Shown here piece after piece: positions 1 to 64,000 of a DNA stretch of 64,000 nucleotides; within the stretch, counting starts at the first letter, position 1, and every line of letters starts with the position of its first letter. The stretch spans positions 1-64,000 of the forward strand of contig JAMLIT010000018.1 of NCBI GenBank assembly GCA_023954035.1, read 5' to 3'. A model generated the notes under the pieces. That model was not told the DNA's origin. It did not search any database and saw only the letters and a program-made list of their open reading frames with translations. Source of the DNA: Burkholderiaceae bacterium (lineage in GTDB: Bacteria > Pseudomonadota > Gammaproteobacteria > Burkholderiales > Burkholderiaceae_C). The position numbers were made by a program, and so were the translations under genes.

Positions 1-831
1 AACTCCATTGCCATTGGCAAGGTGCTCTGCGAGAGCCCCATCGTGCGCCACCTGAGCTTTACCGGCTCCACCGAAGTCGGCCGCATCCTGATGGCGCAGA
101 GTGCGCCCACGGTGAAGAAAATGTCGCTGGAACTGGGCGGCAACGCCCCGTTCATCGTCTTTGACGATGCGGATATCGACAGCGCCGTCGAAGGCGCCTT
201 TGCCAGCAAGTACCGCAACGCCGGCCAGACCTGCGTCTGCTCCAACCGCTTCTACGTGCAAAGCGGGGTCTACGACGAATTCGTCAAGAAGTTCGCCGCC
301 AAGGTGGCCACGGCCAAAGTGGGCAATGGCTTTGAGGACGGGGTGAACCAGGGCCCGCTGATCGAAGAAGCCGCATTAGTCAAGGTGCAGCGCCATGTAG
401 ACGACGCCCTTGCCAAGGGCGGCAAGGTGCTCACGGGCGGCAAGCGCCTCAAGACGCTGGGCTCAGGCCAGTTCTTCGAGCCCACCGTCATCTCCAATGC
501 CAGCGCCGACATGCTCTGCGCCACCGAAGAGACCTTTGGCCCCTTCGCCCCGGTGTTCAAGTTCGAGACCGAGCAAGAAGCCATTGACGCGGCCAACAAC
601 ACCGAGTTTGGCTTGGCCAGCTACTTCTACAGCCGCGACATCGGCCGCATCTTCCGCGTGGGCGAGGCGCTGGAGTACGGCATGGTGGGTGTCAACGTCG
701 GCATCCTGGCGACCGAGCATGTGCCGTTTGGCGGCGTCAAACAGTCAGGCCTGGGGCGCGAGGGTTCGCACCACGGCATGGACGACTATGTGGAGATCAA
801 GTACCTGTGCCTGGGGGATATCCAGCAGTAG
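1..831 (+). CDS. gabD: NAD(P)-dependent succinate-semialdehyde dehydrogenase, C-terminal part
   Basis: The reading frame is open from base 1, so the gene begins upstream of the window and about 277 C-terminal residues are visible. Family knowledge: the enzyme oxidises succinate semialdehyde to succinate in the cytoplasm, the last step of the GABA shunt. Visible marks are FTGSTEVGR (cofactor-binding region), ELGGNAPF with the general-base Glu, GQTCVCSNR with the catalytic Cys, and a late EETFGPFAPV segment, all in aldehyde dehydrogenase order. The second Cys two residues after the nucleophile is common in this family. The gene is followed by a dispersed repeat and then tRNA-Gly. Another aldehyde dehydrogenase specificity is possible, but the sequence reads most like GabD. 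Confidence 0.88.
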   Translation, partial: NSIAIGKVLCESPIVRHLSFTGSTEVGRILMAQSAPTVKKMSLELGGNAPFIVFDDADIDSAVEGAFASKYRNAGQTCVCSNRFYVQSGVYDEFVKKFAAKVATAKVGNGFEDGVNQGPLIEEAALVKVQRHVDDALAKGGKVLTGGKRLKTLGSGQFFEPTVISNASADMLCATEETFGPFAPVFKFETEQEAIDAANNTEFGLASYFYSRDIGRIFRVGEALEYGMVGVNVGILATEHVPFGGVKQSGLGREGSHHGMDDYVEIKYLCLGDIQQ

Positions 832-858
832 GGCCCGCGGGCGGCTATCGGGCAGGAA

Positions 859-924
859 ACTACTGTTTTGATAGCTTCTTGCGCTTGGTGGGTAAGCGCT
901 GGAGGCTCATTTCTCTTGAAATTT
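859..924 (+). repeat. Dispersed ATAAGCGC repeat, copy 1
   Basis: First copy of a 60-70 bp repeat scattered through the window. The recognisable order is ATAGCTTCTT, then GCGCTT...AAGCGCT, then GGAGGC and a T-rich tail. The core can fold as a short hairpin. It lies just after gabD, between that gene and the tRNA. Confidence 0.75.
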
Positions 925-976
925 CGGCACGTATTCAAGACAGAGGGCACACATAGAGTGCGCCTGTGCCGCGCTC

Positions 977-982
977 TATAAT
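977..982 (+). promoter_or_regulatory. Probable -10 box of the tRNA-Gly gene
   Basis: A perfect TATAAT lies 10 bases before the first base of the tRNA, a good distance for initiation just upstream of the mature 5' end. No convincing -35 hexamer stands 16-18 bases further upstream. Confidence 0.55.
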
Positions 983-992
983 CGACGCCTTC

Positions 993-1066
993 GCGGGTGT
1001 AGTTCAATGGTAGAACGGCAGCTTCCCAAGCTTCATACGAGGGTTCGATTCCCTTCACCCGCTCCA
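993..1066 (+). tRNA. glyU: tRNA-Gly (anticodon CCC)
   Basis: A 74-base cloverleaf with encoded CCA. The acceptor stem GCGGGTG pairs with CACCCGC, the D arm contains AGTTCAATGGT, and the T arm is GAGGGTTCGATTCCCTT. The anticodon loop TTCCCAA gives CCC. The anticodon stem has an apparent C-T mismatch at its second pair. The last 23 bases recur exactly at 3448-3470, marking this gene as the integration site of the adjacent island. The tRNA itself is left intact by the insertion. Confidence 0.93.
1044..1066 (+). repeat. Left direct repeat (attL-like, tRNA-Gly 3' end)
   Basis: The T-arm 3' half, acceptor strand and CCA of tRNA-Gly. The 23 bases, starting TTCGATTCCC and ending CCGCTCCA, are identical to 3448-3470. 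Confidence 0.85.
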
Positions 1067-1158
1067 AGAAGGCCACATTTGCTGGGGTTGTAGCAAGGTT
1101 AGGAGGCTTTACCCTACTACCGACCCTATTTCGCGACAGCACTGGATACCCCGCACGC

Positions 1159-1899
1159 TTAGGCCTCCTTCGGACGCTGGGCCTTCGCCGGGACCTTCGG
1201 CACAATTTTCATCCGCTTCCCCCCGTCGTCGGCGCGAAACCATTGCGCTGCCGTCCTGAAATCGTCCGTCCAGAATTCGCCCGGCTCCATCGTGACGGGC
1301 TGAAGGGTGGCCATCTCGCCACCCTGCTTGCCCAGGAGTAGCCACCGCCCAAGGGTGTACATGTAGCGGTCCCACTTCCCCGTTGAAGGCTGCATGGATA
1401 CCGCCAGGATGTCGAACTCGCCATAGCGATAAGGGCGGGTCTTGTTCTCATCGCCATCAGTTCCGGTGCGAGTCTTCTGCGTCTCGGTCATGAACACCGC
1501 GGAGGCGAAACCGAACCGTCCGCCGGGCCTGACGACGGGTGCGCCTCGCGCGCTACGTTGTAATTTTACTTGCACCGTAACCGGCCCCGCGTCATCGGAC
1601 AACTTGTAGTCATATGCGAAGTTGCCTTCTGGCGTCACGTCGCGCCATCCGTGCAGAGCGACCTCAGGGACAACGAAGGTCCGGAAGGCCGCATCAGCGA
1701 TCACACCCCGCAACATCCGCCGCGTCAGTTCTGGGGCTCGGTGGACAGCCTCCAGGATCATCTCCGCCGGTGCACCGATAACGGCCTCAAACTCGTGAAT
1801 CTGATGCACAGCGCGCAGCTCGCGGAACAGCACCGCCTGTTCCTCGGGCGAGCACCGCGCCAACAGTTCGCGAATCGTCACCAGCCCTGCGTTACTCAT
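1159..1899 (-). CDS. Putative type II restriction endonuclease
   Basis: 246 residues if started at the ATG at 1899, which overlaps the stop of the upstream HTH gene by 8 bases (translational coupling); a longer open frame to 1980 would run through that gene. I do not recognise a named family. Suggestive of a PD-(D/E)xK-type nuclease are Asp97 (AYDYKL) followed by VTVQVKLQR with Q110-V-K112, then TQKTR near 141 and a YGEFDILAVSM strand near 159-169. Its strongest support is context: it sits next to a DNA methyltransferase gene, with a small regulator between, inside a bounded island. It would cut DNA left unmethylated by the partner enzyme. A non-nuclease function cannot be excluded. Confidence 0.55.
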   Translation of the reverse strand: MSNAGLVTIRELLARCSPEEQAVLFRELRAVHQIHEFEAVIGAPAEMILEAVHRAPELTRRMLRGVIADAAFRTFVVPEVALHGWRDVTPEGNFAYDYKLSDDAGPVTVQVKLQRSARGAPVVRPGGRFGFASAVFMTETQKTRTGTDGDENKTRPYRYGEFDILAVSMQPSTGKWDRYMYTLGRWLLLGKQGGEMATLQPVTMEPGEFWTDDFRTAAQWFRADDGGKRMKIVPKVPAKAQRPKEA

Positions 1900-2125
1900 G
1901 GCTCGCCCCTTTGGGCCTGCCCGGGGGATTGGGCTCGAAAGCGAGCACATCGACACGTGAGACGAAGCTGCGCCCGCCAACTTCTAATGTCCGAAGTCGG
2001 CCATTCAAGACAAGCTTGGAAATGGCTTGGCGAGAGACGTTCCGCAGGCGCGCAGCCTCCGCCTGACTCACCCATTCGGCAGGGTCAATAGGAGCATTTT
2101 TCAAATTGATTGACGTTGTCAACAT
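1892..2125 (-). CDS. Small helix-turn-helix protein, candidate R-M controller
   Basis: 77 residues. A MerR/excisionase-like helix-turn-helix is visible at about 19-42 (WVSQAEAARLRNVSRQAISK), followed by a short wing (LRTLEVGGRSFVSRVDV). It precedes and overlaps the putative nuclease gene by 8 bases and is divergent from the methyltransferase gene. This is the place taken by controller (C) proteins in PvuII-type systems, but those are Xre-family while this one looks like an HTH_17/MerR-type domain. The 13-bp palindrome TTGACGTTGTCAA lies over its codons 2-5 and the putative methyltransferase promoter, so autoregulation is plausible. A GTG at codon 19 is an alternative start. It could instead be a relic excisionase. 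Confidence 0.6.
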   Translation of the reverse strand: MLTTSINLKNAPIDPAEWVSQAEAARLRNVSRQAISKLVLNGRLRTLEVGGRSFVSRVDVLAFEPNPPGRPKGASHE

Positions 2126-2140
2126 ATTTCTTGGTACACT
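2110..2140 (+). promoter_or_regulatory. Candidate methyltransferase promoter and controller operator
   Basis: TTGACG at 2110-2115 and TACACT at 2135-2140 are separated by 19 bases, a loose sigma-70 match reading toward the methyltransferase. The -35 lies inside the perfect inverted repeat TTGAC-GTT-GTCAA (2110-2122). A protein bound there would cover both this promoter and the start of the divergent HTH gene. Function is inferred. Confidence 0.4.
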
Positions 2141-2180
2141 ATGGAGACTGCATGCTAGCAGTGGCTACCGAGTGCCCTGA

Positions 2181-3155
2181 ATGACCATGATCGTTGACGC
2201 TCCCCAACCCAGCCTTTTCACGACTGACCGAACGCACCCGAAGGAGCTGATGCGGGACGTTGAGCCGTTCTATGAAACTTCGGTTGGCGCTGCTTATTTG
2301 GGTGACTCCCGCGAGTTGCTCAAGGCGTTGCCCGATAGCTCCGTGAATCTCGCGTTCACGTCACCGCCCTATGCGTTGCACTTCAAGAAGGAATACGGCA
2401 ACGTCAGCAAGGCCGACTACGTGGAGTGGTTCTTGCCGTTTGCTCGGGAGATATTCCGCGTGCTGGCCGATGACGGGAGCTTCGTGCTCAACATTGGCGG
2501 CAGCTGGAATCCAGGCACGCCGACCCGCTCTCTGTATCACTACAAGCTAATGATCGCGCTGGTCGAGGAACTCGGCTTCCATCTCGCACAGGAGTGCTAT
2601 TGGTACAACCCGGCGAAGATGCCGGTCCCGGCAGAGTGGGTAACGGTTCGCCGCGTCCGCATCAAGGATTCCGTCGAGCACGTGTGGTGGTTGTCCAAGA
2701 CGCCGTTTCCCAAGGCCGACAACCGCAGAGTGCTGAGACCCTACAGCGCGGACATGCTTCGTCTGGCAAAGAAGGGCGTGAAGGCGGCGGTGCGCCCGTC
2801 GGGCCACAACATCACGTCATCATTTGACAAGATTGAATCAGGCGGGTCCATCCCGTCCAACGTCCTGGAAGACCAGATTGCGAATGAGATGTTGATCGCA
2901 GGGAACAACTCGGCCAACGATCCTTACACGATGCGTTGCAAGGAGGCAGGCATCAAAATTCACCCCGCGCGTTTCCCATCTGCCCTGCCCGAGTTCTTCA
3001 TAAAGCTGTTGACCGATGAGGGGGACCTCGTGGTCGATCCGTTCACGGGCTCGAACACTGCCGGGATGATCGCGGAACGTCTAGGCCGGCGCTGGGTCGG
3101 AATGGAGTTGTTGGAGGAGTACCTGGAAGCAAGCCAGTTCCGGTTCAGCGCGTAG
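2181..3155 (+). CDS. Site-specific DNA methyltransferase, beta class (M.PvuII-like)
   Basis: 324 residues. The catalytic motif IV TSPPY (60-64) comes first and the SAM-binding motif [11 protein letters not shown] (about 286-295) last, the order of beta-class amino-methyltransferases (N4-cytosine or N6-adenine). The run after [16 protein letters not shown], and the later [14 protein letters not shown] and [11 protein letters not shown] resemble, from memory, M.PvuII-type N4-cytosine enzymes. It would protect host DNA from the divergently encoded putative nuclease. ATG 2181 is followed by another ATG at 2187 and neither has a strong ribosome-binding site. Recognition sequence and the exact methylated base cannot be read from the sequence. 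Confidence 0.88.
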
Positions 3156-3447
3156 TGCGTTGAACGCAACCGGGAGAGCGCCGCGTGGCCAACCCGTTCC
3201 ACCTCGGCGGCACGATCAGGAGCGCGCCTGCAGCGTAGCCCAGGGAACGTCGCCTGAATGGCCTCCGACCCCCTGAGCGCCAACGCTCTTGCGTGATGCA
3301 CCAGCGCTGAAGAGGTCGACGGTCAGTCGGTAGCTCCGGACTCGGCCACGCCGAAGGACCGGAAGCCCTTTGCACCAAGAAGCTAGAAAAATTAAGGCTT
3401 ACAGGAAAGTTTTTTTAAACCATACGAGATGATCCGAGACTACCCGT
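3156..3447. other. Non-coding right end of the island
   Basis: About 290 bases between the methyltransferase stop and the right direct repeat. No convincing gene is seen. The last 60 bases become A/T rich (a run of seven T at about 3411-3417). CATACGAG at 3421-3428 also occurs in the tRNA anticodon/T-arm region, perhaps by chance. Confidence 0.5.
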
Positions 3448-3470
3448 TTCGATTCCCTTCACCCGCTCCA
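3448..3470 (+). repeat. Right direct repeat (attR-like copy of tRNA-Gly 3' end)
   Basis: Exact 23-base copy of 1044-1066, ending in CCGCTCCA. It stops six bases before the likely ATG of the next gene. Before insertion the tRNA end would therefore have lain directly upstream of that gene. Confidence 0.85.
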
Positions 3471-3476
3471 GTTTTC

Positions 3477-4658
3477 ATGCACCTGGCCGGCATGGCCCTC
3501 TGCGCACTGCTGGGTTGGAACCACGCTGCCTCGGCGCAACCCATAGGCAGCAAGCCCGTGGTGGCGGTTCTTCAGCCAAGCCCCGTCCCGTTTTCTGAAT
3601 CTTTGCTGCACAGCCTCAAACTCCCGCCGGGCTTTGAGATTTCCGTCTTTGCCCAGGGCCTGGGCAATGTGCGCTGGCTGCAGGTAGCGGCCAATGGCGA
3701 CGTCTATGCCAGCCGCCGCGCGCAGGGCGAGGTCCTTCTGCTGCGCGACACCGATGGCGATGGCGTGGCCGACGTGCAGACAACCGTGGCGCGCATCGGG
3801 CGGGTGCACGGCTTGCTGCTGCACGACAACAAGCTGTTCATGGTGTCGGACCGGGCACTGGACGTGGCCGACGTGCAGAGCGACGGCACATTGTCCAAGC
3901 CCCGGCGCCTGCTGGCCGATCTGCCCGAAGGCGGCAACCACCCGCGCCGCACGCTGGGCATGGGGCCGGACGGCTGGCTGTACCTGAGCGTGGGCTCGAC
4001 CTGCAACAACTGCCTTGAAGCCAACCCCGAGCACGCCACGCTGCTGCGCCTGCGGCCCGATGGCAGCCAGCGCGAAATCTTTGCCCGCGGCCTGCGCAAC
4101 ACCATGGGCTTTGGCTGGCAGCCCAAAACGGGTCAGCTCTACGGCTTTGACCACGGCTCGGACATGCGCGGCGACGACCAGCCGCCCGAAGAGCTCAACG
4201 CCATCGTGCAAGGCAGGCACTACGGCTGGCCCTGGTGCCTGGGCGCGCGGGTGCCCGACCCGGTGCAGCCGCAAGACCCGCCGGGCACCAGCAAAAAAGA
4301 CTTTTGCCCCGGCACCGAGGCCCCCGCCGCCACGACCACCGCCCATTCAGCGCCGATTGGCTTTGTGTTCTACACCGGCACGCAGTTTCCCAAGGACTAC
4401 CAGGGCGACGGCTTTGTCGCCATGCGCGGCTCCTGGAACCGCTCCAGGCCCAGCGGCTACCGGGTGCTGCGCGTGCGCTTTGGCGCCGATGGCAAGCCCA
4501 TGGGCATGCAAGACTTTGTCACCGGCTGGCTGCTGGACACCCAGCCGCCCACGCAGTTCGGCCGCATCGCCGGCCTCGCCGTGGCGCAGGACGGCTCACT
4601 GTTGATAGCCGAAGACCAGAACGGCGTGATTTACCGCGTGCGCTATACCGGCCGCTGA
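3477..4658 (+). CDS. Sorbosone/glucose dehydrogenase-like PQQ beta-propeller protein
   Basis: About 393 residues from ATG 3477. An in-frame ATG at 3429 would place the tRNA-derived repeat inside the protein, so 3477 is preferred although it lacks a clear ribosome-binding site. The N-terminus (MHLAGMALCALLGWNHAASA) looks like a signal peptide, implying periplasmic location. The body has blade motifs of the GSDH/sorbosone dehydrogenase family: FEISVFAQGLGNVRWL, LRDTDGDGVAD, NHPRRTLGMGPDGWLYLSVG, ARGLRNTMGFGWQP, and a late GDGFVAMRGSWNRS. Members oxidise aldoses or sorbosone with PQQ; many are uncharacterised. The substrate is unknown here. The island has separated this gene from its original upstream DNA. 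Confidence 0.8.
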   Translation: MHLAGMALCALLGWNHAASAQPIGSKPVVAVLQPSPVPFSESLLHSLKLPPGFEISVFAQGLGNVRWLQVAANGDVYASRRAQGEVLLLRDTDGDGVADVQTTVARIGRVHGLLLHDNKLFMVSDRALDVADVQSDGTLSKPRRLLADLPEGGNHPRRTLGMGPDGWLYLSVGSTCNNCLEANPEHATLLRLRPDGSQREIFARGLRNTMGFGWQPKTGQLYGFDHGSDMRGDDQPPEELNAIVQGRHYGWPWCLGARVPDPVQPQDPPGTSKKDFCPGTEAPAATTTAHSAPIGFVFYTGTQFPKDYQGDGFVAMRGSWNRSRPSGYRVLRVRFGADGKPMGMQDFVTGWLLDTQPPTQFGRIAGLAVAQDGSLLIAEDQNGVIYRVRYTGR

Positions 4659-4721
4659 GCGCTTGGCCCGCGTGTCGCCGGCCTGTCAGCGTGCAAAAAG
4701 CTGCGCGAGTACCATGTTGGC

Positions 4722-5480
4722 ATGAGCCGACATCTGACCATCCTCACCGGCGCTTCGCGTGGCATGGGCCTCGCGATGGCGCAGCAACTCCTCCAACCCA
4801 CCGACACCTTGCTGTGCATTTCGCGCGGCGAAGCGCCCGCCTTGCAGGACGCGGCCGACGCTGTCGGTTGCACGCTGCTGCAGTGGCAGCAGGACCTGAC
4901 CGACGGCGCAGGCGCCGCAGCGCGATTGCGCGAATGGCTGCAACGCAAGTCGCTCGACGACTTTGGCAGCGCCACCCTGATCAACAACGCCGGGGTATTG
5001 CCGCGCATTGCCCCCTTGTCGGAGAGCGACGCCGGCGAGCTGACCAAGGCCCTGCGCGTCGGGCTGGAAGCGCCCATGCTGCTTACCAGCGCCTTCCTCG
5101 GAGAAACCGAGCATTGGCTGGTGCCGCGCAAGGTACTGAATATTTCCTCAGGGCTGGGCCGGCGCGCCATGGCGTCGCAGTCGGCGTACTGCGCGGCCAA
5201 GGCGGGCATGGACCACTTCACGCGCTGCGCGGCGCTGGACGAAGCGCAAAAGGCGCACGGCGCAAAGATCTGTTCGCTGGCGCCGGGCGTGATCGACACC
5301 GACATGCAGGTGCAGCTGCGCAGCACCGACCCGGCGCTGTTTCCCGACGCAGAGAACTTCGCTCAGATGAAAACGGCAGGCAGCCTTACCACACCCAGCG
5401 AGGCCGCCGCCCGCGTGCTGGCCTATCTGAAGCGCGAGGACTTCGGCCTGCATCCCGTGGCGGATGTACGCGACGCATGA
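4722..5480 (+). CDS. Short-chain dehydrogenase/reductase
   Basis: 252 residues, normal for the SDR family. TGASRGMG (9-16) binds NAD(P), NNAG (88-91) supports the fold, and Ser142/143, Tyr156 and Lys160 (YCAAK) form the catalytic set. PGVIDTDMQ follows, as is usual. It would reduce or oxidise a small carbonyl/alcohol substrate in the cytoplasm; the substrate cannot be told. The layout resembles sepiapterin-reductase-like or YciK-like SDRs, but I do not assign one. It is encoded alone on the + strand, followed by a dispersed repeat before the thiolase gene. Confidence 0.87.
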   Translation: MSRHLTILTGASRGMGLAMAQQLLQPTDTLLCISRGEAPALQDAADAVGCTLLQWQQDLTDGAGAAARLREWLQRKSLDDFGSATLINNAGVLPRIAPLSESDAGELTKALRVGLEAPMLLTSAFLGETEHWLVPRKVLNISSGLGRRAMASQSAYCAAKAGMDHFTRCAALDEAQKAHGAKICSLAPGVIDTDMQVQLRSTDPALFPDAENFAQMKTAGSLTTPSEAAARVLAYLKREDFGLHPVADVRDA

Positions 5481-5486
5481 TGGATT

Positions 5487-5553
5487 GCTATTAACTTAAT
5501 AGCTTCTTACGTATGCCAGATAAGCGCTAGAGCCCATTTTTACCCTATTTTTG
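5487..5553 (+). repeat. Dispersed ATAAGCGC repeat, copy 2
   Basis: TTAATAGCTTCTTACG, then AGATAAGCGCTAGAGCCC and a T-rich tail. It lies directly upstream of the ribosome-binding site (CAGGAG) of the thiolase gene. Confidence 0.8.
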
Positions 5554-5569
5554 TTACCAGGAGTACCCC

Positions 5570-6754
5570 ATGTCCCGTGAAGTCGTCGTCGTCAGCGCAG
5601 TGCGCACCGCCATTGGTACCTTTGGCGGGAGCCTGAAAGATGTGCCCCCCACCGAGTTGGGCGCGCTGGTTGTGCGTGAGTCGCTCGCGCGCGCCAAGGT
5701 CGAGGGCAAGGACGTGGGCCATGTCGTCTTCGGCCACGTCGTCAACACCGAGCCCAAGGACATGTACCTCTCGCGCGTCGCCGCCATCAACGGTGGCTGC
5801 GGCGAAGGCACGCCGGCGTTCAACGTCAACCGCTTGTGCGGCTCCGGCCTGCAGGCCATCGTCAGCGCCAGCCAGGCCATCCTGCTCGGCGATGCCGACA
5901 TCGCCATTGGCGCCGGCGCCGAGGTCATGAGCCGCGCGCCCTACGCCAGCCTGGCGACACGCTTTGGCGCGCGCATGGGCGACACCAAGATGATCGACAT
6001 GATGGTCGGCGCGCTGCATGACCCGTTCCAGAACATCCACATGGGCGTGACGGCCGAGAACATTGCCGCCAAATGGGGCATCACGCGCGAGGACCAGGAC
6101 AAGCTGGCGGTAGAGAGCCACAACCGCGCCGAGCGCGCCACGCAGAACGGCGTGTTCAAGGACCAGATCGTCCCGGTCACGCTCAAGAGCCGCAAAGGCG
6201 ATGTGCAGTACGCCACCGACGAGCATTTCCGCCCCGGCGCGACCCTGGAAGATTTGGCCAAACTCAAGCCTGTGTTCCTCAAAGAGAACGGCACGGTGAC
6301 CGCCGGCAACGCCTCAGGCATCAACGACGCCGCAGCTGCCGTGGTGCTCATGGAGGCCGGCGCCGCCAAGGCGCGGGGCCTGGCGCCTATGGCGCGCCTG
6401 GTGGCCTATGCGCATGCGGGTGTGGACCCCAAGTACATGGGCATCGGCCCCGTGCCGGCGACGCAACTCGCTCTCAAGCGCGCCGGCCTCACGGCGGCCG
6501 ACCTGGACGTGATCGAGGCCAACGAAGCCTTTGCCGCCCAGGCCTGCGCCGTCTCGCGCGATCTGGGCCTCGACCCGGCCAAGGTCAACCCCAACGGCTC
6601 GGGTATTTCACTGGGCCACCCGATTGGCGCCACCGGCGCGCTGCTTACCGTGAAAGCGGTGTACGAATTGCAGCGCATTCAGGGCCGCTACGCGCTGGTC
6701 ACCATGTGCATCGGCGGCGGCCAGGGGATTGCGGCCATCTTCGAGCGCGTCTAA
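5570..6754 (+). CDS. bktB: Acetyl-CoA acetyltransferase / beta-ketothiolase
   Basis: 394 residues, the usual thiolase length. Condenses two acyl-CoA molecules or cleaves 3-ketoacyl-CoA, feeding polyhydroxyalkanoate synthesis or beta-oxidation. The nucleophilic Cys90 lies in NRLCGSG, His350 in NPNGSGISLGHPIG and Cys380 in MCIGGGQG. GVTAENIA and AGNASGINDAAAAV are further family segments. ATG 5570 is preceded by CCAGGAGTACCCC. It reads closest to the BktB type (accepting C4-C5 substrates) rather than PhaA, but this is recognition by eye and paralogues are numerous in Comamonadaceae. msrA starts immediately after its stop. Confidence 0.9.
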   Translation: MSREVVVVSAVRTAIGTFGGSLKDVPPTELGALVVRESLARAKVEGKDVGHVVFGHVVNTEPKDMYLSRVAAINGGCGEGTPAFNVNRLCGSGLQAIVSASQAILLGDADIAIGAGAEVMSRAPYASLATRFGARMGDTKMIDMMVGALHDPFQNIHMGVTAENIAAKWGITREDQDKLAVESHNRAERATQNGVFKDQIVPVTLKSRKGDVQYATDEHFRPGATLEDLAKLKPVFLKENGTVTAGNASGINDAAAAVVLMEAGAAKARGLAPMARLVAYAHAGVDPKYMGIGPVPATQLALKRAGLTAADLDVIEANEAFAAQACAVSRDLGLDPAKVNPNGSGISLGHPIGATGALLTVKAVYELQRIQGRYALVTMCIGGGQGIAAIFERV

Positions 6755-7486
6755 GTGCCGGCACCGCCGCCCGCCGGCGCCCCACCCGAGAGCCTGCGCG
6801 GCCCGCGCTGGATGGCTGGGCTGGCCCTGCTGGTGGTGCTGGCACTGCTTTATGCGGCCTTTGCCTCCCGCGCCCAGCCGGCGCGCCTGCTGCCGCCGCC
6901 GACGACGGACGCGGCGCCAGCACGTGCGGCCGAGGCGCAGCTGGTATTGGCCGGGGGCTGTTTCTGGGGCGTGCAGGCGGTGTTTCAGCATACGCACGGC
7001 GTGCTGAGCGCCCTGTCTGGCTATGCGGGGGGCGAGGAAGGCGATGCCAATTACCCCGCAGTCAGCTCGGGCCGATCCGGCCATGCCGAAGCGGTGGCGA
7101 TCCGCTACGATCCAGGCGTGATCACGCTCGGGGAGCTTTTGCAGATTTTTTTCTCGGTGGCCCACGATCCGACGGAACAGGACCGCCAGGGCCCGGACCT
7201 CGGTCCCCAGTACCGCTCGGCGGTATTTTTTCAGAACCCGGAGCAGCGCGATGTGGCGCAAGCCTACATTGCGCAACTCGACGCCACGGGCCTGCTGCGC
7301 GGTCCGATTGCGACCGAGGTGACGGCGCTCCAGCGCTTCTATCCGGCCGAGACAGGGCACCAGGACTACGCTACGCGCAACCCGAACACGCTGTATGTCG
7401 CCACCTACGACCGGCCCAAGCTGGAGAACTTCAAAGCCTTGCTGCCCGAGCGCTACCGCGACGAGCCCGTGCTGGTGTTGAAATAG
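6755..7486 (+). CDS. msrA: Peptide-methionine (S)-S-oxide reductase with N-terminal membrane anchor
   Basis: 243 residues from a GTG placed directly after the thiolase stop. Repairs methionine-S-sulfoxide in proteins. The catalytic Cys69 is in GGCFWG, followed by YAGG and SGRSGHAEAV, diagnostic of MsrA. Unlike cytosolic MsrA it has a hydrophobic stretch at about 20-37 (MAGLALLVVLALLYAAFA) and a Pro/Ala linker before the domain, suggesting a periplasm-facing anchored or secreted form. An in-frame ATG at 6812 would start at that segment and is an alternative. A hairpin terminator follows. Confidence 0.92.
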   Translation: MPAPPPAGAPPESLRGPRWMAGLALLVVLALLYAAFASRAQPARLLPPPTTDAAPARAAEAQLVLAGGCFWGVQAVFQHTHGVLSALSGYAGGEEGDANYPAVSSGRSGHAEAVAIRYDPGVITLGELLQIFFSVAHDPTEQDRQGPDLGPQYRSAVFFQNPEQRDVAQAYIAQLDATGLLRGPIATEVTALQRFYPAETGHQDYATRNPNTLYVATYDRPKLENFKALLPERYRDEPVLVLK

Positions 7487-7491
7487 AAAAA

Positions 7492-7517
7492 CGGCGCCAA
7501 AAGCGCCGCTTCTTTTT
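7492..7517. terminator. Intrinsic terminator between convergent msrA and uspA
   Basis: CGGCGC (7492-7497) pairs with GCGCCG (7503-7508) across a CAAAA loop, followed by CTTCTTTTT. It is preceded by AAAAA, so it may also work for the opposing uspA gene. Confidence 0.8.
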
Positions 7518-7534
7518 GGAATCAGCGCGCCGGA

Positions 7535-7972
7535 TCAGCTGCGCACCACCAGGACCGGCACGTGCACCACACCCAGCACGCGCTGCGTGACGCTGCCCAG
7601 CATGAGCTTTTCCAGGCCCCGGCGCCCGTGCGAGCCCATGACGACCAGGTCGGCCCCGGTGTTCTCCAGCGCACGCACAATGCCTTCATGCACTGCGTGG
7701 CCCTCGCCCAAAACCGTCTCCACGGGGACGCCGGCGGCCTGCATGGCACGCTTGGCCGCATCCAGCGCGGTATTGGCCTCTGCGGTGGCGGCGCTGAGGT
7801 ACTGCGACTGGCCATAGGCAAAGTCTGCGCCGACACCGGTGAACGGATACGGGTCGATCACATAGAGCGCCGTCACCATGCTGCCAAAGGCCTTGGCCAG
7901 CTCCGCAGCCTTGGAGACCGCCTGCATTGCCGTGGGGGAGCCGTCGATGGGTACGAGAATGTGCTTGAACAT
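7535..7972 (-). CDS. Universal stress protein, single UspA domain
   Basis: 145 residues from the ATG at 7972, which has AAGGAGG a few bases upstream; a longer frame to 7996 adds eight residues and is less likely. The sequence opens with FKHILVPIDGS and ends with GSHGRRGLEKLMLGSVTQRVL, the G-2x-G-9x-G(S/T) nucleotide-binding signature of ATP-binding Usp proteins. Such proteins help cells survive stress or growth arrest; the exact partner is unknown. It is convergent with msrA and shares its terminator. A second, double-domain Usp lies at 36921-37778. Confidence 0.92.
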   Translation of the reverse strand: MFKHILVPIDGSPTAMQAVSKAAELAKAFGSMVTALYVIDPYPFTGVGADFAYGQSQYLSAATAEANTALDAAKRAMQAAGVPVETVLGEGHAVHEGIVRALENTGADLVVMGSHGRRGLEKLMLGSVTQRVLGVVHVPVLVVRS

Positions 7973-8068
7973 AGTGTCCTCCTTGGTTGAACTCACTCAC
8001 GCACAGTGTGCGCGCCGCGCCCGGACGGCGCCTTGACCGGCATCATAGGCGGGGCCGGCATGCCAGCG

Positions 8069-8902
8069 CTACACCGGCCCGGGCACCGGACCCTGAAATC
8101 CACCGCGCCGCCAGGTCAGAACCAGCGTATCGCGGTAGCCGGCCTGGGCAGACGGAGCGGCAGCGGCAAGCGGCTGGATCGGAGTCGTTTCATGCACCAT
8201 GCGCGCATCGTCGAGCAAGAGGACGGACCAGGGCTCGGTGAGCGTGAAGCGCTGGCCCGCCGGCGATGCGGCCTCAAAAATGCGCGTCTCTGCGCCTTTG
8301 ATGCCCTGGCGCGCGACCAGAAAAACGGCCACCAGGTCGACGCCGTCGCGGTGCGCGCCCTCCGGCGTCGGCCGGCCAATGCCAGACGCGGTATCGATGC
8401 GGAACTGGTGCGCCTCCACGAACCAGCGCTGCGGCTCGCCGCCGGGCGCAAAGACGGCGTCGCACAAGGTACACAGGCGGACCAGCAACGCGCCCCACAC
8501 CGGCTGCGCCAGCGTCGGCGCGGTGATGGGAGCAAACCAGCGCTCGATGCCGCCGTGCAGTGCGTTGTACTCCAGCGGCTGCCAGTGCGCGCGGTGCGCC
8601 ACGGGCGCCCACGCACCGGCCTGCATGTCGAAGCAGCCATGGCGCCGGCTGCGATAGCGGCCGCCGTCGCGCAGGTAGTCGTCCGGCGGCAAATCGTTCC
8701 AGGTCTGCGCCAGCGCCTGCAACTGCCCCGGTGCAGCGCCGATCCAGCGCGCCAGATCGGCGCCGCCCAGCAAGGCAAAGCCCGACTGGCGCAAATGCGC
8801 CGCAGCGTCCTGCGGCGCACTATAGGGCGGGACGAAAAGCGGCGCAGTCGCGGGTGCGGGGGCCGTCACTGCGCGGGCCCTGCGCCAGCGTCTTGCAGCC
8901 AA
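8069..8902 (-). CDS. 2OG-Fe(II) dioxygenase family protein
   Basis: Up to 277 residues; the Arg/Ala-rich first 15 are doubtful and the true start may be further in. The fold and motifs suggest the 2OG-Fe dioxygenase group that includes the free-amino-acid hydroxylases (BsmA/IDO type): an EGAHRDGVDLVAVFL block with the His-x-Asp iron ligands, a distal VHETTPI His, and a YRDTLVLTW Arg expected to bind 2-oxoglutarate. It would hydroxylate an amino acid or similar small molecule in the cytoplasm. No operon partner is visible; a dispersed repeat lies just upstream. Confidence 0.7.
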   Translation of the reverse strand: MAARRWRRARAVTAPAPATAPLFVPPYSAPQDAAAHLRQSGFALLGGADLARWIGAAPGQLQALAQTWNDLPPDDYLRDGGRYRSRRHGCFDMQAGAWAPVAHRAHWQPLEYNALHGGIERWFAPITAPTLAQPVWGALLVRLCTLCDAVFAPGGEPQRWFVEAHQFRIDTASGIGRPTPEGAHRDGVDLVAVFLVARQGIKGAETRIFEAASPAGQRFTLTEPWSVLLLDDARMVHETTPIQPLAAAAPSAQAGYRDTLVLTWRRGGFQGPVPGPV

Positions 8903-8910
8903 ACAATTCT

Positions 8911-8969
8911 AAGTAAAAATGGCATCTAGCGCTTATAAATATTGCGTTTTAAGCTACAGTTTTAGTAGC
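8911..8969 (-). repeat. Dispersed ATAAGCGC repeat, copy 3
   Basis: Reads on the - strand as CTACTAAAACTGTAGCTT, then TTATAAGCGCTAGATGCC and T-rich DNA. It overlaps the 3' end of the GGDEF-EAL gene and supplies its stop codon and the last few codons. Confidence 0.75.
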
Positions 8970-11257
8970 GAAATATCGTCATTCAAGAGTGAAAATCTTT
9001 CCAGCATTTCGGCCATTGGTGCCGGACGATGGAACAAATACCCTTGCCAGGCGTGGCAACCGAGTTCGGCCAGCATTGCGCGCTGCTCCTCGGTTTCCAC
9101 CCCTTCGGCGATGACGCGCAAGTCCATGCTGTGGGCCAGAGAGACGATGGTGCGCGCAATGGCCGCATCGTTCGCATTGGCAAGAATGTCACGCACAAAG
9201 CTTTGGTCGATCTTGACCTGGTCGAGCGGCAGACGCTTCAAATACGACAGGCTCGAATACCCCGTGCCGAAGTCGTCGAGCGAGAAGCGCACGCCGTGGG
9301 AACGCACCTGCGTCATGCGCTCGATGGCACCTTCCGCGTCGTCCAGCAGCAGCGACTCGGTCAATTCGAGCTTCAGGCGCGCCGGATTGGCGCCGGTTTC
9401 CTGCAGCACCGCCAGGAGTTCATCGACAAAGCCCACGTGCCGAAACTGCCGCGCACTGACATTGACTGCCATGGTGAGTCCCTCGGTGCGCGGATCGCTC
9501 GCCCAGGCCGCCAGTTCGGCGCAAGCCGCGCGCAAAATCCAGGCGCCCAGCGGCACGATGAGGCCGGTGCTTTCGGCAATGCCGATGAAGTCGCTGGGAT
9601 AAATCCAGCCCCGCGCGGGGTGCTGCCAGCGCACCAGGGCTTCCGCGCCCACCAGCTTGCCTCCACACTCCACCTGCGCCTGGTAGTGCAGCACGAACTG
9701 CTGCTGCTCCAGCGCCTGGCGCATGTCGGCTTCGAGCGCCGTGCGCTTGGCCACGGCGATCTGGGTGCGCAAGTCAAAGAAGCACATGGTGTTGCGCCCC
9801 TGTGCCTTGGCCTCGTACATGGCCAGATCACCGCGTTTGAGCAATTCCTCCACGCTGCCAGCGGCGTCGACGTACAGGGCGATCCCAACGCTGCAGGAGG
9901 TGTGGTGCACGCGCCCGTCCAGCACGAACACCTTGCCCAGCATGTCGAGCACCGTGCGGGCCACGGCCTCGGCCTGCACCGCGGCCTGGGCGCGGTCGGC
10001 GCTCAGGCCTTCGAGCAGCATCACGAACTCGTCCCCGCCCAGGCGGGCGACGGTGTCGCTGCGGCGCCCGCACTGCTCGAGGCGCTCGGCCACCTGCCGA
10101 AGCAGCTCGTCGCCGGTATCGTGGCCCAGGGTGTCGTTGAGGTCCTTGAAGTTGTCGAGGTCCACCACCAGCAAGGCGCCGCCCAGGCCTCCGATCTGGC
10201 TGTTGGCAAGGCTGCGCTGCAAGCGGTCCGACATCAGCCGCCGGTTGGGCAGGCCGGTCAGCGCGTCGTAATAGGCCAGCGTCCGGATTTCGTCCTCGGC
10301 CGCCTTGCGCTCGGAAATATCGGTCTGCGTGCTGACGTAGTGCGTAATCTCCCCCGCCGCCGATCGCACCTGGGCAATGTGAACCCAGGCGGGGTAAACC
10401 TCGCCACCTTTGCGCTGCAGCCACATTTCTCCGGCCCAGTGGCCCTTCTCGGCCACCGTATTCCAGACCTCGGCGTAAAAAGTCGCGTCGTTGCGCCCCG
10501 ATTGCAGACTGCGCACATCCGCGCCCAGCAGTTCGCCATCGGCATACCCCGTCAGGCGCAGCAGCGCTCCGTTGACCCGCAGAATGCGCCGCTCGGGGTC
10601 CGCGATCAGCATGCCTTCGTGGGATTCGAAAATCGTCGCCGCCAGGCGCAGTGCGTCGTCGGCGCGCCGCAGTGCGGTGATGTCTGTGCTGTAGCCGCAG
10701 ATCCCCATGACAGCGCCTGAACCGTCGAACAGAGGCACCTTGACGGCAAGAAACACGCGCACTTCCGAGCCGCTCTTGCGAACCACGGTTTCTTCCACTT
10801 CCAGGCGCTCGCGAGACGCGAACACCTTGCGGTCGTTGGCAAGCAAGGCTTGCGCAGTGGCGTCGTCGAAAAACGCTGCGTCCTGCTGGCCGACAATCTC
10901 GGCCGCGGACCAACCAATCCAATCGGCTGCCTGCTTGTTGACGTATTGGTAGCGGCCTTCGGTGTCCTTGATGAATACCAGCGCCCCAGCGTTGTCGAGA
11001 ATGGCCGAGAGCTTTTGTTCGCTGGCCCGCACATGCTGCGTGCGCTCAGCCACCTTGCGGCGCAGCACCATCACGTGCAGCAGCAACATCAGGCAAAACA
11101 GGCCCAGCGTGAGCAGACCCCAAAGCAGCCACGGCAGCTCGAGAAATTCGACCCAGGGGGTCGGCTGCGCCTGCCCTGCGGAGCGCTGCGCAAGGGCCCG
11201 GGGCAGCAGTCCGAACGCGATGAAACCCCGCGCTGCTGAGAGCAGCGACGAACGCAT
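8954..11257 (-). CDS. PAS-GGDEF-EAL cyclic-di-GMP signalling protein
   Basis: About 767 residues from the ATG at 11257; the frame is open to a GTG at 11392, and no start has a good ribosome-binding site. Order: N-terminal hydrophobic region with a membrane helix (LPWLLWGLLTLGLFCLMLLL), two PAS domains (ILDNAGALVFIKDTEGRYQY and a second ending STQTDISERKAAE), a GGDEF domain with intact RLGGDEF (about residue 405), and an EAL domain with GAEALVRW (about 539), ELTESLLLDD and LDDFGTGYSSL. Both catalytic signatures look intact, so it may make or break c-di-GMP. Its final residues lie in a dispersed repeat. A PilZ gene is divergent. Confidence 0.92.
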   Translation of the reverse strand: MRSSLLSAARGFIAFGLLPRALAQRSAGQAQPTPWVEFLELPWLLWGLLTLGLFCLMLLLHVMVLRRKVAERTQHVRASEQKLSAILDNAGALVFIKDTEGRYQYVNKQAADWIGWSAAEIVGQQDAAFFDDATAQALLANDRKVFASRERLEVEETVVRKSGSEVRVFLAVKVPLFDGSGAVMGICGYSTDITALRRADDALRLAATIFESHEGMLIADPERRILRVNGALLRLTGYADGELLGADVRSLQSGRNDATFYAEVWNTVAEKGHWAGEMWLQRKGGEVYPAWVHIAQVRSAAGEITHYVSTQTDISERKAAEDEIRTLAYYDALTGLPNRRLMSDRLQRSLANSQIGGLGGALLVVDLDNFKDLNDTLGHDTGDELLRQVAERLEQCGRRSDTVARLGGDEFVMLLEGLSADRAQAAVQAEAVARTVLDMLGKVFVLDGRVHHTSCSVGIALYVDAAGSVEELLKRGDLAMYEAKAQGRNTMCFFDLRTQIAVAKRTALEADMRQALEQQQFVLHYQAQVECGGKLVGAEALVRWQHPARGWIYPSDFIGIAESTGLIVPLGAWILRAACAELAAWASDPRTEGLTMAVNVSARQFRHVGFVDELLAVLQETGANPARLKLELTESLLLDDAEGAIERMTQVRSHGVRFSLDDFGTGYSSLSYLKRLPLDQVKIDQSFVRDILANANDAAIARTIVSLAHSMDLRVIAEGVETEEQRAMLAELGCHAWQGYLFHRPAPMAEMLERFSLLNDDISLLKL

Positions 11258-11408
11258 CCATTTGAGGAGCAAAATCACGCTGCGGAAGGGGGCAAGCACA
11301 TGAGCACCATCGTAACGAAATTTCACAATGCGCGGGAAACGGGGCGTGGTGCCACACAGGCACCGCCATGCGTCCGCGTTGCGTGCCAGCACTTAAGGAG
11401 GAAGCAGC

Positions 11409-11777
11409 ATGCCGCATGAGCGCCGCCATTTCGTTCGCGTACATTTTGCGGCCCCGGCGCAGCTCGTGAGCGGAGACTGCACGCTACAGGTGCAGGTGCT
11501 CGACCTGTCGCTCAAGGGCGCGCTCGCGGTGCTGCCCGAAGGCGTGCAACTGAAACCAGAATCGCTCTGCGCGCTGACGCTGCCTTTGTCCAGTGACAGC
11601 GGCCAGATTGAAATGGCCGCGCTGGTGGCCCATGTGGATGCCAGGCAAGTGGGCCTGCTGTGCACGCATTCCGACCTGGACAGCATCACCCATCTGCGTC
11701 GCCTGATTGAACTGCAGCTGGGCGACCCGGCATTGCTTGAGCGGGACCTGGGCGAATTGGTGGCTGCGTCTCGCTGA
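11409..11777 (+). CDS. PilZ-domain protein, probable c-di-GMP receptor
   Basis: 122 residues, a stand-alone PilZ domain. The two c-di-GMP-binding signatures are present: RRHFVR (5-10, RxxxR) and DLSLKG (32-37, DxSxxG). ATG 11409 has AAGGAGG seven bases upstream. It is divergent from the GGDEF-EAL gene, which suggests a local sender-receiver pair, though c-di-GMP is diffusible. Such proteins alter motility, surface polysaccharide or other outputs by binding partners; the partner is unknown. Confidence 0.9.
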   Translation: MPHERRHFVRVHFAAPAQLVSGDCTLQVQVLDLSLKGALAVLPEGVQLKPESLCALTLPLSSDSGQIEMAALVAHVDARQVGLLCTHSDLDSITHLRRLIELQLGDPALLERDLGELVAASR

Positions 11778-11805
11778 GGCTGCGCATCGCCCATCCCGCG
11801 CGCGC

Positions 11806-13491
11806 CTACCCTGCCTCGGCTTCCTGCAGCGCGCGCCACATCACTTTGCCGCTGCCGCTCTTGGGCAGCGCGTCGACGAACTGCACGGCGCGCGGCGCCT
11901 TGTAGGCGGCCATGTTGGCGCGACACCAGTCGATGATTTCCTGCTCACTTGTCTGGGCATGCGTGCAACGCAGCACCACCACCGCTTTGACGCTCTCGCC
12001 GCGGTAGGCATCGCGCGTACCGATCACGCAGGCCTCCTGAATGGCAGGGTGGCGGAACATCAAGGCCTCCACCTCGGCCGGCCACACCTTGAAGCCCGAT
12101 GCATTGATCATGCGCTTGAGCCGATCGGTCAGAAAGAAATAGCCGTCTGCGTCCACATGCCCCAGATCGCCGGTGCGAAAGAAGCGTTTGCCATCGAGTT
12201 CCATGAACGCGGCCTGCGTCGCCTCGGGGCGCTGCCAATAGCCTTCAAAGACTTCTGGCCCATGCACGACGATCTCACCTTGCTCCCCGGTGCCCAGTTC
12301 GGCCAGGGTATCGGGGTCAATGACGCGCGCATCCGTGCTCATGAAAGGGATACCCAGGCATTGCTGCTTGGGTGCGTCGGGCGGATTCGAATGCGACGGC
12401 GCTGCGGTTTCCGTCAGGCCATAGCCTTCGGCATAGCGCAGGCCGTACTGGTCCTGCAGACGCTGCGCCACCGCCTGGGGCATGGCTGCCCCACCGCCGC
12501 CGATGTAGACCAGGCTGGAGAGATCGTAGCTGGCGAAATTCGGACTGCCCAGCAGGTCGATGACCATCGTGGGCACGTTGGTCCAGTTCGTCACCTTGTG
12601 CCTTGAGATCAAGCGACCAGCCAGGTCGCGGTCCCAGCGCGGCATCAATACCAAACTACCACCGCTGTAAATGGTGGCATGCATCACGCTCACCATGCCG
12701 GTGATGTGAAACATCGGAACGGCCGCCAGCGCCACGTTGCCGGACGAACCCGATCCCCACAGACAACTGGCAATGGCGTTGTGCATGATGCTGCGGTGCA
12801 GATGCATGCAGCCTTTGGGCAGGCCAGTGGTCCCGCTGGTGTAGGGAAGAACGGCCAGATCGTCCCGGCCAACGACATGCGCGGGTGCGGGCGCTGTGCA
12901 GGCCAGTGCATCCTTCCACGCGAGCACCTGCCCCGCATCGAGCACAGGGGTAGGGTCCTGGCGCGTCAACCACTCGCGCCAGGCCGCGGGCGGCGCATCA
13001 TCGCCCTCTATCGAAGCATCGAAGGCATCGGTATAACGGGTGACCACCAGGCTGGAGAGGCCCTGGCCCTGCGGCAGGTCGTTGCTGGCCGCGGCAAGTT
13101 CGCCCGCCAGGTCGGCGGTCGTGATGGCGACCCGGGCCTGCGGATCGGTCATGTAGTGTTTGAGTTCTTGCGCGCGGTTCATCGGATTGACCGGAACGAC
13201 CACGGCATTGGCACGCAGGATGGCGAAATGCGCAATCACCCATTGGGGACAGTTCTGCATGCAGAGCACCACCCGATCGCCACGTCCAACGCCCAGCGCA
13301 TGCAGTTGCGCCGCCAGTCGCTCGGCCTGTTCGGCCATTTGGCGGTAGCTTGTTTCGGCAGCAAAGAACACCAGCGCGGCCTTGTCCGGATAACGCCGGG
13401 CATTGACTGCCAGGTTGTCCCAGAGAGACGTTGCCGGCACGGTGATCGATTCGGGCAGCCGCCGGGGCCAAAAAGCATGGTGAGCGCGCAT
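11806..13491 (-). CDS. AMP-dependent acyl-CoA synthetase (fatty-acid--CoA ligase type)
   Basis: About 561 residues. The ATG at 13491 is favoured because AAAGGAAG lies about eight bases upstream; the ATG at 13497 sits directly on it. Activates a carboxylic acid to acyl-AMP and then acyl-CoA. The P-loop LPYTSGTTGLPKG, the YGLTETAAPS block, the TGDLGHVDADGYFFLTDR hinge region and C-terminal PKSGSGKVMWR with the catalytic Lys are all present. It resembles medium/long-chain fatty acid or aromatic acid ligases; the substrate is not readable. It stands alone, convergent with the PilZ gene. Confidence 0.88.
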   Translation of the reverse strand: MRAHHAFWPRRLPESITVPATSLWDNLAVNARRYPDKAALVFFAAETSYRQMAEQAERLAAQLHALGVGRGDRVVLCMQNCPQWVIAHFAILRANAVVVPVNPMNRAQELKHYMTDPQARVAITTADLAGELAAASNDLPQGQGLSSLVVTRYTDAFDASIEGDDAPPAAWREWLTRQDPTPVLDAGQVLAWKDALACTAPAPAHVVGRDDLAVLPYTSGTTGLPKGCMHLHRSIMHNAIASCLWGSGSSGNVALAAVPMFHITGMVSVMHATIYSGGSLVLMPRWDRDLAGRLISRHKVTNWTNVPTMVIDLLGSPNFASYDLSSLVYIGGGGAAMPQAVAQRLQDQYGLRYAEGYGLTETAAPSHSNPPDAPKQQCLGIPFMSTDARVIDPDTLAELGTGEQGEIVVHGPEVFEGYWQRPEATQAAFMELDGKRFFRTGDLGHVDADGYFFLTDRLKRMINASGFKVWPAEVEALMFRHPAIQEACVIGTRDAYRGESVKAVVVLRCTHAQTSEQEIIDWCRANMAAYKAPRAVQFVDALPKSGSGKVMWRALQEAEAG

Positions 13492-13765
13492 GGACATCTT
13501 CCTTTGACCGAAAGTCTATGGGCCTGCCCCGCCCCAGGCTCGCGGGTTTGCCCGAGAACGCTGTCGCGTCGGAGTCAGGCGGCCCCTGCGCGCAGCGCTG
13601 GCGCCTGGAACGCTGCCGACGGGCAGGGGAAAAGATGCGGGGCATTTGCCCTTCTTTACGGGCCATCCATCGCTACATGGCCAGCGCATACTCTCAGCGA
13701 ACCCCTCGATCCACGCAACGACAAGTCGCCGACCGACCCCGGACGGTTCATTGCCAAAGGAGTCA
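13492..13765. other. Divergent intergenic region
   Basis: About 270 bases between the acyl-CoA synthetase gene and the unrecognised gene at 13766, likely holding the promoters of both. I see no confident promoter, repeat or small gene. Confidence 0.4.
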
Positions 13766-14638
13766 ATGATGATCGATATTTCCCAAGCCACCAGCCTGCT
13801 GCAGTCCCTGGGCGTCAAAGGCCCGACGGCTTCCAGGGCGGTCGAACAAGCAGCTGCCAGCGGCACCGATGCGGTCAACTTCTTGAAGCAGCTGCAATCG
13901 AGTCTTGAACAGCTTTCCTCACCGCACTCAGGCCGCGGGACAGCTTCTGCCAGCGCCGAGCCTCAGGCGAGGTCCACCGCGAGCGTGTTCCAAAGCGCCG
14001 AGCAGGCCTTCGCAGCGGAAAAGTGCCCTTCTGCGGACACGCTTCCATTCCGTAACCTGGACGAGTTTCGAACCTGGGAAAAGGGTTTGAGCTGCAAGTT
14101 TGCCCCGGATTACAAGGCGCCGGACTACATCAAGATGATGGGGCTCTCGATCCAAGGTGGCGACCAGGACGCCGTCAAGCGCTATGCCTTTTTCAAAAAC
14201 AATCCGCAGTTTGCTGCGGACTACGAAGCCATCCACAGCGGGGCTCTTTCCAAGTTCCCGACCGATGGTTCCACGCTGATCCGCAGCGATCTGTCCGCCA
14301 TGCCTGAAGAGACCGCCGCTTTCTACAGGAAGAACCCTGCAGCCCTGCGGCTGGCCGAAGGTCTCAACATGGATCCCACGCTTTACAAGATGCGCCTGGA
14401 CGGGCAGCTGGAACTGCCTCCCGGGACCAACTCGTCCGAGTGGCTGATGGCCAACAAGTGGACCGCCAAGGGCACCGTGGCCAATGAAAACCGCCTCTTT
14501 TTTGCGCAAGCGGAATACATCGGTCTGAACGGAAAAGGGGCCGGCACGTACCGCCAGGGCCAATACGATCCTGCTACCGGCCGCATCATCGGCATGGAGG
14601 AAATCTATGCCCCCACAGAAGGAAAGTCATCGGCCTGA
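13766..14638 (+). CDS. Hypothetical protein, family not recognised
   Basis: 290 residues from ATG 13766 (an adjacent ATG at 13769 is equivalent), with AAAGGAG five bases upstream; the frame is open to 13646 but that part lacks a ribosome-binding site. No signal peptide or membrane helix is evident. The first 80 residues (IDISQATSLLQSLGVKG, then Gln/Ser/Ala-rich) look flexible. A Trp/Tyr-rich segment follows (FAPDYKAPDYIKMMG, FKNNPQFAADYEAIHSG) and the C-terminus has NRLFFAQAEYIGLNGKGAGTYRQGQYDPATGRIIG. The flexible, polar N-terminus recalls secreted effector-like proteins, but this is a guess. It is convergent with guaA and has no partner gene. Confidence 0.75.
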   Translation: MMIDISQATSLLQSLGVKGPTASRAVEQAAASGTDAVNFLKQLQSSLEQLSSPHSGRGTASASAEPQARSTASVFQSAEQAFAAEKCPSADTLPFRNLDEFRTWEKGLSCKFAPDYKAPDYIKMMGLSIQGGDQDAVKRYAFFKNNPQFAADYEAIHSGALSKFPTDGSTLIRSDLSAMPEETAAFYRKNPAALRLAEGLNMDPTLYKMRLDGQLELPPGTNSSEWLMANKWTAKGTVANENRLFFAQAEYIGLNGKGAGTYRQGQYDPATGRIIGMEEIYAPTEGKSSA

Positions 14639-14652
14639 GGCGCTGCGGATCG

Positions 14653-16266
14653 TCACTCCCACTCGATCGTCGCCGGCGGCTTGCTGCTCACGTCGTAGGT
14701 CACCCGGTTGATGCCGCGCACTTCGTTGATGATGCGGCCCGATACCTTTTTGAGCAGTGCATAGGGCAGTTCCGCCCAGTCGGCGGTCATGAAGTCGCTG
14801 GTTTGCACCGCGCGCAGCGCCACCACGTAGTCGTAGGTACGACCATCGCCCATCACACCCACGCTCTTGACAGGCAGGAAAACGGCGAAGGCCTGGCTGG
14901 TCAATTCGTACCATGACTTTCCCGTGGCAGCATCGACGCAGTTGCGCAATTCCTGGATGAAGATCGCGTCCGCCTGGCGCAAGAGATCTGCGTATTCCTT
15001 CTTCACCTCGCCCAGAATCCGCACGCCCAGGCCAGGCCCCGGAAAAGGGTGTCGATAGACCATCTCGGGCGGCAGGCCCAGGGCCACGCCGAGCTCTCGC
15101 ACTTCGTCCTTGAACAAATCGCGCAGGGGTTCCAGCAGCTCGAGCCCGAGCTGCTCGGGCAAGCCGCCCACGTTGTGGTGGCTCTTGATCGTGACGGCTT
15201 TCTTGCTTTTTGCACCGCCCGACTCGATCACGTCGGGGTAGATGGTGCCCTGGGCCAGCCATTTGGCCCCCTTGGCGCCGGCAGTGATGAGCTTCGCTGC
15301 TTCTTGCTTGAACACGGTGACGAACTCGCCGCCCATGATCTTGCGCTTGGCTTCCGGATCGGCCACGCCGGCAAGCTTGCCGAGGAACAGGTCGCTCGCG
15401 TCGACCCGGATCACCTTGGCGTGCAGCTTTCCGACAAACATGTCCATGACCATATCGCCTTCGTTGAGGCGCAGCAGCCCATGGTCGACGAATACGCAAG
15501 TCAACTGATCACCAATGGCGCGGTGAATCAGCGCGGCTGCCACGGATGAATCCACGCCTCCGGAGAGGCCCAGAATGACCTCCTCGTCTCCGACCTGCTC
15601 GCGGATGCGGGCAACCGCTTCGGCTACGTGGTCCCGCATCACCCAATCGGGCGTGGCCTGGCAGATGCCCAACACGAAGCGCTCAAGAATCGCCTTTCCT
15701 TGTTGGGTGTGCGTCACCTCAGGGTGAAACTGGACGGCATAAAACCGCCGCGCTTCGTCGGCCATGCCGGCAATCGGGCAGCTGTCCGTGCTGGCCATCA
15801 GCCTGAAGCCGGGCGGCAGTTCGGTGACCTTGTCGCCGTGGCTCATCCAGACGTTGAGCATGCCGTGCCCGTCTGCCGTCGTAAAGTCGGCGATGTCCTT
15901 GAGCAGCGCGGTGTGCCCGCGCGCGCGCACTGCCGCGAAACCGAATTCGCGCTGATGCCCGCCTTCCACCTTGCCTCCGAGCTGCTGCGCCATGGTCTGC
16001 ATGCCGTAGCAGATGCCCAGCACAGGAACGCCCAGTTCAAACACGGCGCGAGGCGCTTTGTCCGTGGTTTCCTCGTACACGCTGGCGTGGCTTCCGGACA
16101 AGATGACGCCCTTGAGGGTCCCGTCCCGGGCGAACGCGCGCACCCAGTCGTCGCCCACGTCGCAGGGATGCACCTCGCAGTACACATGGGCCTCGCGCAC
16201 ACGGCGTGCAATGAGCTGGGTCACCTGCGAGCCGAAATCGAGGATGAGGATTTTCTGGTGTTGCAT
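14653..16266 (-). CDS. guaA: GMP synthase (glutamine-hydrolysing)
   Basis: 537 residues, normal length. Converts XMP to GMP using glutamine and ATP, the last step of GMP synthesis. N-terminal class I amidotransferase: [18 protein letters not shown], nucleophile Cys in LGICYGMQ, and His/Glu in FHPEVTHT. The ATP-pyrophosphatase P-loop is [11 protein letters not shown] and the C-terminal dimerisation domain ends PATIEWE. guaB lies just upstream on the same strand, separated by a dispersed repeat, so the two are probably cotranscribed for the IMP to GMP branch. Confidence 0.98.
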
Positions 16267-16270
16267 GGCG

Positions 16271-16335
16271 ATTTTTCAGCAAAATATGGCTCTAGCGCTC
16301 TATATGTAAGCGCTAACAGCTATATAAATAATAGC
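16271..16335 (-). repeat. Dispersed ATAAGCGC repeat, copy 4
   Basis: On the - strand: TATTATTTATATAGCTGTTAG, CGCTTACATATAGAGCGCTAGAGCC, then a T-rich tail. It occupies most of the guaB-guaA gap. Confidence 0.8.
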
Positions 16336-16343
16336 ATCCGGGA

Positions 16344-17852
<1,509 letters not shown>

Positions 17853-17896
17853 CTATTGGGTGCACCGCCGGGCGCTGCTGCCGCTAAACTGCATCC

Positions 17897-18427
17897 ATGA
17901 AGCTCTACAAACTCTGCTTGGTAGCCATCGCCTGCGCCTGGTCTGCGGGCGCCATGGCGCAGTGGCAATGGATCAATAAGGACGGGCGCAAGGTTTTCAG
18001 CGACCGCCCGCCTCCCTTGGAGATTCCGGAGAAGGACATCCTGCGCCAGCCGCACCAGCGCGCGGCGCCCGTGGCCCCTGCGACGGCCGGCGCCCAGGCC
18101 GCACCTGCTGCGGCGCCGGCGCCCAAGCCGGCCGCCTCAACGCCGGCAACGGGCACCGACAAACGGCTCGAAGAACGCAAGGCCAAGGCCGAAGCCGAAG
18201 CGGAGGCGGCAAAGGCGGCCAAGGACAAAGCGGCAGAGCAAAAGCTGGCAGCCGACCGCGCCGAGAATTGCGCGCGCGCCAAACAGGCCAAAGCCTCGCT
18301 GGACTCCGGCCAGTTGATAAAACACACCAACGCCAAAGGCGAACAGGTTTTCATGGACGACGCCAGCCGCGCCGCCGAGCGCAAGCGCGCGCAGGCCGTC
18401 ATCGATTCCGACTGCAAGCCCAAATAG
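17897..18427 (+). CDS. DUF4124 domain-containing secreted protein
   Basis: 176 residues. A cleavable signal peptide is likely (MKLYKLCLVAIACAWSAGAMA, cut near 21). It is followed by QWQWINKDGRKVFSDRPPP, the short W-x-D-x-x-G-x-x-x-(Y/F)-S-D pattern of DUF4124. A Pro/Ala linker leads to a highly charged Ala/Glu/Lys helix (about 90-130, probable coiled coil) and a Cys-containing tail. The function of the family is unknown; location is inferred periplasmic. It is divergent from guaB and next to rnfH-ratA. Confidence 0.88.
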   Translation: MKLYKLCLVAIACAWSAGAMAQWQWINKDGRKVFSDRPPPLEIPEKDILRQPHQRAAPVAPATAGAQAAPAAAPAPKPAASTPATGTDKRLEERKAKAEAEAEAAKAAKDKAAEQKLAADRAENCARAKQAKASLDSGQLIKHTNAKGEQVFMDDASRAAERKRAQAVIDSDCKPK

Positions 18428-18436
18428 GCTTGTTGT

Positions 18437-18775
18437 CTACGACCCCGGCTTGCGCCTGCGTGCAAACAGGCCGGCGCCACGCCGGCCCTGGCGATCGAAA
18501 CGCTCGCGCCGGGCGACCTTGGGGTCGACAGTGAGCGGGCGGTAGATTTCCACCCGATCGCCATCGCAGAGCAGGCGCGCAAGCGGAGCCACCCGGCCCC
18601 ACACGCCTGCGGCGGCGACCGCCGGGCCCTCCAGGCAGCCGCTGGCGTGCAGCGCGTCGCTCACCGTCGCGCCGACGGGCAGTTCGCCCGACCACTGAGC
18701 CACGGTGCCGGGCCCGGTACACGCCCATACCACGATGCGCATGCGGCCAGGCGGTGCAGATGGCGCATCAGCCAT
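18437..18775 (-). CDS. rnfH: RnfH family ubiquitin-like protein
   Basis: 112 residues from the ATG at 18775; a longer open frame to 19102 is only an overlap with ratA in another frame. RnfH has a beta-grasp fold. Typical marks are RIVVWACTGPGTVAQWSGELPVGATVSDAL, then CDGDRVEIYRPLTVDPKVARRER near 70-92. It overlaps ratA by 8 bases and is translationally coupled to it, the conserved ratA-rnfH pairing. Its molecular role is unknown. A basic C-terminal tail is usual. Confidence 0.9.
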   Translation of the reverse strand: MADAPSAPPGRMRIVVWACTGPGTVAQWSGELPVGATVSDALHASGCLEGPAVAAAGVWGRVAPLARLLCDGDRVEIYRPLTVDPKVARRERFDRQGRRGAGLFARRRKPGS

Positions 18776-19208
18776 ACACCTGCTCGGCGCGTTTGACGAA
18801 GGCGTCCACCATGGTGGCGGCGATGCGATCGAACACCGGCCCGACCAGCGCGGCCAGGGCGGCGTTGTCAAAGCCGTAGTCCAGCTGAAGCTTGACCCGT
18901 GCCGCGCGCTCGCTGCCATCGCCCACAGGGTCGAAGTGCCAATCTCCCTGGAGCCGTGAAAACGGTCCCTTGACGAGCTGCATCTGTACCCGTCTGCCCA
19001 GATCGTGTGTATTGCGCGTAACGAAGGTCTGGCGAATGCCTCCCATGGCAATGCCCAACTCGGCGACCATGCTCTCCTGGGCGTGCTCCAGGACCCGGGC
19101 ATGGTCGCACCAGGGAAGAAACTCGGGATAGCGGCCCACGTCGGTGACGAGTGTGAACATTTCCTGCGGGCTATACCAGATCAGGACGGACTTGTGGACT
19201 TGTTTCAT
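18768..19208 (-). CDS. ratA: RatA-type START/polyketide-cyclase domain protein
   Basis: 146 residues from the ATG at 19208, the family's usual length; longer upstream frame is open but is antisense to smpB. Starts [18 protein letters not shown] and shows [24 protein letters not shown] and [10 protein letters not shown], which identify the RatA (YfjG/PasT, Coq10-like) family. In E. coli the protein has been linked to ribosome association and stress; in other bacteria it may bind ubiquinone. It is divergent from smpB, as in most proteobacteria. Confidence 0.92.
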
Positions 19209-19331
19209 GGGCAACGGGGGCGGCGGTGCGCGGCGGCGCGCTCGCCCACCCTGACTAGAATCGCACTGGACGCAAACAGCGATTGTAGAGACGGCTCCCT
19301 GGCCTCCGCGCTGGCGCCCCGCACCCACCCG

Positions 19332-19805
19332 ATGGCTAAAAAACCCGACGCTTCTTCCCGCATCGCCGACAACAAGAAGGCCGCGTACAACTATTTTTTT
19401 GAGGAGCGCTATGAGGCGGGCATCGTGTTGCAGGGCTGGGAGGTCAAGGCGCTGCGCGAAGGCAAGGTGCAACTGACCGACGGCTACGTGGTCATTCGCG
19501 AAGGCGAGCTGTACCTGATCGGCTGCCAGATCAACCCGCTCAAGACGGCGTCCACCCACGTCAGCCCCGAGGCGGCGCGCACCAAGAAGCTGCTTTTGCA
19601 CAAGGAAGAGATCAAGCGTCTGATCGGCAAGGTTGAGCAAAAGGGTTTTACGCTCGTTCCGCTCAACCTGCATTGGAAGAACGGACGCGCCAAGGTCGAC
19701 ATTGCGCTGGCCAAGGGCAAGGCCGAGCACGACAAGCGCGACACCATCAAGGACCGCGAAGGCAAGCGCGAGGTCGAGCGCGTCATGAAGAGCCGCCATC
19801 GGTAG
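19332..19805 (+). CDS. smpB: SsrA-binding protein SmpB
   Basis: 157 residues from ATG 19332; an open frame to 19005 is overlap with ratA. Binds tmRNA and rescues stalled ribosomes. Visible are [35 protein letters not shown], the [12 protein letters not shown] strand, and the basic C-terminal tail ([20 protein letters not shown]) that enters the mRNA channel. Divergent from ratA-rnfH. A long perfect inverted repeat follows its stop. Confidence 0.97.
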
Positions 19806-19818
19806 CAGCGGGCTGCTG

Positions 19819-19840
19819 GAGCGGGCCGGCCGGCCCGCTC
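19819..19840. terminator. Perfect 22-base GC palindrome after smpB
   Basis: GAGCGGGCCGG and its exact complement lie back to back with no loop bases. There is no T tract after it, so it may be a transcript-stabilising hairpin rather than an intrinsic terminator. Confidence 0.5.
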
Positions 19841-19910
19841 GGGCTGTTGGCTGACAGGGTCCGAGCGCAAACGCTTTTACAGTGGGTTTTTGACTTTCAG
19901 GAGTGAACCC

Positions 19911-20300
19911 ATGAAGCTGCTCGCCCCCGCCCTCCTGGCGGCCGCCCTGCTCTCAGGCTGCTCGATGATGCCCTCGCATTCGGGCAAGATGGCGTCCGAC
20001 ATGCCCACCCGGGCCGCCGACGGCCGACTCATCGGTCCCACCGGCCACACGCTCTATGTGTTCGCCAAGGACAGCCCCGGCATGTCCAACTGCAACGCCC
20101 AGTGCGCAGCCAACTGGCCGCCACTGGGGGTGGCGAGCACCGCCAAGCCCATGGGCGAGTACACCATCATCACGCGCGCCGACGGCAGCAAGCAGTGGGC
20201 CTACCGTGGCCAACCCCTGTACTACTTCGTGAAGGACCAGAAATCCGGGGACATGGTCGGCGACGGCGTGGCCGGCAACTGGAAAGTGATTCGCCCCTGA
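19911..20300 (+). CDS. Secreted-repeat lipoprotein (Lipoprotein_15 family)
   Basis: 129 residues from ATG 19911, with CAGGAG upstream; the frame is open 21 bases further. Lipobox LLSGC gives lipidated Cys18. Two copies of the COG4315/PF03640 secreted repeat follow: TGHTLYVFAKDSPGMSNCN and GQPLYYFVKDQKSGDMVGDG, each with the L-Y-x-F-x-x-D pattern, and a C-N-A-x-C pair in the first. Function is unknown; location is inferred to be a membrane lipoprotein facing the periplasm. It is convergent with the hydrolase gene. Confidence 0.88.
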   Translation: MKLLAPALLAAALLSGCSMMPSHSGKMASDMPTRAADGRLIGPTGHTLYVFAKDSPGMSNCNAQCAANWPPLGVASTAKPMGEYTIITRADGSKQWAYRGQPLYYFVKDQKSGDMVGDGVAGNWKVIRP

Positions 20301-20323
20301 ATCGCGGGGTTCAAGGGGCTCAC

Positions 20324-21409
20324 TCAGCGCAGCGCCGCCAGCGGGTGGGCGTGCGCCGGCCAGGGGCTTGCGAAAAACGCCGCCACCATGTCCGGCGTGA
20401 CGTCTTCGATGCGCCCGGGCAACCAGCGGGGCGTGTGGTCCTTGTCGACTGCCAGCGCGCGGATGCCCTCAAGCGTTTCGCTTTGACCCGGGCGCAGGTG
20501 AAAACAGTGGCGCACCATGTCGCGTTCCATGCGCAGGTCGTCGGCCAGAGACAGGTGGCGCGCTCGGCGAATCTGCTCGAGCACCACGTGCAGCATCAAG
20601 GGCGAGCGCTTGCGCAGCGTTGCAGCGGTTTTGGCTTCCCAGGCCCCGTCGCTTGCCTCCAGGGCGGCGACGATCGCGCCGACGGAGTCCATGGAAAAAT
20701 AGTGGTCAATTTGGGCTCTAGCGCTTATCTGATGAGCGTCAACAGCTATTGAATGGGTAGCAATCAACGCCTGGATGTCGGCACCCGATCGGATGGCGCC
20801 CAAGCCTTCCCACAGCGGCGCAAGCGATTGCAGCCCCACTTGTGCATCGGCCAGACGCAGTGCAATGGCGTCGCCGGCGCCAATGGTCTCGCCCGTCAAC
20901 GCCAGCCACTCGCCGGCATGGCCGGGGCAGCGCGACAGGAAGTAGCCGCCGCCCACGTCGGGGAACAGGCCAATGGCCGTCTCCGGCATGGCCATCTTCG
21001 TGCGTTCGGTCACCAGCCGCTGGGCCGCGCCCTGGCTGATGCCCATGCCACCGCCCATGACGATGCCGTCCATGAACGCCAGGTAGGGCTTGGGATAGGT
21101 GTGGATAAGGTGGTTCAGCGCATATTCTTCGGTAAAGAAATCCTCCACCCGGGGGTCGCCCGTGCTGCCTCCCTGGTGCAGGAAGCGAATGTCCCCGCCG
21201 GCGCAGAACGCGCCGAATGCGCCTTGCTTGTCGCTGCCACGCACGGCAACGGCCAGGATGTGCGCTTCGTCCTTCCAGGCGAGCAGCACCGCCATCAGGC
21301 CGCGCACCATGTCCAGCGTCAGCGCGTTCAATGCGCGCGGCCGATTGAGCGTGACAAATCCCACCCCGCCCCGCACCTCGCAAACCAGATCCTGCGTTAT
21401 TGCGTCCAT
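20324..21409 (-). CDS. Enoyl-CoA hydratase/isomerase family, 3-hydroxyisobutyryl-CoA hydrolase type
   Basis: 361 residues from the ATG at 21409, 13 bases inside the end of the upstream permease gene. Likely hydrolyses 3-hydroxyisobutyryl-CoA in valine breakdown. The crotonase oxyanion-hole loops are FCAGGDIRFL and MGGGMGISQGA, and PETAIGLFPDVGGGYFLSR is characteristic of this hydrolase group. The C-terminal half (RSPLMLHVVLEQIRRA, EGIRALAVDKDHTPRW) supports it. Residues about 216-235 (ATHSIAVDAHQISARAQIDH) are encoded by a dispersed repeat yet stay in frame; this segment is a variable linker in relatives. Confidence 0.87.
   Translation of the reverse strand: MDAITQDLVCEVRGGVGFVTLNRPRALNALTLDMVRGLMAVLLAWKDEAHILAVAVRGSDKQGAFGAFCAGGDIRFLHQGGSTGDPRVEDFFTEEYALNHLIHTYPKPYLAFMDGIVMGGGMGISQGAAQRLVTERTKMAMPETAIGLFPDVGGGYFLSRCPGHAGEWLALTGETIGAGDAIALRLADAQVGLQSLAPLWEGLGAIRSGADIQALIATHSIAVDAHQISARAQIDHYFSMDSVGAIVAALEASDGAWEAKTAATLRKRSPLMLHVVLEQIRRARHLSLADDLRMERDMVRHCFHLRPGQSETLEGIRALAVDKDHTPRWLPGRIEDVTPDMVAAFFASPWPAHAHPLAALR
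20704..20763 (-). repeat. Dispersed ATAAGCGC repeat, copy 5, inside a coding region
   Basis: On the - strand: GCTACCCATTCAATAGCTGT, TGACGCTCATCAGATAAGCG, CTAGAGCCC. It lies wholly in the hydrolase gene and is read through in frame, with no stop codon. Confidence 0.75.
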
Positions 21410-22320
21410 GCCTGTTCCCTCCAAGCCAACCATTCGTTGAATACCAATGCGCCGATCACCAGCGCGCCGCCCGTCAGCACGGCGGGACCCGGCCGCTCCC
21501 CGGCACCCCACCACGCCAACAAAATACCAAAGATGACTTCCAGCAGGCCGAGCAGGGCGATTTCCGGCGCCTTGAGTACCTGCCCGCAGCGCACCACCAG
21601 CAAGCAGGGAATGGCCAGTTGCACCAGGCCAAGCAGCGCCAGCCAGGCCAGATCATGGCCCGAGGCCGCAAACGGCCAGGCAAAGGGCAGCGTTGCCAGG
21701 GCAGACAGGGCCGCGCCCAGCAGCACCGCAGGCATCAGATCGACCGACTCCCCCTGTGTCTGGCCGTGCTGCACCACCGTCCAGTTCACCGCAGCGGCGA
21801 GCGGAATGCACAAGGCCACGAGGGTGCCGACGAGCGGGACGTCGCGCACCTGGGTACCAAACATCCAGGCGATGCCCAAGCCGGCCAGCGCAATCGCCAC
21901 CCAGGTGCGTGCAGCAATGCGGTGACCGAGGAAAACCCACGCCACCACGGCCGTGAGCAAAGGCCCGCAGGCCATGGTGACGAGGACGTTGGCCACCGAC
22001 ATGAGCGTGATGCCCACCATGAAAGCGGTGAACATGACGCTCCAGCACAGCCCCGAGAGCCACAGTGAGCGTCCGCCCGACAGCAGAGGACGCAGAGCGC
22101 CGCGTCCACGCAGCGCCGGCAGCAGCACCAGGAGCGACAACACGGTGAACAAGCTGCGCCAGAAGGTCAGCTCGAAGCTGCGCGCGTGCTCGATCTGGCG
22201 CGTGACCACGCCGGCGATAGACCACAGGAAAGTCGCGCCCACCATGGTCCAGATGGCCTGGCCATGCGACCAGCCACTGTCCTTATGGAGCAGCGCAGGC
22301 CAAGCAATACCAAGCTTCAT
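21397..22320 (-). CDS. EamA/DMT family transporter
   Basis: About 307 residues from the ATG at 22320 (ATG 22362 is possible; neither has a clear ribosome-binding site). About ten hydrophobic segments in two EamA halves: IWTMVGATFLWSIAGVVTRQ starts the first, and LVALCIPLAAAVNWTVVQHG the second. Motifs such as SFELTFWRSLF and ALLGLLEVIFGILLAWW are usual for the drug/metabolite transporter superfamily. It would export or import a small metabolite; the substrate is unknown. Its 3' end overlaps the start of the hydrolase gene by 13 bases. Confidence 0.88.
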   Translation of the reverse strand: MKLGIAWPALLHKDSGWSHGQAIWTMVGATFLWSIAGVVTRQIEHARSFELTFWRSLFTVLSLLVLLPALRGRGALRPLLSGGRSLWLSGLCWSVMFTAFMVGITLMSVANVLVTMACGPLLTAVVAWVFLGHRIAARTWVAIALAGLGIAWMFGTQVRDVPLVGTLVALCIPLAAAVNWTVVQHGQTQGESVDLMPAVLLGAALSALATLPFAWPFAASGHDLAWLALLGLVQLAIPCLLVVRCGQVLKAPEIALLGLLEVIFGILLAWWGAGERPGPAVLTGGALVIGALVFNEWLAWREQAWTQ

Positions 22321-22362
22321 CGCGTCGCGCTTGAAACTGGCGCGCCCCATACCAGCGGCCAC

Positions 22363-22557
22363 CGTGCAAGGGCCTGTGCCGGCCGCGCCGCCCCGCAGGA
22401 CCGCTGGCCAGCCCCTCGCCGGAGACGAGGGGCGTTCGGTCCGTCCATGCCCGCGCAGGCGGGCATGGAGCCGCGGCCCTCACTTCGCCCCTCCCGAAAC
22501 GCGCAGCGATTCGAGAGAGGGGGGAAGGCGCTCAGCGCCTCAAGGGGGGAGTCGGCA
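22363..22557. repeat. GC-rich intergenic repeat region (second repeat family)
   Basis: 195 bases with several inverted repeats: GCCCCTCGCC...GGCGAGGGGC style arms near 22410-22433 and CATGCCCGCG...CGCGGGCATG style arms near 22446-22470. Read on the - strand it begins CCCCCCTTGAGGCGCTGAGC, which resembles the start of the block at 25752-25905. It separates typA from the permease gene. Function unknown. Confidence 0.6.
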
Positions 22558-24377
<1,820 letters not shown>

Positions 24378-24381
<4 letters not shown>

Positions 24382-25376
24382 ATCGTTTCCAAAATGCCGG
24401 CGCTTGCGGCGCTCGGCGTGTTTCTCAAAATTTGTTCGATTTCCACCGGACTCAGCAGCCGGTCGGGGATGAGTTCGCCTGCCACGACGTGGCCTGCGCC
24501 CAGCAGCGCTGCGGGTGCCAGCCCGAACACCGCCACCGCAGGCGCATCGGGCCAGGCGCCACGGCGGCGCAGACCCGAGAGAAAGCGCCCGGCCTCGTTG
24601 GCCCCCAACTCAATGCGCGGTTGACCGCAGAGCAGCAGTTCAGTGGGCGCCAGACAGGCAAGGCGGGCATCCTCGTCCATGGCTTCCAGGGCGTCTAAGG
24701 TGACGCAAGCGGCCAGCCCCAGGCCGCCAGTTTCAATGCGGCGCAAAAAGGTCAGGTGGGCGCCACAACCGAGTGCCGCTCCGATATCTTCGCCGAGGGT
24801 GCGGATGTAGGTGCCTTTGCTGCATTTCACTACGATGTTGATAGCTGGATACGTATACGCATCAAGCGCTGGAGCCAGATTTAGCTCAAAAATTTCTACG
24901 TTACGCGGCGCGCGCTCCACCTCAATGCCCGCGCGCGCGTACTCGTACAGCGCGCGCCCGTCCTTCTTCAAGGCGCTGTGCATCGGCGGCACCTGTGCAA
25001 TCGGGCCGGCGAACTGGCGCTGCACGGCCGCGAGCCGCTCGGGCGACAGCGCCTCGGGCGGCACGGGCCGCTCCGCCAGCACTTCACCCTCGGCGTCGCC
25101 CGTGCTGGTCGTCACGCCCAGTCGCGCCACCGCGTGGTAGGTCTTGGGCGCATCGAGCTGCCACTGGCTGAACTTGGTCGCCGCGCCGAAGCACAGGGGC
25201 AACACGCCGGTCGCCAGCGGGTCGAGCGTGCCGGTATGGCCCGCTTTTTCCGCGCGCAGCAGCCACTTGGCCTTTTGCAGCGCCTGGTTGCTGGAGAGCC
25301 CCAGCGGCTTGTCGATGAGCAGCACCCCATGCACCGGGCGCCGCTGCACCCGGATGCGGGGAGCGCGCGCGGTCAT
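24378..25376 (-). CDS. truB: tRNA pseudouridine-55 synthase
   Basis: 332 residues. Isomerises U55 in the T loop of tRNAs. Catalytic motif [14 protein letters not shown] with the nucleophilic Asp, N-terminal [21 protein letters not shown], and [16 protein letters not shown] are clear. A dispersed repeat at 24829-24895 encodes residues about 161-182 ([20 protein letters not shown]), directly before the conserved KCSKGTYIR strand; the frame is kept and the total length is close to normal. Overlaps rbfA upstream and typA downstream by 4 bases each. Confidence 0.97.
24829..24895 (+). repeat. Dispersed ATAAGCGC repeat, copy 6, inside truB
   Basis: CTACGATGTTGATAGCTGG, then CGCATCAAGCGCTGGAGCC and a tail GCTCAAAAATTT. 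It runs antisense to truB and is translated in frame. It is more diverged than intergenic copies. Confidence 0.65.
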
Positions 25377-25750
25377 TCGGTGTCTTCTTTTGAGCGCGAA
25401 GCGACGGCCTGAGCAATCAGCGCATTCATGTCCGCCGCATGCTCGGGTGTGCGGTCAAAGACGAAATGCAGCGTGGGCACCGTGTGAATGTGAAGGCGCT
25501 TGAACAGCCCCGCGCGCAAAAACCCCGCCGCCTGGTCAAGGGCTTCCTGCGTGGCCGCCGGCTCGCCCGTCAGCACGCTGTAGAACACCTTGGCATGGGC
25601 GTAATCGGGCGTCACTTCCACCGACTGAATCGTGACCATGCCGACCCGCGGATCCTTCAACTCGCGCGCGATCAACTCCGACAGATCGCGCTGGATCTGG
25701 TCGGCCACCTTGAAGGCGCGGTTGGGGGTGGAGGATTTCTTGGCTGCCAT
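25373..25750 (-). CDS. rbfA: 30S ribosome-binding factor A
   Basis: 125 residues. Single KH-like domain that binds the 30S subunit and matures the 16S rRNA 5' end. Starts with a basic tail, then [36 protein letters not shown] and [20 protein letters not shown], all typical. Its stop overlaps the truB start (ATGA). It is separated from infB by a 177-base repeat region but keeps the standard infB-rbfA-truB order. Confidence 0.97.
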
Positions 25751-25751
25751 A

Positions 25752-25905
25752 TCAGTACCCCCCCTGCGTCGCTTCGCACCTTCCCCCTCCAGGGGGACGA
25801 CGCCGATGGCCTGGCAAAGCCAGTTCCATGGCGTCCGCTGGCATGGCTTGCTTCGCAGCCTTCGGATGGGCTGCGGGCATTTTCCGAGCTAAAAGCAGGC
25901 GAGCG
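25752..25905. repeat. GC-rich intergenic repeat between infB and rbfA
   Basis: Begins CCCCCCTGCGTCGCTTCGCA, then TTCCCCCTCCAGGGGGA (a hairpin), GACGCC, GGCCTGGCAAAGCCAGTTCC and GGCATGGCTTGCTTCGC. It belongs with the block at 22363-22557 by its opening bases. It sits inside the operon, where it may affect mRNA processing or polarity between infB and rbfA. Confidence 0.6.
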
Positions 25906-25927
25906 ACGATCGCAAGGGAATAGACCA

Positions 25928-28777
25928 TCAGAGTGTTCTGGCGATTTCCTTGATATCAAAGAACTCCAGCTGATCGCCTTCCTTGATGTCGTTGTAGTTC
26001 TTGAGCTTGATACCGCACTCGAAGCCTTCCTTGACTTCCTTGACGTCGTCCTTCAGGCGGCGCAACGATTCGACCTCGCCGGTGTAGATGACGACGTTCT
26101 CGCGCAGCAAGCGGAACTTCGCGTTGCGGTGCACCATGCCGGACGTGATGTACGAACCGGCGACGGTACCGATCTTGGAGGCCACGAATACGGTGCGGAT
26201 CTCGGCCGTGCCGATGATTTCCTCCCGCTGCTCGGGCGCCAGCATGCCGGACATCGCAACCTTGAGCTCGTCCACGGCGTCGTAGATGATGCTGTAGTAG
26301 TGCAGATCGACGTCGTTGGCTTCTGCCAGCTTCCTTGCGCCAGCGTCGGCGCGCACGTTGAAACCGATGACGATGGACTTGGACGCAATCGCCAGGTTGA
26401 TGTCGGACTCGCTGATCGCGCCCACGCCGGTATAGACCAGCTGCACCTTGACCTCGTCGGTCGAGAGCTTGAGCAGGGACTGCGACAGCGCTTCCTGCGA
26501 ACCCTGCACGTCGGCCTTGACGATGATCGGCAGCGTCTTCACTTCGCCCGCCGTCATGTCGGAGAACATGTTCTCCAGCTTGGCAGCCTGCTGCTTGGCC
26601 AGCTTGGTGTTGCGGAACTTGCCGGCGCGGTAGGTGGCGATTTCGCGTGCACGGCGCTCGTCGGTCAGCACCATGAACTCATCGCCCGCCTGTGGTACTT
26701 CCGTCAGACCCTGGATTTCCACCGGGATCGACGGGCCGGCCGCCTTGGCCGTCTGGCCATTCTCGTCCAGCATGGCGCGTACGCGGCCAAAGGTCTGCCC
26801 GGCGAGCACCACGTCGCCCACCTTGAGCGTGCCGGACTGCACCAGCACGGTGGCGACCGGGCCGCGGCCCTTGTCGAGCTGCGCTTCGATGACCAGGCCC
26901 TTGGCCAGGGTTTCCACCGGCGCCTTGAGTTCCAGGACTTCGGCCTGCAGCAGCACCTGTTCGAGCAGCGTGTCGATGCCCATGCCGGTCTTGGAGGAAA
27001 CCTGCACGAAGGGCGCGTCGCCGCCGTATTCCTCGGGCACCACCTCTTCGACCACCAGCTCCTGCTTGACGCGATCGAAGTTGGCGTCGGGCTTGTCGGA
27101 CTTGGTAATGGCTACCACCATGGGGACGCCCGCCGCCTTGGCGTGCTTGATGGCCTCCTTGGTTTGCGGCATGACACCATCGTCCGCGGCCACCACCAGG
27201 ATGACAATGTCGGTCGCCTGCGCACCACGGGCACGCATGGCAGTAAACGCCTCGTGACCTGGGGTATCGAGGAAAGACACCATGCCGCGCGGCGTCTCGA
27301 CGTGGTAGGCGCCGATGTGTTGCGTGATGCCGCCGGCTTCTCCCGTCGCCACTTTCGTGCGGCGGATGTAGTCCAGCAGCGAGGTTTTTCCGTGGTCCAC
27401 GTGTCCCATGACCGTGACCACGGGGGCACGCGGCACCAGCTCGGCGTTCTGCGCTGAAGAATCCTCTTGAGAGAACGCCTCCGGATCGTCCAGAGCCGCC
27501 ACCACGGCCGTGTGGCCCATTTCTTCCACGACGATCATCGCCGTGTCCTGGTCCAGCGGCTGGTTGATGGTGACCATCTGGCCCATCTTCATCAACACCT
27601 TGATGACCTCGGACGCCTTGATCGACATCTTGTGTGCCAATTCGGCCACGGTAATCGTCTCGGGCACATGCACTTCAATGCTGCGGAACTCGGCAGGCGC
27701 CGCATGGGCGTGCTGGTCGCCGCGGTCGCGGTCGTTGCCGCGCCGGCCGCCGCTGCGCGCGCTGCTGCGCCAGGCACTGCCTCCGCGCCCGCCGCCGGTA
27801 TCGCCGCGGGTGGGAATACCCTTTTTCTTGGCCGGATCGCCCGCCCAGCTCGACGAGAGCTTGGCCGACTTCACTTCCTTTCCGCCCCCTGGTGCGGCTG
27901 CGCTGCGCGGTGCAGCGCCCGGTGCCGCAGCTGGCTTGTGCAAAGTGCCTTTCTTGGCGTCCGCCGCACGGGGGACGGGCTTGGGCTCCTCGGGCTTCTT
28001 GGCTACCAGCACTTTGGCGGGGGCAGACATCATCGAGCGGATGGCCGCGGCTTCGGCCAGTGCCTTGCGACGGCGCTCGTCCAGGTCGCTGGCGCGCTCG
28101 GCTTCCTCCGCTGCCCGGGCACGCGACTCGGCCTCGGCCTTCTCGCGCGCTGCGTTCTGCGCTGCAGCGCGGGCGGCAGCTTCCGCGGCCTGCTCGCGCG
28201 TGGCCTCCTGCTTCTCCGCCGACACCTGGGCCTTCTTGCCTGCTTCCTGGGCCGCATACGCTGCGGCGCGTTCGGCCGCCTCGCGCTCGCGCTGCTCACG
28301 CAGTTCGCGCTCGCGCCGCTTCTCGCTCAGGTCTTGCTCCTGCCGGCTGATGAGTTCGGCCTGGCGGCGCGCCTCTTCTTCTCGGCGCGCCAGTTCCGCG
28401 TTGTCGCGCTCGGCGACCTCGGCGGCTTGCGCAGGGGCAGTGGTTTCATCTGCCGGGGCAGCCACCTCGGCGCTTTCGTCGCGCTTGACGAAGGTGCGCT
28501 TCTTGCGCACTTCAACCTGAATGGTCCGCGCCTTGCCCGAAGCGTCGGCCTGCTTGATCTCGCTGGTCGAGCGCTTGACCAAGGTGATCTTCTTGCGGTC
28601 CGCTGCGCCCACGCCGTGGCTGGCCTGCAGGTGCGCGAGCAACTTTTGCTTGTCGCCCTCGGTCAACGCATCGGCCGCATCGGCCTTGGCGACACCGGCG
28701 GACTTGAGCTGTTCGAGCAAGACGTCAGGAGTTTTTTTGAGTTCACTGGCGAACTCGGCGACTGTGGTACTGGACAT
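25928..28777 (-). CDS. infB: Translation initiation factor IF-2
   Basis: 949 residues. GTPase that brings fMet-tRNA to the 30S subunit. N-terminal IF2_N domain ([20 protein letters not shown]), a long charged Ala/Glu/Arg coiled-coil stretch (about 95-250), an R/G-rich patch, a second IF2_N domain ([20 protein letters not shown]), then the G domain ([17 protein letters not shown] near 455, [25 protein letters not shown]), domains II and III and the C-terminal fMet-tRNA-binding domain. Follows nusA by 24 bases. Confidence 0.99.
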
Positions 28778-28801
28778 ATGTGCTTGGTGCCTCCCTGACC
28801 T

Positions 28802-30286
28802 TTACTCTTGCCCCGCGAACCAATGTTCGCGTGCTTTCATGATCAATGCCTTGGCATCGTCTTCCGACTGCCCGGTCAGCTCGGTCAATTCGTCGATGGC
28901 CAGATCGGCCAGATCGTCGCGGGTGCTAATGCCGCCTTCGGCCAACTTCGCGATCAGCTCGGGCGTCACGCCTTCGAGGTCGCGCAGGTCCTGCGACACG
29001 CTCTCGACACTGTCTTCGCGGGCAATCTCCATGGTGAGCAGCACGTCTTTGGCGCGCGCTCGCAGCTCGGTCACGGTTTCCTCGTCGAAGCTCTCGATCT
29101 CGAGCATCTCCTGGAGCGGCACATAGGCCACTTCTTCGAGGGTGTTGAAGCCTTCCTCGATCAGGATGTCGGCGATCTCCTGGTCCACGTCGAGCTTTTC
29201 CATGAACAGCTTGCGCGCCGTGTCGGTTTCGTCGGCCTGCTTCTGGGCCGACTCGGCGGCGTCCATGATGTTGATTTTCCAACCGGTGAGATCGGATGCC
29301 AGGCGCACGTTCTGGCCGCCGCGGCCAATGGCGATGGCCAGGTTTTCTTCGTCCACCACCACGTCCATCGCGTGCTTTTCTTCGTCCACCACGATGGAGG
29401 AAACGTTGGCCGGCGCCAGCGCGCCAATGACGAACTGCGCCGGATCTTCGGACCACAGAACGATGTCGACGCGCTCGCCGGCCAGCTCGTTGGTCACTGC
29501 GTTGACGCGGGTGCCGCGCACACCGACACAGGTGCCGATCGGGTCTACGCGGCGGTCGTGCGAGAGCACGGCAATCTTGGCCCGGCTGCCCGGGTCGCGG
29601 GCGCAGCTCTTGATTTCCAGCAGGCCCTGCTCGATTTCCGGCACTTCGTGGCGGAACAGTTCGATCATGAACTCCGGCGCCGAGCGCGAGAGGATGATGG
29701 GTGCACCGCGCAACGTCAGATCGACTTCCATGATCATGGCGCGCACCCGGTCGCCGCTGCGCAGGTTTTCCTTGGGGATCATCTCGCTGCGGCGCAGACG
29801 CCCTTCGACCCGGCCGGACTCGACGATCAGGTCGCCCTTGTCCATGCGCTTGACCGTGCCGGTAAAGATTTTTTCGCCGCGCGACATGAAGTCGGACAAC
29901 AGCATTTCGCGCTCGGCGTCGCGGATTTTTTGCAAAATCACCTGCTTGGCCGCCATGGCGCCAATGCGGCCGATGGGCACGGATTCAATGCCTTCCTCGA
30001 TGTATTCGCCCACCTCCACGTCGGGCACGCGGTCGCGCGCGTCCATCAGCAGTTCTTCGGCGTCCGGGTTTTGCAGGCCAGCGTCGTCGGGCACGACCAG
30101 CCAGCGGCGGAAGGTTTCGTAATTGCCGCTGTCGCGGTCCAGCGCCACGCGGATGTCCACGTCGCCGGAATAGAGCTTTTTCGTTGCCTGCGCCAGCGCC
30201 AGTTCAACGGCGCCCAGAACCACGTCGCGCTCGACGTTCTTTTCGCGCGAAATGGCTTCAACCAACATCAACAGTTCGCGATTCAT
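28802..30286 (-). CDS. nusA: Transcription termination/antitermination factor NusA
   Basis: 494 residues. Binds RNA polymerase and controls pausing, termination and antitermination. N-terminal polymerase-binding domain ([20 protein letters not shown]), S1 domain ([20 protein letters not shown]), two KH domains ([22 protein letters not shown] and [19 protein letters not shown]), and two C-terminal acidic HhH repeats, the last ending near [12 protein letters not shown]. Lies between rimP and infB. Confidence 0.99.
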
Positions 30287-30372
30287 GCAACGGCTCTCCT
30301 ATTTCTTTCATCCTGGGTCGGCGTGGCTGCCACCCAGATCCACTTCACCCTTTCGGGGAATCATCGCGGCGC

Positions 30373-30945
30373 TTATCTGGCGCCGCGCCCCTTGAAATTC
30401 ACAATCGGCGCCAGGCGCGCCTCTTTCAACTCGTCCAGCGCGAAGCCCAGGGCCTGCAGCGGCGCCGGGGCGCGCTTGGCGCTCACGCGCTGGCCGGGCT
30501 TGACCGGCGCCTCGTCTCGCCAGGTGATCTGCCAGCCGCCGCCTTCGGCGCGCTCGAGCGTGCCGCGAAACTTCTTGCGCAGCGGGCTCACCTGCCCCGC
30601 TGCGGCCGCTCCCATGGGCTGCTTGAGCGTCAGGTCGATCACTTCGCCCTCGAAGCGCACAAAATCCTGCTCGTGTCGCAAGGGTCGGTCAATACCTGGC
30701 GAGGACACCTCGAGCCGCTGGTACTGCACCGCGTCCACTTCCAGAGCAAACTGCAACTGCCGCGTGACCTTTTCGCAGTCTTCCACCGTGACGTACTGCT
30801 CGGACTGAGCGGGCGCATCGGCCGAAGGCGTGCGCCAAGGCAGGTCGATGGTGATGCGCAGCAGGCCGCCGGGGCAGCGCGCTATCTCGACCAGGTCGTA
30901 GCCCAGGCCGGTAACGGTTTGCTCAACGATTTGCTGCAGTGACAC
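30373..30945 (-). CDS. rimP: Ribosome maturation factor RimP
   Basis: 190 residues from a GTG at 30945 (VSLQQIVEQTVTGLGYDLVE), which matches where relatives begin; the open frame to 31008 adds an unrelated Ser/Gly-rich stretch. Needed for 30S maturation. Family marks are CEKVTRQLQFALEVD and YQRLEVSSPGIDRPLRHEQDF. First gene of the rimP-nusA-infB cluster. Its promoter should lie in 30946-31020, downstream of the terminator at 31021-31049. Confidence 0.95.
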   Translation of the reverse strand: MSLQQIVEQTVTGLGYDLVEIARCPGGLLRITIDLPWRTPSADAPAQSEQYVTVEDCEKVTRQLQFALEVDAVQYQRLEVSSPGIDRPLRHEQDFVRFEGEVIDLTLKQPMGAAAAGQVSPLRKKFRGTLERAEGGGWQITWRDEAPVKPGQRVSAKRAPAPLQALGFALDELKEARLAPIVNFKGRGAR

Positions 30946-31020
30946 GTGCTTGCGTTCAATCCCGGAAAAACAAAAAACCCGAGAACCCCCTGAGGCTTCG
31001 AGCTCCAAAAGCTGACGGCC

Positions 31021-31049
31021 AAAAAAAACGGGCGGTTGGTACCCGCCCG
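31021..31049 (-). terminator. Intrinsic terminator upstream of rimP
   Basis: On the - strand: CGGGCGG, seven-base loop, CCGCCCG, then eight T. It would end transcripts coming from the thioredoxin-like gene and insulate the rimP cluster. Confidence 0.85.
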
Positions 31050-31179
31050 CTTGGTCGTGAGAGCGCTATTGTACCTTGGAACGACCCGTCAGAAAAGCGC
31101 TGGGACAGGGAAAAACGCAAAAACGGGGCTGGTCCGCCGCTTCGCCTGTGCCGCCACGGCGCGAAAGCGGTTGGCCGAA

Positions 31180-31554
31180 TCAGCGACGCGCCAAGCGCAC
31201 CCGGTCGAACACCGCCTGCGCTTCGGGGTCGGTCTGCGCCTGCCCGCCGGGCGCTGCATCGCGCAGGCTGGCGATCAAACGGCTGAGCACCGCAGCATGG
31301 GGCAGCAAAGGGCCGAGAAAACGCGCCCCGTCAGCGTCCGCTATCAGCACTGTGGGGAAGGTCTCCACATCCAGGTCACCCGCCAACTCGGACTCATCCT
31401 CTATGTCGACCCATTCAAAACGCATCTGCGGCCACTCGCCCGCCACCGCGCGAAATATCGGGCGGTAGTCGGTGCAGGTGTTGCACCAGGCAGCGCACAA
31501 GCACACCACCCACCACGAATCGGCCGGGACGTTGGGGGCTGCGCTGTGCTCCAT
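31180..31554 (-). CDS. Thioredoxin-like protein
   Basis: 124 residues from the ATG at 31554; the frame is open to 31653 but that part overlaps a dispersed repeat. Thioredoxin fold with active-site WCNTC (Cys24, Cys27) and the cis-Pro region in FPTVLIADADG. The CNTC sequence differs from the CGPC of true thioredoxins, suggesting an adapted redox role. No signal peptide, so it is probably cytoplasmic. It follows the osmoprotectant operon on the same strand but is separated by a repeat. Confidence 0.82.
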   Translation of the reverse strand: MEHSAAPNVPADSWWVVCLCAAWCNTCTDYRPIFRAVAGEWPQMRFEWVDIEDESELAGDLDVETFPTVLIADADGARFLGPLLPHAAVLSRLIASLRDAAPGGQAQTDPEAQAVFDRVRLARR

Positions 31555-31629
31555 GGTTTTTGGATTTTCTGTTGTGGCTGCAAGGCGACGATCGTAGCGC
31601 GTGGCGCCTCGACCACAGACCCTATCGAA

Positions 31630-31697
31630 TACTATCAAGTTGATAGCTACCAAGTCTTACGGGGTATGCGATAGAGGCTAAAAAACTGAATTTTTTC
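31630..31697 (+). repeat. Dispersed ATAAGCGC repeat, copy 7 (degenerate)
   Basis: ACTATCAAGTTGATAGCTAC, then GTATGCGATAGAGGCTAAAA and a T-rich tail. The central ATAAGCGC has decayed, but the order and both ends match other copies. Confidence 0.6.
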
Positions 31698-31711
31698 ACC
31701 TCGAAGACCGG

Positions 31712-32929
31712 TCAAACCGGCGCTTCGCCCCCTTCCGGCGCCAGAAACGCCTCGGGGTCGGGCAGCGACGTGTTGGGCAACTGCATCTCGTCCGGACGCA
31801 GCTGCTCGGTAAATCCCTCCAGAGAGCCCATGGATGTGCGGTCACGCCGCGCCACCGGGTCGGAGAGCATATAGGCGCAGGCCAGTCGGGCGAGCGCGAG
31901 CAAGGCGTCTCGGTGGGTGCGTTCGTGCGCGTGCGAGGCGTCGGCGCCAAAGCCGATGAGCGCAGTGCGGATGTCGTTTCCTGCCTCCACGGCGGCAGCC
32001 GAGTCCGAACGGTAAAACTTGAACACATCGCGCCGGTAGTCAATGCCGTGCTCTTGCGCCAGGCCTAGGAGCTTGTGCGTCAGGTGGTAGTCGAACGGGC
32101 CTGAGAGGTCCTGCAGGCAAATGGTGACGGCGTGTTCGCTGGTGTTCTGGCCCGGCGCAGAGATGGCGATGTCGAGGCTCACCATCTCCGCAATGTCGCC
32201 ATGCAACGCGGCAGACGCGCCCGAGCCCACTTCCTCGGTGATGGTGAACAGCGCCAGCGCGTCCACTGGCAGCTCGCGCCCACTGTCCACCACGGCTTTG
32301 CAGGCGGCCAGCAGCGCAGCCACGGCGGCCTTGTCGTCCAGATAGCGCGAGACGATGTAGCCGCCCGGCGCCATTTCGAGCTGCGGGTCAAAGGCAATCC
32401 AGTCGCCCACGTGGACGCCGGCATCGATGAGTTCCTGCGCCGAATGCGCAGGAACGTCCACACGCACCTCGACGTGGTCCCAGCTCGACGGCTGCGTATC
32501 CACCTCGCCGCCAAAGGCGTGGCCCGAGGACTTGAGCGGCAGGCAGGAGCCGCGCAGCTGGCCGTGGTCGGTGTAGATGGTCAGGCGCCCGCCTTCGGCA
32601 AAGCGCGAAGACCAGGAACCTATGGGCACGATGGCCAGCCGCCCGCTGTGCTTGATTTCGCGAACCATGGCGCCCAAGGTATCGAGGTGGGCGACCAGCG
32701 CGCGCGCGGGCCGGCGCTCGCGCCCGCGCAGCAAGCCGCGGATGGCGCCACGCCGGGTGATTTCGTAGGGAATACCGATGGATTCGAGCCGCGCGGCGGT
32801 GTAGCGCACGACGCCATCGGTCAGACCGACCGGACTGGGCAGCGCCATCAGCTGCAGCAAGGATTCCTCGAGAAAGGCGGTGTCGATCGTTGGCAGCGCC
32901 ACCTGCGGCGCGTGGGTGCCTGGATTCAT
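31712..32929 (-). CDS. M42-family peptidase of the NAGGN osmoprotectant system
   Basis: 405 residues. Related to zinc aminopeptidases of the M42/M20 group and found with N-acetylglutaminylglutamine amide (NAGGN) genes. Metal-site candidates are VAHLDTLGAMV, RYLDDKAAVAALLAACK, the Glu pair in TITEEVGSGAS, SLDIAISAPG and the late DASHAHERTHRDAL. Its start overlaps the end of the synthetase gene by 4 bases, so it is the third gene of the operon. Its role in NAGGN formation, trimming or turnover is not established. Cytoplasmic. Confidence 0.9.
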   Translation of the reverse strand: MNPGTHAPQVALPTIDTAFLEESLLQLMALPSPVGLTDGVVRYTAARLESIGIPYEITRRGAIRGLLRGRERRPARALVAHLDTLGAMVREIKHSGRLAIVPIGSWSSRFAEGGRLTIYTDHGQLRGSCLPLKSSGHAFGGEVDTQPSSWDHVEVRVDVPAHSAQELIDAGVHVGDWIAFDPQLEMAPGGYIVSRYLDDKAAVAALLAACKAVVDSGRELPVDALALFTITEEVGSGASAALHGDIAEMVSLDIAISAPGQNTSEHAVTICLQDLSGPFDYHLTHKLLGLAQEHGIDYRRDVFKFYRSDSAAAVEAGNDIRTALIGFGADASHAHERTHRDALLALARLACAYMLSDPVARRDRTSMGSLEGFTEQLRPDEMQLPNTSLPDPEAFLAPEGGEAPV

Positions 32930-34668
32930 GGGGTCGGGCTTTCACATTGGGTGCGCGGAAACAGCATGTCGACAAAGCGCTGCACCGTAGGTTGCGGCTC
33001 GTGGTTGGCCAGGCCCGGACGTTCGTTGGCCTCGATGATCACGTAGTCGGGGCCATCGACTGCGGGAACCAGGAAGTCCAGGCCTGTCACGGGGATGTCG
33101 AGAATGCGGCTGGCGTGCTCAGCCGCGCTGCGCAGTTGCGGATGCAGTTGCTCGGTGACGTCGTGGATGGTGCCGCCGGTGTGCAGGTTGGCCGTTTTGC
33201 GCACCGCAAGCGTCCATCCTGCGGGCAGCACGTCGGTCAGCTTGTGGCCCTGGCCCGCCAGACAACGGCGCGTCTCGCCATCCACCGGAATACGCGATTC
33301 ACCCCCCGTGGCGGCGCTGCGGCGACGGCTTTGCTTGTCGATCAGTTCGGCGATCGTGGCGTGCCCGTCGCCCACCACCTGCGCGGGCCGCCTCAGCGCA
33401 GCGGCCACGACCTGGTGGTTGATGACGACGATGCGCAAGTCCTGGCCTTCGCAGAACTGCTCGAGCAGCACGCGCTCACCGTGCTGCTGGGCGGTGGCAA
33501 TGGCATCTTCCATATCGTCCACCGTTTGCGGCTTGATGCTGATGCCCTTGCCCTGTTCGCCGTCGAGCGGCTTGACCACGATGTGCCCATGCTGCTGCAG
33601 GAACGCTGCGTTGTGCGCGGGGTCACCGGCCAGCGTCTGCTGTGGCACCTTGAGGCCCGCACCTGCCAGCAGGCGCACCGTCACGCGCTTGTCGGCGCAG
33701 CGGCTCATCGCCACCGCACTGGTGAGTTCGGTGAGCGATTCACGGCAGACCACGCTGCGCCCGCCGTGGCTGAGCTTGAAGTAGCCGTTTTCTGCGTCTA
33801 CCAACTCCACCAGGATGCCGCGCCGCTGCGCTTCGTCCACAATGATGCGGGCGTAGGGGTTCAGGGCCGCCTCGTCACCGGTGGTCGGGCCCGTGAACAG
33901 TGGTTCGTTGATGGCGTTGCGGCGTTTGACCGCAAACACGCGCAAATTCTGAAAACCAAGCTTGCCGTAGAGCGCAATCGCCGACTGGTTGTCGTGCAGC
34001 ACCGACAAATCCATGTAGGCCCGCCCGCGCGCCTGAAAATGCTCCGCCAGGTAGCGCGTGAGCGCCTCGCCAATGCCGGGGTGCGTGGCCTGCGGCGCCA
34101 CCGCCAGCGCCCACAGACTGGAGCCCGGCTCGGTGTCGTTGAAGGCTTCGGCGTGATCCAGACCCATCGCCACGCCCAGCACCTCGCCGCTGGCCTGGTC
34201 TTCGGCCAGGGCATAGATCATGGTGCGGTCGGCGCGGCGAGCCCAGACGCGCTGCGGGTCCACCGGCACCATGCGGCGGCTGCGGTAGATCGCATTGATG
34301 GCGGCAATGTCGGCGCGTGTGCGCAGCCGCCGGACGGTAAAGCCGCGCCGCCGCGCCGGTGAGGGCCGGTAGCTGGCCAGGGTCAGGCGAAAGGCCTCGG
34401 ACGGATCAACAAACAACTGCTGCGGCGCCTGGGCAACCACCACGTGCGGCTTGTCGACGTAAAAGGCAATGTCGCGCTCGCCCGGACTTTCCTGCAGCAA
34501 CTGCGCTGCCACCTGGGCCGGGTCGGCAAAGGTGTGACCAGCCACCAGACGGCCCCAGCCGCAGTCCACCACCGCATTGGCCAGTGGTGCCTGGCTGCGC
34601 GCGCCCTCGGCCTTCGGCAGGGGACTGCGGTCCAGACGCAGAGCGCGTTGGGCGTGTTTGCGCATCAT
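32926..34668 (-). CDS. ngg: N-acetylglutaminylglutamine synthetase (GNAT + ATP-grasp)
   Basis: 580 residues from the ATG at 34668, chosen because GGAGG lies five bases upstream; an ATG at 34683 would overlap the previous stop by four bases and is a fair alternative. Joins and acetylates glutamine residues to make N-acetylglutaminylglutamine. N-terminal GNAT acetyltransferase half (ALAVAPQATHPGIGEALTRY, CoA-binding) and C-terminal ATP-grasp half (HIVVKPLDGEQGKGI, ITGLDF-like VTGLDFLVP, IIEANERPGL). This fusion is specific to NAGGN synthesis in halotolerant proteobacteria. Confidence 0.93.
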   Translation of the reverse strand: MMRKHAQRALRLDRSPLPKAEGARSQAPLANAVVDCGWGRLVAGHTFADPAQVAAQLLQESPGERDIAFYVDKPHVVVAQAPQQLFVDPSEAFRLTLASYRPSPARRRGFTVRRLRTRADIAAINAIYRSRRMVPVDPQRVWARRADRTMIYALAEDQASGEVLGVAMGLDHAEAFNDTEPGSSLWALAVAPQATHPGIGEALTRYLAEHFQARGRAYMDLSVLHDNQSAIALYGKLGFQNLRVFAVKRRNAINEPLFTGPTTGDEAALNPYARIIVDEAQRRGILVELVDAENGYFKLSHGGRSVVCRESLTELTSAVAMSRCADKRVTVRLLAGAGLKVPQQTLAGDPAHNAAFLQQHGHIVVKPLDGEQGKGISIKPQTVDDMEDAIATAQQHGERVLLEQFCEGQDLRIVVINHQVVAAALRRPAQVVGDGHATIAELIDKQSRRRSAATGGESRIPVDGETRRCLAGQGHKLTDVLPAGWTLAVRKTANLHTGGTIHDVTEQLHPQLRSAAEHASRILDIPVTGLDFLVPAVDGPDYVIIEANERPGLANHEPQPTVQRFVDMLFPRTQCESPTP

Positions 34669-34679
34669 GGTGGCCTCCG

Positions 34680-36452
34680 TCATGCCAGGTGGGTCTGCAG
34701 CCACATCTCCAGCAGGCCCAGTTGCCAGAGCTTGGAGCCGCGCAGCGGCGTGATGTGTGCGCCGGGGTCGGCCAGCAGCTCGTCGACGTAGACCCGCTGA
34801 AACAGGCCGCGCTCCTGCGCCGCGCGGCTGCCGAGCGCGTCTTTCACGTTGGCCAGCACATTGCCTTGCAAGTACTTGAGCGCGGGGACCGGGAAATAGC
34901 CCTTGGGGCGGTCGATGACGGCTGCAGGGATCACCTTGCGCGCGGCTTCCTTCAGGATGCCCTTGCCGCCACCGGCGAGCTTGTGGCGCGCCGGAATGCG
35001 CGCAGCCAGCTCAACCAGTTCGTGGTCCAGGAAAGGTACGCGCGCTTCCAGGCCAAAGGCCATGGTCATGTTGTCCACGCGCTTGACCGGGTCGTCCACC
35101 AGCATCACCGTGGTATCGAGGCGCAGCGCCTGCTCTACCGGGTCGCTCGCGCCGGGGGCAGCAAACCGCTCGGCCACCAGCGCACGCGAGGCGTCCTCCG
35201 TGGCGTAGCGCGCCTGCACGGTGCGCGCCATCTCGGCGGGTCCCCGGTCACGAAACGCTGCCAGGTAGTCGTCCACCGGCTGGCGGCTTCCAGCGAGCGC
35301 CGGATACCAGTGGTAGCCGCCAAACACCTCGTCGGCGCCCTGCCCGCTTTGCACCACCTTGCTGTGGCGCGAGACGGCTTCGGAGAGCAGATAAAAGCCA
35401 ATGCAGTCGTGGCTGACCATGGGCTCGCTCATGGCGGCAATCGCCTCGGGCAGGCGGCGCAGCAGCTCGGCTTCGGGCACGAAGATGCGCTCGTGGAGGG
35501 TGCCAAAGCTTTGGGCCACGATCTCGGCGTATTCAAACTCGTTGCCCTTCTCGCCGCCCACGTCCTCAAAGCCGACGTTGTAGGTGCGCAGATTCGGAAC
35601 ACCGGCTTCGGCCATCAGACCCACGATCAGGCTGGAATCCACCCCACCCGAAAGCAGCGCGCCCACCGGCACATCGGCCACCAGACGGCGGCGCACTGCG
35701 GCGCGCAGGCTCTGCAGCAGGATGTCGCGCCAGTCGTCAAACGAGCGGTTTTCTTCTTCCGTGGTGCGCGCGTAGTCGAGTGCCCAGAAGACTTTTTCGC
35801 TGCGCCGACCATCGGGCTCGATCACCATCAGCGTGCCGGGCGGCAGCTTCTTCACGCCGCGCAGCAGGGTGTGCGGCGCCGGCACCACGGCATGGAAGGA
35901 CAAGTAGTGGTGCAGGCCCACCGGGTCGATGTCGGTATCGATGCCGCCGCCCACTAGCAGCGCCGGCAAGGCGGAGGCAAAGCGCAGGCCGCCCGCCACC
36001 TCGGCCCAATACAGCGGCTTGATGCCCAGCCGGTCGCGCCCCAGCAGCACCTTGCCCGAATCGCGCTCCCAAAGCGCAAAGGCGAACATGCCATTGAGCC
36101 GCTGGACGAAATCCGGCCCCCAGGCGTGATAGGCCTTGAGGAGTACCTCGGTATCGCCGTGCGAAAAAAAGCGGTAGCCCAGCGCTTTTAGTTCCTTGCG
36201 CAGTTCAGGGTGGTTGTAGATAGCACCGTTAAACACGATGCCCAGGCCCAGATGCGGGTCCACCATGGGCTGCTGCGCCGCGTCGGACAGGTCCATGATT
36301 TTCAGGCGCCGGTGGCCAAAGGCCTTTCCTGCCGTCGCGAACACACCCTGGCCGTCCGGTCCGCGCGGCGCCTGCCGCACGTTCATGCGCGCCAGCGCAG
36401 ACAGATCCGTTTCGCGGGCGTCAAATCGTAGTTCTCCGGCGATGCCGCACAT
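34680..36452 (-). CDS. N-acetylglutaminylglutamine amidotransferase (AsnB-like)
   Basis: 590 residues from the ATG at 36452 (Cys2 nucleophile MCGIAGE), with GGAGGGA upstream; the longer frame to 36647 is rejected because the family must begin at Met-Cys. Glutamine amidotransferase domain 1-200 (GPDGQGVF, NGAIYNH) and asparagine synthetase domain with PP-loop [12 protein letters not shown] near 280. It would convert the dipeptide to its amide, the final NAGGN product. First gene of the operon; a strong promoter lies about 210 bases upstream. Confidence 0.93.
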   Translation of the reverse strand: MCGIAGELRFDARETDLSALARMNVRQAPRGPDGQGVFATAGKAFGHRRLKIMDLSDAAQQPMVDPHLGLGIVFNGAIYNHPELRKELKALGYRFFSHGDTEVLLKAYHAWGPDFVQRLNGMFAFALWERDSGKVLLGRDRLGIKPLYWAEVAGGLRFASALPALLVGGGIDTDIDPVGLHHYLSFHAVVPAPHTLLRGVKKLPPGTLMVIEPDGRRSEKVFWALDYARTTEEENRSFDDWRDILLQSLRAAVRRRLVADVPVGALLSGGVDSSLIVGLMAEAGVPNLRTYNVGFEDVGGEKGNEFEYAEIVAQSFGTLHERIFVPEAELLRRLPEAIAAMSEPMVSHDCIGFYLLSEAVSRHSKVVQSGQGADEVFGGYHWYPALAGSRQPVDDYLAAFRDRGPAEMARTVQARYATEDASRALVAERFAAPGASDPVEQALRLDTTVMLVDDPVKRVDNMTMAFGLEARVPFLDHELVELAARIPARHKLAGGGKGILKEAARKVIPAAVIDRPKGYFPVPALKYLQGNVLANVKDALGSRAAQERGLFQRVYVDELLADPGAHITPLRGSKLWQLGLLEMWLQTHLA

Positions 36453-36920
36453 GGGCAGTCCCTCCATCGGTGGGCTGCACCTGCGCCAGACCTCGGACCG
36501 GGACAAGCGGTCGGACGGGTGAAACAGCGGGAATGCAGCCGGTGCACGGCAGCCACAACCAATGCACGCGGAACAAGGCGTTCTGCGCGGCCACCAACCG
36601 CCGTAGGATGCGGCGATCAGCAACGGGATGGGCCCTGTTGCATGCACACAGGGTTAAAAGAGGAGGCTATTATAAATAAAATCAAACCTAATGCAAGCGT
36701 TTTTTAGATTACTAAGCATATTTTTGGTTCTTCCACGCCGAACTGGAAGGGGTGCAGCGTGGAAGGTTTGGGCCCCGAGCCCGCAAGTGCGACACTGCCG
36801 GGATACTTGGCGCTGTCTGATGAGCCCGCGCGAGGCGGCGCGGCGCATTGCCTCCCAGGGCCGCCAAGAAATTCACGCGTTGAGTGACCCAGAACCCCAA
36901 GACGATCCAAGGAGATCTCC
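36453..36920. other. Divergent regulatory region, NAGGN operon and tandem-Usp gene
   Basis: 468 bases without a gene. Contains the - strand promoter at 36669-36696, an AT-rich core (about 36655-36735), and the ribosome-binding site AAGGAGA of the usp gene. Short frames here are not convincing. The 210-base leader of the amidotransferase mRNA may hold regulation, but no known riboswitch was recognised. Confidence 0.5.
36669..36696 (-). promoter_or_regulatory. Probable sigma-70 promoter of the NAGGN operon
   Basis: On the - strand TTGCAT (36696-36691), a 16-base spacer, and a perfect TATAAT (36674-36669), in an AT-rich patch unlike the surrounding DNA. It predicts a start near 36662 and a leader of about 210 bases before the amidotransferase ATG. 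Confidence 0.65.
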
Positions 36921-37778
36921 ATGAACAAGGTCTACGCCTGCATCGACGGCCGCGCCACCACCGCTGCCGTCATCGACTGGGCCGCCTGGGCGGCCCTGCG
37001 CCTGCCTGCACCACTCGAATTGCTGCATGTACTGGAGCGCTCTCCCGAATTGCCCAACGTGGGCGACTACACCGGCGCGATTGGCCTGGGGGCACAAGAG
37101 GTGCTTCTGCAGCAACTGAGCGCGCTGGACGAACAACGCGGCAAGCTCGCCCAGCAGGCCGGGCGCGACATGCTGCAAGCTGCCAGCCAGCGCGCTCAAA
37201 ACGCCGGCCTGCCGGTGCCCGCCACCCACATGCGCCACGGCGAGCTGGTCGATACCTTGCTGGAGCTGGAACCCGAACTGCGTTTGTGCGTGCTGGGCGC
37301 CAACCACCGCGCCAGCGGACCGCGCAAACTGCACCTGGACCACCATGTCGAGAGCGTCATCCGCGCACTCCAGCGCCCGGTACTGGTCGCCACCAGCGAG
37401 CACTTTGCTGCGCCTGAGCGCTTTGTGGTGGCCTACGACGCCAGTCCCACGGCCCGCAAGATGGTCGACATGGTCGCCGCCAGCCCTCTGCTGCGCGGCT
37501 TGCCGGCGCTGATTGCCATGGTGGGCGCAGACACTGCCCAAGCGCAGGAGCAGCTGGCCGCCGCCGCGGAACTGCTGCGTGTGGCCGGTTTTGCGGTGCA
37601 GACGAAGCTGCTGCCTGGCGAACCCGAGCAAGCCCTGCCCGAACTGCTCAGCACCCAGGGCGCGGCGCTGCTGGTGATGGGCGCCTACGGCCACTCGCGC
37701 ATCCGCCAGCTCATTGTCGGCAGCACCACGACCACGCTGCTGCGGCTCTCGGAGCTGCCGGTATTGATTCTGCGGTAG
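36921..37778 (+). CDS. Tandem universal stress protein (two Usp domains)
   Basis: 285 residues. First domain starts NKVYACIDGRATTAAVIDWA; second starts FVVAYDASPTARKMVDMVAA and ends GAYGHSRIRQLIVGSTTTTLL, an ATP-binding signature. The first domain's matching loop (GANHRASGPRKLHLDHHVES) is degenerate. ATG 36921 has AAGGAGA upstream. Divergent from the osmoprotectant operon, so both may answer osmotic or general stress, though this is inference. Confidence 0.88.
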   Translation: MNKVYACIDGRATTAAVIDWAAWAALRLPAPLELLHVLERSPELPNVGDYTGAIGLGAQEVLLQQLSALDEQRGKLAQQAGRDMLQAASQRAQNAGLPVPATHMRHGELVDTLLELEPELRLCVLGANHRASGPRKLHLDHHVESVIRALQRPVLVATSEHFAAPERFVVAYDASPTARKMVDMVAASPLLRGLPALIAMVGADTAQAQEQLAAAAELLRVAGFAVQTKLLPGEPEQALPELLSTQGAALLVMGAYGHSRIRQLIVGSTTTTLLRLSELPVLILR

Positions 37779-37780
37779 CT

Positions 37781-37829
37781 CTGTTTTTAATAGCTGCTGG
37801 CGCTTATCCAATAAGCGCTAGAGCCACTT

Positions 37830-37844
<15 letters not shown>
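37781..37844 (+). repeat. Dispersed ATAAGCGC repeat, copy 8
   Basis: One of the best-kept copies: TTTTTAATAGCTGCTGG, then CGCTTATCCAATAAGCG (perfect hairpin arms CGCTTAT/ATAAGCG), CTAGAGCC and an ACTGAAATTTT tail. Lies between the convergent usp and acr3 genes. Confidence 0.85.
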
Positions 37845-38870
<1,026 letters not shown>

Positions 38871-38871
38871 C

Positions 38872-40656
38872 TCAGACTCCCGCCGCTTGAGCTTGGAATT
38901 GGGAGCCGGCAAGCTCCAGCAGGCGCGCGATGCCGACGGGCTCCTCGCTCAGCAGCGGCACGATGGCCCAGCGCTTGGCGTGCTGCGTGGTGACGGCATC
39001 GATCTCGCGCAGTTCGTTGCGGGCGCGCTGGCGCAGCAGTGGCGAAGTCACCCGGGCCGCCGCCACGCTGTTGTTGATGACCCAGGCCCAGGGCTCGATG
39101 CCGGCGCGGCGCAGATCGTTCTGCAGATTGGCGGCTTCGAGCACGGGCGTGGTCTCGGCCAGCGTGACCAGAATCACCTTGGTCTGCTTGGGGTCCTGGA
39201 GCTGCATCATCGGCGTGGTGAAGTGCACGCCGGTGCTGCCCATCTGGCGCACGATGTCGCGGTGGTAGGCGCCGGTGGCGTCCAGCAGCAAGAGCGTGTG
39301 GCCAGTGGGCGCCGTATCCATCACGACAAACTTCTTGCCGGCTTCGCGGATGGTGCGCGAGAAGGCCTGAAAGACGGCGATTTCTTCGGTGCACGGCGAG
39401 CGCAGGTCTTCTTCGAGCAATGCGCGTCCGGCGGCATCCAGTTTCGCGCCCTTGGTCGCCAGCACCTGCTGGCGGTAGCGCTCGGTGACCTCGTGCGGAT
39501 CGATGCGGCTCACGGTGAGGTTCTCCAGCGCGCCGCCCAGCGTCTGCTCCAGGTTGGCTGCCGGGTCCGACGTAGACAAATGCACTGCAAAGCCCCGGTG
39601 CGCCAGTTCCACCGCGACGGCGGCGGCCAGCGTGGTCTTGCCCACGCCGCCCTTGCCCATCAGCATCACCAAGCCGTGGCCGTCGGCGGCAATGCCGTCC
39701 ACCAGCGCAGCCAGGCGTGGCAGGTCGATGTCGGGCTGTCCGCCGCTATCGCCGGGCACCGGCGCCGCCGCCGTGTCCACCAACAACTGGCGCAAGGCCT
39801 CGCGCCCCACCAGGTTGAAGGGCTTGAGCGCCACAAGGTCGGTCGGCAGCGACTGCAGGGCCGGCGGCATGGCGGCGAGCACGGCCTGCTCGCGCCGGCA
39901 AATGGCAGCGGCCAGCGGGTCTTGCGCCGCTTCGCCAGGCGGAAACACGCCGTTCACCACCAGGTACTGCTGCCCCAAACCGATGGCCTGCAGTTCGCCG
40001 TGCGTGCGCGCGGCTTCGCGCAGCGTGGACTGCTGCGCGCGGGCCACCAGCACCAGCCGGGTGCGCGTGCCGTCGGCCAGCGCCGCCACGGCCGCCGCGT
40101 ACTGGCTGCGCTGCTTTTCCAGCCCGGCCAGCGGTCCGAGGCAGGAGGCGTCGCCCTTGCCAGACTCCAGAAAGCCGCTCCAGGCCCCCGGCAGTTGCAG
40201 CAGACGGATGGTGTGGCCGGTGGGCGCGGTGTCAAAAATGATGTGCTCGTAGCGCGCGTCCAGGCTGGTGTCGGTCAGCAGCGCGGTGAACTCGTCAAAG
40301 GCCGCAATTTCTGTGGTGCAGGCGCCCGAGAGCTGCTCTTCAATGCCCTTGACCACGTCATCGGGCAGCACGCCGCGCACCGGCCCGACGATGCGGTCGC
40401 GGTAGCCCTGGGCAGCGGCTTGCGGGTCTACCTCCAGCGCCCACAGGCGTGGCACCTCGGGCACGGCCGTGACCTGGTTGCCGATCGCCAGGCCAAACAC
40501 CTGGCCCACGTTCGACGCCGGGTCGGTGCTGACCAGCAGCACGCGCTGACCGCGGGCCGCCAGTTGCATGGCCGTGGCGCAGGCCAGCGAGGTCTTGCCG
40601 ACGCCGCCTTTGCCGGTGAAAAAGAGAAAACGCGGTGCGTTGTCGAGAAATTGCAT
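38872..40656 (-). CDS. arsA: Arsenite efflux ATPase ArsA
   Basis: 594 residues, a tandem duplicated ATPase. P-loops [15 protein letters not shown] (near 15) and [19 protein letters not shown] (near 335), each with a signature DTAPTGHT block. Cys residues in [15 protein letters not shown] and SPCTEEI match the metalloid-binding triad of ArsA. It energises arsenite export by the membrane carrier, here Acr3. Usually arsA is accompanied by arsD; no arsD is seen between arsC and arsA. Confidence 0.96.
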
Positions 40657-40674
40657 GGGTTTATTCTGGTTGTT

Positions 40675-41223
40675 TCAGCAGCAGGCGCCGCCCGAACAGC
40701 TAGCACTCGCAGACTGCGGCTCCACAGTGGCCAGCGCCGCCCCGCCGCCCACGAGCGTGCCGATGCGATCCAGCTCGGCCTTGAGGCGGGCTGGATCGGT
40801 TTTCAAATCTTCCAGCGGCAAAACAAGAAACGCTTCGATGCGCGCGCGCAGCGTGCGGTAGGCGGCCAGAAAGGCGGCATCCATCTGTGCGTCGGTACCG
40901 GTGGCGTGTGCCGGGTCGTCCACACCCCAGTGCGCGCGCAGCACCGGCCCCAAATAGGCGGGGCAGGTTTCGCCGGCGGCGCTGGCGCACACGGTGACCA
41001 CCACGTCGGGGACCGCTGGCAAGTTGTCCCACGACTTGCTGTGGCAGCCTTGCGCCGCGATGCCTTCGCGCGCCAGCAAGGCCAGCGCGCGCGGATGCAC
41101 CTGTCCGGTGGGCTGGCTGCCGGCGCTCAGGGCGCGCCAGCCCGCCGGGGCCAGGTGGTTGAAGCAGGCCTCGGCAAGGATGGAGCGGCACGAGTTGCCG
41201 GTACAAAGGAACAGGACATTCAT
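40675..41223 (-). CDS. arsC: Arsenate reductase, low-MW phosphatase (thioredoxin-coupled) type, with Cys-rich tail
   Basis: 182 residues from the ATG at 41223; an upstream frame to 41241 is less likely. Reduces arsenate to arsenite for export. The N-terminal loop LFLCTGNSCRSILAEA is the CX5R catalytic P-loop; HSKSWDNL and VTVCASAAGETCP carry the redox-relay Cys. Longer than the usual ~130-140 residue enzyme: an extra helical region (FLVLPLEDLKTDPARLKAEL) and a C-terminal tail ASCSGGACC with three Cys. Second gene of the operon. Confidence 0.93.
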   Translation of the reverse strand: MNVLFLCTGNSCRSILAEACFNHLAPAGWRALSAGSQPTGQVHPRALALLAREGIAAQGCHSKSWDNLPAVPDVVVTVCASAAGETCPAYLGPVLRAHWGVDDPAHATGTDAQMDAAFLAAYRTLRARIEAFLVLPLEDLKTDPARLKAELDRIGTLVGGGAALATVEPQSASASCSGGACC

Positions 41224-41283
41224 GGCAGGCTTGGGAAGCAAAGAAACGGGGATGGCGTGGGCGCCGCAGGGCGGATCGGCTTC

Positions 41284-41640
41284 TCAATCCGTGCGGGCTG
41301 GCGTGCTGCCGCAGGCGAGGCATTCCGGCACGCCCAGCCCTTCGCACAGCGCCGGTTGGCCGGCGCAGCATTCGTCCGTCAGATAGGCGATCAGTTCGGC
41401 CATCAAGGCGATATTGGCCCGGTAGCGCTGGTAGCGTCCCTCCTGTGTTCCGGTCAGCAGACCGGCCTGCGTGAGCGCCTTCAGGTGGAACGACACATTG
41501 GTGGCGGGCAAGCCCAGCGCGGCCGCAATCTCGCCGGCCACCAGCCCCTGCGGGCCTTGTTTGACGAGCAAGCGAAAGACATCGAGCCGAACGCCCGAGG
41601 CCAAGGATTCAAAGACGGTGGTGGCGGTGGCTTGGTCCAT
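41284..41640 (-). CDS. arsR: ArsR-family metalloregulator
   Basis: 118 residues from the ATG at 41640; the frame to 41658 has only TTG and overlaps the operator. Winged-helix repressor that leaves DNA when it binds As(III). HTH around LPATNVSFHLKALTQAGL; the C-terminal part is Cys-rich (DECCAGQPALC and ECLACG), likely the inducer site, unlike the classic CVC in the recognition helix. First gene of arsR-arsC-arsA-acr3. A palindrome directly upstream is its probable operator, and transcription may start at the ATG. Confidence 0.93.
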   Translation of the reverse strand: MDQATATTVFESLASGVRLDVFRLLVKQGPQGLVAGEIAAALGLPATNVSFHLKALTQAGLLTGTQEGRYQRYRANIALMAELIAYLTDECCAGQPALCEGLGVPECLACGSTPARTD

Positions 41641-41676
41641 ATTGCAATTATTCAACAATCATTGAATGGTTGCAAT
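41641..41676 (-). promoter_or_regulatory. ArsR operator and leaderless ars promoter
   Basis: Imperfect palindrome: ATTGCAATTATTCAA (41641-41655) and TTGAATGGTTGCAAT (41662-41676) pair at 13 of 15 positions. On the - strand TTGCAA (41675-41670), 17 bases, then AATAAT (41652-41647) form a promoter whose expected start falls on or beside the arsR ATG. The repressor would thus cover the whole promoter. Assignment is inferred. Confidence 0.65.
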
Positions 41677-41704
41677 GACATCCAATCAGCGCGATCAACC
41701 GGAC

Positions 41705-41737
41705 ACAAGATAGCTATTACTTTAATAGCTATCTTGT
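41705..41737. repeat. Perfect 15-bp inverted repeat, 3-base loop
   Basis: ACAAGATAGCTATTA, CTT, then the exact complement. It forms the 5' part of the dispersed repeat copy at 41709-41778 and could act as a hairpin on either strand. It lies between the RNB gene and arsR, without a T tract on the - strand. Confidence 0.7.
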
Positions 41738-41778
41738 CTTTTCTATCAAGCGCTAGGGTTCGATTCTTATCGATTTTC
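41709..41778 (+). repeat. Dispersed ATAAGCGC repeat, copy 9
   Basis: TTTAATAGCTATCTTG, then TCAAGCGCTAGGG and the tail TTATCGATTTTC. The ATAGCT half has been extended into a perfect hairpin (41705-41737), unlike other copies. Confidence 0.65.
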
Positions 41779-41787
41779 CGCCATCAT

Positions 41788-43260
41788 TCAGAGCACCTGC
41801 TCGAAGTCGATGAAGCCGCGCTCCACATTGGTCTCCACCAGTTTGACGCGCAGTTTTTGCCCCACGTCCAGGTGGGTGCCTCCGCCCACCAGCATGCCTT
41901 CGGCCGGCGGCGCAAAGATGCGCACCCAAACGGCGCGGTCGCTGGCGCCAGTGACGACGGCATCAAACTTTTTGCCCACCATGCCTTGCAGGTACAGCGC
42001 GGCCTCTGATTTGCGCACGCTGCGCTCGACCTTTTGCGCCGCGTCTTCCTGCTGCGTGCAGTGCTCGGCCAGCGCTGACAGCTCCGCCGCGCCATAGGGC
42101 GAGCGTTCGCCCTGCAGCAGCGCCTTGACCATGCGCAGCGACACCAGGTCGGGGTAGCGGCGGTTGGGCGCGGTGGAATGCGTGTAGTCGCGCACGGCAA
42201 GACCAAAGTGGCCAATGGGCTCGCCCTTCGGGTGCTCGACCACGTACTCGCCCGAGCCCATGAGCTTGACGACGACCAGCGAGAGGTCGGGGAAACGCAG
42301 CGGGTCGGCCTTGCGCCGGCGCGCCAGAAAGGCTTCAAGTGCCAGCGAATCGGGCTCGGCCGGCAAACGCTCGCCGTACTTGGCGGCCACCTCCACAATG
42401 CGGTGCCAGCGCTCGGGCGAGCGCACCACGCGGCGCAGCGCGCTGGCTCCGTTCTGCGCCAGAAACTGCGCCGTGCAGGTGTTGGTGGCAATCATGAATT
42501 CTTCGATCAGCTGGCGTGCGCGGTTCTGCACCTGCTGGCGGATGTCCACCACGCGCTCGCCCTCAAACACCGCGCGTGGTTGGAAGGTTTCCAGCTCCAG
42601 CGAACCTTGCTCGCGCCGGCGCACGCGCATGCGCTGGGCCACGGCGTCCTGCGTGCGCAGCTGCTCGTCCATGCCGGGGACGGCACGCGCAGCTTCGGGC
42701 AAATCGCCTTCGCCTTCGATCCACGCAGCCACGGCGTCGTAAGCCAGCTTGGCCTGATTCAGAACGCGGGCGCGGTGCACCGTGCTGTGGGTGACTACGC
42801 CAGCCTTGTCCACCACCATCTCGGTGACGATGGCCAGGCGCTCCTGGCCGTCGTTGAGGGAAGTCAGGTCAGTAGAAAGACGCTCGGGCAGCATGGGGAA
42901 TATCCGCGCCGAGGTATAGACCGAAGTGGTGTTGGTGCGCGCGTGCACGTCGATGGCGGAGTTCTTTGTCACCAGCGCATCCACATCGGCCACGGCGACA
43001 AAAATCTTCACCGCGCCGCCGCCCATGGGCGCGCAGGCCGTGAGCTGGTCGAGGTCGAGCGAATCGTCGTTGTCGATGGACGACCAGGGCAGCGCGGTCA
43101 GGTCGCGGACCGTCGGGCCCTTGTCCTCGCCCGGACCCGTGAGCGCCGCAAGCTCCCGCAGCGCGCCTGCGGGGAACTCGGGCTCCAGGCCGCGCTCCTT
43201 CATGGCCTCGATGGCAATGCGGACCAGGTCGCTGCGGCGAAAGTTCTGTCGTTGGCTCAT
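41788..43260 (-). CDS. RNB-domain ribonuclease, paralogue 1
   Basis: 490 residues. RNase II/R-type catalytic domain with a C-terminal S1-like tail (MVGKKFDAVVTGASDRAVWVR). The N-terminal cold-shock domains of RNase II/R are missing: RNB begins by about residue 55. The active-site run is SIDNDDSLDLDQL: Asp63, Asp69 and Asp71 align with the catalytic Asp residues, but the next position, Asp in E. coli RNase II, is Gln72. IEEFMIATN, HSTAPNRRYPDL and the S/T-A-P-x-R-R-Y loop are typical. Degrades RNA 3' to 5' if active. Confidence 0.88.
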   Translation of the reverse strand: MSQRQNFRRSDLVRIAIEAMKERGLEPEFPAGALRELAALTGPGEDKGPTVRDLTALPWSSIDNDDSLDLDQLTACAPMGGGAVKIFVAVADVDALVTKNSAIDVHARTNTTSVYTSARIFPMLPERLSTDLTSLNDGQERLAIVTEMVVDKAGVVTHSTVHRARVLNQAKLAYDAVAAWIEGEGDLPEAARAVPGMDEQLRTQDAVAQRMRVRRREQGSLELETFQPRAVFEGERVVDIRQQVQNRARQLIEEFMIATNTCTAQFLAQNGASALRRVVRSPERWHRIVEVAAKYGERLPAEPDSLALEAFLARRRKADPLRFPDLSLVVVKLMGSGEYVVEHPKGEPIGHFGLAVRDYTHSTAPNRRYPDLVSLRMVKALLQGERSPYGAAELSALAEHCTQQEDAAQKVERSVRKSEAALYLQGMVGKKFDAVVTGASDRAVWVRIFAPPAEGMLVGGGTHLDVGQKLRVKLVETNVERGFIDFEQVL

Positions 43261-43281
43261 GGCCAGACTGTACGGCAGCCC

Positions 43282-44523
43282 TCAGTCCGCCAAGCGCGCT
43301 GCCGGGCGCACGCGCAGAAAAACGCCCATGGCCGCGACCGACAGCGCAGCCGCCAGGCCAAATGCCGCGCTGGGTGCCACCGTCCACAGCGCCCCGGCCA
43401 CAAGCGAGGCCGGCAGGTACAGCGAGCCGGCGACGAAGTTGTAGGCCCCCATGGCCGTGGCGCGGCGTTCGGGCTCGATGTCGGCAATGAAGGCCTTGCT
43501 CTGCGATTCTTCAATCGCGTAGAACACGCCGTAGATGCAGAACACCGCGACCATCTCCCAGCGCGTGCTGGCAAACACCATCCACAGGTTGAGGCCGGCA
43601 TAGGTGGCGTAGCCCAGCAGCACGATGCGGCTGCGCCCGACCCGGTCGCCCAGGTGGCCCACCAGCGGTGCAGCAACGACGCAGGTGGTGTTGAACAGAG
43701 CGTAGAGCAGCACCACGTCGGTCAGGCTGAAACCCACGTCGTGCGCGCGCACGAGGAAAAAACCCAGGCTGAAGTAGCCCAGCGCGAACACGCCCGCAGG
43801 CACCAGGAAGCGCTTGAAACCGGGGCTGAGCTGCTGCCAGTTCTGGCGCAGGCTCTCGCGGGGGTGCGGCTGGCCCGGCGCATTCGAGACAAGCATCAGG
43901 ACCAGCACGCCAAGCACGGCGGGCACCACCGCCACCAGAAACAGCAAGCTGTACGTGCTGGCCGACTCTCCCAGCCATTTCAGCAAACCATAGGCCACCA
44001 GCGGGCCCAGCACGGCGCCCGACTTGTCCAGCGCCTTGTGCACGCCCAGCGCGTAGCCGCGCTGCGCCTCGCCTGCCACCGACACCAGCCACGCGTCGCG
44101 CGGCGGCCCGCGAAAGCCCTTGCCCAGGCGCTCAAGCACACGGAACACCGCCAGCCCGGTGATGGACGAGGACACCAGCAGGATCAGCTTGGCCAGTGTG
44201 GAAAAGCCATAGCCTGCGGTAGCCAACCATTTGCGCTGGCCGCTGCGGTCCGACAGCCAGCCGGCGATGTAATTGAGCGACGACGAAGAAAAATCTGCCA
44301 GCCCTTCGATCAGCCCCAGCAGCGCACTTGACGCCCCGGCCACGGTGGTGAAGAACACCGCGAACACCGAGAAAATCATCTCCGAGCTCAAGTCGGTGAG
44401 AAAGCTCACCAGGCCGAGCTTGAGCACGTCGGGGTGCAGCTTGGCCCTGCGTGGGCCCCCGGCTCGGGGCGCGGCGGGGTCAGGCGCTGCGGGAGGCGGC
44501 GGAAGCGGTGGCTCTGGGTGCAT
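43282..44523 (-). CDS. Major facilitator superfamily transporter
   Basis: 413 residues with about twelve membrane helices after a Pro/Ala-rich N-tail. GWLSDRSGQRKWL (loop 2-3 motif A-like) and HLGDRVGRSRIVLLGY (the same motif in the second half) mark an MFS carrier. RVLERLGKGFRGPPRDAWL is shared by a group of uncharacterised bacterial MFS proteins. Substrate unknown. It sits between two RNB ribonuclease genes on the same strand. Confidence 0.88.
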   Translation of the reverse strand: MHPEPPLPPPPAAPDPAAPRAGGPRRAKLHPDVLKLGLVSFLTDLSSEMIFSVFAVFFTTVAGASSALLGLIEGLADFSSSSLNYIAGWLSDRSGQRKWLATAGYGFSTLAKLILLVSSSITGLAVFRVLERLGKGFRGPPRDAWLVSVAGEAQRGYALGVHKALDKSGAVLGPLVAYGLLKWLGESASTYSLLFLVAVVPAVLGVLVLMLVSNAPGQPHPRESLRQNWQQLSPGFKRFLVPAGVFALGYFSLGFFLVRAHDVGFSLTDVVLLYALFNTTCVVAAPLVGHLGDRVGRSRIVLLGYATYAGLNLWMVFASTRWEMVAVFCIYGVFYAIEESQSKAFIADIEPERRATAMGAYNFVAGSLYLPASLVAGALWTVAPSAAFGLAAALSVAAMGVFLRVRPAARLAD

Positions 44524-44560
44524 GTGTCTTGGGTGGCGCCCAGGGGCGGGAGAGGAATTT

Positions 44561-44628
44561 AACTATCGAAACAATAGCTGCTTGCGCATACTGCATAAGC
44601 GCTAGAGCCATTTTTCACCTAAACTTTT
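44561..44628 (+). repeat. Dispersed ATAAGCGC repeat, copy 10
   Basis: ACTATCGAAACAATAGCTG, CTTGCGCATACTGCATAAGC, GCTAGAGCC and tail CACCTAAACTTTTTC. Lies between the MFS gene and the second RNB gene. Confidence 0.85.
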
Positions 44629-44651
44629 TCTTGTCGATACCCCGCTCAGCG

Positions 44652-46202
44652 TCAAGGAACCGGCGCGAAGTCAATAAAGCCCTGGGCCACATCGGTGCTC
44701 AGCAGCCTGACGCGCAGCTTCTCGCCCACATCCAGCTGCGGCCCAGCGCCCTCCAGCTTGCCTTCGACCGGCGGCGCCAGGGTGCGAATCCAGGTCCCCC
44801 GGTTGTTCTTGCCGGTAACGATGGCGTCGAACTCCATGCCCACCTTGTCTTGCAGGAACAGCGCGGCCTCGGACTTGCGCAGGCTTCGCTCGACCTTTCT
44901 GGCAGCGCTTTCCTGGCGGTTGCAGTGCTCGGCCAGCGCCTGCAGCTCGGCCACGCTGTAGGGCGAAGGCTGGCCGGCGAGCGCGGCCTTGACCAGCCGG
45001 TGGCTGATCAGGTCGGGGTAGCGGCGGTTGGGCGCGGTGGAGTGCGCGTAGTCGCGGATCGCCAGGCCGAAGTGGCCATAGTCCTCGACCGCCACGGTTT
45101 TTGAGTGGTCAACGGGTGCGCCGGGCTGGGCATCCTCAATCACGTATTCGCCCGCGCCCATCAGCTGCACGATGGTGAGCGAGAGATCGGGAAAGCGCAG
45201 CGGGTCGGCGGCGCGGCGGCGCTCCAGGAACGCCTCCAGCGCTTTGGCGTCGGGCTCGGCCGGCAAGGTTTCGTCGTACTTCTTCGCCACCTCGACCACA
45301 CGGCTCCAACGCTCGGGCGAGCGCACCACGCGGCGCATGGCCAGGCCTCCGTGGCGCTCCAGATACTGGGCCGTGCAGATGTTGGTGGCGACCATGAATT
45401 CTTCAATCAGCTGGCGCGCGCGGTTGTGCTCGCGCTGGCGGATGGCGACGACCTGCTCGCCCTCCACCTCGGCGCGCGGCTCAAAAGTTTCGAACTGCAG
45501 CGCGCCCTGCGCCGTGCGGCGTGTGCGCAGCGCCTGGGCGGCGGCATCCTGGGCTCGCAACTGGGCGTCCATACCGGGCACGTCGCGCGCGGCGGCGGGC
45601 ATTTCACGGGTTCCGTCGAGCCAGGCGGCCAGGGAGTCGTAAGCGAGCTTGGCGTGGTTGCGCACCAGCGCGCGGCAGGTTTTGGAACTGCCCACCTGCC
45701 CGTCGGCGTCCACCTGCATCTCCGTGACGATGGCCAGACGGTCCTGGTGCGCGTTCAGCGATGTGAGGTCGGTGGAAAGCTGCTCGGGCAGCATGGGAAA
45801 CACACGCGCCGCCGTGTAGACGGAGGTGGTGTTGACCTGCGCGTGCAGGTCAATGGCCGAGCCTTTGTGCACCAGCGCATCCACATCGGCAATCGCGACC
45901 AGCAGGCGCCAGCCTTGCGCGGCTTGCTCGCACACGCTCAGCTGGTCCAGGTCTTCGGAATCGTCGTCGTCAATCGAGCACCAAAGCAGCGCGCGCATGT
46001 CCTTGATATCGGGGCCAGAGTCTTGCGCAGGCCCTGCAATGGATGCCAGCTCGGCCAGCGCAGCAGCAGAAAAATCGGGCGCCAGGCCATGCGCGGTCAA
46101 GGCCGCCACCGCCAGCTGAACCAGGTCGCTGCGGCGTGAAATCCCTGGGTGGCTCGCTGTGGCATCGGCCTGAACGGCTTCGGTTCTGGAGGGTTCGCTC
46201 AT
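44652..46202 (-). CDS. RNB-domain ribonuclease, paralogue 2
   Basis: 516 residues from the ATG at 46202 (frame open to 46223). A clear paralogue of the gene at 41788: shared runs include NTTSVYT, FPMLPE and LSTDLTSLN, and the same active-site pattern SIDDDDSEDLDQL (Asp78, Asp84, Asp86, Gln87). It differs by an insert before GHFGLAIRDYAHSTAPNRRYPDL (AQPGAPVDHSKTVAVEDY). It also lacks N-terminal cold-shock domains and has an S1-like tail. Two copies suggest an old tandem duplication with the MFS gene between; division of labour is unknown. Confidence 0.87.
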   Translation of the reverse strand: MSEPSRTEAVQADATASHPGISRRSDLVQLAVAALTAHGLAPDFSAAALAELASIAGPAQDSGPDIKDMRALLWCSIDDDDSEDLDQLSVCEQAAQGWRLLVAIADVDALVHKGSAIDLHAQVNTTSVYTAARVFPMLPEQLSTDLTSLNAHQDRLAIVTEMQVDADGQVGSSKTCRALVRNHAKLAYDSLAAWLDGTREMPAAARDVPGMDAQLRAQDAAAQALRTRRTAQGALQFETFEPRAEVEGEQVVAIRQREHNRARQLIEEFMVATNICTAQYLERHGGLAMRRVVRSPERWSRVVEVAKKYDETLPAEPDAKALEAFLERRRAADPLRFPDLSLTIVQLMGAGEYVIEDAQPGAPVDHSKTVAVEDYGHFGLAIRDYAHSTAPNRRYPDLISHRLVKAALAGQPSPYSVAELQALAEHCNRQESAARKVERSLRKSEAALFLQDKVGMEFDAIVTGKNNRGTWIRTLAPPVEGKLEGAGPQLDVGEKLRVRLLSTDVAQGFIDFAPVP

Positions 46203-46524
46203 GCCGCGATGGTAGAGCCTCAAGAGCCAGTCCTGTCCATGGGCTACCTGCCCAAGGCGCTCACCCGGCGCTCGGGCTCCAGGCTTGCTTTTGTCGATCG
46301 GCTCGGCACTTCGATGCTGGCTTTGGCGGGTATCCGGATGGCGATTGAATTACTATCAAAACAATAGCTTCTATCGCTTTACAGAAAAGCGCTAGAGCCA
46401 AATTTCAGCAAGAACATGTGCCAACGCAACAAGCCCGCCCAGGTGGCTGCCTAAACTGAAGCACGCAGCGCCCTCTGCCGCGCCCCATTGCGGCCACGCA
46501 GGCGCAGCTTCCCAAGAGACTCCC
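46203..46524. other. Intergenic region upstream of the P-type ATPase
   Basis: About 320 bases between divergent genes. Holds one dispersed repeat (46351-46408). A 72-codon + strand frame (46149-46367) overlaps the RNB gene start and is not convincing. Promoters for both flanking genes probably lie here but none was confidently read. Confidence 0.45.
46351..46408 (+). repeat. Dispersed ATAAGCGC repeat, copy 11
   Basis: TACTATCAAAACAATAGCTT, CTATCGCTTTACAGAAAAGC, GCTAGAGCC, tail AAATTTCAGC. Hairpin arms are CGCTTT/AAAGCG. Confidence 0.85.
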
Positions 46525-49245
<2,721 letters not shown>

Positions 49246-49283
49246 TGGCGTCCTGCCCTGCGGCAGCCAGCGGGCGTGGCCGA

Positions 49284-50249
49284 TCAGGCCCCGGCGTGAT
49301 TTCCAGGCGGCACGGGCACGTGGTCACCATCGGGCCGGTTGCTGGGGTCCACATGCGTCATGACGTTGAGCACGCGGTGGCGCTGCATGACGCGCTGGCG
49401 TGCAACCACCGCGATGTCGTGGCCGGCCTCGACGGTGAGCGTGGCCTTTACTTCAATGTGCGCGTCGACCACGATCATGTCGCCCATGCGGCGCGTGTGC
49501 ACATCGTGCACGCCCAGCACGCCAGGGGTGCCCAGCAGCGTAGCGCTTATCGCCTCCAGTTCATCGGCATCGACCGCACGGTCGGTCAAATCCTGCAAGG
49601 CGCTCCAGCCAAAGGTCCAGCCCATGCGCGCCACCATGAAGCCGACGATGAGCGCGGCAATCGGGTCGAGGATGGGGTAGCCCGCGAGGTTGCCGACGAT
49701 GCCCACGGCCACCACCAGGGACGAAGCGGCGTCCGAGCGCGCATGCCAGGCGTTGGCCACCAGCATGCTCGACTTGACGCGCCGCGCCACCGCCAGCATG
49801 TAGCGAAACAGCGACTCCTTGCCCACCAGTGCCAGCAGCGCCACGCCCAGCGCAGCGGGATGCACTTCGGGAATGTTGGCCGGATTTTGCAGTTTCATTG
49901 CGCCGGCCCACAGCATGCTGGCGCCCACGCCCAGCAGCAGCAGACCGAGCACCAGCGAGGCTGCCGTCTCGAAGCGGTGGTGGCCGTAGGGATGCTCGAC
50001 GTCGGGCGCCTTCTGGGCGTGGTGGTTGGCAAACAACACCACAAAGTCGGACACCAGGTCGGACAGCGTGTGGACGCCGTCGGCCACCAAAGCCTGCGAT
50101 TTGGCCCACACGCCCACCACAACCTGCACCACCGCCAGGACCAGGTTGACCACCACGCTCACCCAGGTGCTGCGGGACGCCGCAGCAGCGCGCTCGGCGA
50201 CGCTGTGGCCGGAATCCCGCGAATCGGAAGCAATGGAATCAGGCGGCAT
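49284..50249 (-). CDS. Cation diffusion facilitator (CDF) family transporter
   Basis: 321 residues from the ATG at 50249; the open frame to 50294 lacks support. Six membrane helices and a C-terminal metallochaperone-like domain (HDVHTRRMGDMIVVDAHIEV). Transport-site residues are in ALVADGVHTLSDLVSD (helix 2, Asp-x-x-x-x-x-x-Asp region) and NAWHARSDAASSLVV (helix 5, HxxxD). Exports a divalent metal such as Zn, Fe, Co or Mn against protons; the metal is not certain. Convergent with the P-type ATPase gene, suggesting a metal/cation homeostasis patch. Confidence 0.92.
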   Translation of the reverse strand: MPPDSIASDSRDSGHSVAERAAAASRSTWVSVVVNLVLAVVQVVVGVWAKSQALVADGVHTLSDLVSDFVVLFANHHAQKAPDVEHPYGHHRFETAASLVLGLLLLGVGASMLWAGAMKLQNPANIPEVHPAALGVALLALVGKESLFRYMLAVARRVKSSMLVANAWHARSDAASSLVVAVGIVGNLAGYPILDPIAALIVGFMVARMGWTFGWSALQDLTDRAVDADELEAISATLLGTPGVLGVHDVHTRRMGDMIVVDAHIEVKATLTVEAGHDIAVVARQRVMQRHRVLNVMTHVDPSNRPDGDHVPVPPGNHAGA

Positions 50250-50325
50250 GAAACACCCGGAGAAGGCAAAAACGGCGAAGACAGTCCGAGACAAGCTTAC
50301 CCCGAGTACCAGGGCCCGTCGGGCA

Positions 50326-50376
50326 CTACAATAATAATAGCTGTAAAGTTAATTCCAATAAGCCTAAAAGGCATAT
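50326..50376 (+). repeat. Possible degenerate dispersed repeat, copy 13
   Basis: ACAATAATAATAGCTGTAAA, then CCAATAAGCCTAAAAGGC. The AATAGCTG and AATAAG pieces stand in the usual order and spacing, but the GCGC core is lost. Confidence 0.35.
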
Positions 50377-50524
50377 TTCCTTGTTTTCTGGCTTGGGCCG
50401 TGGACATGGCAGGTTCCGCCGCTCCTGCCCATTCCCGACGGCGCATGCCAGCGCCCGCCTACACGCTGCGCCGCACACTGTGCCTATAGTGACGACCGCA
50501 CTGTCGATGAAAAAGGATTTGCCC

Positions 50525-51106
50525 ATGACTGCGCGACGCAACGCCGCCCCGTCCCGCCACCGCAACTGGCCGATCGCCCTGGCCGGCGCTGCCGCGCTGG
50601 CCACCGTGCTCGCGCTGTCTGGCTGCGCCGTGCGTCCGCCAGCGGGCGTGCAGGCCGTAGAGAACTTTGACCTGCAGCGCTACAGCGGACGCTGGCTGGA
50701 ACTGGCACGCATCGATCACCGCTTTGAGCGCGGACTGGTGCAGACCAGCGCGCAATACAGCCGCAATGCAGACGGAACGGTCCAGGTGATCAATCGCGGA
50801 TACGACCCCAGGAAGAAGGAATGGCGCGAATCCGTGGGCAAGGCCCGTTTCGTCGGAGCGCCCACCACCGCGGCGCTGAAGGTGTCGTTCTTCGGACCCT
50901 TTTACGGCGGCTACAACGTGGTGGCGCTGGACCCGAACTACCAATGGGCCATGGTGGTGGGCTCGGACCTGGACTACTTTTGGATCTTGTCACGCACCCC
51001 TAGCCTGCCGCCCGGCGTGCGCAACCGCTTGCTGGCCAAGGCGCGCGCCCTGGGGGTGGACATCGACAAAGTGCTTTGGGTGGACCAGGGCAAGGACGGC
51101 AGCTAA
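50525..51106 (+). CDS. blc: Bacterial lipocalin (Blc-like) lipoprotein
   Basis: 193 residues from ATG 50525, with AAGGATT upstream (ATG 50507 is an alternative). Signal peptide with lipobox ALSGC, so a membrane-anchored lipoprotein. Lipocalin motif FDLQRYSGRWLELARIDHRFE (G-x-W), then NRGYDPRKKEWRESVGKARF, PFYGGYNVVALDPNYQWAMV and ILSRTPSLPPGVRNRLL near the C-terminus, typical of Blc. Binds lipids or lysophospholipids in the envelope. Convergent with the ABC transporter cluster. Confidence 0.92.
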   Translation: MTARRNAAPSRHRNWPIALAGAAALATVLALSGCAVRPPAGVQAVENFDLQRYSGRWLELARIDHRFERGLVQTSAQYSRNADGTVQVINRGYDPRKKEWRESVGKARFVGAPTTAALKVSFFGPFYGGYNVVALDPNYQWAMVVGSDLDYFWILSRTPSLPPGVRNRLLAKARALGVDIDKVLWVDQGKDGS

Positions 51107-51130
51107 AGCCGATACCTGCACATCCCAGGC

Positions 51131-52744
51131 TCAGTGAGCAGCGGCGACCAGCGCCTGGGTGTAGGGCTCGCGCGGCGTATCGAGCACCTGCGCCACGCTG
51201 CCCGACTCCACCACCACGCCGTCTTTCATCACCAGCACGTCGTGCGCCATGGCGCGCACCACGTCCACGTCGTGCGTGATGAGCACATAGGCCAGGCCCC
51301 GCTCGCGCTGCAGCCGCTGCAGCAGCGCAAGCACTTGCTGCTGGATGGTCACGTCCAGCGCGCTGGTAGGCTCGTCGAGCACGAGCAGACGCGGTTGGAC
51401 GATAAGTGCCCGGGCAATGGCTAGCCGCTGGCGCTGGCCACCGGAGAATTCATGCGGGTAGCGCGCCAACAGGCCAGGGAACTGCTCGTGGCTCAGGCCG
51501 ACTTCGCGCAGCGCGGCTTCGACACGTTGGCGCATTTGCGCCCCCTGCAGCCCCGGCTCGTGCACGCGCAGACCTTCGCCGACGATTTCCTCCACCGTCA
51601 GGCGTGGCGACAGGGACGAGAACGGGTCCTGGAATACCACCTGGATCTGCTGACGCAGGCGCTGATTGGCGTGGGTGTTTCGCACGGCGGGCGCCTGCCA
51701 AGTGCTGCCCGCCACCTCCACGCTGCCCCGGTGCGGCAGCAAGCCGAGCAGCGCCTGCGCCAGCGTGGACTTGCCCGAACCCGACTCCCCCACCACGCCC
51801 AGCGTGCGGCCAGGCAGCAAACCAAGGTCGACGCCCTGCACTGCCACGAACTCGCCTTTTTTGAACCAGCCGCGCACACCCGGCAAGGGCGTGGGGTAGA
51901 CCACGCGCAGGCCGTGCGCGCGCAGCACCGGTTGGGCTTTGGCATCGGGCACGCCCTCTTGCAGGTCACGTTGCGGTTGGCTGGCCAGCAGGCGGCGCGT
52001 GTAGGCTTGCCGGGGGTTGGCAAACACTTCGGTCACGGCGCCCTGCTCCACCAGCACGCCTTGCTCCATCACGGCCACGCGGTCGGCAAAACGGCGCACC
52101 AGGTTCAAATCGTGGGTGATGAGCAGCACCGCCATGCCGGTTTGGCGCTGCAGGTCGGCGAGCAGGTCCAGAATCTGGCCGCGCAGCGTCACGTCGAGGG
52201 CGGTGGTGGGCTCGTCGGCGAGCAGCAGTTGGGGGCGGCTGGCCAGCGCCATGGCAATCATGGCGCGCTGGCGCTGCCCGCCCGAGAGCTGGTGCGGGAA
52301 GGCGGCGGCTCTGCGTGCAGGCTCGGGGATGCCCGTGCTTGAAAGCAATTCGATAGCTGCATTCCAAGACTGGTCGTGCGTCAGCGCCTGTTTCAGCTCC
52401 AAAACCTCGCTGATCTGTCGGCCCACCGTCATCAGCGGATTGAGCGCCGTCATGGGCTCCTGAAAGATCATGGCGATGTCGCCGCCGCGCAGGCCGCGCA
52501 TCTCGCGTTCAGACAACACCAGCAGGTCGCGCCCCTGGAACACCGCACTTCCGCGCACCACCGCATCACCCGCCAGGCGCAGCAGACTGAGCGCCGTAAT
52601 GGTCTTGCCGGAACCCGATTCGCCTACCAAAGCGAGTTTTTCGCCGGGTCCGATGTCGAAATTGACCCCGCGCACCACTTCCTTGGCGCCAAAGCGCACG
52701 GACAGGTCGCGGACTTCGAGCAGAGTTCCAGGCCGATCGGTCAT
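51131..52744 (-). CDS. yejF: Peptide ABC transporter ATPase, two fused nucleotide-binding domains
   Basis: 537 residues from the ATG at 52744 (frame open to 52852). Two ABC modules: first Walker A GESGSGKTITALSLL with signature LSGGQRQRAMIAMA; second GESGSGKSTLAQALLG with FSGGQRQRLAIARA. Walker B segments are LLLADEPTTALD and LLVLDEPTSALD. The fused layout with a late linker is the YejF type, powering uptake of oligopeptides such as microcin C in E. coli. Its start overlaps the yejE stop by 4 bases. Last gene of the locus. Confidence 0.93.
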   Translation of the reverse strand: MTDRPGTLLEVRDLSVRFGAKEVVRGVNFDIGPGEKLALVGESGSGKTITALSLLRLAGDAVVRGSAVFQGRDLLVLSEREMRGLRGGDIAMIFQEPMTALNPLMTVGRQISEVLELKQALTHDQSWNAAIELLSSTGIPEPARRAAAFPHQLSGGQRQRAMIAMALASRPQLLLADEPTTALDVTLRGQILDLLADLQRQTGMAVLLITHDLNLVRRFADRVAVMEQGVLVEQGAVTEVFANPRQAYTRRLLASQPQRDLQEGVPDAKAQPVLRAHGLRVVYPTPLPGVRGWFKKGEFVAVQGVDLGLLPGRTLGVVGESGSGKSTLAQALLGLLPHRGSVEVAGSTWQAPAVRNTHANQRLRQQIQVVFQDPFSSLSPRLTVEEIVGEGLRVHEPGLQGAQMRQRVEAALREVGLSHEQFPGLLARYPHEFSGGQRQRLAIARALIVQPRLLVLDEPTSALDVTIQQQVLALLQRLQRERGLAYVLITHDVDVVRAMAHDVLVMKDGVVVESGSVAQVLDTPREPYTQALVAAAH

Positions 52745-53790
52745 CGGTCGGCCTTTCTTGGGTCGAGCGCGTCCCGAAGCGCATCGCCCATGAAAGTCAG
52801 CAGCAGCAGCGTGACCACCAGCACGGCAAAGGTGGAGAGCGATATCCACCACGCATCGATGTTGTTCTTGCCCTGGCTCAGCAACTCGCCAAGCGAGGGC
52901 GTTCCCGGCGGCACGCCCAGGCCGAGAAAATCCAGCGAGGTCAGCGCCAGGATGGCCGCGCTCATGCGAAACGGCAGGAACGTGACGACGGGCGTCAGGC
53001 TGTTGGGCAGGATGTGGCGCCAGATGATCTGCCAGTTGCCCACGCCCAGCGCGCGCGCAGCCTTGACGTAATCGAGTTGGCGGTTGCGCAGGAACTCGGC
53101 GCGTACATAGTCCGACAGGCCCATCCAGCCAAACAGACTGAGCAAAATGAGCAGCAGGGAAATGCTGGGCGCAAACACGGCGCTGAAGATGATGAGCAGA
53201 TACAGCTCGGGCATGGAGCTCCAGATTTCGATGAAACGCTGGAACGCCAGATCGGTCTTGCCGCCAAAGAAGCCCTGGATGGCGCCCGTCACGATGCCCA
53301 GGAATACGCCCGTCACCGTGAGCGCCAGCGCAAACAGCACGCTGACGCGAAAGCCGTACAGCAGCTGCGCCGCCATATCGCGGCCGCGGTCGTCGGTGCC
53401 CAGCCAGTTGTCCCTGGTGGGACCAGCCGGGTTGGGCGACTTCGCGAAATAATTCAGCGTGTCGGGCCCGTAAGGATTCAGCGTGAACAGCGCCCAGTTG
53501 CTGCCTTCGCTCAGTTTCTTGCGGATGTAGGGGTCGAGGTAATCCGTTTCGGTCAGGAAATCACCGCCGAAGGTCGTCTCCGGGTAGTCCTTGAGCATGG
53601 GAAAATACAGCTGGCCCTCGTAGCGCACGACCAGCGGCCGGTCGTTGCTGACCAGCTCGGCGCCCAGGCTCAGCGCCACCAGCACCACAAAGATCACCAG
53701 GCTCCAAAAGCCCAGGCGGTTGCGCTTGAACCGCAGCCAGGCGCGGCGGCTGGGAGACAGGGATACGGGCGACGCGGGCGCTTCGCTCAT
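52741..53790 (-). CDS. yejE: Peptide ABC transporter permease
   Basis: 349 residues from the ATG at 53790. Membrane permease with N-terminal helix (LGFWSLVIFVVLVALSLGAE), a long periplasmic loop typical of YejE (LVVRYEGQLYFPMLKDYPET), and the cytoplasmic EAA-like loop ARALGVGNWQIIWRHILPNS. Its start overlaps the stop of the PIN toxin gene by four bases (ATGA), so the toxin-antitoxin pair is coupled to it. In the usual layout it would directly follow yejB. Confidence 0.92.
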   Translation of the reverse strand: MSEAPASPVSLSPSRRAWLRFKRNRLGFWSLVIFVVLVALSLGAELVSNDRPLVVRYEGQLYFPMLKDYPETTFGGDFLTETDYLDPYIRKKLSEGSNWALFTLNPYGPDTLNYFAKSPNPAGPTRDNWLGTDDRGRDMAAQLLYGFRVSVLFALALTVTGVFLGIVTGAIQGFFGGKTDLAFQRFIEIWSSMPELYLLIIFSAVFAPSISLLLILLSLFGWMGLSDYVRAEFLRNRQLDYVKAARALGVGNWQIIWRHILPNSLTPVVTFLPFRMSAAILALTSLDFLGLGVPPGTPSLGELLSQGKNNIDAWWISLSTFAVLVVTLLLLTFMGDALRDALDPRKADR

Positions 53791-54191
53791 GGAGTGAAAG
53801 GATTGAGAACAGCAATGCCACAGCCGCCAAAGTCGCGCACGTTGCGGGTGACCAAGGTGAGTGCGTGGATTTGGGCAGTGGCGGCAATCAGCATGTCGGC
53901 CTGCTCGCGCACCTGCCCTAGCACCGCCATCTGTGCGCGCATTTCTCCCGCTCGGCGGGCGATGCTTTCGGTTACGGGCAAGACGGTGACGCGCTGCATG
54001 AAGCGCGCAAACCAGTCCATCTTGGCAGCGCTGGGTCGCCACTGCAGCCCGAACACAATTTCATCGACCGTGATGGCGCTCACGACAAACGCAATGCCGC
54101 TGGGCTCCAAGCGGCCGCTCCACTGCACCACGCCCGCATGGGGGCGCGGGCGCATCAGTTCGCTGACGACGTTGGTATCGACAAGGTACAC
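53787..54191 (-). CDS. PIN-domain (VapC/FitB-like) toxin
   Basis: 134 residues, normal size. Acidic metal-site residues of a PIN nuclease are all visible: Asp5 in YLVDTNVVSEL, Glu44 in TVDEIVFGL, Asp99 in QADMLIAATA and Asp120 (with Asn117) in TRNVRDFG. Toxins of this group cut RNA, often tRNA, when their antitoxin decays. It follows the Phd-like antitoxin gene and overlaps the yejE start by four bases. Inserted in the middle of a transporter operon. Confidence 0.9.
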   Translation of the reverse strand: MYLVDTNVVSELMRPRPHAGVVQWSGRLEPSGIAFVVSAITVDEIVFGLQWRPSAAKMDWFARFMQRVTVLPVTESIARRAGEMRAQMAVLGQVREQADMLIAATAQIHALTLVTRNVRDFGGCGIAVLNPFTP

Positions 54192-54197
54192 GCGGCT

Positions 54198-54515
54198 TTA
54201 GTCTTTCCTGGCACTGTCCGTTGGCTCGTCCCAGTAATGGGGGTCGTCCACCATGGCGTTGTAGCGCGTGGTGCGGGGCGGAATTTCGATCCCATCCTGG
54301 CCGTCAGCAGCCAGCAACGCACGTATTTCATCAAACTGCTGTGCCAACTTCGGCCTGTCACGCTCCGCGCGCCAACGCTCAAAATCGGCAAAATCCTGGG
54401 CAGAGATCATCACCGCCACGGGCTTGTCGCGGTTGTAAATGGCCTGCGGTTCTTCCGCGGTAAGGCGCACCACCTCGGAGAACTGCTGTTTGGCACTGGC
54501 AATGTTCCATGTCAT
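54198..54515 (-). CDS. Phd/YefM-family antitoxin
   Basis: 105 residues from the ATG at 54515 (frame open to 54560), with GGAGG upstream. Begins MTWNIASAKQQFSEVVRLTA, the DNA-binding Phd/YefM fold, with AVMISAQDFADFERW typical of the family; the acidic C-terminal tail (GQDGIEIPPRTTRYNAMVDD) would wrap the toxin. It probably also represses its own promoter. The ATG is six bases before the toxin's and the pair sits between yejB and yejE. Confidence 0.88.
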   Translation of the reverse strand: MTWNIASAKQQFSEVVRLTAEEPQAIYNRDKPVAVMISAQDFADFERWRAERDRPKLAQQFDEIRALLAADGQDGIEIPPRTTRYNAMVDDPHYWDEPTDSARKD

Positions 54516-54586
54516 GACGGCCTCCTGATGGTAGTCATTCAACATGGACATTATATCCATGCAAAATGTCCAACATCAAGCACATC

Positions 54587-55618
54587 TCAGTCGAACTTGA
54601 CACGCGGATCCACCCATACGTAGCACAGGTCAGAGATCAGCTTGGTGACCAAGCCAATCAGTGTGAACAGATACAGCGTACCCAGCACCACCGGGTAGTC
54701 GCGCCGAATCACGCTCTCGTAGCTGAGCAGGCCCAGGCCATCGAGTGAAAACAGGGTCTCGATCAGCAAGGAACCCGTAAAGAACGCGCCAATAAACGCC
54801 GCGGGAAAGCCGGTGATGATGGGAATCAGCGCATTGCGAAACACGTGCTTCCAAAGCACCTGGCGCTCGCTCAAGCCTTTGGCGCGCGCCGTCAGCACGT
54901 ACTGCTTGCGGATTTCTTCCAGAAAAGCGTTCTTGGTCAGCATGGCCGTCACCGCGAAACTGCCCAGCACCATGGCGATGATCGGCAAAGTAATGTGCCA
55001 AAGGTAGTCCGCGATGCGAGCGCCCCAGCTCAGCTCCTCCCAGTTGCTCGACGTCAGCCCGCGCAAAGGAAACCATTGCAACTGGCCCCCGAAAATGACC
55101 AGCAGCGCCACGCCCAGAACGAAACCGGGAATGGCGTAGCCCACGAGGATGAGCAGCGTCGTCACGAGGTCAAAACGCGAACCCGCCCGCACCGCCTTGG
55201 CCACGCCCAGCGGCACGGCGACCAGGTAGCTGATGAAGAAAGTCCACAGGCCCAGGCTGATGGAGACCGGAAGCTTTTCCTTGACCAATTGCCAGACGTC
55301 CTTGTTCTGGAAAAAGCTGCGCCCCAGGTCGAAACGCGCGAACTGACCCAGCATCTGCATGAAGCGCTCGTGCGGCGGCTTGTCGAAGCCGTACAGGGCC
55401 TTGATTTGTTCGAGGCGCTTGGGGTCCACGCCCTGCGCGCCGCGGTAAGCCATGCCGCCGCCTTCGGCCCCCGCCCGCCCGGCCCCTGCCTTGGCTTCGG
55501 CCAGGTACTGCTCCACCGGCCCGCCGGGCACAAACTGCACCACAGCAAACGTGAGCAACAGCACGCCCAGCAGCGTGGGCAGCATGAGCAGGATGCGTTT
55601 GAGAATGTAGGCAAACAT
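54587..55618 (-). CDS. yejB: Peptide ABC transporter permease
   Basis: 343 residues. N-terminal helix (ILKRILLMLPTLLGVLLLTF), a periplasmic region with a Gly/Ala-rich loop (AKAGAGRAGAEGGGMAYRG) and about five further helices; FFTGSLLIETLFSLDGLGLLSY and the EAA-like ARAKGLSERQVLWKHVFRNAL are typical of the DppB/YejB type. Pairs with YejE in the membrane. The toxin-antitoxin genes follow it where yejE would usually start. Confidence 0.93.
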   Translation of the reverse strand: MFAYILKRILLMLPTLLGVLLLTFAVVQFVPGGPVEQYLAEAKAGAGRAGAEGGGMAYRGAQGVDPKRLEQIKALYGFDKPPHERFMQMLGQFARFDLGRSFFQNKDVWQLVKEKLPVSISLGLWTFFISYLVAVPLGVAKAVRAGSRFDLVTTLLILVGYAIPGFVLGVALLVIFGGQLQWFPLRGLTSSNWEELSWGARIADYLWHITLPIIAMVLGSFAVTAMLTKNAFLEEIRKQYVLTARAKGLSERQVLWKHVFRNALIPIITGFPAAFIGAFFTGSLLIETLFSLDGLGLLSYESVIRRDYPVVLGTLYLFTLIGLVTKLISDLCYVWVDPRVKFD

Positions 55619-55639
55619 GCGATCTTCCAGCGTCGCCTT

Positions 55640-56791
55640 CTACACGGCGTCTTTCAAGTTTGACATGCGCGCAATGCGCCGACCAGATATGCGCCGATGC
55701 AGGGGAGCTTCCACCCAACGGTACGTGATCCTAGCCAATATCACCGACAAAACTATATAAATGCCAAGCGAAATCCAAGGATTTTCTTCCACCAACTTCT
55801 GCAGTTCCGGATGGTATCTCATTGTTTTCTCAAAAAACAATAATACCAAGGCATGCCATAAATAACATTGATAGCTTAAGGCAGCAACCCACGACGTCAC
55901 AGAGTGCCAAATTCTCCATTTCTTCCAATTGATCTTCAATACATGGTAGGTCAGCGCTACCGACGCCACCGGCGCGAGAGAAACCAGGGAAAGCAAGGCG
56001 GCGACAGAATTGACACGGGTTAAATCCACTTCGTCCACCCGTAGACTGGGAACCACCAGAGCGCAAATTAACGGCATGCCGATAGCGGAAACAATTCCGA
56101 TCAACCTGACATGGGACCACGACCGGTTTTCACTGTAGAGCTTGTAAAGCCAAGCACCAAGGATGAGCGCGATAAAATTGAAGCTGGAAAACTGATATAC
56201 ATCCAAGAGCGCCGAAAGCCGAACAGCCTGTGACTCCGGCAAGGAAAGCACCCAGAGCCCATGCACCGCGAAGCTGACGAGTCCAATGATTGTCACAAAG
56301 AACGAAGAAAGCAGCTTATATCCCCATTGAAATAAAAGCGGCGCGACAAGATAAAACTGCATCTCTACTGCGAGGCTCCAAAGATGGCCCGATACGCGAG
56401 AAGAAATTGACCACGCAACATTCTGAAAACCAGCCAAATGCAATAGCCAAATACCTGGTTCTTCGACCGAATTCAGTCCTCCGAATATGAGCACCGCCAA
56501 TGCATAAGTCGGGTAGATTTTGCCCAGACGATTGCGATAGAACTTGCGCGTCGGTATGGCGTAAGCAAATTGTCTTGTGATCAAAAATCCGCTGAGTACG
56601 AGAAACAGCGGGACCCCGAAGTTGGTTGCGACCACCAGCCAGAGCAACGTTCCCAACGCGCCTGGAAAGTGCGGCAAGAACATCATTGCCCCATGCGCGA
56701 GAAGCACATGAAAGATGGCTACCGAGCGCAAAGTATCCAGACCGGCGATCCGATCGTGGCCAATCCCTGATTGCGAAGGCAAAGATGTCAC
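55640..56791 (-). CDS. Acyltransferase 3 family membrane protein, AT-richer insert
   Basis: 383 residues with about ten membrane helices. N-terminal IAGLDTLRSVAIFHVLLAHG matches the R-x10-H-like region of acyltransferase family 3 (PF01757, OafA/NodX type); VSGHLWSLAVEMQFYLVAPL is the second family block. Such enzymes O-acetylate surface polysaccharides or other envelope molecules. Its DNA is visibly richer in A/T than its neighbours, roughly half GC by eye, suggesting horizontal gain. It lies inside a transporter locus, between yejA and yejB. Confidence 0.9.
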   Translation of the reverse strand: MTSLPSQSGIGHDRIAGLDTLRSVAIFHVLLAHGAMMFLPHFPGALGTLLWLVVATNFGVPLFLVLSGFLITRQFAYAIPTRKFYRNRLGKIYPTYALAVLIFGGLNSVEEPGIWLLHLAGFQNVAWSISSRVSGHLWSLAVEMQFYLVAPLLFQWGYKLLSSFFVTIIGLVSFAVHGLWVLSLPESQAVRLSALLDVYQFSSFNFIALILGAWLYKLYSENRSWSHVRLIGIVSAIGMPLICALVVPSLRVDEVDLTRVNSVAALLSLVSLAPVASVALTYHVLKINWKKWRIWHSVTSWVAALSYQCYLWHALVLLFFEKTMRYHPELQKLVEENPWISLGIYIVLSVILARITYRWVEAPLHRRISGRRIARMSNLKDAV

Positions 56792-56865
56792 AGGCTGCGG
56801 CGTGCGTTATCTGCTGCGCGGACGGTTCGGCGCTGCCGATAGCAAGCAAATGGCAGCAAAACACC

Positions 56866-58668
56866 TCATCTCACCCGCGCCCACCAAGTGTCGATCACCC
56901 AGGTCTCCCCCGGTGAATACGGCGGCACCACCTCCGGCTTGGCCAACCGCCACGCGTTGTACGCCATGCGGTGCGTACCCGCGGTCCATTGCGGAATCAG
57001 GTAGTGGCTTGCGACGATGATGCGCTCGAGTGCGTGACAGGCTGGCAGCAGTTGTGCTTGCGTCTTGGCGCTGGTCATGGCGCGAATCATCGCGTCCACG
57101 GCCGGGTTCTTCACCCCGGCAAAGTTGCCCGAATCCTCCGTCTCAGCGGCCTTGCTGCCGAACAGATCGGCAAATTCCTGGCCGGGGTTGTTCGTTCCCT
57201 GGTAGGCAATGGACGTGATGTCGAAATCGAATTTCTGCAGCCGCTGCTGATAGAGCGCGAAATCGACCGAGCGAAAGCGCAACGTGATGCCGAGCTTCTC
57301 CAGGTTGCGCATCCAGGGCGAGACGGTGCGCACACCGCCTTCGTTGCTGTCCATGTATTCCAGCACCAGGGCTTGCCCCTGCGCATTGCGCAGCGCGCCG
57401 TCTTTCACCGCCCACCCCGCTTCATTGAGCAGGGCCTTGGCGCGGCGCAGGTTGTCCCGCAGGCTGTGCTCGCCGTCGGTCCGCGGGGGTTGAGGAATGG
57501 GGCCGAAGGCCGCTTGTGGAATGTGCTCGCGCCAAGGCGTCATCAGGGCGAGTTCGTCTGGAGAAGGGCTGCCGTGCGTCTCGCAAGCGGTGTTGCCGAA
57601 CAGGCCGTGCACCCGCTGGTAAGAGCCGTAGAACAGCTGACGGTTCATCCACTCATAGTCGATCGCCAGGCCCAGGGCTTCGCGCACGCGGGCGTCTGAG
57701 AGGAAAGGTCGGCGGGTGTTGAGTACGTAGCTTTGAAACCCAGAGGGCAGCTTGTGCGCGAATTCTCCTTTCACCAGTTCGCCGGTATCGAACTTCTTGC
57801 CATTGACCCGCCGGGCCCAGTCGCCCGCGCTGAAAAAGCGCATCAGGTCGAATTCGCCCGCTTTCAAGGCTTCTAGGCGGGCCGTGGCATCCTTGTAGAT
57901 CTTGACCTCGATGCGATCGAAGTTGTTTTGTCCTCGGCGCACATTCAAGTCGCGCGCCCAGTATTTCGGGTCGCGGACGTAGACGATGTCCTTGCCGAAT
58001 TTCACCGGACCGATCCTGTACGGCCCGCTGCCGATGGGAATGTCGGTCACCACCTGGTCGAAGGGCTTGGGCTTGCCGCCTTCCGCACCCCAGGCCCGGC
58101 TGAAGATCGGCAGGCCGCCGACCGTCAGCGGCAATTCGCGGTTGGGCCTGTGGAAGCGAAAACGCACGCTGCGCTCGCCCAAGACGTCCACCCCTGCGAC
58201 GTCTATGAGCAAGGTTTTGTAGGACGGCGAGGTGTGCGGCCCCACGAGCGTTTCGTAGGTGTACGCCACGTCCTGCGCGAGCACGGGGTCACCGTTATGA
58301 AAGCGCGCCTGGGGCCGGAGGCGAAAGGTGACGGAGAGGCCATCGGCTGCCACGCTCACATCATCGGCCAACAATCCATAGCCGGTGGCTGTTTCATCCA
58401 GCGAGCCCGTGAGCAAAGTGTCGAACATCAGATCGCTCAAGTAGGCAGGCGCCGAACCGCGCATGGTGAACGGGTTGTATTTGTCGAATGTGGAGGTGCG
58501 CTGGTTGCTGACCAGGCGCAGCGCACCCCCCTTGGGTGCCGAAGCATTCACGTAAGCGAACTGCGAAAAGCCGGGCGGGTACAGCGGCTCGCCCCACAAG
58601 GCATACGCATGCGCGGACCAGGCAGGCAGCGATAACCATAGGAAAGGGAGGAGCAGCCAGAGTCGCAT
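56866..58668 (-). CDS. yejA: Periplasmic peptide-binding protein
   Basis: 600 residues from the ATG at 58668, giving the signal peptide [21 protein letters not shown]; the open frame to 59127 lies antisense to fabI. Family 5 extracellular solute-binding protein: [50 protein letters not shown] and [20 protein letters not shown]-like segments ([18 protein letters not shown]). Captures oligopeptides for the YejBEF system. It is first in order, separated from yejB by the acyltransferase gene. Confidence 0.92.
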
Positions 58669-58776
58669 GCGAGAATTCTGCACCACGCTGGCACCGTCGC
58701 CTCTTGGCCGGCACCTGACCCCACCCCTCGACCAGACCAGCGCATACCTCCACTCATTTTCCGACAGGAGAACCAC

Positions 58777-59565
58777 ATGGGATTTCTCACAGGCAAGAAG
58801 CTGCTGATCACCGGCGTGCTGTCCAATCGCTCCATCGCCTACGGCATTGCGCGCGCCTGCCACCAGCAGGGCGCCGAACTGGCCTTCAGCTACGTCGGCG
58901 AGCGCTTCAGGGACCGCATCACCGATTTCGCGGCCGAGTTCGACTCCACGCTGGTGTTCGACTGCGATGTCGCCAGCGACGAGCAGATCGAGCGCATGTT
59001 CAAGGACCTCTCGGGCCCCTGGCCGACGTTCGACGGCTTCGTGCACAGCATCGGCTTTGCTCCGCGCGAAGCGATTGCCGGCGACTTCCTCGAAGGTCTT
59101 TCGCGCGAAGGCTTTCGCGTGGCGCACGACATCAGCGCCTACAGCTTTCCGGCGATGGCCAAGGCCGCCCTGCCCTACCTGAACGACAAGTCCGCGCTGC
59201 TGACGCTGTCGTACCTGGGCGCGCTGCGCACCATCCCCAACTACAACACCATGGGTCTGGCCAAGGCCAGCCTGGAGGCGAGCGTGCGCTACCTGGCCGA
59301 AGCGCTGGGCCCCAAGGGCATGCGTGTCAACGGCATCAGCGCCGGGCCGATCAAGACGCTGGCCGCCAGCGGCATCAAGGATTTCGGCAAGCTGCTGGCC
59401 GGCATGGCCGGCGCCTCGCCGCTGCGCCGCAACGTGACCATCGAAGACGTGGGCAACGTCGCCGCCTTTCTGATGAGCGACCTGGCCAGCGGCATGACGG
59501 CCGAGATCACCTACGTGGACGGCGGGTTCAGCCAGACGGCAGGGATCAGCCGCGACATGGTGTAG
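58777..59565 (+). CDS. fabI: Enoyl-ACP reductase (NADH)
   Basis: 262 residues. Last step of each fatty-acid elongation cycle. [16 protein letters not shown] is the FabI-type NAD-binding loop, SIGFAP follows, and the Tyr-x6-Lys pair is in [12 protein letters not shown]-terminal [12 protein letters not shown] and VDGGF are typical. ATG 58777 is preceded by GACAGGAGAACCAC. It is the target of triclosan in other bacteria. Divergent from yejA. Confidence 0.97.
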
Positions 59566-59567
59566 GC

Positions 59568-59638
59568 GTCAAATTAAAGGTCAAATCGGCCTCTAGCGCT
59601 TGATTCATATACGCAAAAAGCTCTTATTTTTGTAGCAA
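59568..59638 (-). repeat. Dispersed ATAAGCGC repeat, copy 12
   Basis: On the - strand: GCTACAAAAATAAGAGCTTT, TTGCGTATATGAATCAAGCG, CTAGAGGCC and T-rich tail. It fills the fabI-ligase gap and ends one base before the ligase ATG, leaving no room for an independent ribosome-binding site. Confidence 0.75.
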
Positions 59639-59639
59639 A

Positions 59640-60488
59640 ATGCACAGACGGGAGGCGCTCTTTCTGTGTGCGCTGGCGCTGCGCGCACCCGCCCAGGCCG
59701 GGGAACCTCCGGCCCTTCTGCTGGCGAGCATCTACCACCCCGGCCTGGACCTGTCCGACTATTGGGTGAGCGAAAAATACGACGGCGTGCGCGGCTATTG
59801 GGACGGCCAGCGCCTGCGCACCCGAACCGGCGAGGCCATCGCAGCACCCGCCTGGTTCACCGCCGGCTGGCCAGGGACGGCGATGGACGGCGAGCTGTGG
59901 GCCGGAAGGGGCCAATTTGCGCAGGCCCAGTCCACCGCTCGCAGTGGCGATGCAGGCGACGCCGCCTGGCGCCAGATGCGCTATATGGTGTTTGACTTGC
60001 CTGCGCACCCTGGCACGTTCGACGAGCGTTTGCCCGAGCTGCAAAAAGCCGTGGCCGGCATCCGTCAGCCCTGGGTGCAAGCGGTCGCACAACGCCGTGT
60101 CCGCAGCCACGAAGCACTGCATGCCTTGCTTCTGCGCACTGTCCGTGCCGGTGGCGAGGGGTTGATGCTGCACCGTGGTGCATCCACCTACCGCGCGGGC
60201 CGCGGCGAAGACCTCCTCAAGGTCAAGACGCACGACGACGCCGAAGCCCGCGTGGTAGCGCACCTGGCGGGCAAAGGCAAACACGCTGGCAGGATGGGGG
60301 CGCTGCTGCTCGAAATGCCCAATGGCCAGCGCTTCAAGCTCGGCGCCGGTTTCAGTGACTTGGACCGCGCGACACCGCCCCCGCTAGGCAGTTGGGTGAC
60401 CTACCGCTTTCTCGGCACGCACGAAAGCGGGCTTCCACGCTTTGCCAGCTTTGTGCGGGTGCGCAAGGACATGTCGGCCGCGCAATAA
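59640..60488 (+). CDS. ligE: Secreted ATP-dependent DNA ligase (LigE type)
   Basis: 282 residues. N-terminal signal-like region (MHRREALFLCALALRAPAQA) followed directly by the minimal ligase core. Motif I SEKYDGVRGYWDG gives the adenylated Lys46, motif III region MDGELW, motif IV EGLMLH, motif V LLKVKTHDD; a C-terminal OB-like part contains GAGFSDLDRA and SWVTYRFLG. No DNA-binding domain at the N-terminus. LigE enzymes act in the periplasm and have been linked to DNA uptake or extracellular DNA. ATG 59640 lacks a clear ribosome-binding site because a repeat abuts it. Confidence 0.9.
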   Translation: MHRREALFLCALALRAPAQAGEPPALLLASIYHPGLDLSDYWVSEKYDGVRGYWDGQRLRTRTGEAIAAPAWFTAGWPGTAMDGELWAGRGQFAQAQSTARSGDAGDAAWRQMRYMVFDLPAHPGTFDERLPELQKAVAGIRQPWVQAVAQRRVRSHEALHALLLRTVRAGGEGLMLHRGASTYRAGRGEDLLKVKTHDDAEARVVAHLAGKGKHAGRMGALLLEMPNGQRFKLGAGFSDLDRATPPPLGSWVTYRFLGTHESGLPRFASFVRVRKDMSAAQ

Positions 60489-60545
60489 GACCGCGCTCCG
60501 CCGGTACTGCCCAGGCTCAGGACTAATTTGTGCAGTTCAGTGGTT

Positions 60546-62924
60546 TCAGACCTGTCTGTGGAACGGCCCGTCGTCGCCCACCTGCACCAGATTGTCGGGG
60601 GTGGCCAAAGGTTCGGGGCTGCGCTCAGCATCACCCGCAGCTACGCAGTCGGCGTAATAGCGCACGTGCCCTGCGTCGTCTTCAATCTCGACCAGGCCGT
60701 GAATGTCGGTCTCAAAACCCGGGCACAGCTTGGCGAACTCTCGTGCAAACTTGAGGTAGTCGACGATCTTCTTGTTGAACACTTCGCCCGGAATCAAGAG
60801 CGGAATGCCCGGCGGATACGGTGTCACCAGGCCCACGGTGATGCGGCCTTCGAGCTGGTCGATCTCCACGCGCTCGGTGGTGCGGTGCGCGATGTGTGAG
60901 AACGCGTCGCTCGGCTTCATCGCAGGCGTCAGGTCCGAGAGGTACATCTCGGTGGTCAGGCGCGCGATGTCGTATTTGGCGTACATCTCGTGCACGTGCT
61001 GGCACAGGTCCCTGAGGCCCATGCGCTCGTAGCGTTTGTGCTGCTGGCAGAACTCGGGAAGGATGCGCCACATCGGCTGATTCTTCTCGTAGTCGTCCTT
61101 GAACTGCTGCAGCGCGGTGAGCAGCGTGTTCCAACGGCCCTTGGTGATGCCGATGGTGAACATGATGAAGAAGCTGTAGAGCCCCGTCTTTTCCACCACC
61201 ACGCCGTGCTCGGCCAGGTATTTGGTGACGATGGACGCGGGAATACCGCTCTTGTCGAACTTGCCGTCCAGGTTCAGGCCCGGCGTGACGATGGTCGACT
61301 TGATCGGGTCGAGCATATTGAAGCCGTCGGCGAGTTGGCCGAAGCCGTGCCACTTCTTGCCGTTGGGACTGCCGGCCTTCTTGCTCTTGCTGTCGCTGCG
61401 GATGATCCAGTCCTCCGCGCGACCAATGCCCTCTTCGACCAGCTTGTCCGGACCCCAGACCTTGAACCACCAATCCTTGGCACCGAACTCGGCCTCCACC
61501 TGGCGCATGGCACGGCGAAAGTCGAGCGCCTCCAGAATGCTCTCTTCCACCAGCGCGGTGCCGCCAGGCGGCTCCATCATGGCGGCGGCCACGTCGCAGC
61601 TGGCAATGATGCTGTACTGCGGCGACGTCGAGGTATGCATCAGGTAGGCCTCGTTGAAGAGGTGCCGGTCGAGCTTGGTGGTTTGCGAGTCCTGCACCAG
61701 TACATGCGATGCCTGGCTGATGCCGGCCAGCAGCTTGTGAATCGACTGCGTGGCATACGTCACCGAATGCTTGGGACGCGCACGCTTCTTGCCCATGGCG
61801 TGGTAGCTGCCGTAGAACGGGTGGAAGGCCGCATGCGGCAGCCAGGCCTCGTCGAAGTGCAGATTGTCGACATAGCCATCGAGCATGCCCTTGATGGTCT
61901 CGGTGTTGTACAGCACGCCGTCGTAGGTGGACTGCGTCAGGGTGAGCACACGCGGCTTGACCTTCTTCGGGTCCACGCCCTTGAGCAAGGGATTGGCCTT
62001 GATCTTGGCCTGGATGGCGGCAGGCTCGAACTCGCTTTGCGGAATGGGGCCGATGATGCCGAAATGGTTGCGCGTGGGCTTCATGAACACGGGAATGGCC
62101 CCGGTCATGATGATGCTGTGCAGGATGGACTTGTGGCAATTGCGGTCCACCACCACCACATCGCCGGGCGCCACGGTGTGGTGCCACACCATCTTGTTGG
62201 ACGTGCTGGTGCCGTTGGTCACGAAGAAGCAGTGGTCGGCGTTGAAGATGCGCGCGGCGTTGCGCTCGCTCTCGCCGATGGCGCCGTTGTGGTCGAGCAG
62301 CTGGCCCAGCTCTTCCACCGCGTTGCACACGTCGGCGCGCAGCATGTTCTCGCCGTAGAACTGGTGGTACATCTGGCCCACCGGGCTTTTCAGGAAAGCC
62401 ACGCCGCCCGAGTGGCCCGGGCAGTGCCAGGAGTAGGAGCCGTCTTCGGCGTAGTCCAGCAGCGCCTTGAAGAACGGCGGCTGCACGCTCTCCAGGTAGC
62501 TCTTGGCCTCGCGGATGATGTGGCGCGCCACGAACTCGGGCGTGTCCTCGAACATGTGGATGAAGCCATGGAGCTCCCGCAGGATGTCGTTGGGCAGATG
62601 ACGGCTGGTCTTGGTCTCGCCGTGCACATAGATCGGCACCTCGGCGTTCTTGCGCCGCACCTCGCCGATGAAGTTGCGCAGACTCAGAACGATGGGATCC
62701 AGCCCCTCGCCTACCGTGAACTCTTCATCATCGATGGACAGAATGAAGGCGCTCGCCCGGCTCTGCTGCTGTGCAAATTGCGACAGATCACCATAGCTGG
62801 TCACACCCACGACTTCGAAGCCTTCGGACTCGATGGCCTGCGCCAGGGCGCGGATACCGAGGCCCGAAGTATTCTCGGAGCGATAGTCTTCATCGATGAT
62901 GATGATGGGAAAACGAAACTTCAT
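60546..62924 (-). CDS. Orn/Lys/Arg decarboxylase, PLP-dependent (large, biodegradative type)
   Basis: 792 residues. N-terminal response-regulator-like wing domain (FRFPIIIIDEDYRSENTSGL to about 130), then the fold I PLP domain: YSWHCPGHSGGVAFLKS, FVTNGTSTSNKMV, FDEAWLPHAAFHPFYG, and the PLP-bound Lys near 397 in TQSIHKLLAGIS (most relatives have STHK). Decarboxylates lysine, ornithine or arginine to a polyamine precursor and can protect against acid. The exact substrate cannot be read. Convergent with the ligase gene and divergent from nfeD. Confidence 0.93.
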   Translation of the reverse strand: MKFRFPIIIIDEDYRSENTSGLGIRALAQAIESEGFEVVGVTSYGDLSQFAQQQSRASAFILSIDDEEFTVGEGLDPIVLSLRNFIGEVRRKNAEVPIYVHGETKTSRHLPNDILRELHGFIHMFEDTPEFVARHIIREAKSYLESVQPPFFKALLDYAEDGSYSWHCPGHSGGVAFLKSPVGQMYHQFYGENMLRADVCNAVEELGQLLDHNGAIGESERNAARIFNADHCFFVTNGTSTSNKMVWHHTVAPGDVVVVDRNCHKSILHSIIMTGAIPVFMKPTRNHFGIIGPIPQSEFEPAAIQAKIKANPLLKGVDPKKVKPRVLTLTQSTYDGVLYNTETIKGMLDGYVDNLHFDEAWLPHAAFHPFYGSYHAMGKKRARPKHSVTYATQSIHKLLAGISQASHVLVQDSQTTKLDRHLFNEAYLMHTSTSPQYSIIASCDVAAAMMEPPGGTALVEESILEALDFRRAMRQVEAEFGAKDWWFKVWGPDKLVEEGIGRAEDWIIRSDSKSKKAGSPNGKKWHGFGQLADGFNMLDPIKSTIVTPGLNLDGKFDKSGIPASIVTKYLAEHGVVVEKTGLYSFFIMFTIGITKGRWNTLLTALQQFKDDYEKNQPMWRILPEFCQQHKRYERMGLRDLCQHVHEMYAKYDIARLTTEMYLSDLTPAMKPSDAFSHIAHRTTERVEIDQLEGRITVGLVTPYPPGIPLLIPGEVFNKKIVDYLKFAREFAKLCPGFETDIHGLVEIEDDAGHVRYYADCVAAGDAERSPEPLATPDNLVQVGDDGPFHRQV

Positions 62925-63069
62925 GCGCAGCCTCCGTGCAACCGTGCCCTGCCCGGCGAAAAAACGAAACAGGCGCGAAGTGTAAGGAATAAGCTTGACG
63001 CTCCTTTGAACTGCCCTGCTTTTGACCCAGAATGTGGTGCACTAAAGACAAACCCTAACGGAGGTTGCT

Positions 63070-63495
63070 ATGGAGGAATCCACCATCTGGTGGTTGTTGG
63101 CAGGCGGCATGGTCGTGGCCGAACTGATCACCGGCACTTTTTACCTGCTGATGGTGGCGCTGGGCCTGGCCGCAGCGGCCCTCGTTGCCCATGCCAACCT
63201 GCCCCTGACCGGCCAGATCGTCACGGCCGCCGTGGTGGGCGGTGGTGCCGTGGTTGCCTGGCACTTCGCCAAAAGAAGGCGCCCCGGAGACCCCTCCGCC
63301 CGGGCGGACCGCAGCGTCAACCTGGATGTGGGGGAAACCATCGTCATCGACAGCTGGAACGCCGACGGAACCACCACCGTGAAATACCGCGGTGCCACCT
63401 GGACCGCTATCCATCGCCCCGGCGTCACCCCCTCCACGGGCGCACACCGGGTCGCAGAGCTGGTGGGCAGCCGCCTGCTCGTCGATCCGCTGTAG
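63070..63495 (+). CDS. NfeD-family membrane protein
   Basis: 141 residues from ATG 63070, with ACGGAGGTTGCT upstream. Two or three N-terminal membrane helices (WWLLAGGMVVAELITGTFYLL and following) and a C-terminal beta-barrel OB-like domain (VGETIVIDSWNADGTTTVKYRGATWTA). NfeD proteins work with SPFH/stomatin proteins; the next gene encodes one, so the two form the classic pair and are probably cotranscribed. Confidence 0.93.
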   Translation: MEESTIWWLLAGGMVVAELITGTFYLLMVALGLAAAALVAHANLPLTGQIVTAAVVGGGAVVAWHFAKRRRPGDPSARADRSVNLDVGETIVIDSWNADGTTTVKYRGATWTAIHRPGVTPSTGAHRVAELVGSRLLVDPL

Positions 63496-63536
63496 CCCCC
63501 CTCTGTACTTCCTCATTTCCCATCGAAAGGCTCCCC

Positions 63537-64000
63537 ATGGAAATCGCCATCGTCCTTCTTGTCATCGCAGTGATCTTCATTGCACGGTCTGTCAAGGTGG
63601 TGCCCCAGCAGAATGCCTGGGTGAAAGAACGCCTTGGCAAATACGCAGGCACGCTCACCCCGGGCCTGAACTTCCTCGTGCCGTTCGTCGACCGCGTGGC
63701 CTACAAGCACAGCCTGAAGGAAATCCCGCTCGACGTGCCCAGCCAGATCTGCATCACGCGGGACAACACGCAGCTCCAGGTAGACGGCATCCTGTACTTC
63801 CAGGTCACGGATCCCATGCGCGCCAGCTATGGCTCCAGCAACTACATCATGGCCGTGACCCAATTGGCGCAGACTTCGCTGCGCTCGGTCATCGGCAAGC
63901 TCGAGCTGGACAAGACCTTTGAGGAGCGCGACATCATCAACGCCCAAGTCGTGCAGGCCATTGACGAAGCCGCGCTCAACTGGGGCGTGAAGGTGCTGCG
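63537..64000 (+). CDS. SPFH/stomatin-family protein (QmcA-like), 5' part
   Basis: About 154 codons are visible before the window ends. ATG 63537 has GAAAGG upstream. An N-terminal membrane anchor (MEIAIVLLVIAVIFIARSVK) precedes the SPFH/band 7 domain: VVPQQNAWVKERLGKYAGTL, PGLNFLVPFVDRVAYKHSLK and LRSVIGKLELDKTFEERD. Stomatin-like proteins form large membrane assemblies linked to quality control. Partner of the NfeD gene just upstream. Confidence 0.95.
   Translation, partial: MEIAIVLLVIAVIFIARSVKVVPQQNAWVKERLGKYAGTLTPGLNFLVPFVDRVAYKHSLKEIPLDVPSQICITRDNTQLQVDGILYFQVTDPMRASYGSSNYIMAVTQLAQTSLRSVIGKLELDKTFEERDIINAQVVQAIDEAALNWGVKVL

Follow-up and report, generated by a model that had tools for sequence, protein, structure and literature searches.

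An integrase-less restriction-modification island at a tRNA-Gly gene is probably the remnant of a larger satellite-like integrative element

The window analyzed here is a 64,000-nucleotide stretch of a Burkholderiaceae bacterium genome, and near its start a tRNA-Gly(CCC) gene raises the question of how three genes came to lie between two copies of a tRNA end with no integrase among them. The assembly that holds the window is a 3.33-Mb draft in 76 contigs and is 89% complete. ARAGORN makes a single tRNA call within the window, at 993-1066 on the forward strand. The final 23 bp of this gene (1044-1066) recur exactly, as a direct repeat, at 3448-3470, and between the repeats there are three open reading frames, encoding an R-like protein (R), a small helix-turn-helix (HTH) protein, and a DNA methyltransferase (M); on both of these points the sequence-only reading of this DNA was correct. 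That reading had offered two histories for the island: either a larger island had been reduced to its defence cargo, or a minimal cassette had been moved in trans by the integrase of another element. Across the whole assembly, the 23-bp core has only these two exact copies; allowing up to three mismatches adds a sole further site, which has two mismatches and lies at a second tRNA-Gly or tRNA-Gly-like gene (C42). The features are listed here by position, where L094 is a complete related element and L018 and L017 are tRNA-Gly loci of relatives, all described below.

993..1066 (+), tRNA-Gly(CCC), the target gene, intact (ARAGORN)
1044..1066 (+), attL core, the final 23 bp of the tRNA-Gly (exact repeat; an identical core bounds the L094 element)
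1067..1136 (+), attL arm on the tRNA side (53/70 ungapped against L094 starting at 3424, immediately following its attL core)
1159..1899 (-), R-like protein of 246 aa, putative endonuclease (conserved residues; no family match)
1892..2125 (-), small HTH protein of 77 aa, excisionase/HTH_17-like, putative controller (weak domain matches)
2110..2122 (no strand), TTGAC-N3-GTCAA palindrome, putative operator (read by eye from the alignment)
2181..3155 (+), N6_N4_Mtase DNA methyltransferase, M.PvuII-like (PF01555; PDB 1boo)
3206..3246 (+), final stretch similar to the complete element, just 3' of the methyltransferase (L094 5562-5602)
3247..3419 (no strand), stretch of unplaced origin at the deletion scar (no match outside its own genome)
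3420..3447 (+), attR arm, the integrase side of the complete element (24/28 against L094 starting at 15787, immediately preceding its attR core)
3448..3470 (+), attR core, the second 23-bp copy (exact repeat)
3471..4658 (+), right flank, a GSDH-family gene outside the island (PF07995; in L018 and L017 it abuts the tRNA)

The R-HTH-M block is arranged divergently, and its frames are open throughout. The R frame starts at the ATG at 1899 and overlaps the end of the HTH frame by 8 bp. The stretch at 3247-3419 has no long open frame.

The sequence-only reading had proposed that the same tRNA-Gly locus be compared among relatives for empty sites, and an empty allele was indeed found. A match to the tRNA at E <= 0.001 is present in 95 of 100 genomes, the window's own included; many of these matches are to the other tRNA-Gly. 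From the relatives we fetched 20 tRNA-Gly places, among them those of all nine other same-genus genomes with a best match of at least 99% (in one of the nine, the tRNA match spans 67 of the 74 bases). None of the 20 loci matches the island sequence at E <= 1e-3, four of them ending at most 1.6 kb past the tRNA. In genome G018, of the same genus, the order is ALDH, tRNA-Gly, GSDH (locus L018); the tRNA end is joined directly to the GSDH flank, and there is one 23-bp copy. A second copy in a genome without the three genes was one of the patterns that the earlier reading had named as telling against it, the other being relatives that all carry the genes at this locus; the allele in G018 is empty and has no second copy. 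The right junction in G012 (locus L017) is the same as in L018, and its adjoining 1,190 bp are 98.3% identical to the window's flank. The left side in G012 differs from that of the window, and no ALDH gene lies within about 40 kb upstream of the tRNA-Gly; this genome therefore shows the right junction only. In a third relative (L014 of genome G007), a 10.9-kb operon separates the tRNA from the GSDH gene, and the att copy is absent. The remaining fetched tRNA-Gly loci have other neighbours.

A complete relative of the island adjoins the same tRNA-Gly in a Rubrivivax MAG (L094, which is locus L047 fetched more widely). Here the R-HTH-M block lies beside the tRNA and is followed by genes for TerL and a VapE-like primase; the end away from the tRNA carries a tyrosine integrase. 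The integrase carries an Arm-DNA-bind_3 domain, which we take to be a P4-type feature. An exact copy of the 23-bp core stands at each end of the element, 12,414 bp apart from start to start. Both ends of the window island are in register with it: the right arms are identical at 24 of 28 positions and the left arms at 53 of 70, whereas the maxima over 1000 single-letter shuffles were 21 and 38, respectively. As a control, the arms of L095, a complete family member located at a different tRNA, match those of the window at 19 (right) and 38 (left) positions. A further similarity between window 3206-3246 and L094 5562-5602 is weak (78% over 41 bp, E 7e-4). The R and M proteins of this closest complete element are 82% and 90% identical to those of the window.

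Since the arms and the tRNA-side cargo match L094, the window has both ends of the element without the roughly 10 kb between them; relative to an L094-like element, these 10 kb, including the integrase, are missing from the island. We consider it likely that the island is what remains of a satellite-like integrative element of about 12.4 kb that was stripped of its integration and replication genes, and thus that the first of the two histories in the sequence-only reading is the better one; the complete 12.4-kb homologue, the ends in register with it, and the empty site in G018 all argue for it. Under this history, a tyrosine-integrase element would have recombined into the 3' end of the tRNA-Gly(CCC) gene, so that the tRNA was restored and the element's distal end received a 23-bp copy. 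That integration occurred by recombination is shown by the combination of empty site, repeats, and arms. An internal deletion of about 10 kb would then have taken TerL along with the genes for the VapE-like primase and the integrase, as judged from the complete relative; it would run from about 90 bp past the methyltransferase gene to a point 28 bp short of the attR core. The cargo at the tRNA end, the divergent R-HTH-M block, would have stayed.

Some observations count against this history. The deletion is read from a comparison with other genera, not from a two-state polymorphism within one species, and the closest complete element is not the direct parent. Among 199 genomes, with the best four candidates per genome considered, the scar region (3240-3450) matched its own genome alone. 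Since nothing found matches the 173 bp at 3247-3419, a single clean deletion in an L094-like element does not account for the island. The block is also found away from tRNA genes, and the assignments of R and the HTH protein stand on absent and weak family matches, respectively.

The stripped state recurs elsewhere in the family. The R protein was found at 12 loci in genome_contigs and in seven of 399 family genomes (the window's own included; one of the seven is weak and broken). The order R-HTH-M is kept at 11 of the 12 loci, the twelfth (L057) being a partial copy. The MAGs and genomes that carry the block are labelled Hylemonella, Rubrivivax, Rhizobacter, Azoarcus, Accumulibacter, Thiocystis, and Burkholderiales. 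The second complete element, L095 in a Burkholderiales MAG, lies at a tRNA-Ser(GCT) and has the gene order of L094, with identities of 79% for TerL, 52% for VapE, and 41% for the integrase. Beyond its integrase the tRNA end recurs as a 14-bp copy. The bounded elements measure 12.4 kb (L094) and 11.6 kb (L095). Both complete elements lie on MAG contigs. Among the 12 L094 and L095 proteins scanned with Pfam and/or PHROGs, there were no matches to capsid, portal, or tail proteins and none to relaxase or conjugation families.

Two further loci, L049 (genome G463) and L058 (genome G194), have the element's tRNA-side arm and the R-HTH-M block at a tRNA-Ser(CGA). The L049 spacer is identical at 137 of 142 positions to that of L048, which is the contig of L095; its homology to L095 ends at the end of the methyltransferase gene, and the contig continues for only 2.6 kb. 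L058, in a genome assembled as a single contig, retains the arm and the block, followed by the next element gene in truncated form. Its homology breaks inside that gene, near a frame that we take to be transposase-like; the frame first scanned near the break had no Pfam match. In a search for TerL in seven genomes, the two with complete elements (G461 and G462, the positive controls) matched, and no TerL was found at E <= 0.001 in the window's own genome (G000), G194, G463, G018, or G012.

Fourteen genomes bear the block when the window, the 12 loci, and G194 are counted together, one of them with a partial copy. The block adjoins a tRNA in six of the 14, and five of these six share the element arms, two as complete elements and three in stripped form. 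The sixth, L055, adjoins a tRNA-Thr; it has no repeat of at least 12 bp, and its block begins after a terminator-like hairpin behind the tRNA. With this hairpin between tRNA and block and no repeat, L055 was dropped as a candidate att insertion. No tRNA was seen in the fetched flanks, some of them short, of the other eight genomes (seven full copies and the partial one), so the block also sits where no such att site is seen. At L052, the block is near cas1 and cas2 genes. At L011, the integrase adjoins the tRNA instead of standing at the opposite end. At the strict threshold of E <= 1e-120, with the best two candidates per genome, the L094 VapE-like protein had no match in the 399 family genomes, a set that includes no known positive, so this negative carries little weight. 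VapE-like relatives at 15 loci in viral contigs had no L094- or L095-like integrase or TerL at E <= 1e-5. The titles and abstract openings of the papers found name no such element.

The other history in the sequence-only reading was a minimal non-autonomous cassette, in which R-HTH-M with its attL and attR would have been moved in trans by the integrase of related complete elements. In its favour, both exact cores and one arm per side are kept, and the right junction in G012 is empty next to a nearly identical flank, so the arrival looks recent unless G012 lost the block. L094-type integrases in the broad sense are common in the family: at E <= 1e-60 they are present in 86 of its 399 genomes. 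The nearest, in G316, is 66% identical and adjoins a copy of the core with two mismatches, with no tRNA-Gly found in the fetched stretch. Movement in trans within the family is thus possible. However, the exact arm pattern at the tRNA-Gly was found in the window's own genome alone among the 399 family genomes and in no viral contig, and a matching integrase was not found in that genome. There are eight PF00589 integrase-family matches in the assembly, all on contigs other than the window's. Two of the eight have about 28-31% identity to the L094 integrase, whereas the others show no similarity to it at E <= 1e-5; none of the best four of 13 candidates is of the L094 type at E <= 1e-60. An integrase elsewhere in the genome could be missed, since the assembly is 89% complete. 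The suggested search for a resident integrase with a matching 23-bp att site turned up no other exact core copy, and we consider that the island was quite unlikely to have arrived as a cassette moved in trans.

Insertion of R-HTH-M alone, by homologous or illegitimate recombination beside a repeat that is an older, unrelated scar, would suit the eight of 14 genomes in which the block has no tRNA in its fetched flanks. We regard it as very improbable at this locus: the block has an element-specific arm to its left and to its right, each in register with the arms of a complete element that occupies the same tRNA gene, and G018 is without the second repeat and without the block together. An assembly artefact that joined two distant pieces of a complete element would fit a draft of this fragmentation and completeness and a scar with 173 bp of unplaced origin, but it has the slightest chance of all, given that no TerL match and no L094-type integrase were found in the whole assembly and that G194, a single-contig genome, has been stripped in the same way.

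The cargo retained in the proposed remnant is most likely a type II restriction-modification system. The methyltransferase matches PF01555 (E 1e-40) and, over residues 28-322, M.PvuII (PDB 1boo, E 1.6e-96); PADLOC labels it a type II methyltransferase (E 7.6e-111), and its TSPPY motif is invariant in nine of nine aligned copies. The R protein has no match in Pfam, NCBIfam, or PDB, a PDB profile search included, and in PADLOC has a weak match to JetB only (E 0.0097). It is 67-81% identical to 11 homologues, and in the alignment of the 12 copies D97, Q110, and K112 are invariant. This D..Q-x-K pattern resembles the PD-(D/E)xK variant with QxK; the nuclease role of R is putative. Its predicted structure is weak (pLDDT 62.8), with a best Foldseek match at E 0.065 and none at E <= 0.001. 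The methyltransferase named in the earlier reading is confirmed, while its nuclease label has no family support. No R homologue was found in plasmids or in viral contigs. A single phage record, from a Dolichospermum phage (a cyanophage), has a 39% identical R homologue that adjoins a 68% identical methyltransferase, and indicates that the R and M pair holds together at a distance.

The HTH protein has matches to PF12728 (E 1.2e-4) and TIGR01764 (E 3.1e-4), neither of which reaches the curated cut-off. The TTGAC-N3-GTCAA palindrome lies at the start of its frame, close to a -35-like box for the methyltransferase, and by eye has perfect 5-bp arms in eight of 12 loci; the HTH protein may act there, between the divergent gene starts. 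For R and M, dN was 0.05-0.22 against a dS of 0.87-2.8, the latter near saturation, in seven comparisons with the window (R against L046, L047, L048, and L054; M against L046, L047, and L054), and by these values the R-M family is under purifying selection. The PvuII site is CAGCTG. M would protect PvuII-like sites, R would cut unmodified DNA, and the HTH protein would tune the pair. The block may have been retained for host defence, or else its loss may be harmful. The island has no integrase of its own for excision; with the att ends kept, a related integrase could in principle excise the island.

The most interesting part is the repeated convergence on R-HTH-M. A wider idea, which we put forward tentatively and think rather doubtful, is that in a family of tRNA-targeting satellites with R-HTH-M at the tRNA end, erosion repeatedly converges on a tRNA plus R-M because loss of R-M is harmful, and that remnants with both att ends, this one included, are mini-islands that could still be moved by the integrases of sister elements. 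If true, there would be an addiction-driven route from an autonomous satellite to a non-autonomous defence cassette. For the window itself, the history of an integrase-less island can be traced through an empty site, a complete relative, and further relatives in stripped form, and its proposed course shows how satellite-borne defence genes can turn into resident chromosomal genes at tRNA sites. The locus also draws attention to a compact R-HTH-M module and to a family of R proteins that matches nothing in the libraries searched.

Among known systems, the cargo is close to PvuII restriction-modification, with homology to M.PvuII along most of the island methyltransferase. R.PvuII structures are present in the PDB, and the PvuII controller is an XRE-type HTH protein; in contrast, the island R matches no PDB chain, and the regulator is HTH_17-like. 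P4-like phage satellites, in the extract cited, carry defence cargo at hotspots (PMC9122126). As far as that extract goes, the complete relatives resemble them in their arm-binding integrase, replication protein, small size, defence cargo of about 2 kb, and tRNA integration. They differ in carrying TerL, and the window island differs in having no integrase or replication genes. The phage-satellite genes (integrase, VapE-like, and TerL) are absent from the island, TerL was not found genome-wide, and the parent of the island looks like a phage satellite when judged by the genes of its relatives. CALINs and MITEs are described in the cited excerpt as 'hitchers' that have lost their recombinase, and such a loss combined with rescue in trans is an established path (PMC11389934); like the island, they keep their sites, have lost the enzyme, and might be rescued in trans, but they belong to other recombination systems. 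Defence islands of unclear mobility also occur at integration hotspots, tRNA genes included, according to the part of the source available (PMC10121019).

The island works in the manner of CIMEs (cis-mobilizable elements), which in the excerpts cited have lost their integration and transfer genes and kept attL and attR (PMC5704250, PMC7563491), and which measure 1.2-13 kb in the classical cases (PMC7563491). To the extent of those excerpts, the island is similar in keeping attL and attR with genes deleted, in being small with cargo, and in lying at the 3' end of a gene. Its att sites are retained as exact 23-bp cores with arms in register with a complete element, and its three open reading frames include no recombination gene, the HTH protein having a weak excisionase-domain match. 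CIMEs by definition derive from ICEs or IMEs, as these sources put it (PMC5704250, PMC7563491), whereas genes for terminase and a VapE-like protein are present in the complete relatives of the island, and the proteins scanned include no conjugation family. The window element is probably a decayed integrative element, a known kind, and such decay is well known.

Related genomes carry other contents at the same tRNA-Gly target. At L011 (genome G002), an integrase gene directly adjoins tRNA-Gly(CCC), and a second copy of the 23-bp core, with 2 mismatches, lies ~10.3 kb downstream; this is a different island in the same tRNA-Gly(CCC) target. At L014 (genome G007), a 10.9-kb operon (about 350-11200) was observed between the same tRNA and the GSDH-family gene, without an att copy. 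This operon encodes substrate-binding proteins, transporters, and a carbon-nitrogen hydrolase.

The match to the tRNA gene itself is incomplete or weaker in some relatives. At L016 (genome G010), the match to tRNA-Gly(CCC) stops at base 67 of 74 (around 3000-3070 of the tRNA-oriented stretch), and the gene is without a normal 3' end; the shortened copy is perhaps a scar of imprecise excision. The best match to tRNA-Gly(CCC) in several genomes of the same genus (G001, G004, and G006) is only about 82% identical, which suggests that this gene may be dispensable within the genus.

The right flank of the island is formed by the following gene.

Window 3471-4658: GSDH-family gene

The island keeps this gene and the tRNA apart in the window. 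In the empty state, the predicted GSDH-family start apparently lies no more than about 20 bp from the 3' end of the tRNA; given this proximity, the two may share a transcript.

The block of R-like, HTH, and methyltransferase genes also occurs at another kind of site: at L052 (57-1366 and 4016-6037), cas1 and cas2 genes were seen near the same block. A palindrome lies where the HTH and methyltransferase genes diverge.

Window 2110-2122: TTGAC-N3-GTCAA palindrome, at the beginning of the HTH reading frame, with a -35-like box for the methyltransferase gene nearby

When the loci containing the block were compared by eye, the palindrome arms were perfect in eight of twelve. The usual controllers in restriction-modification systems are XRE-type; the putative HTH_17-type controller of this block would differ from them.
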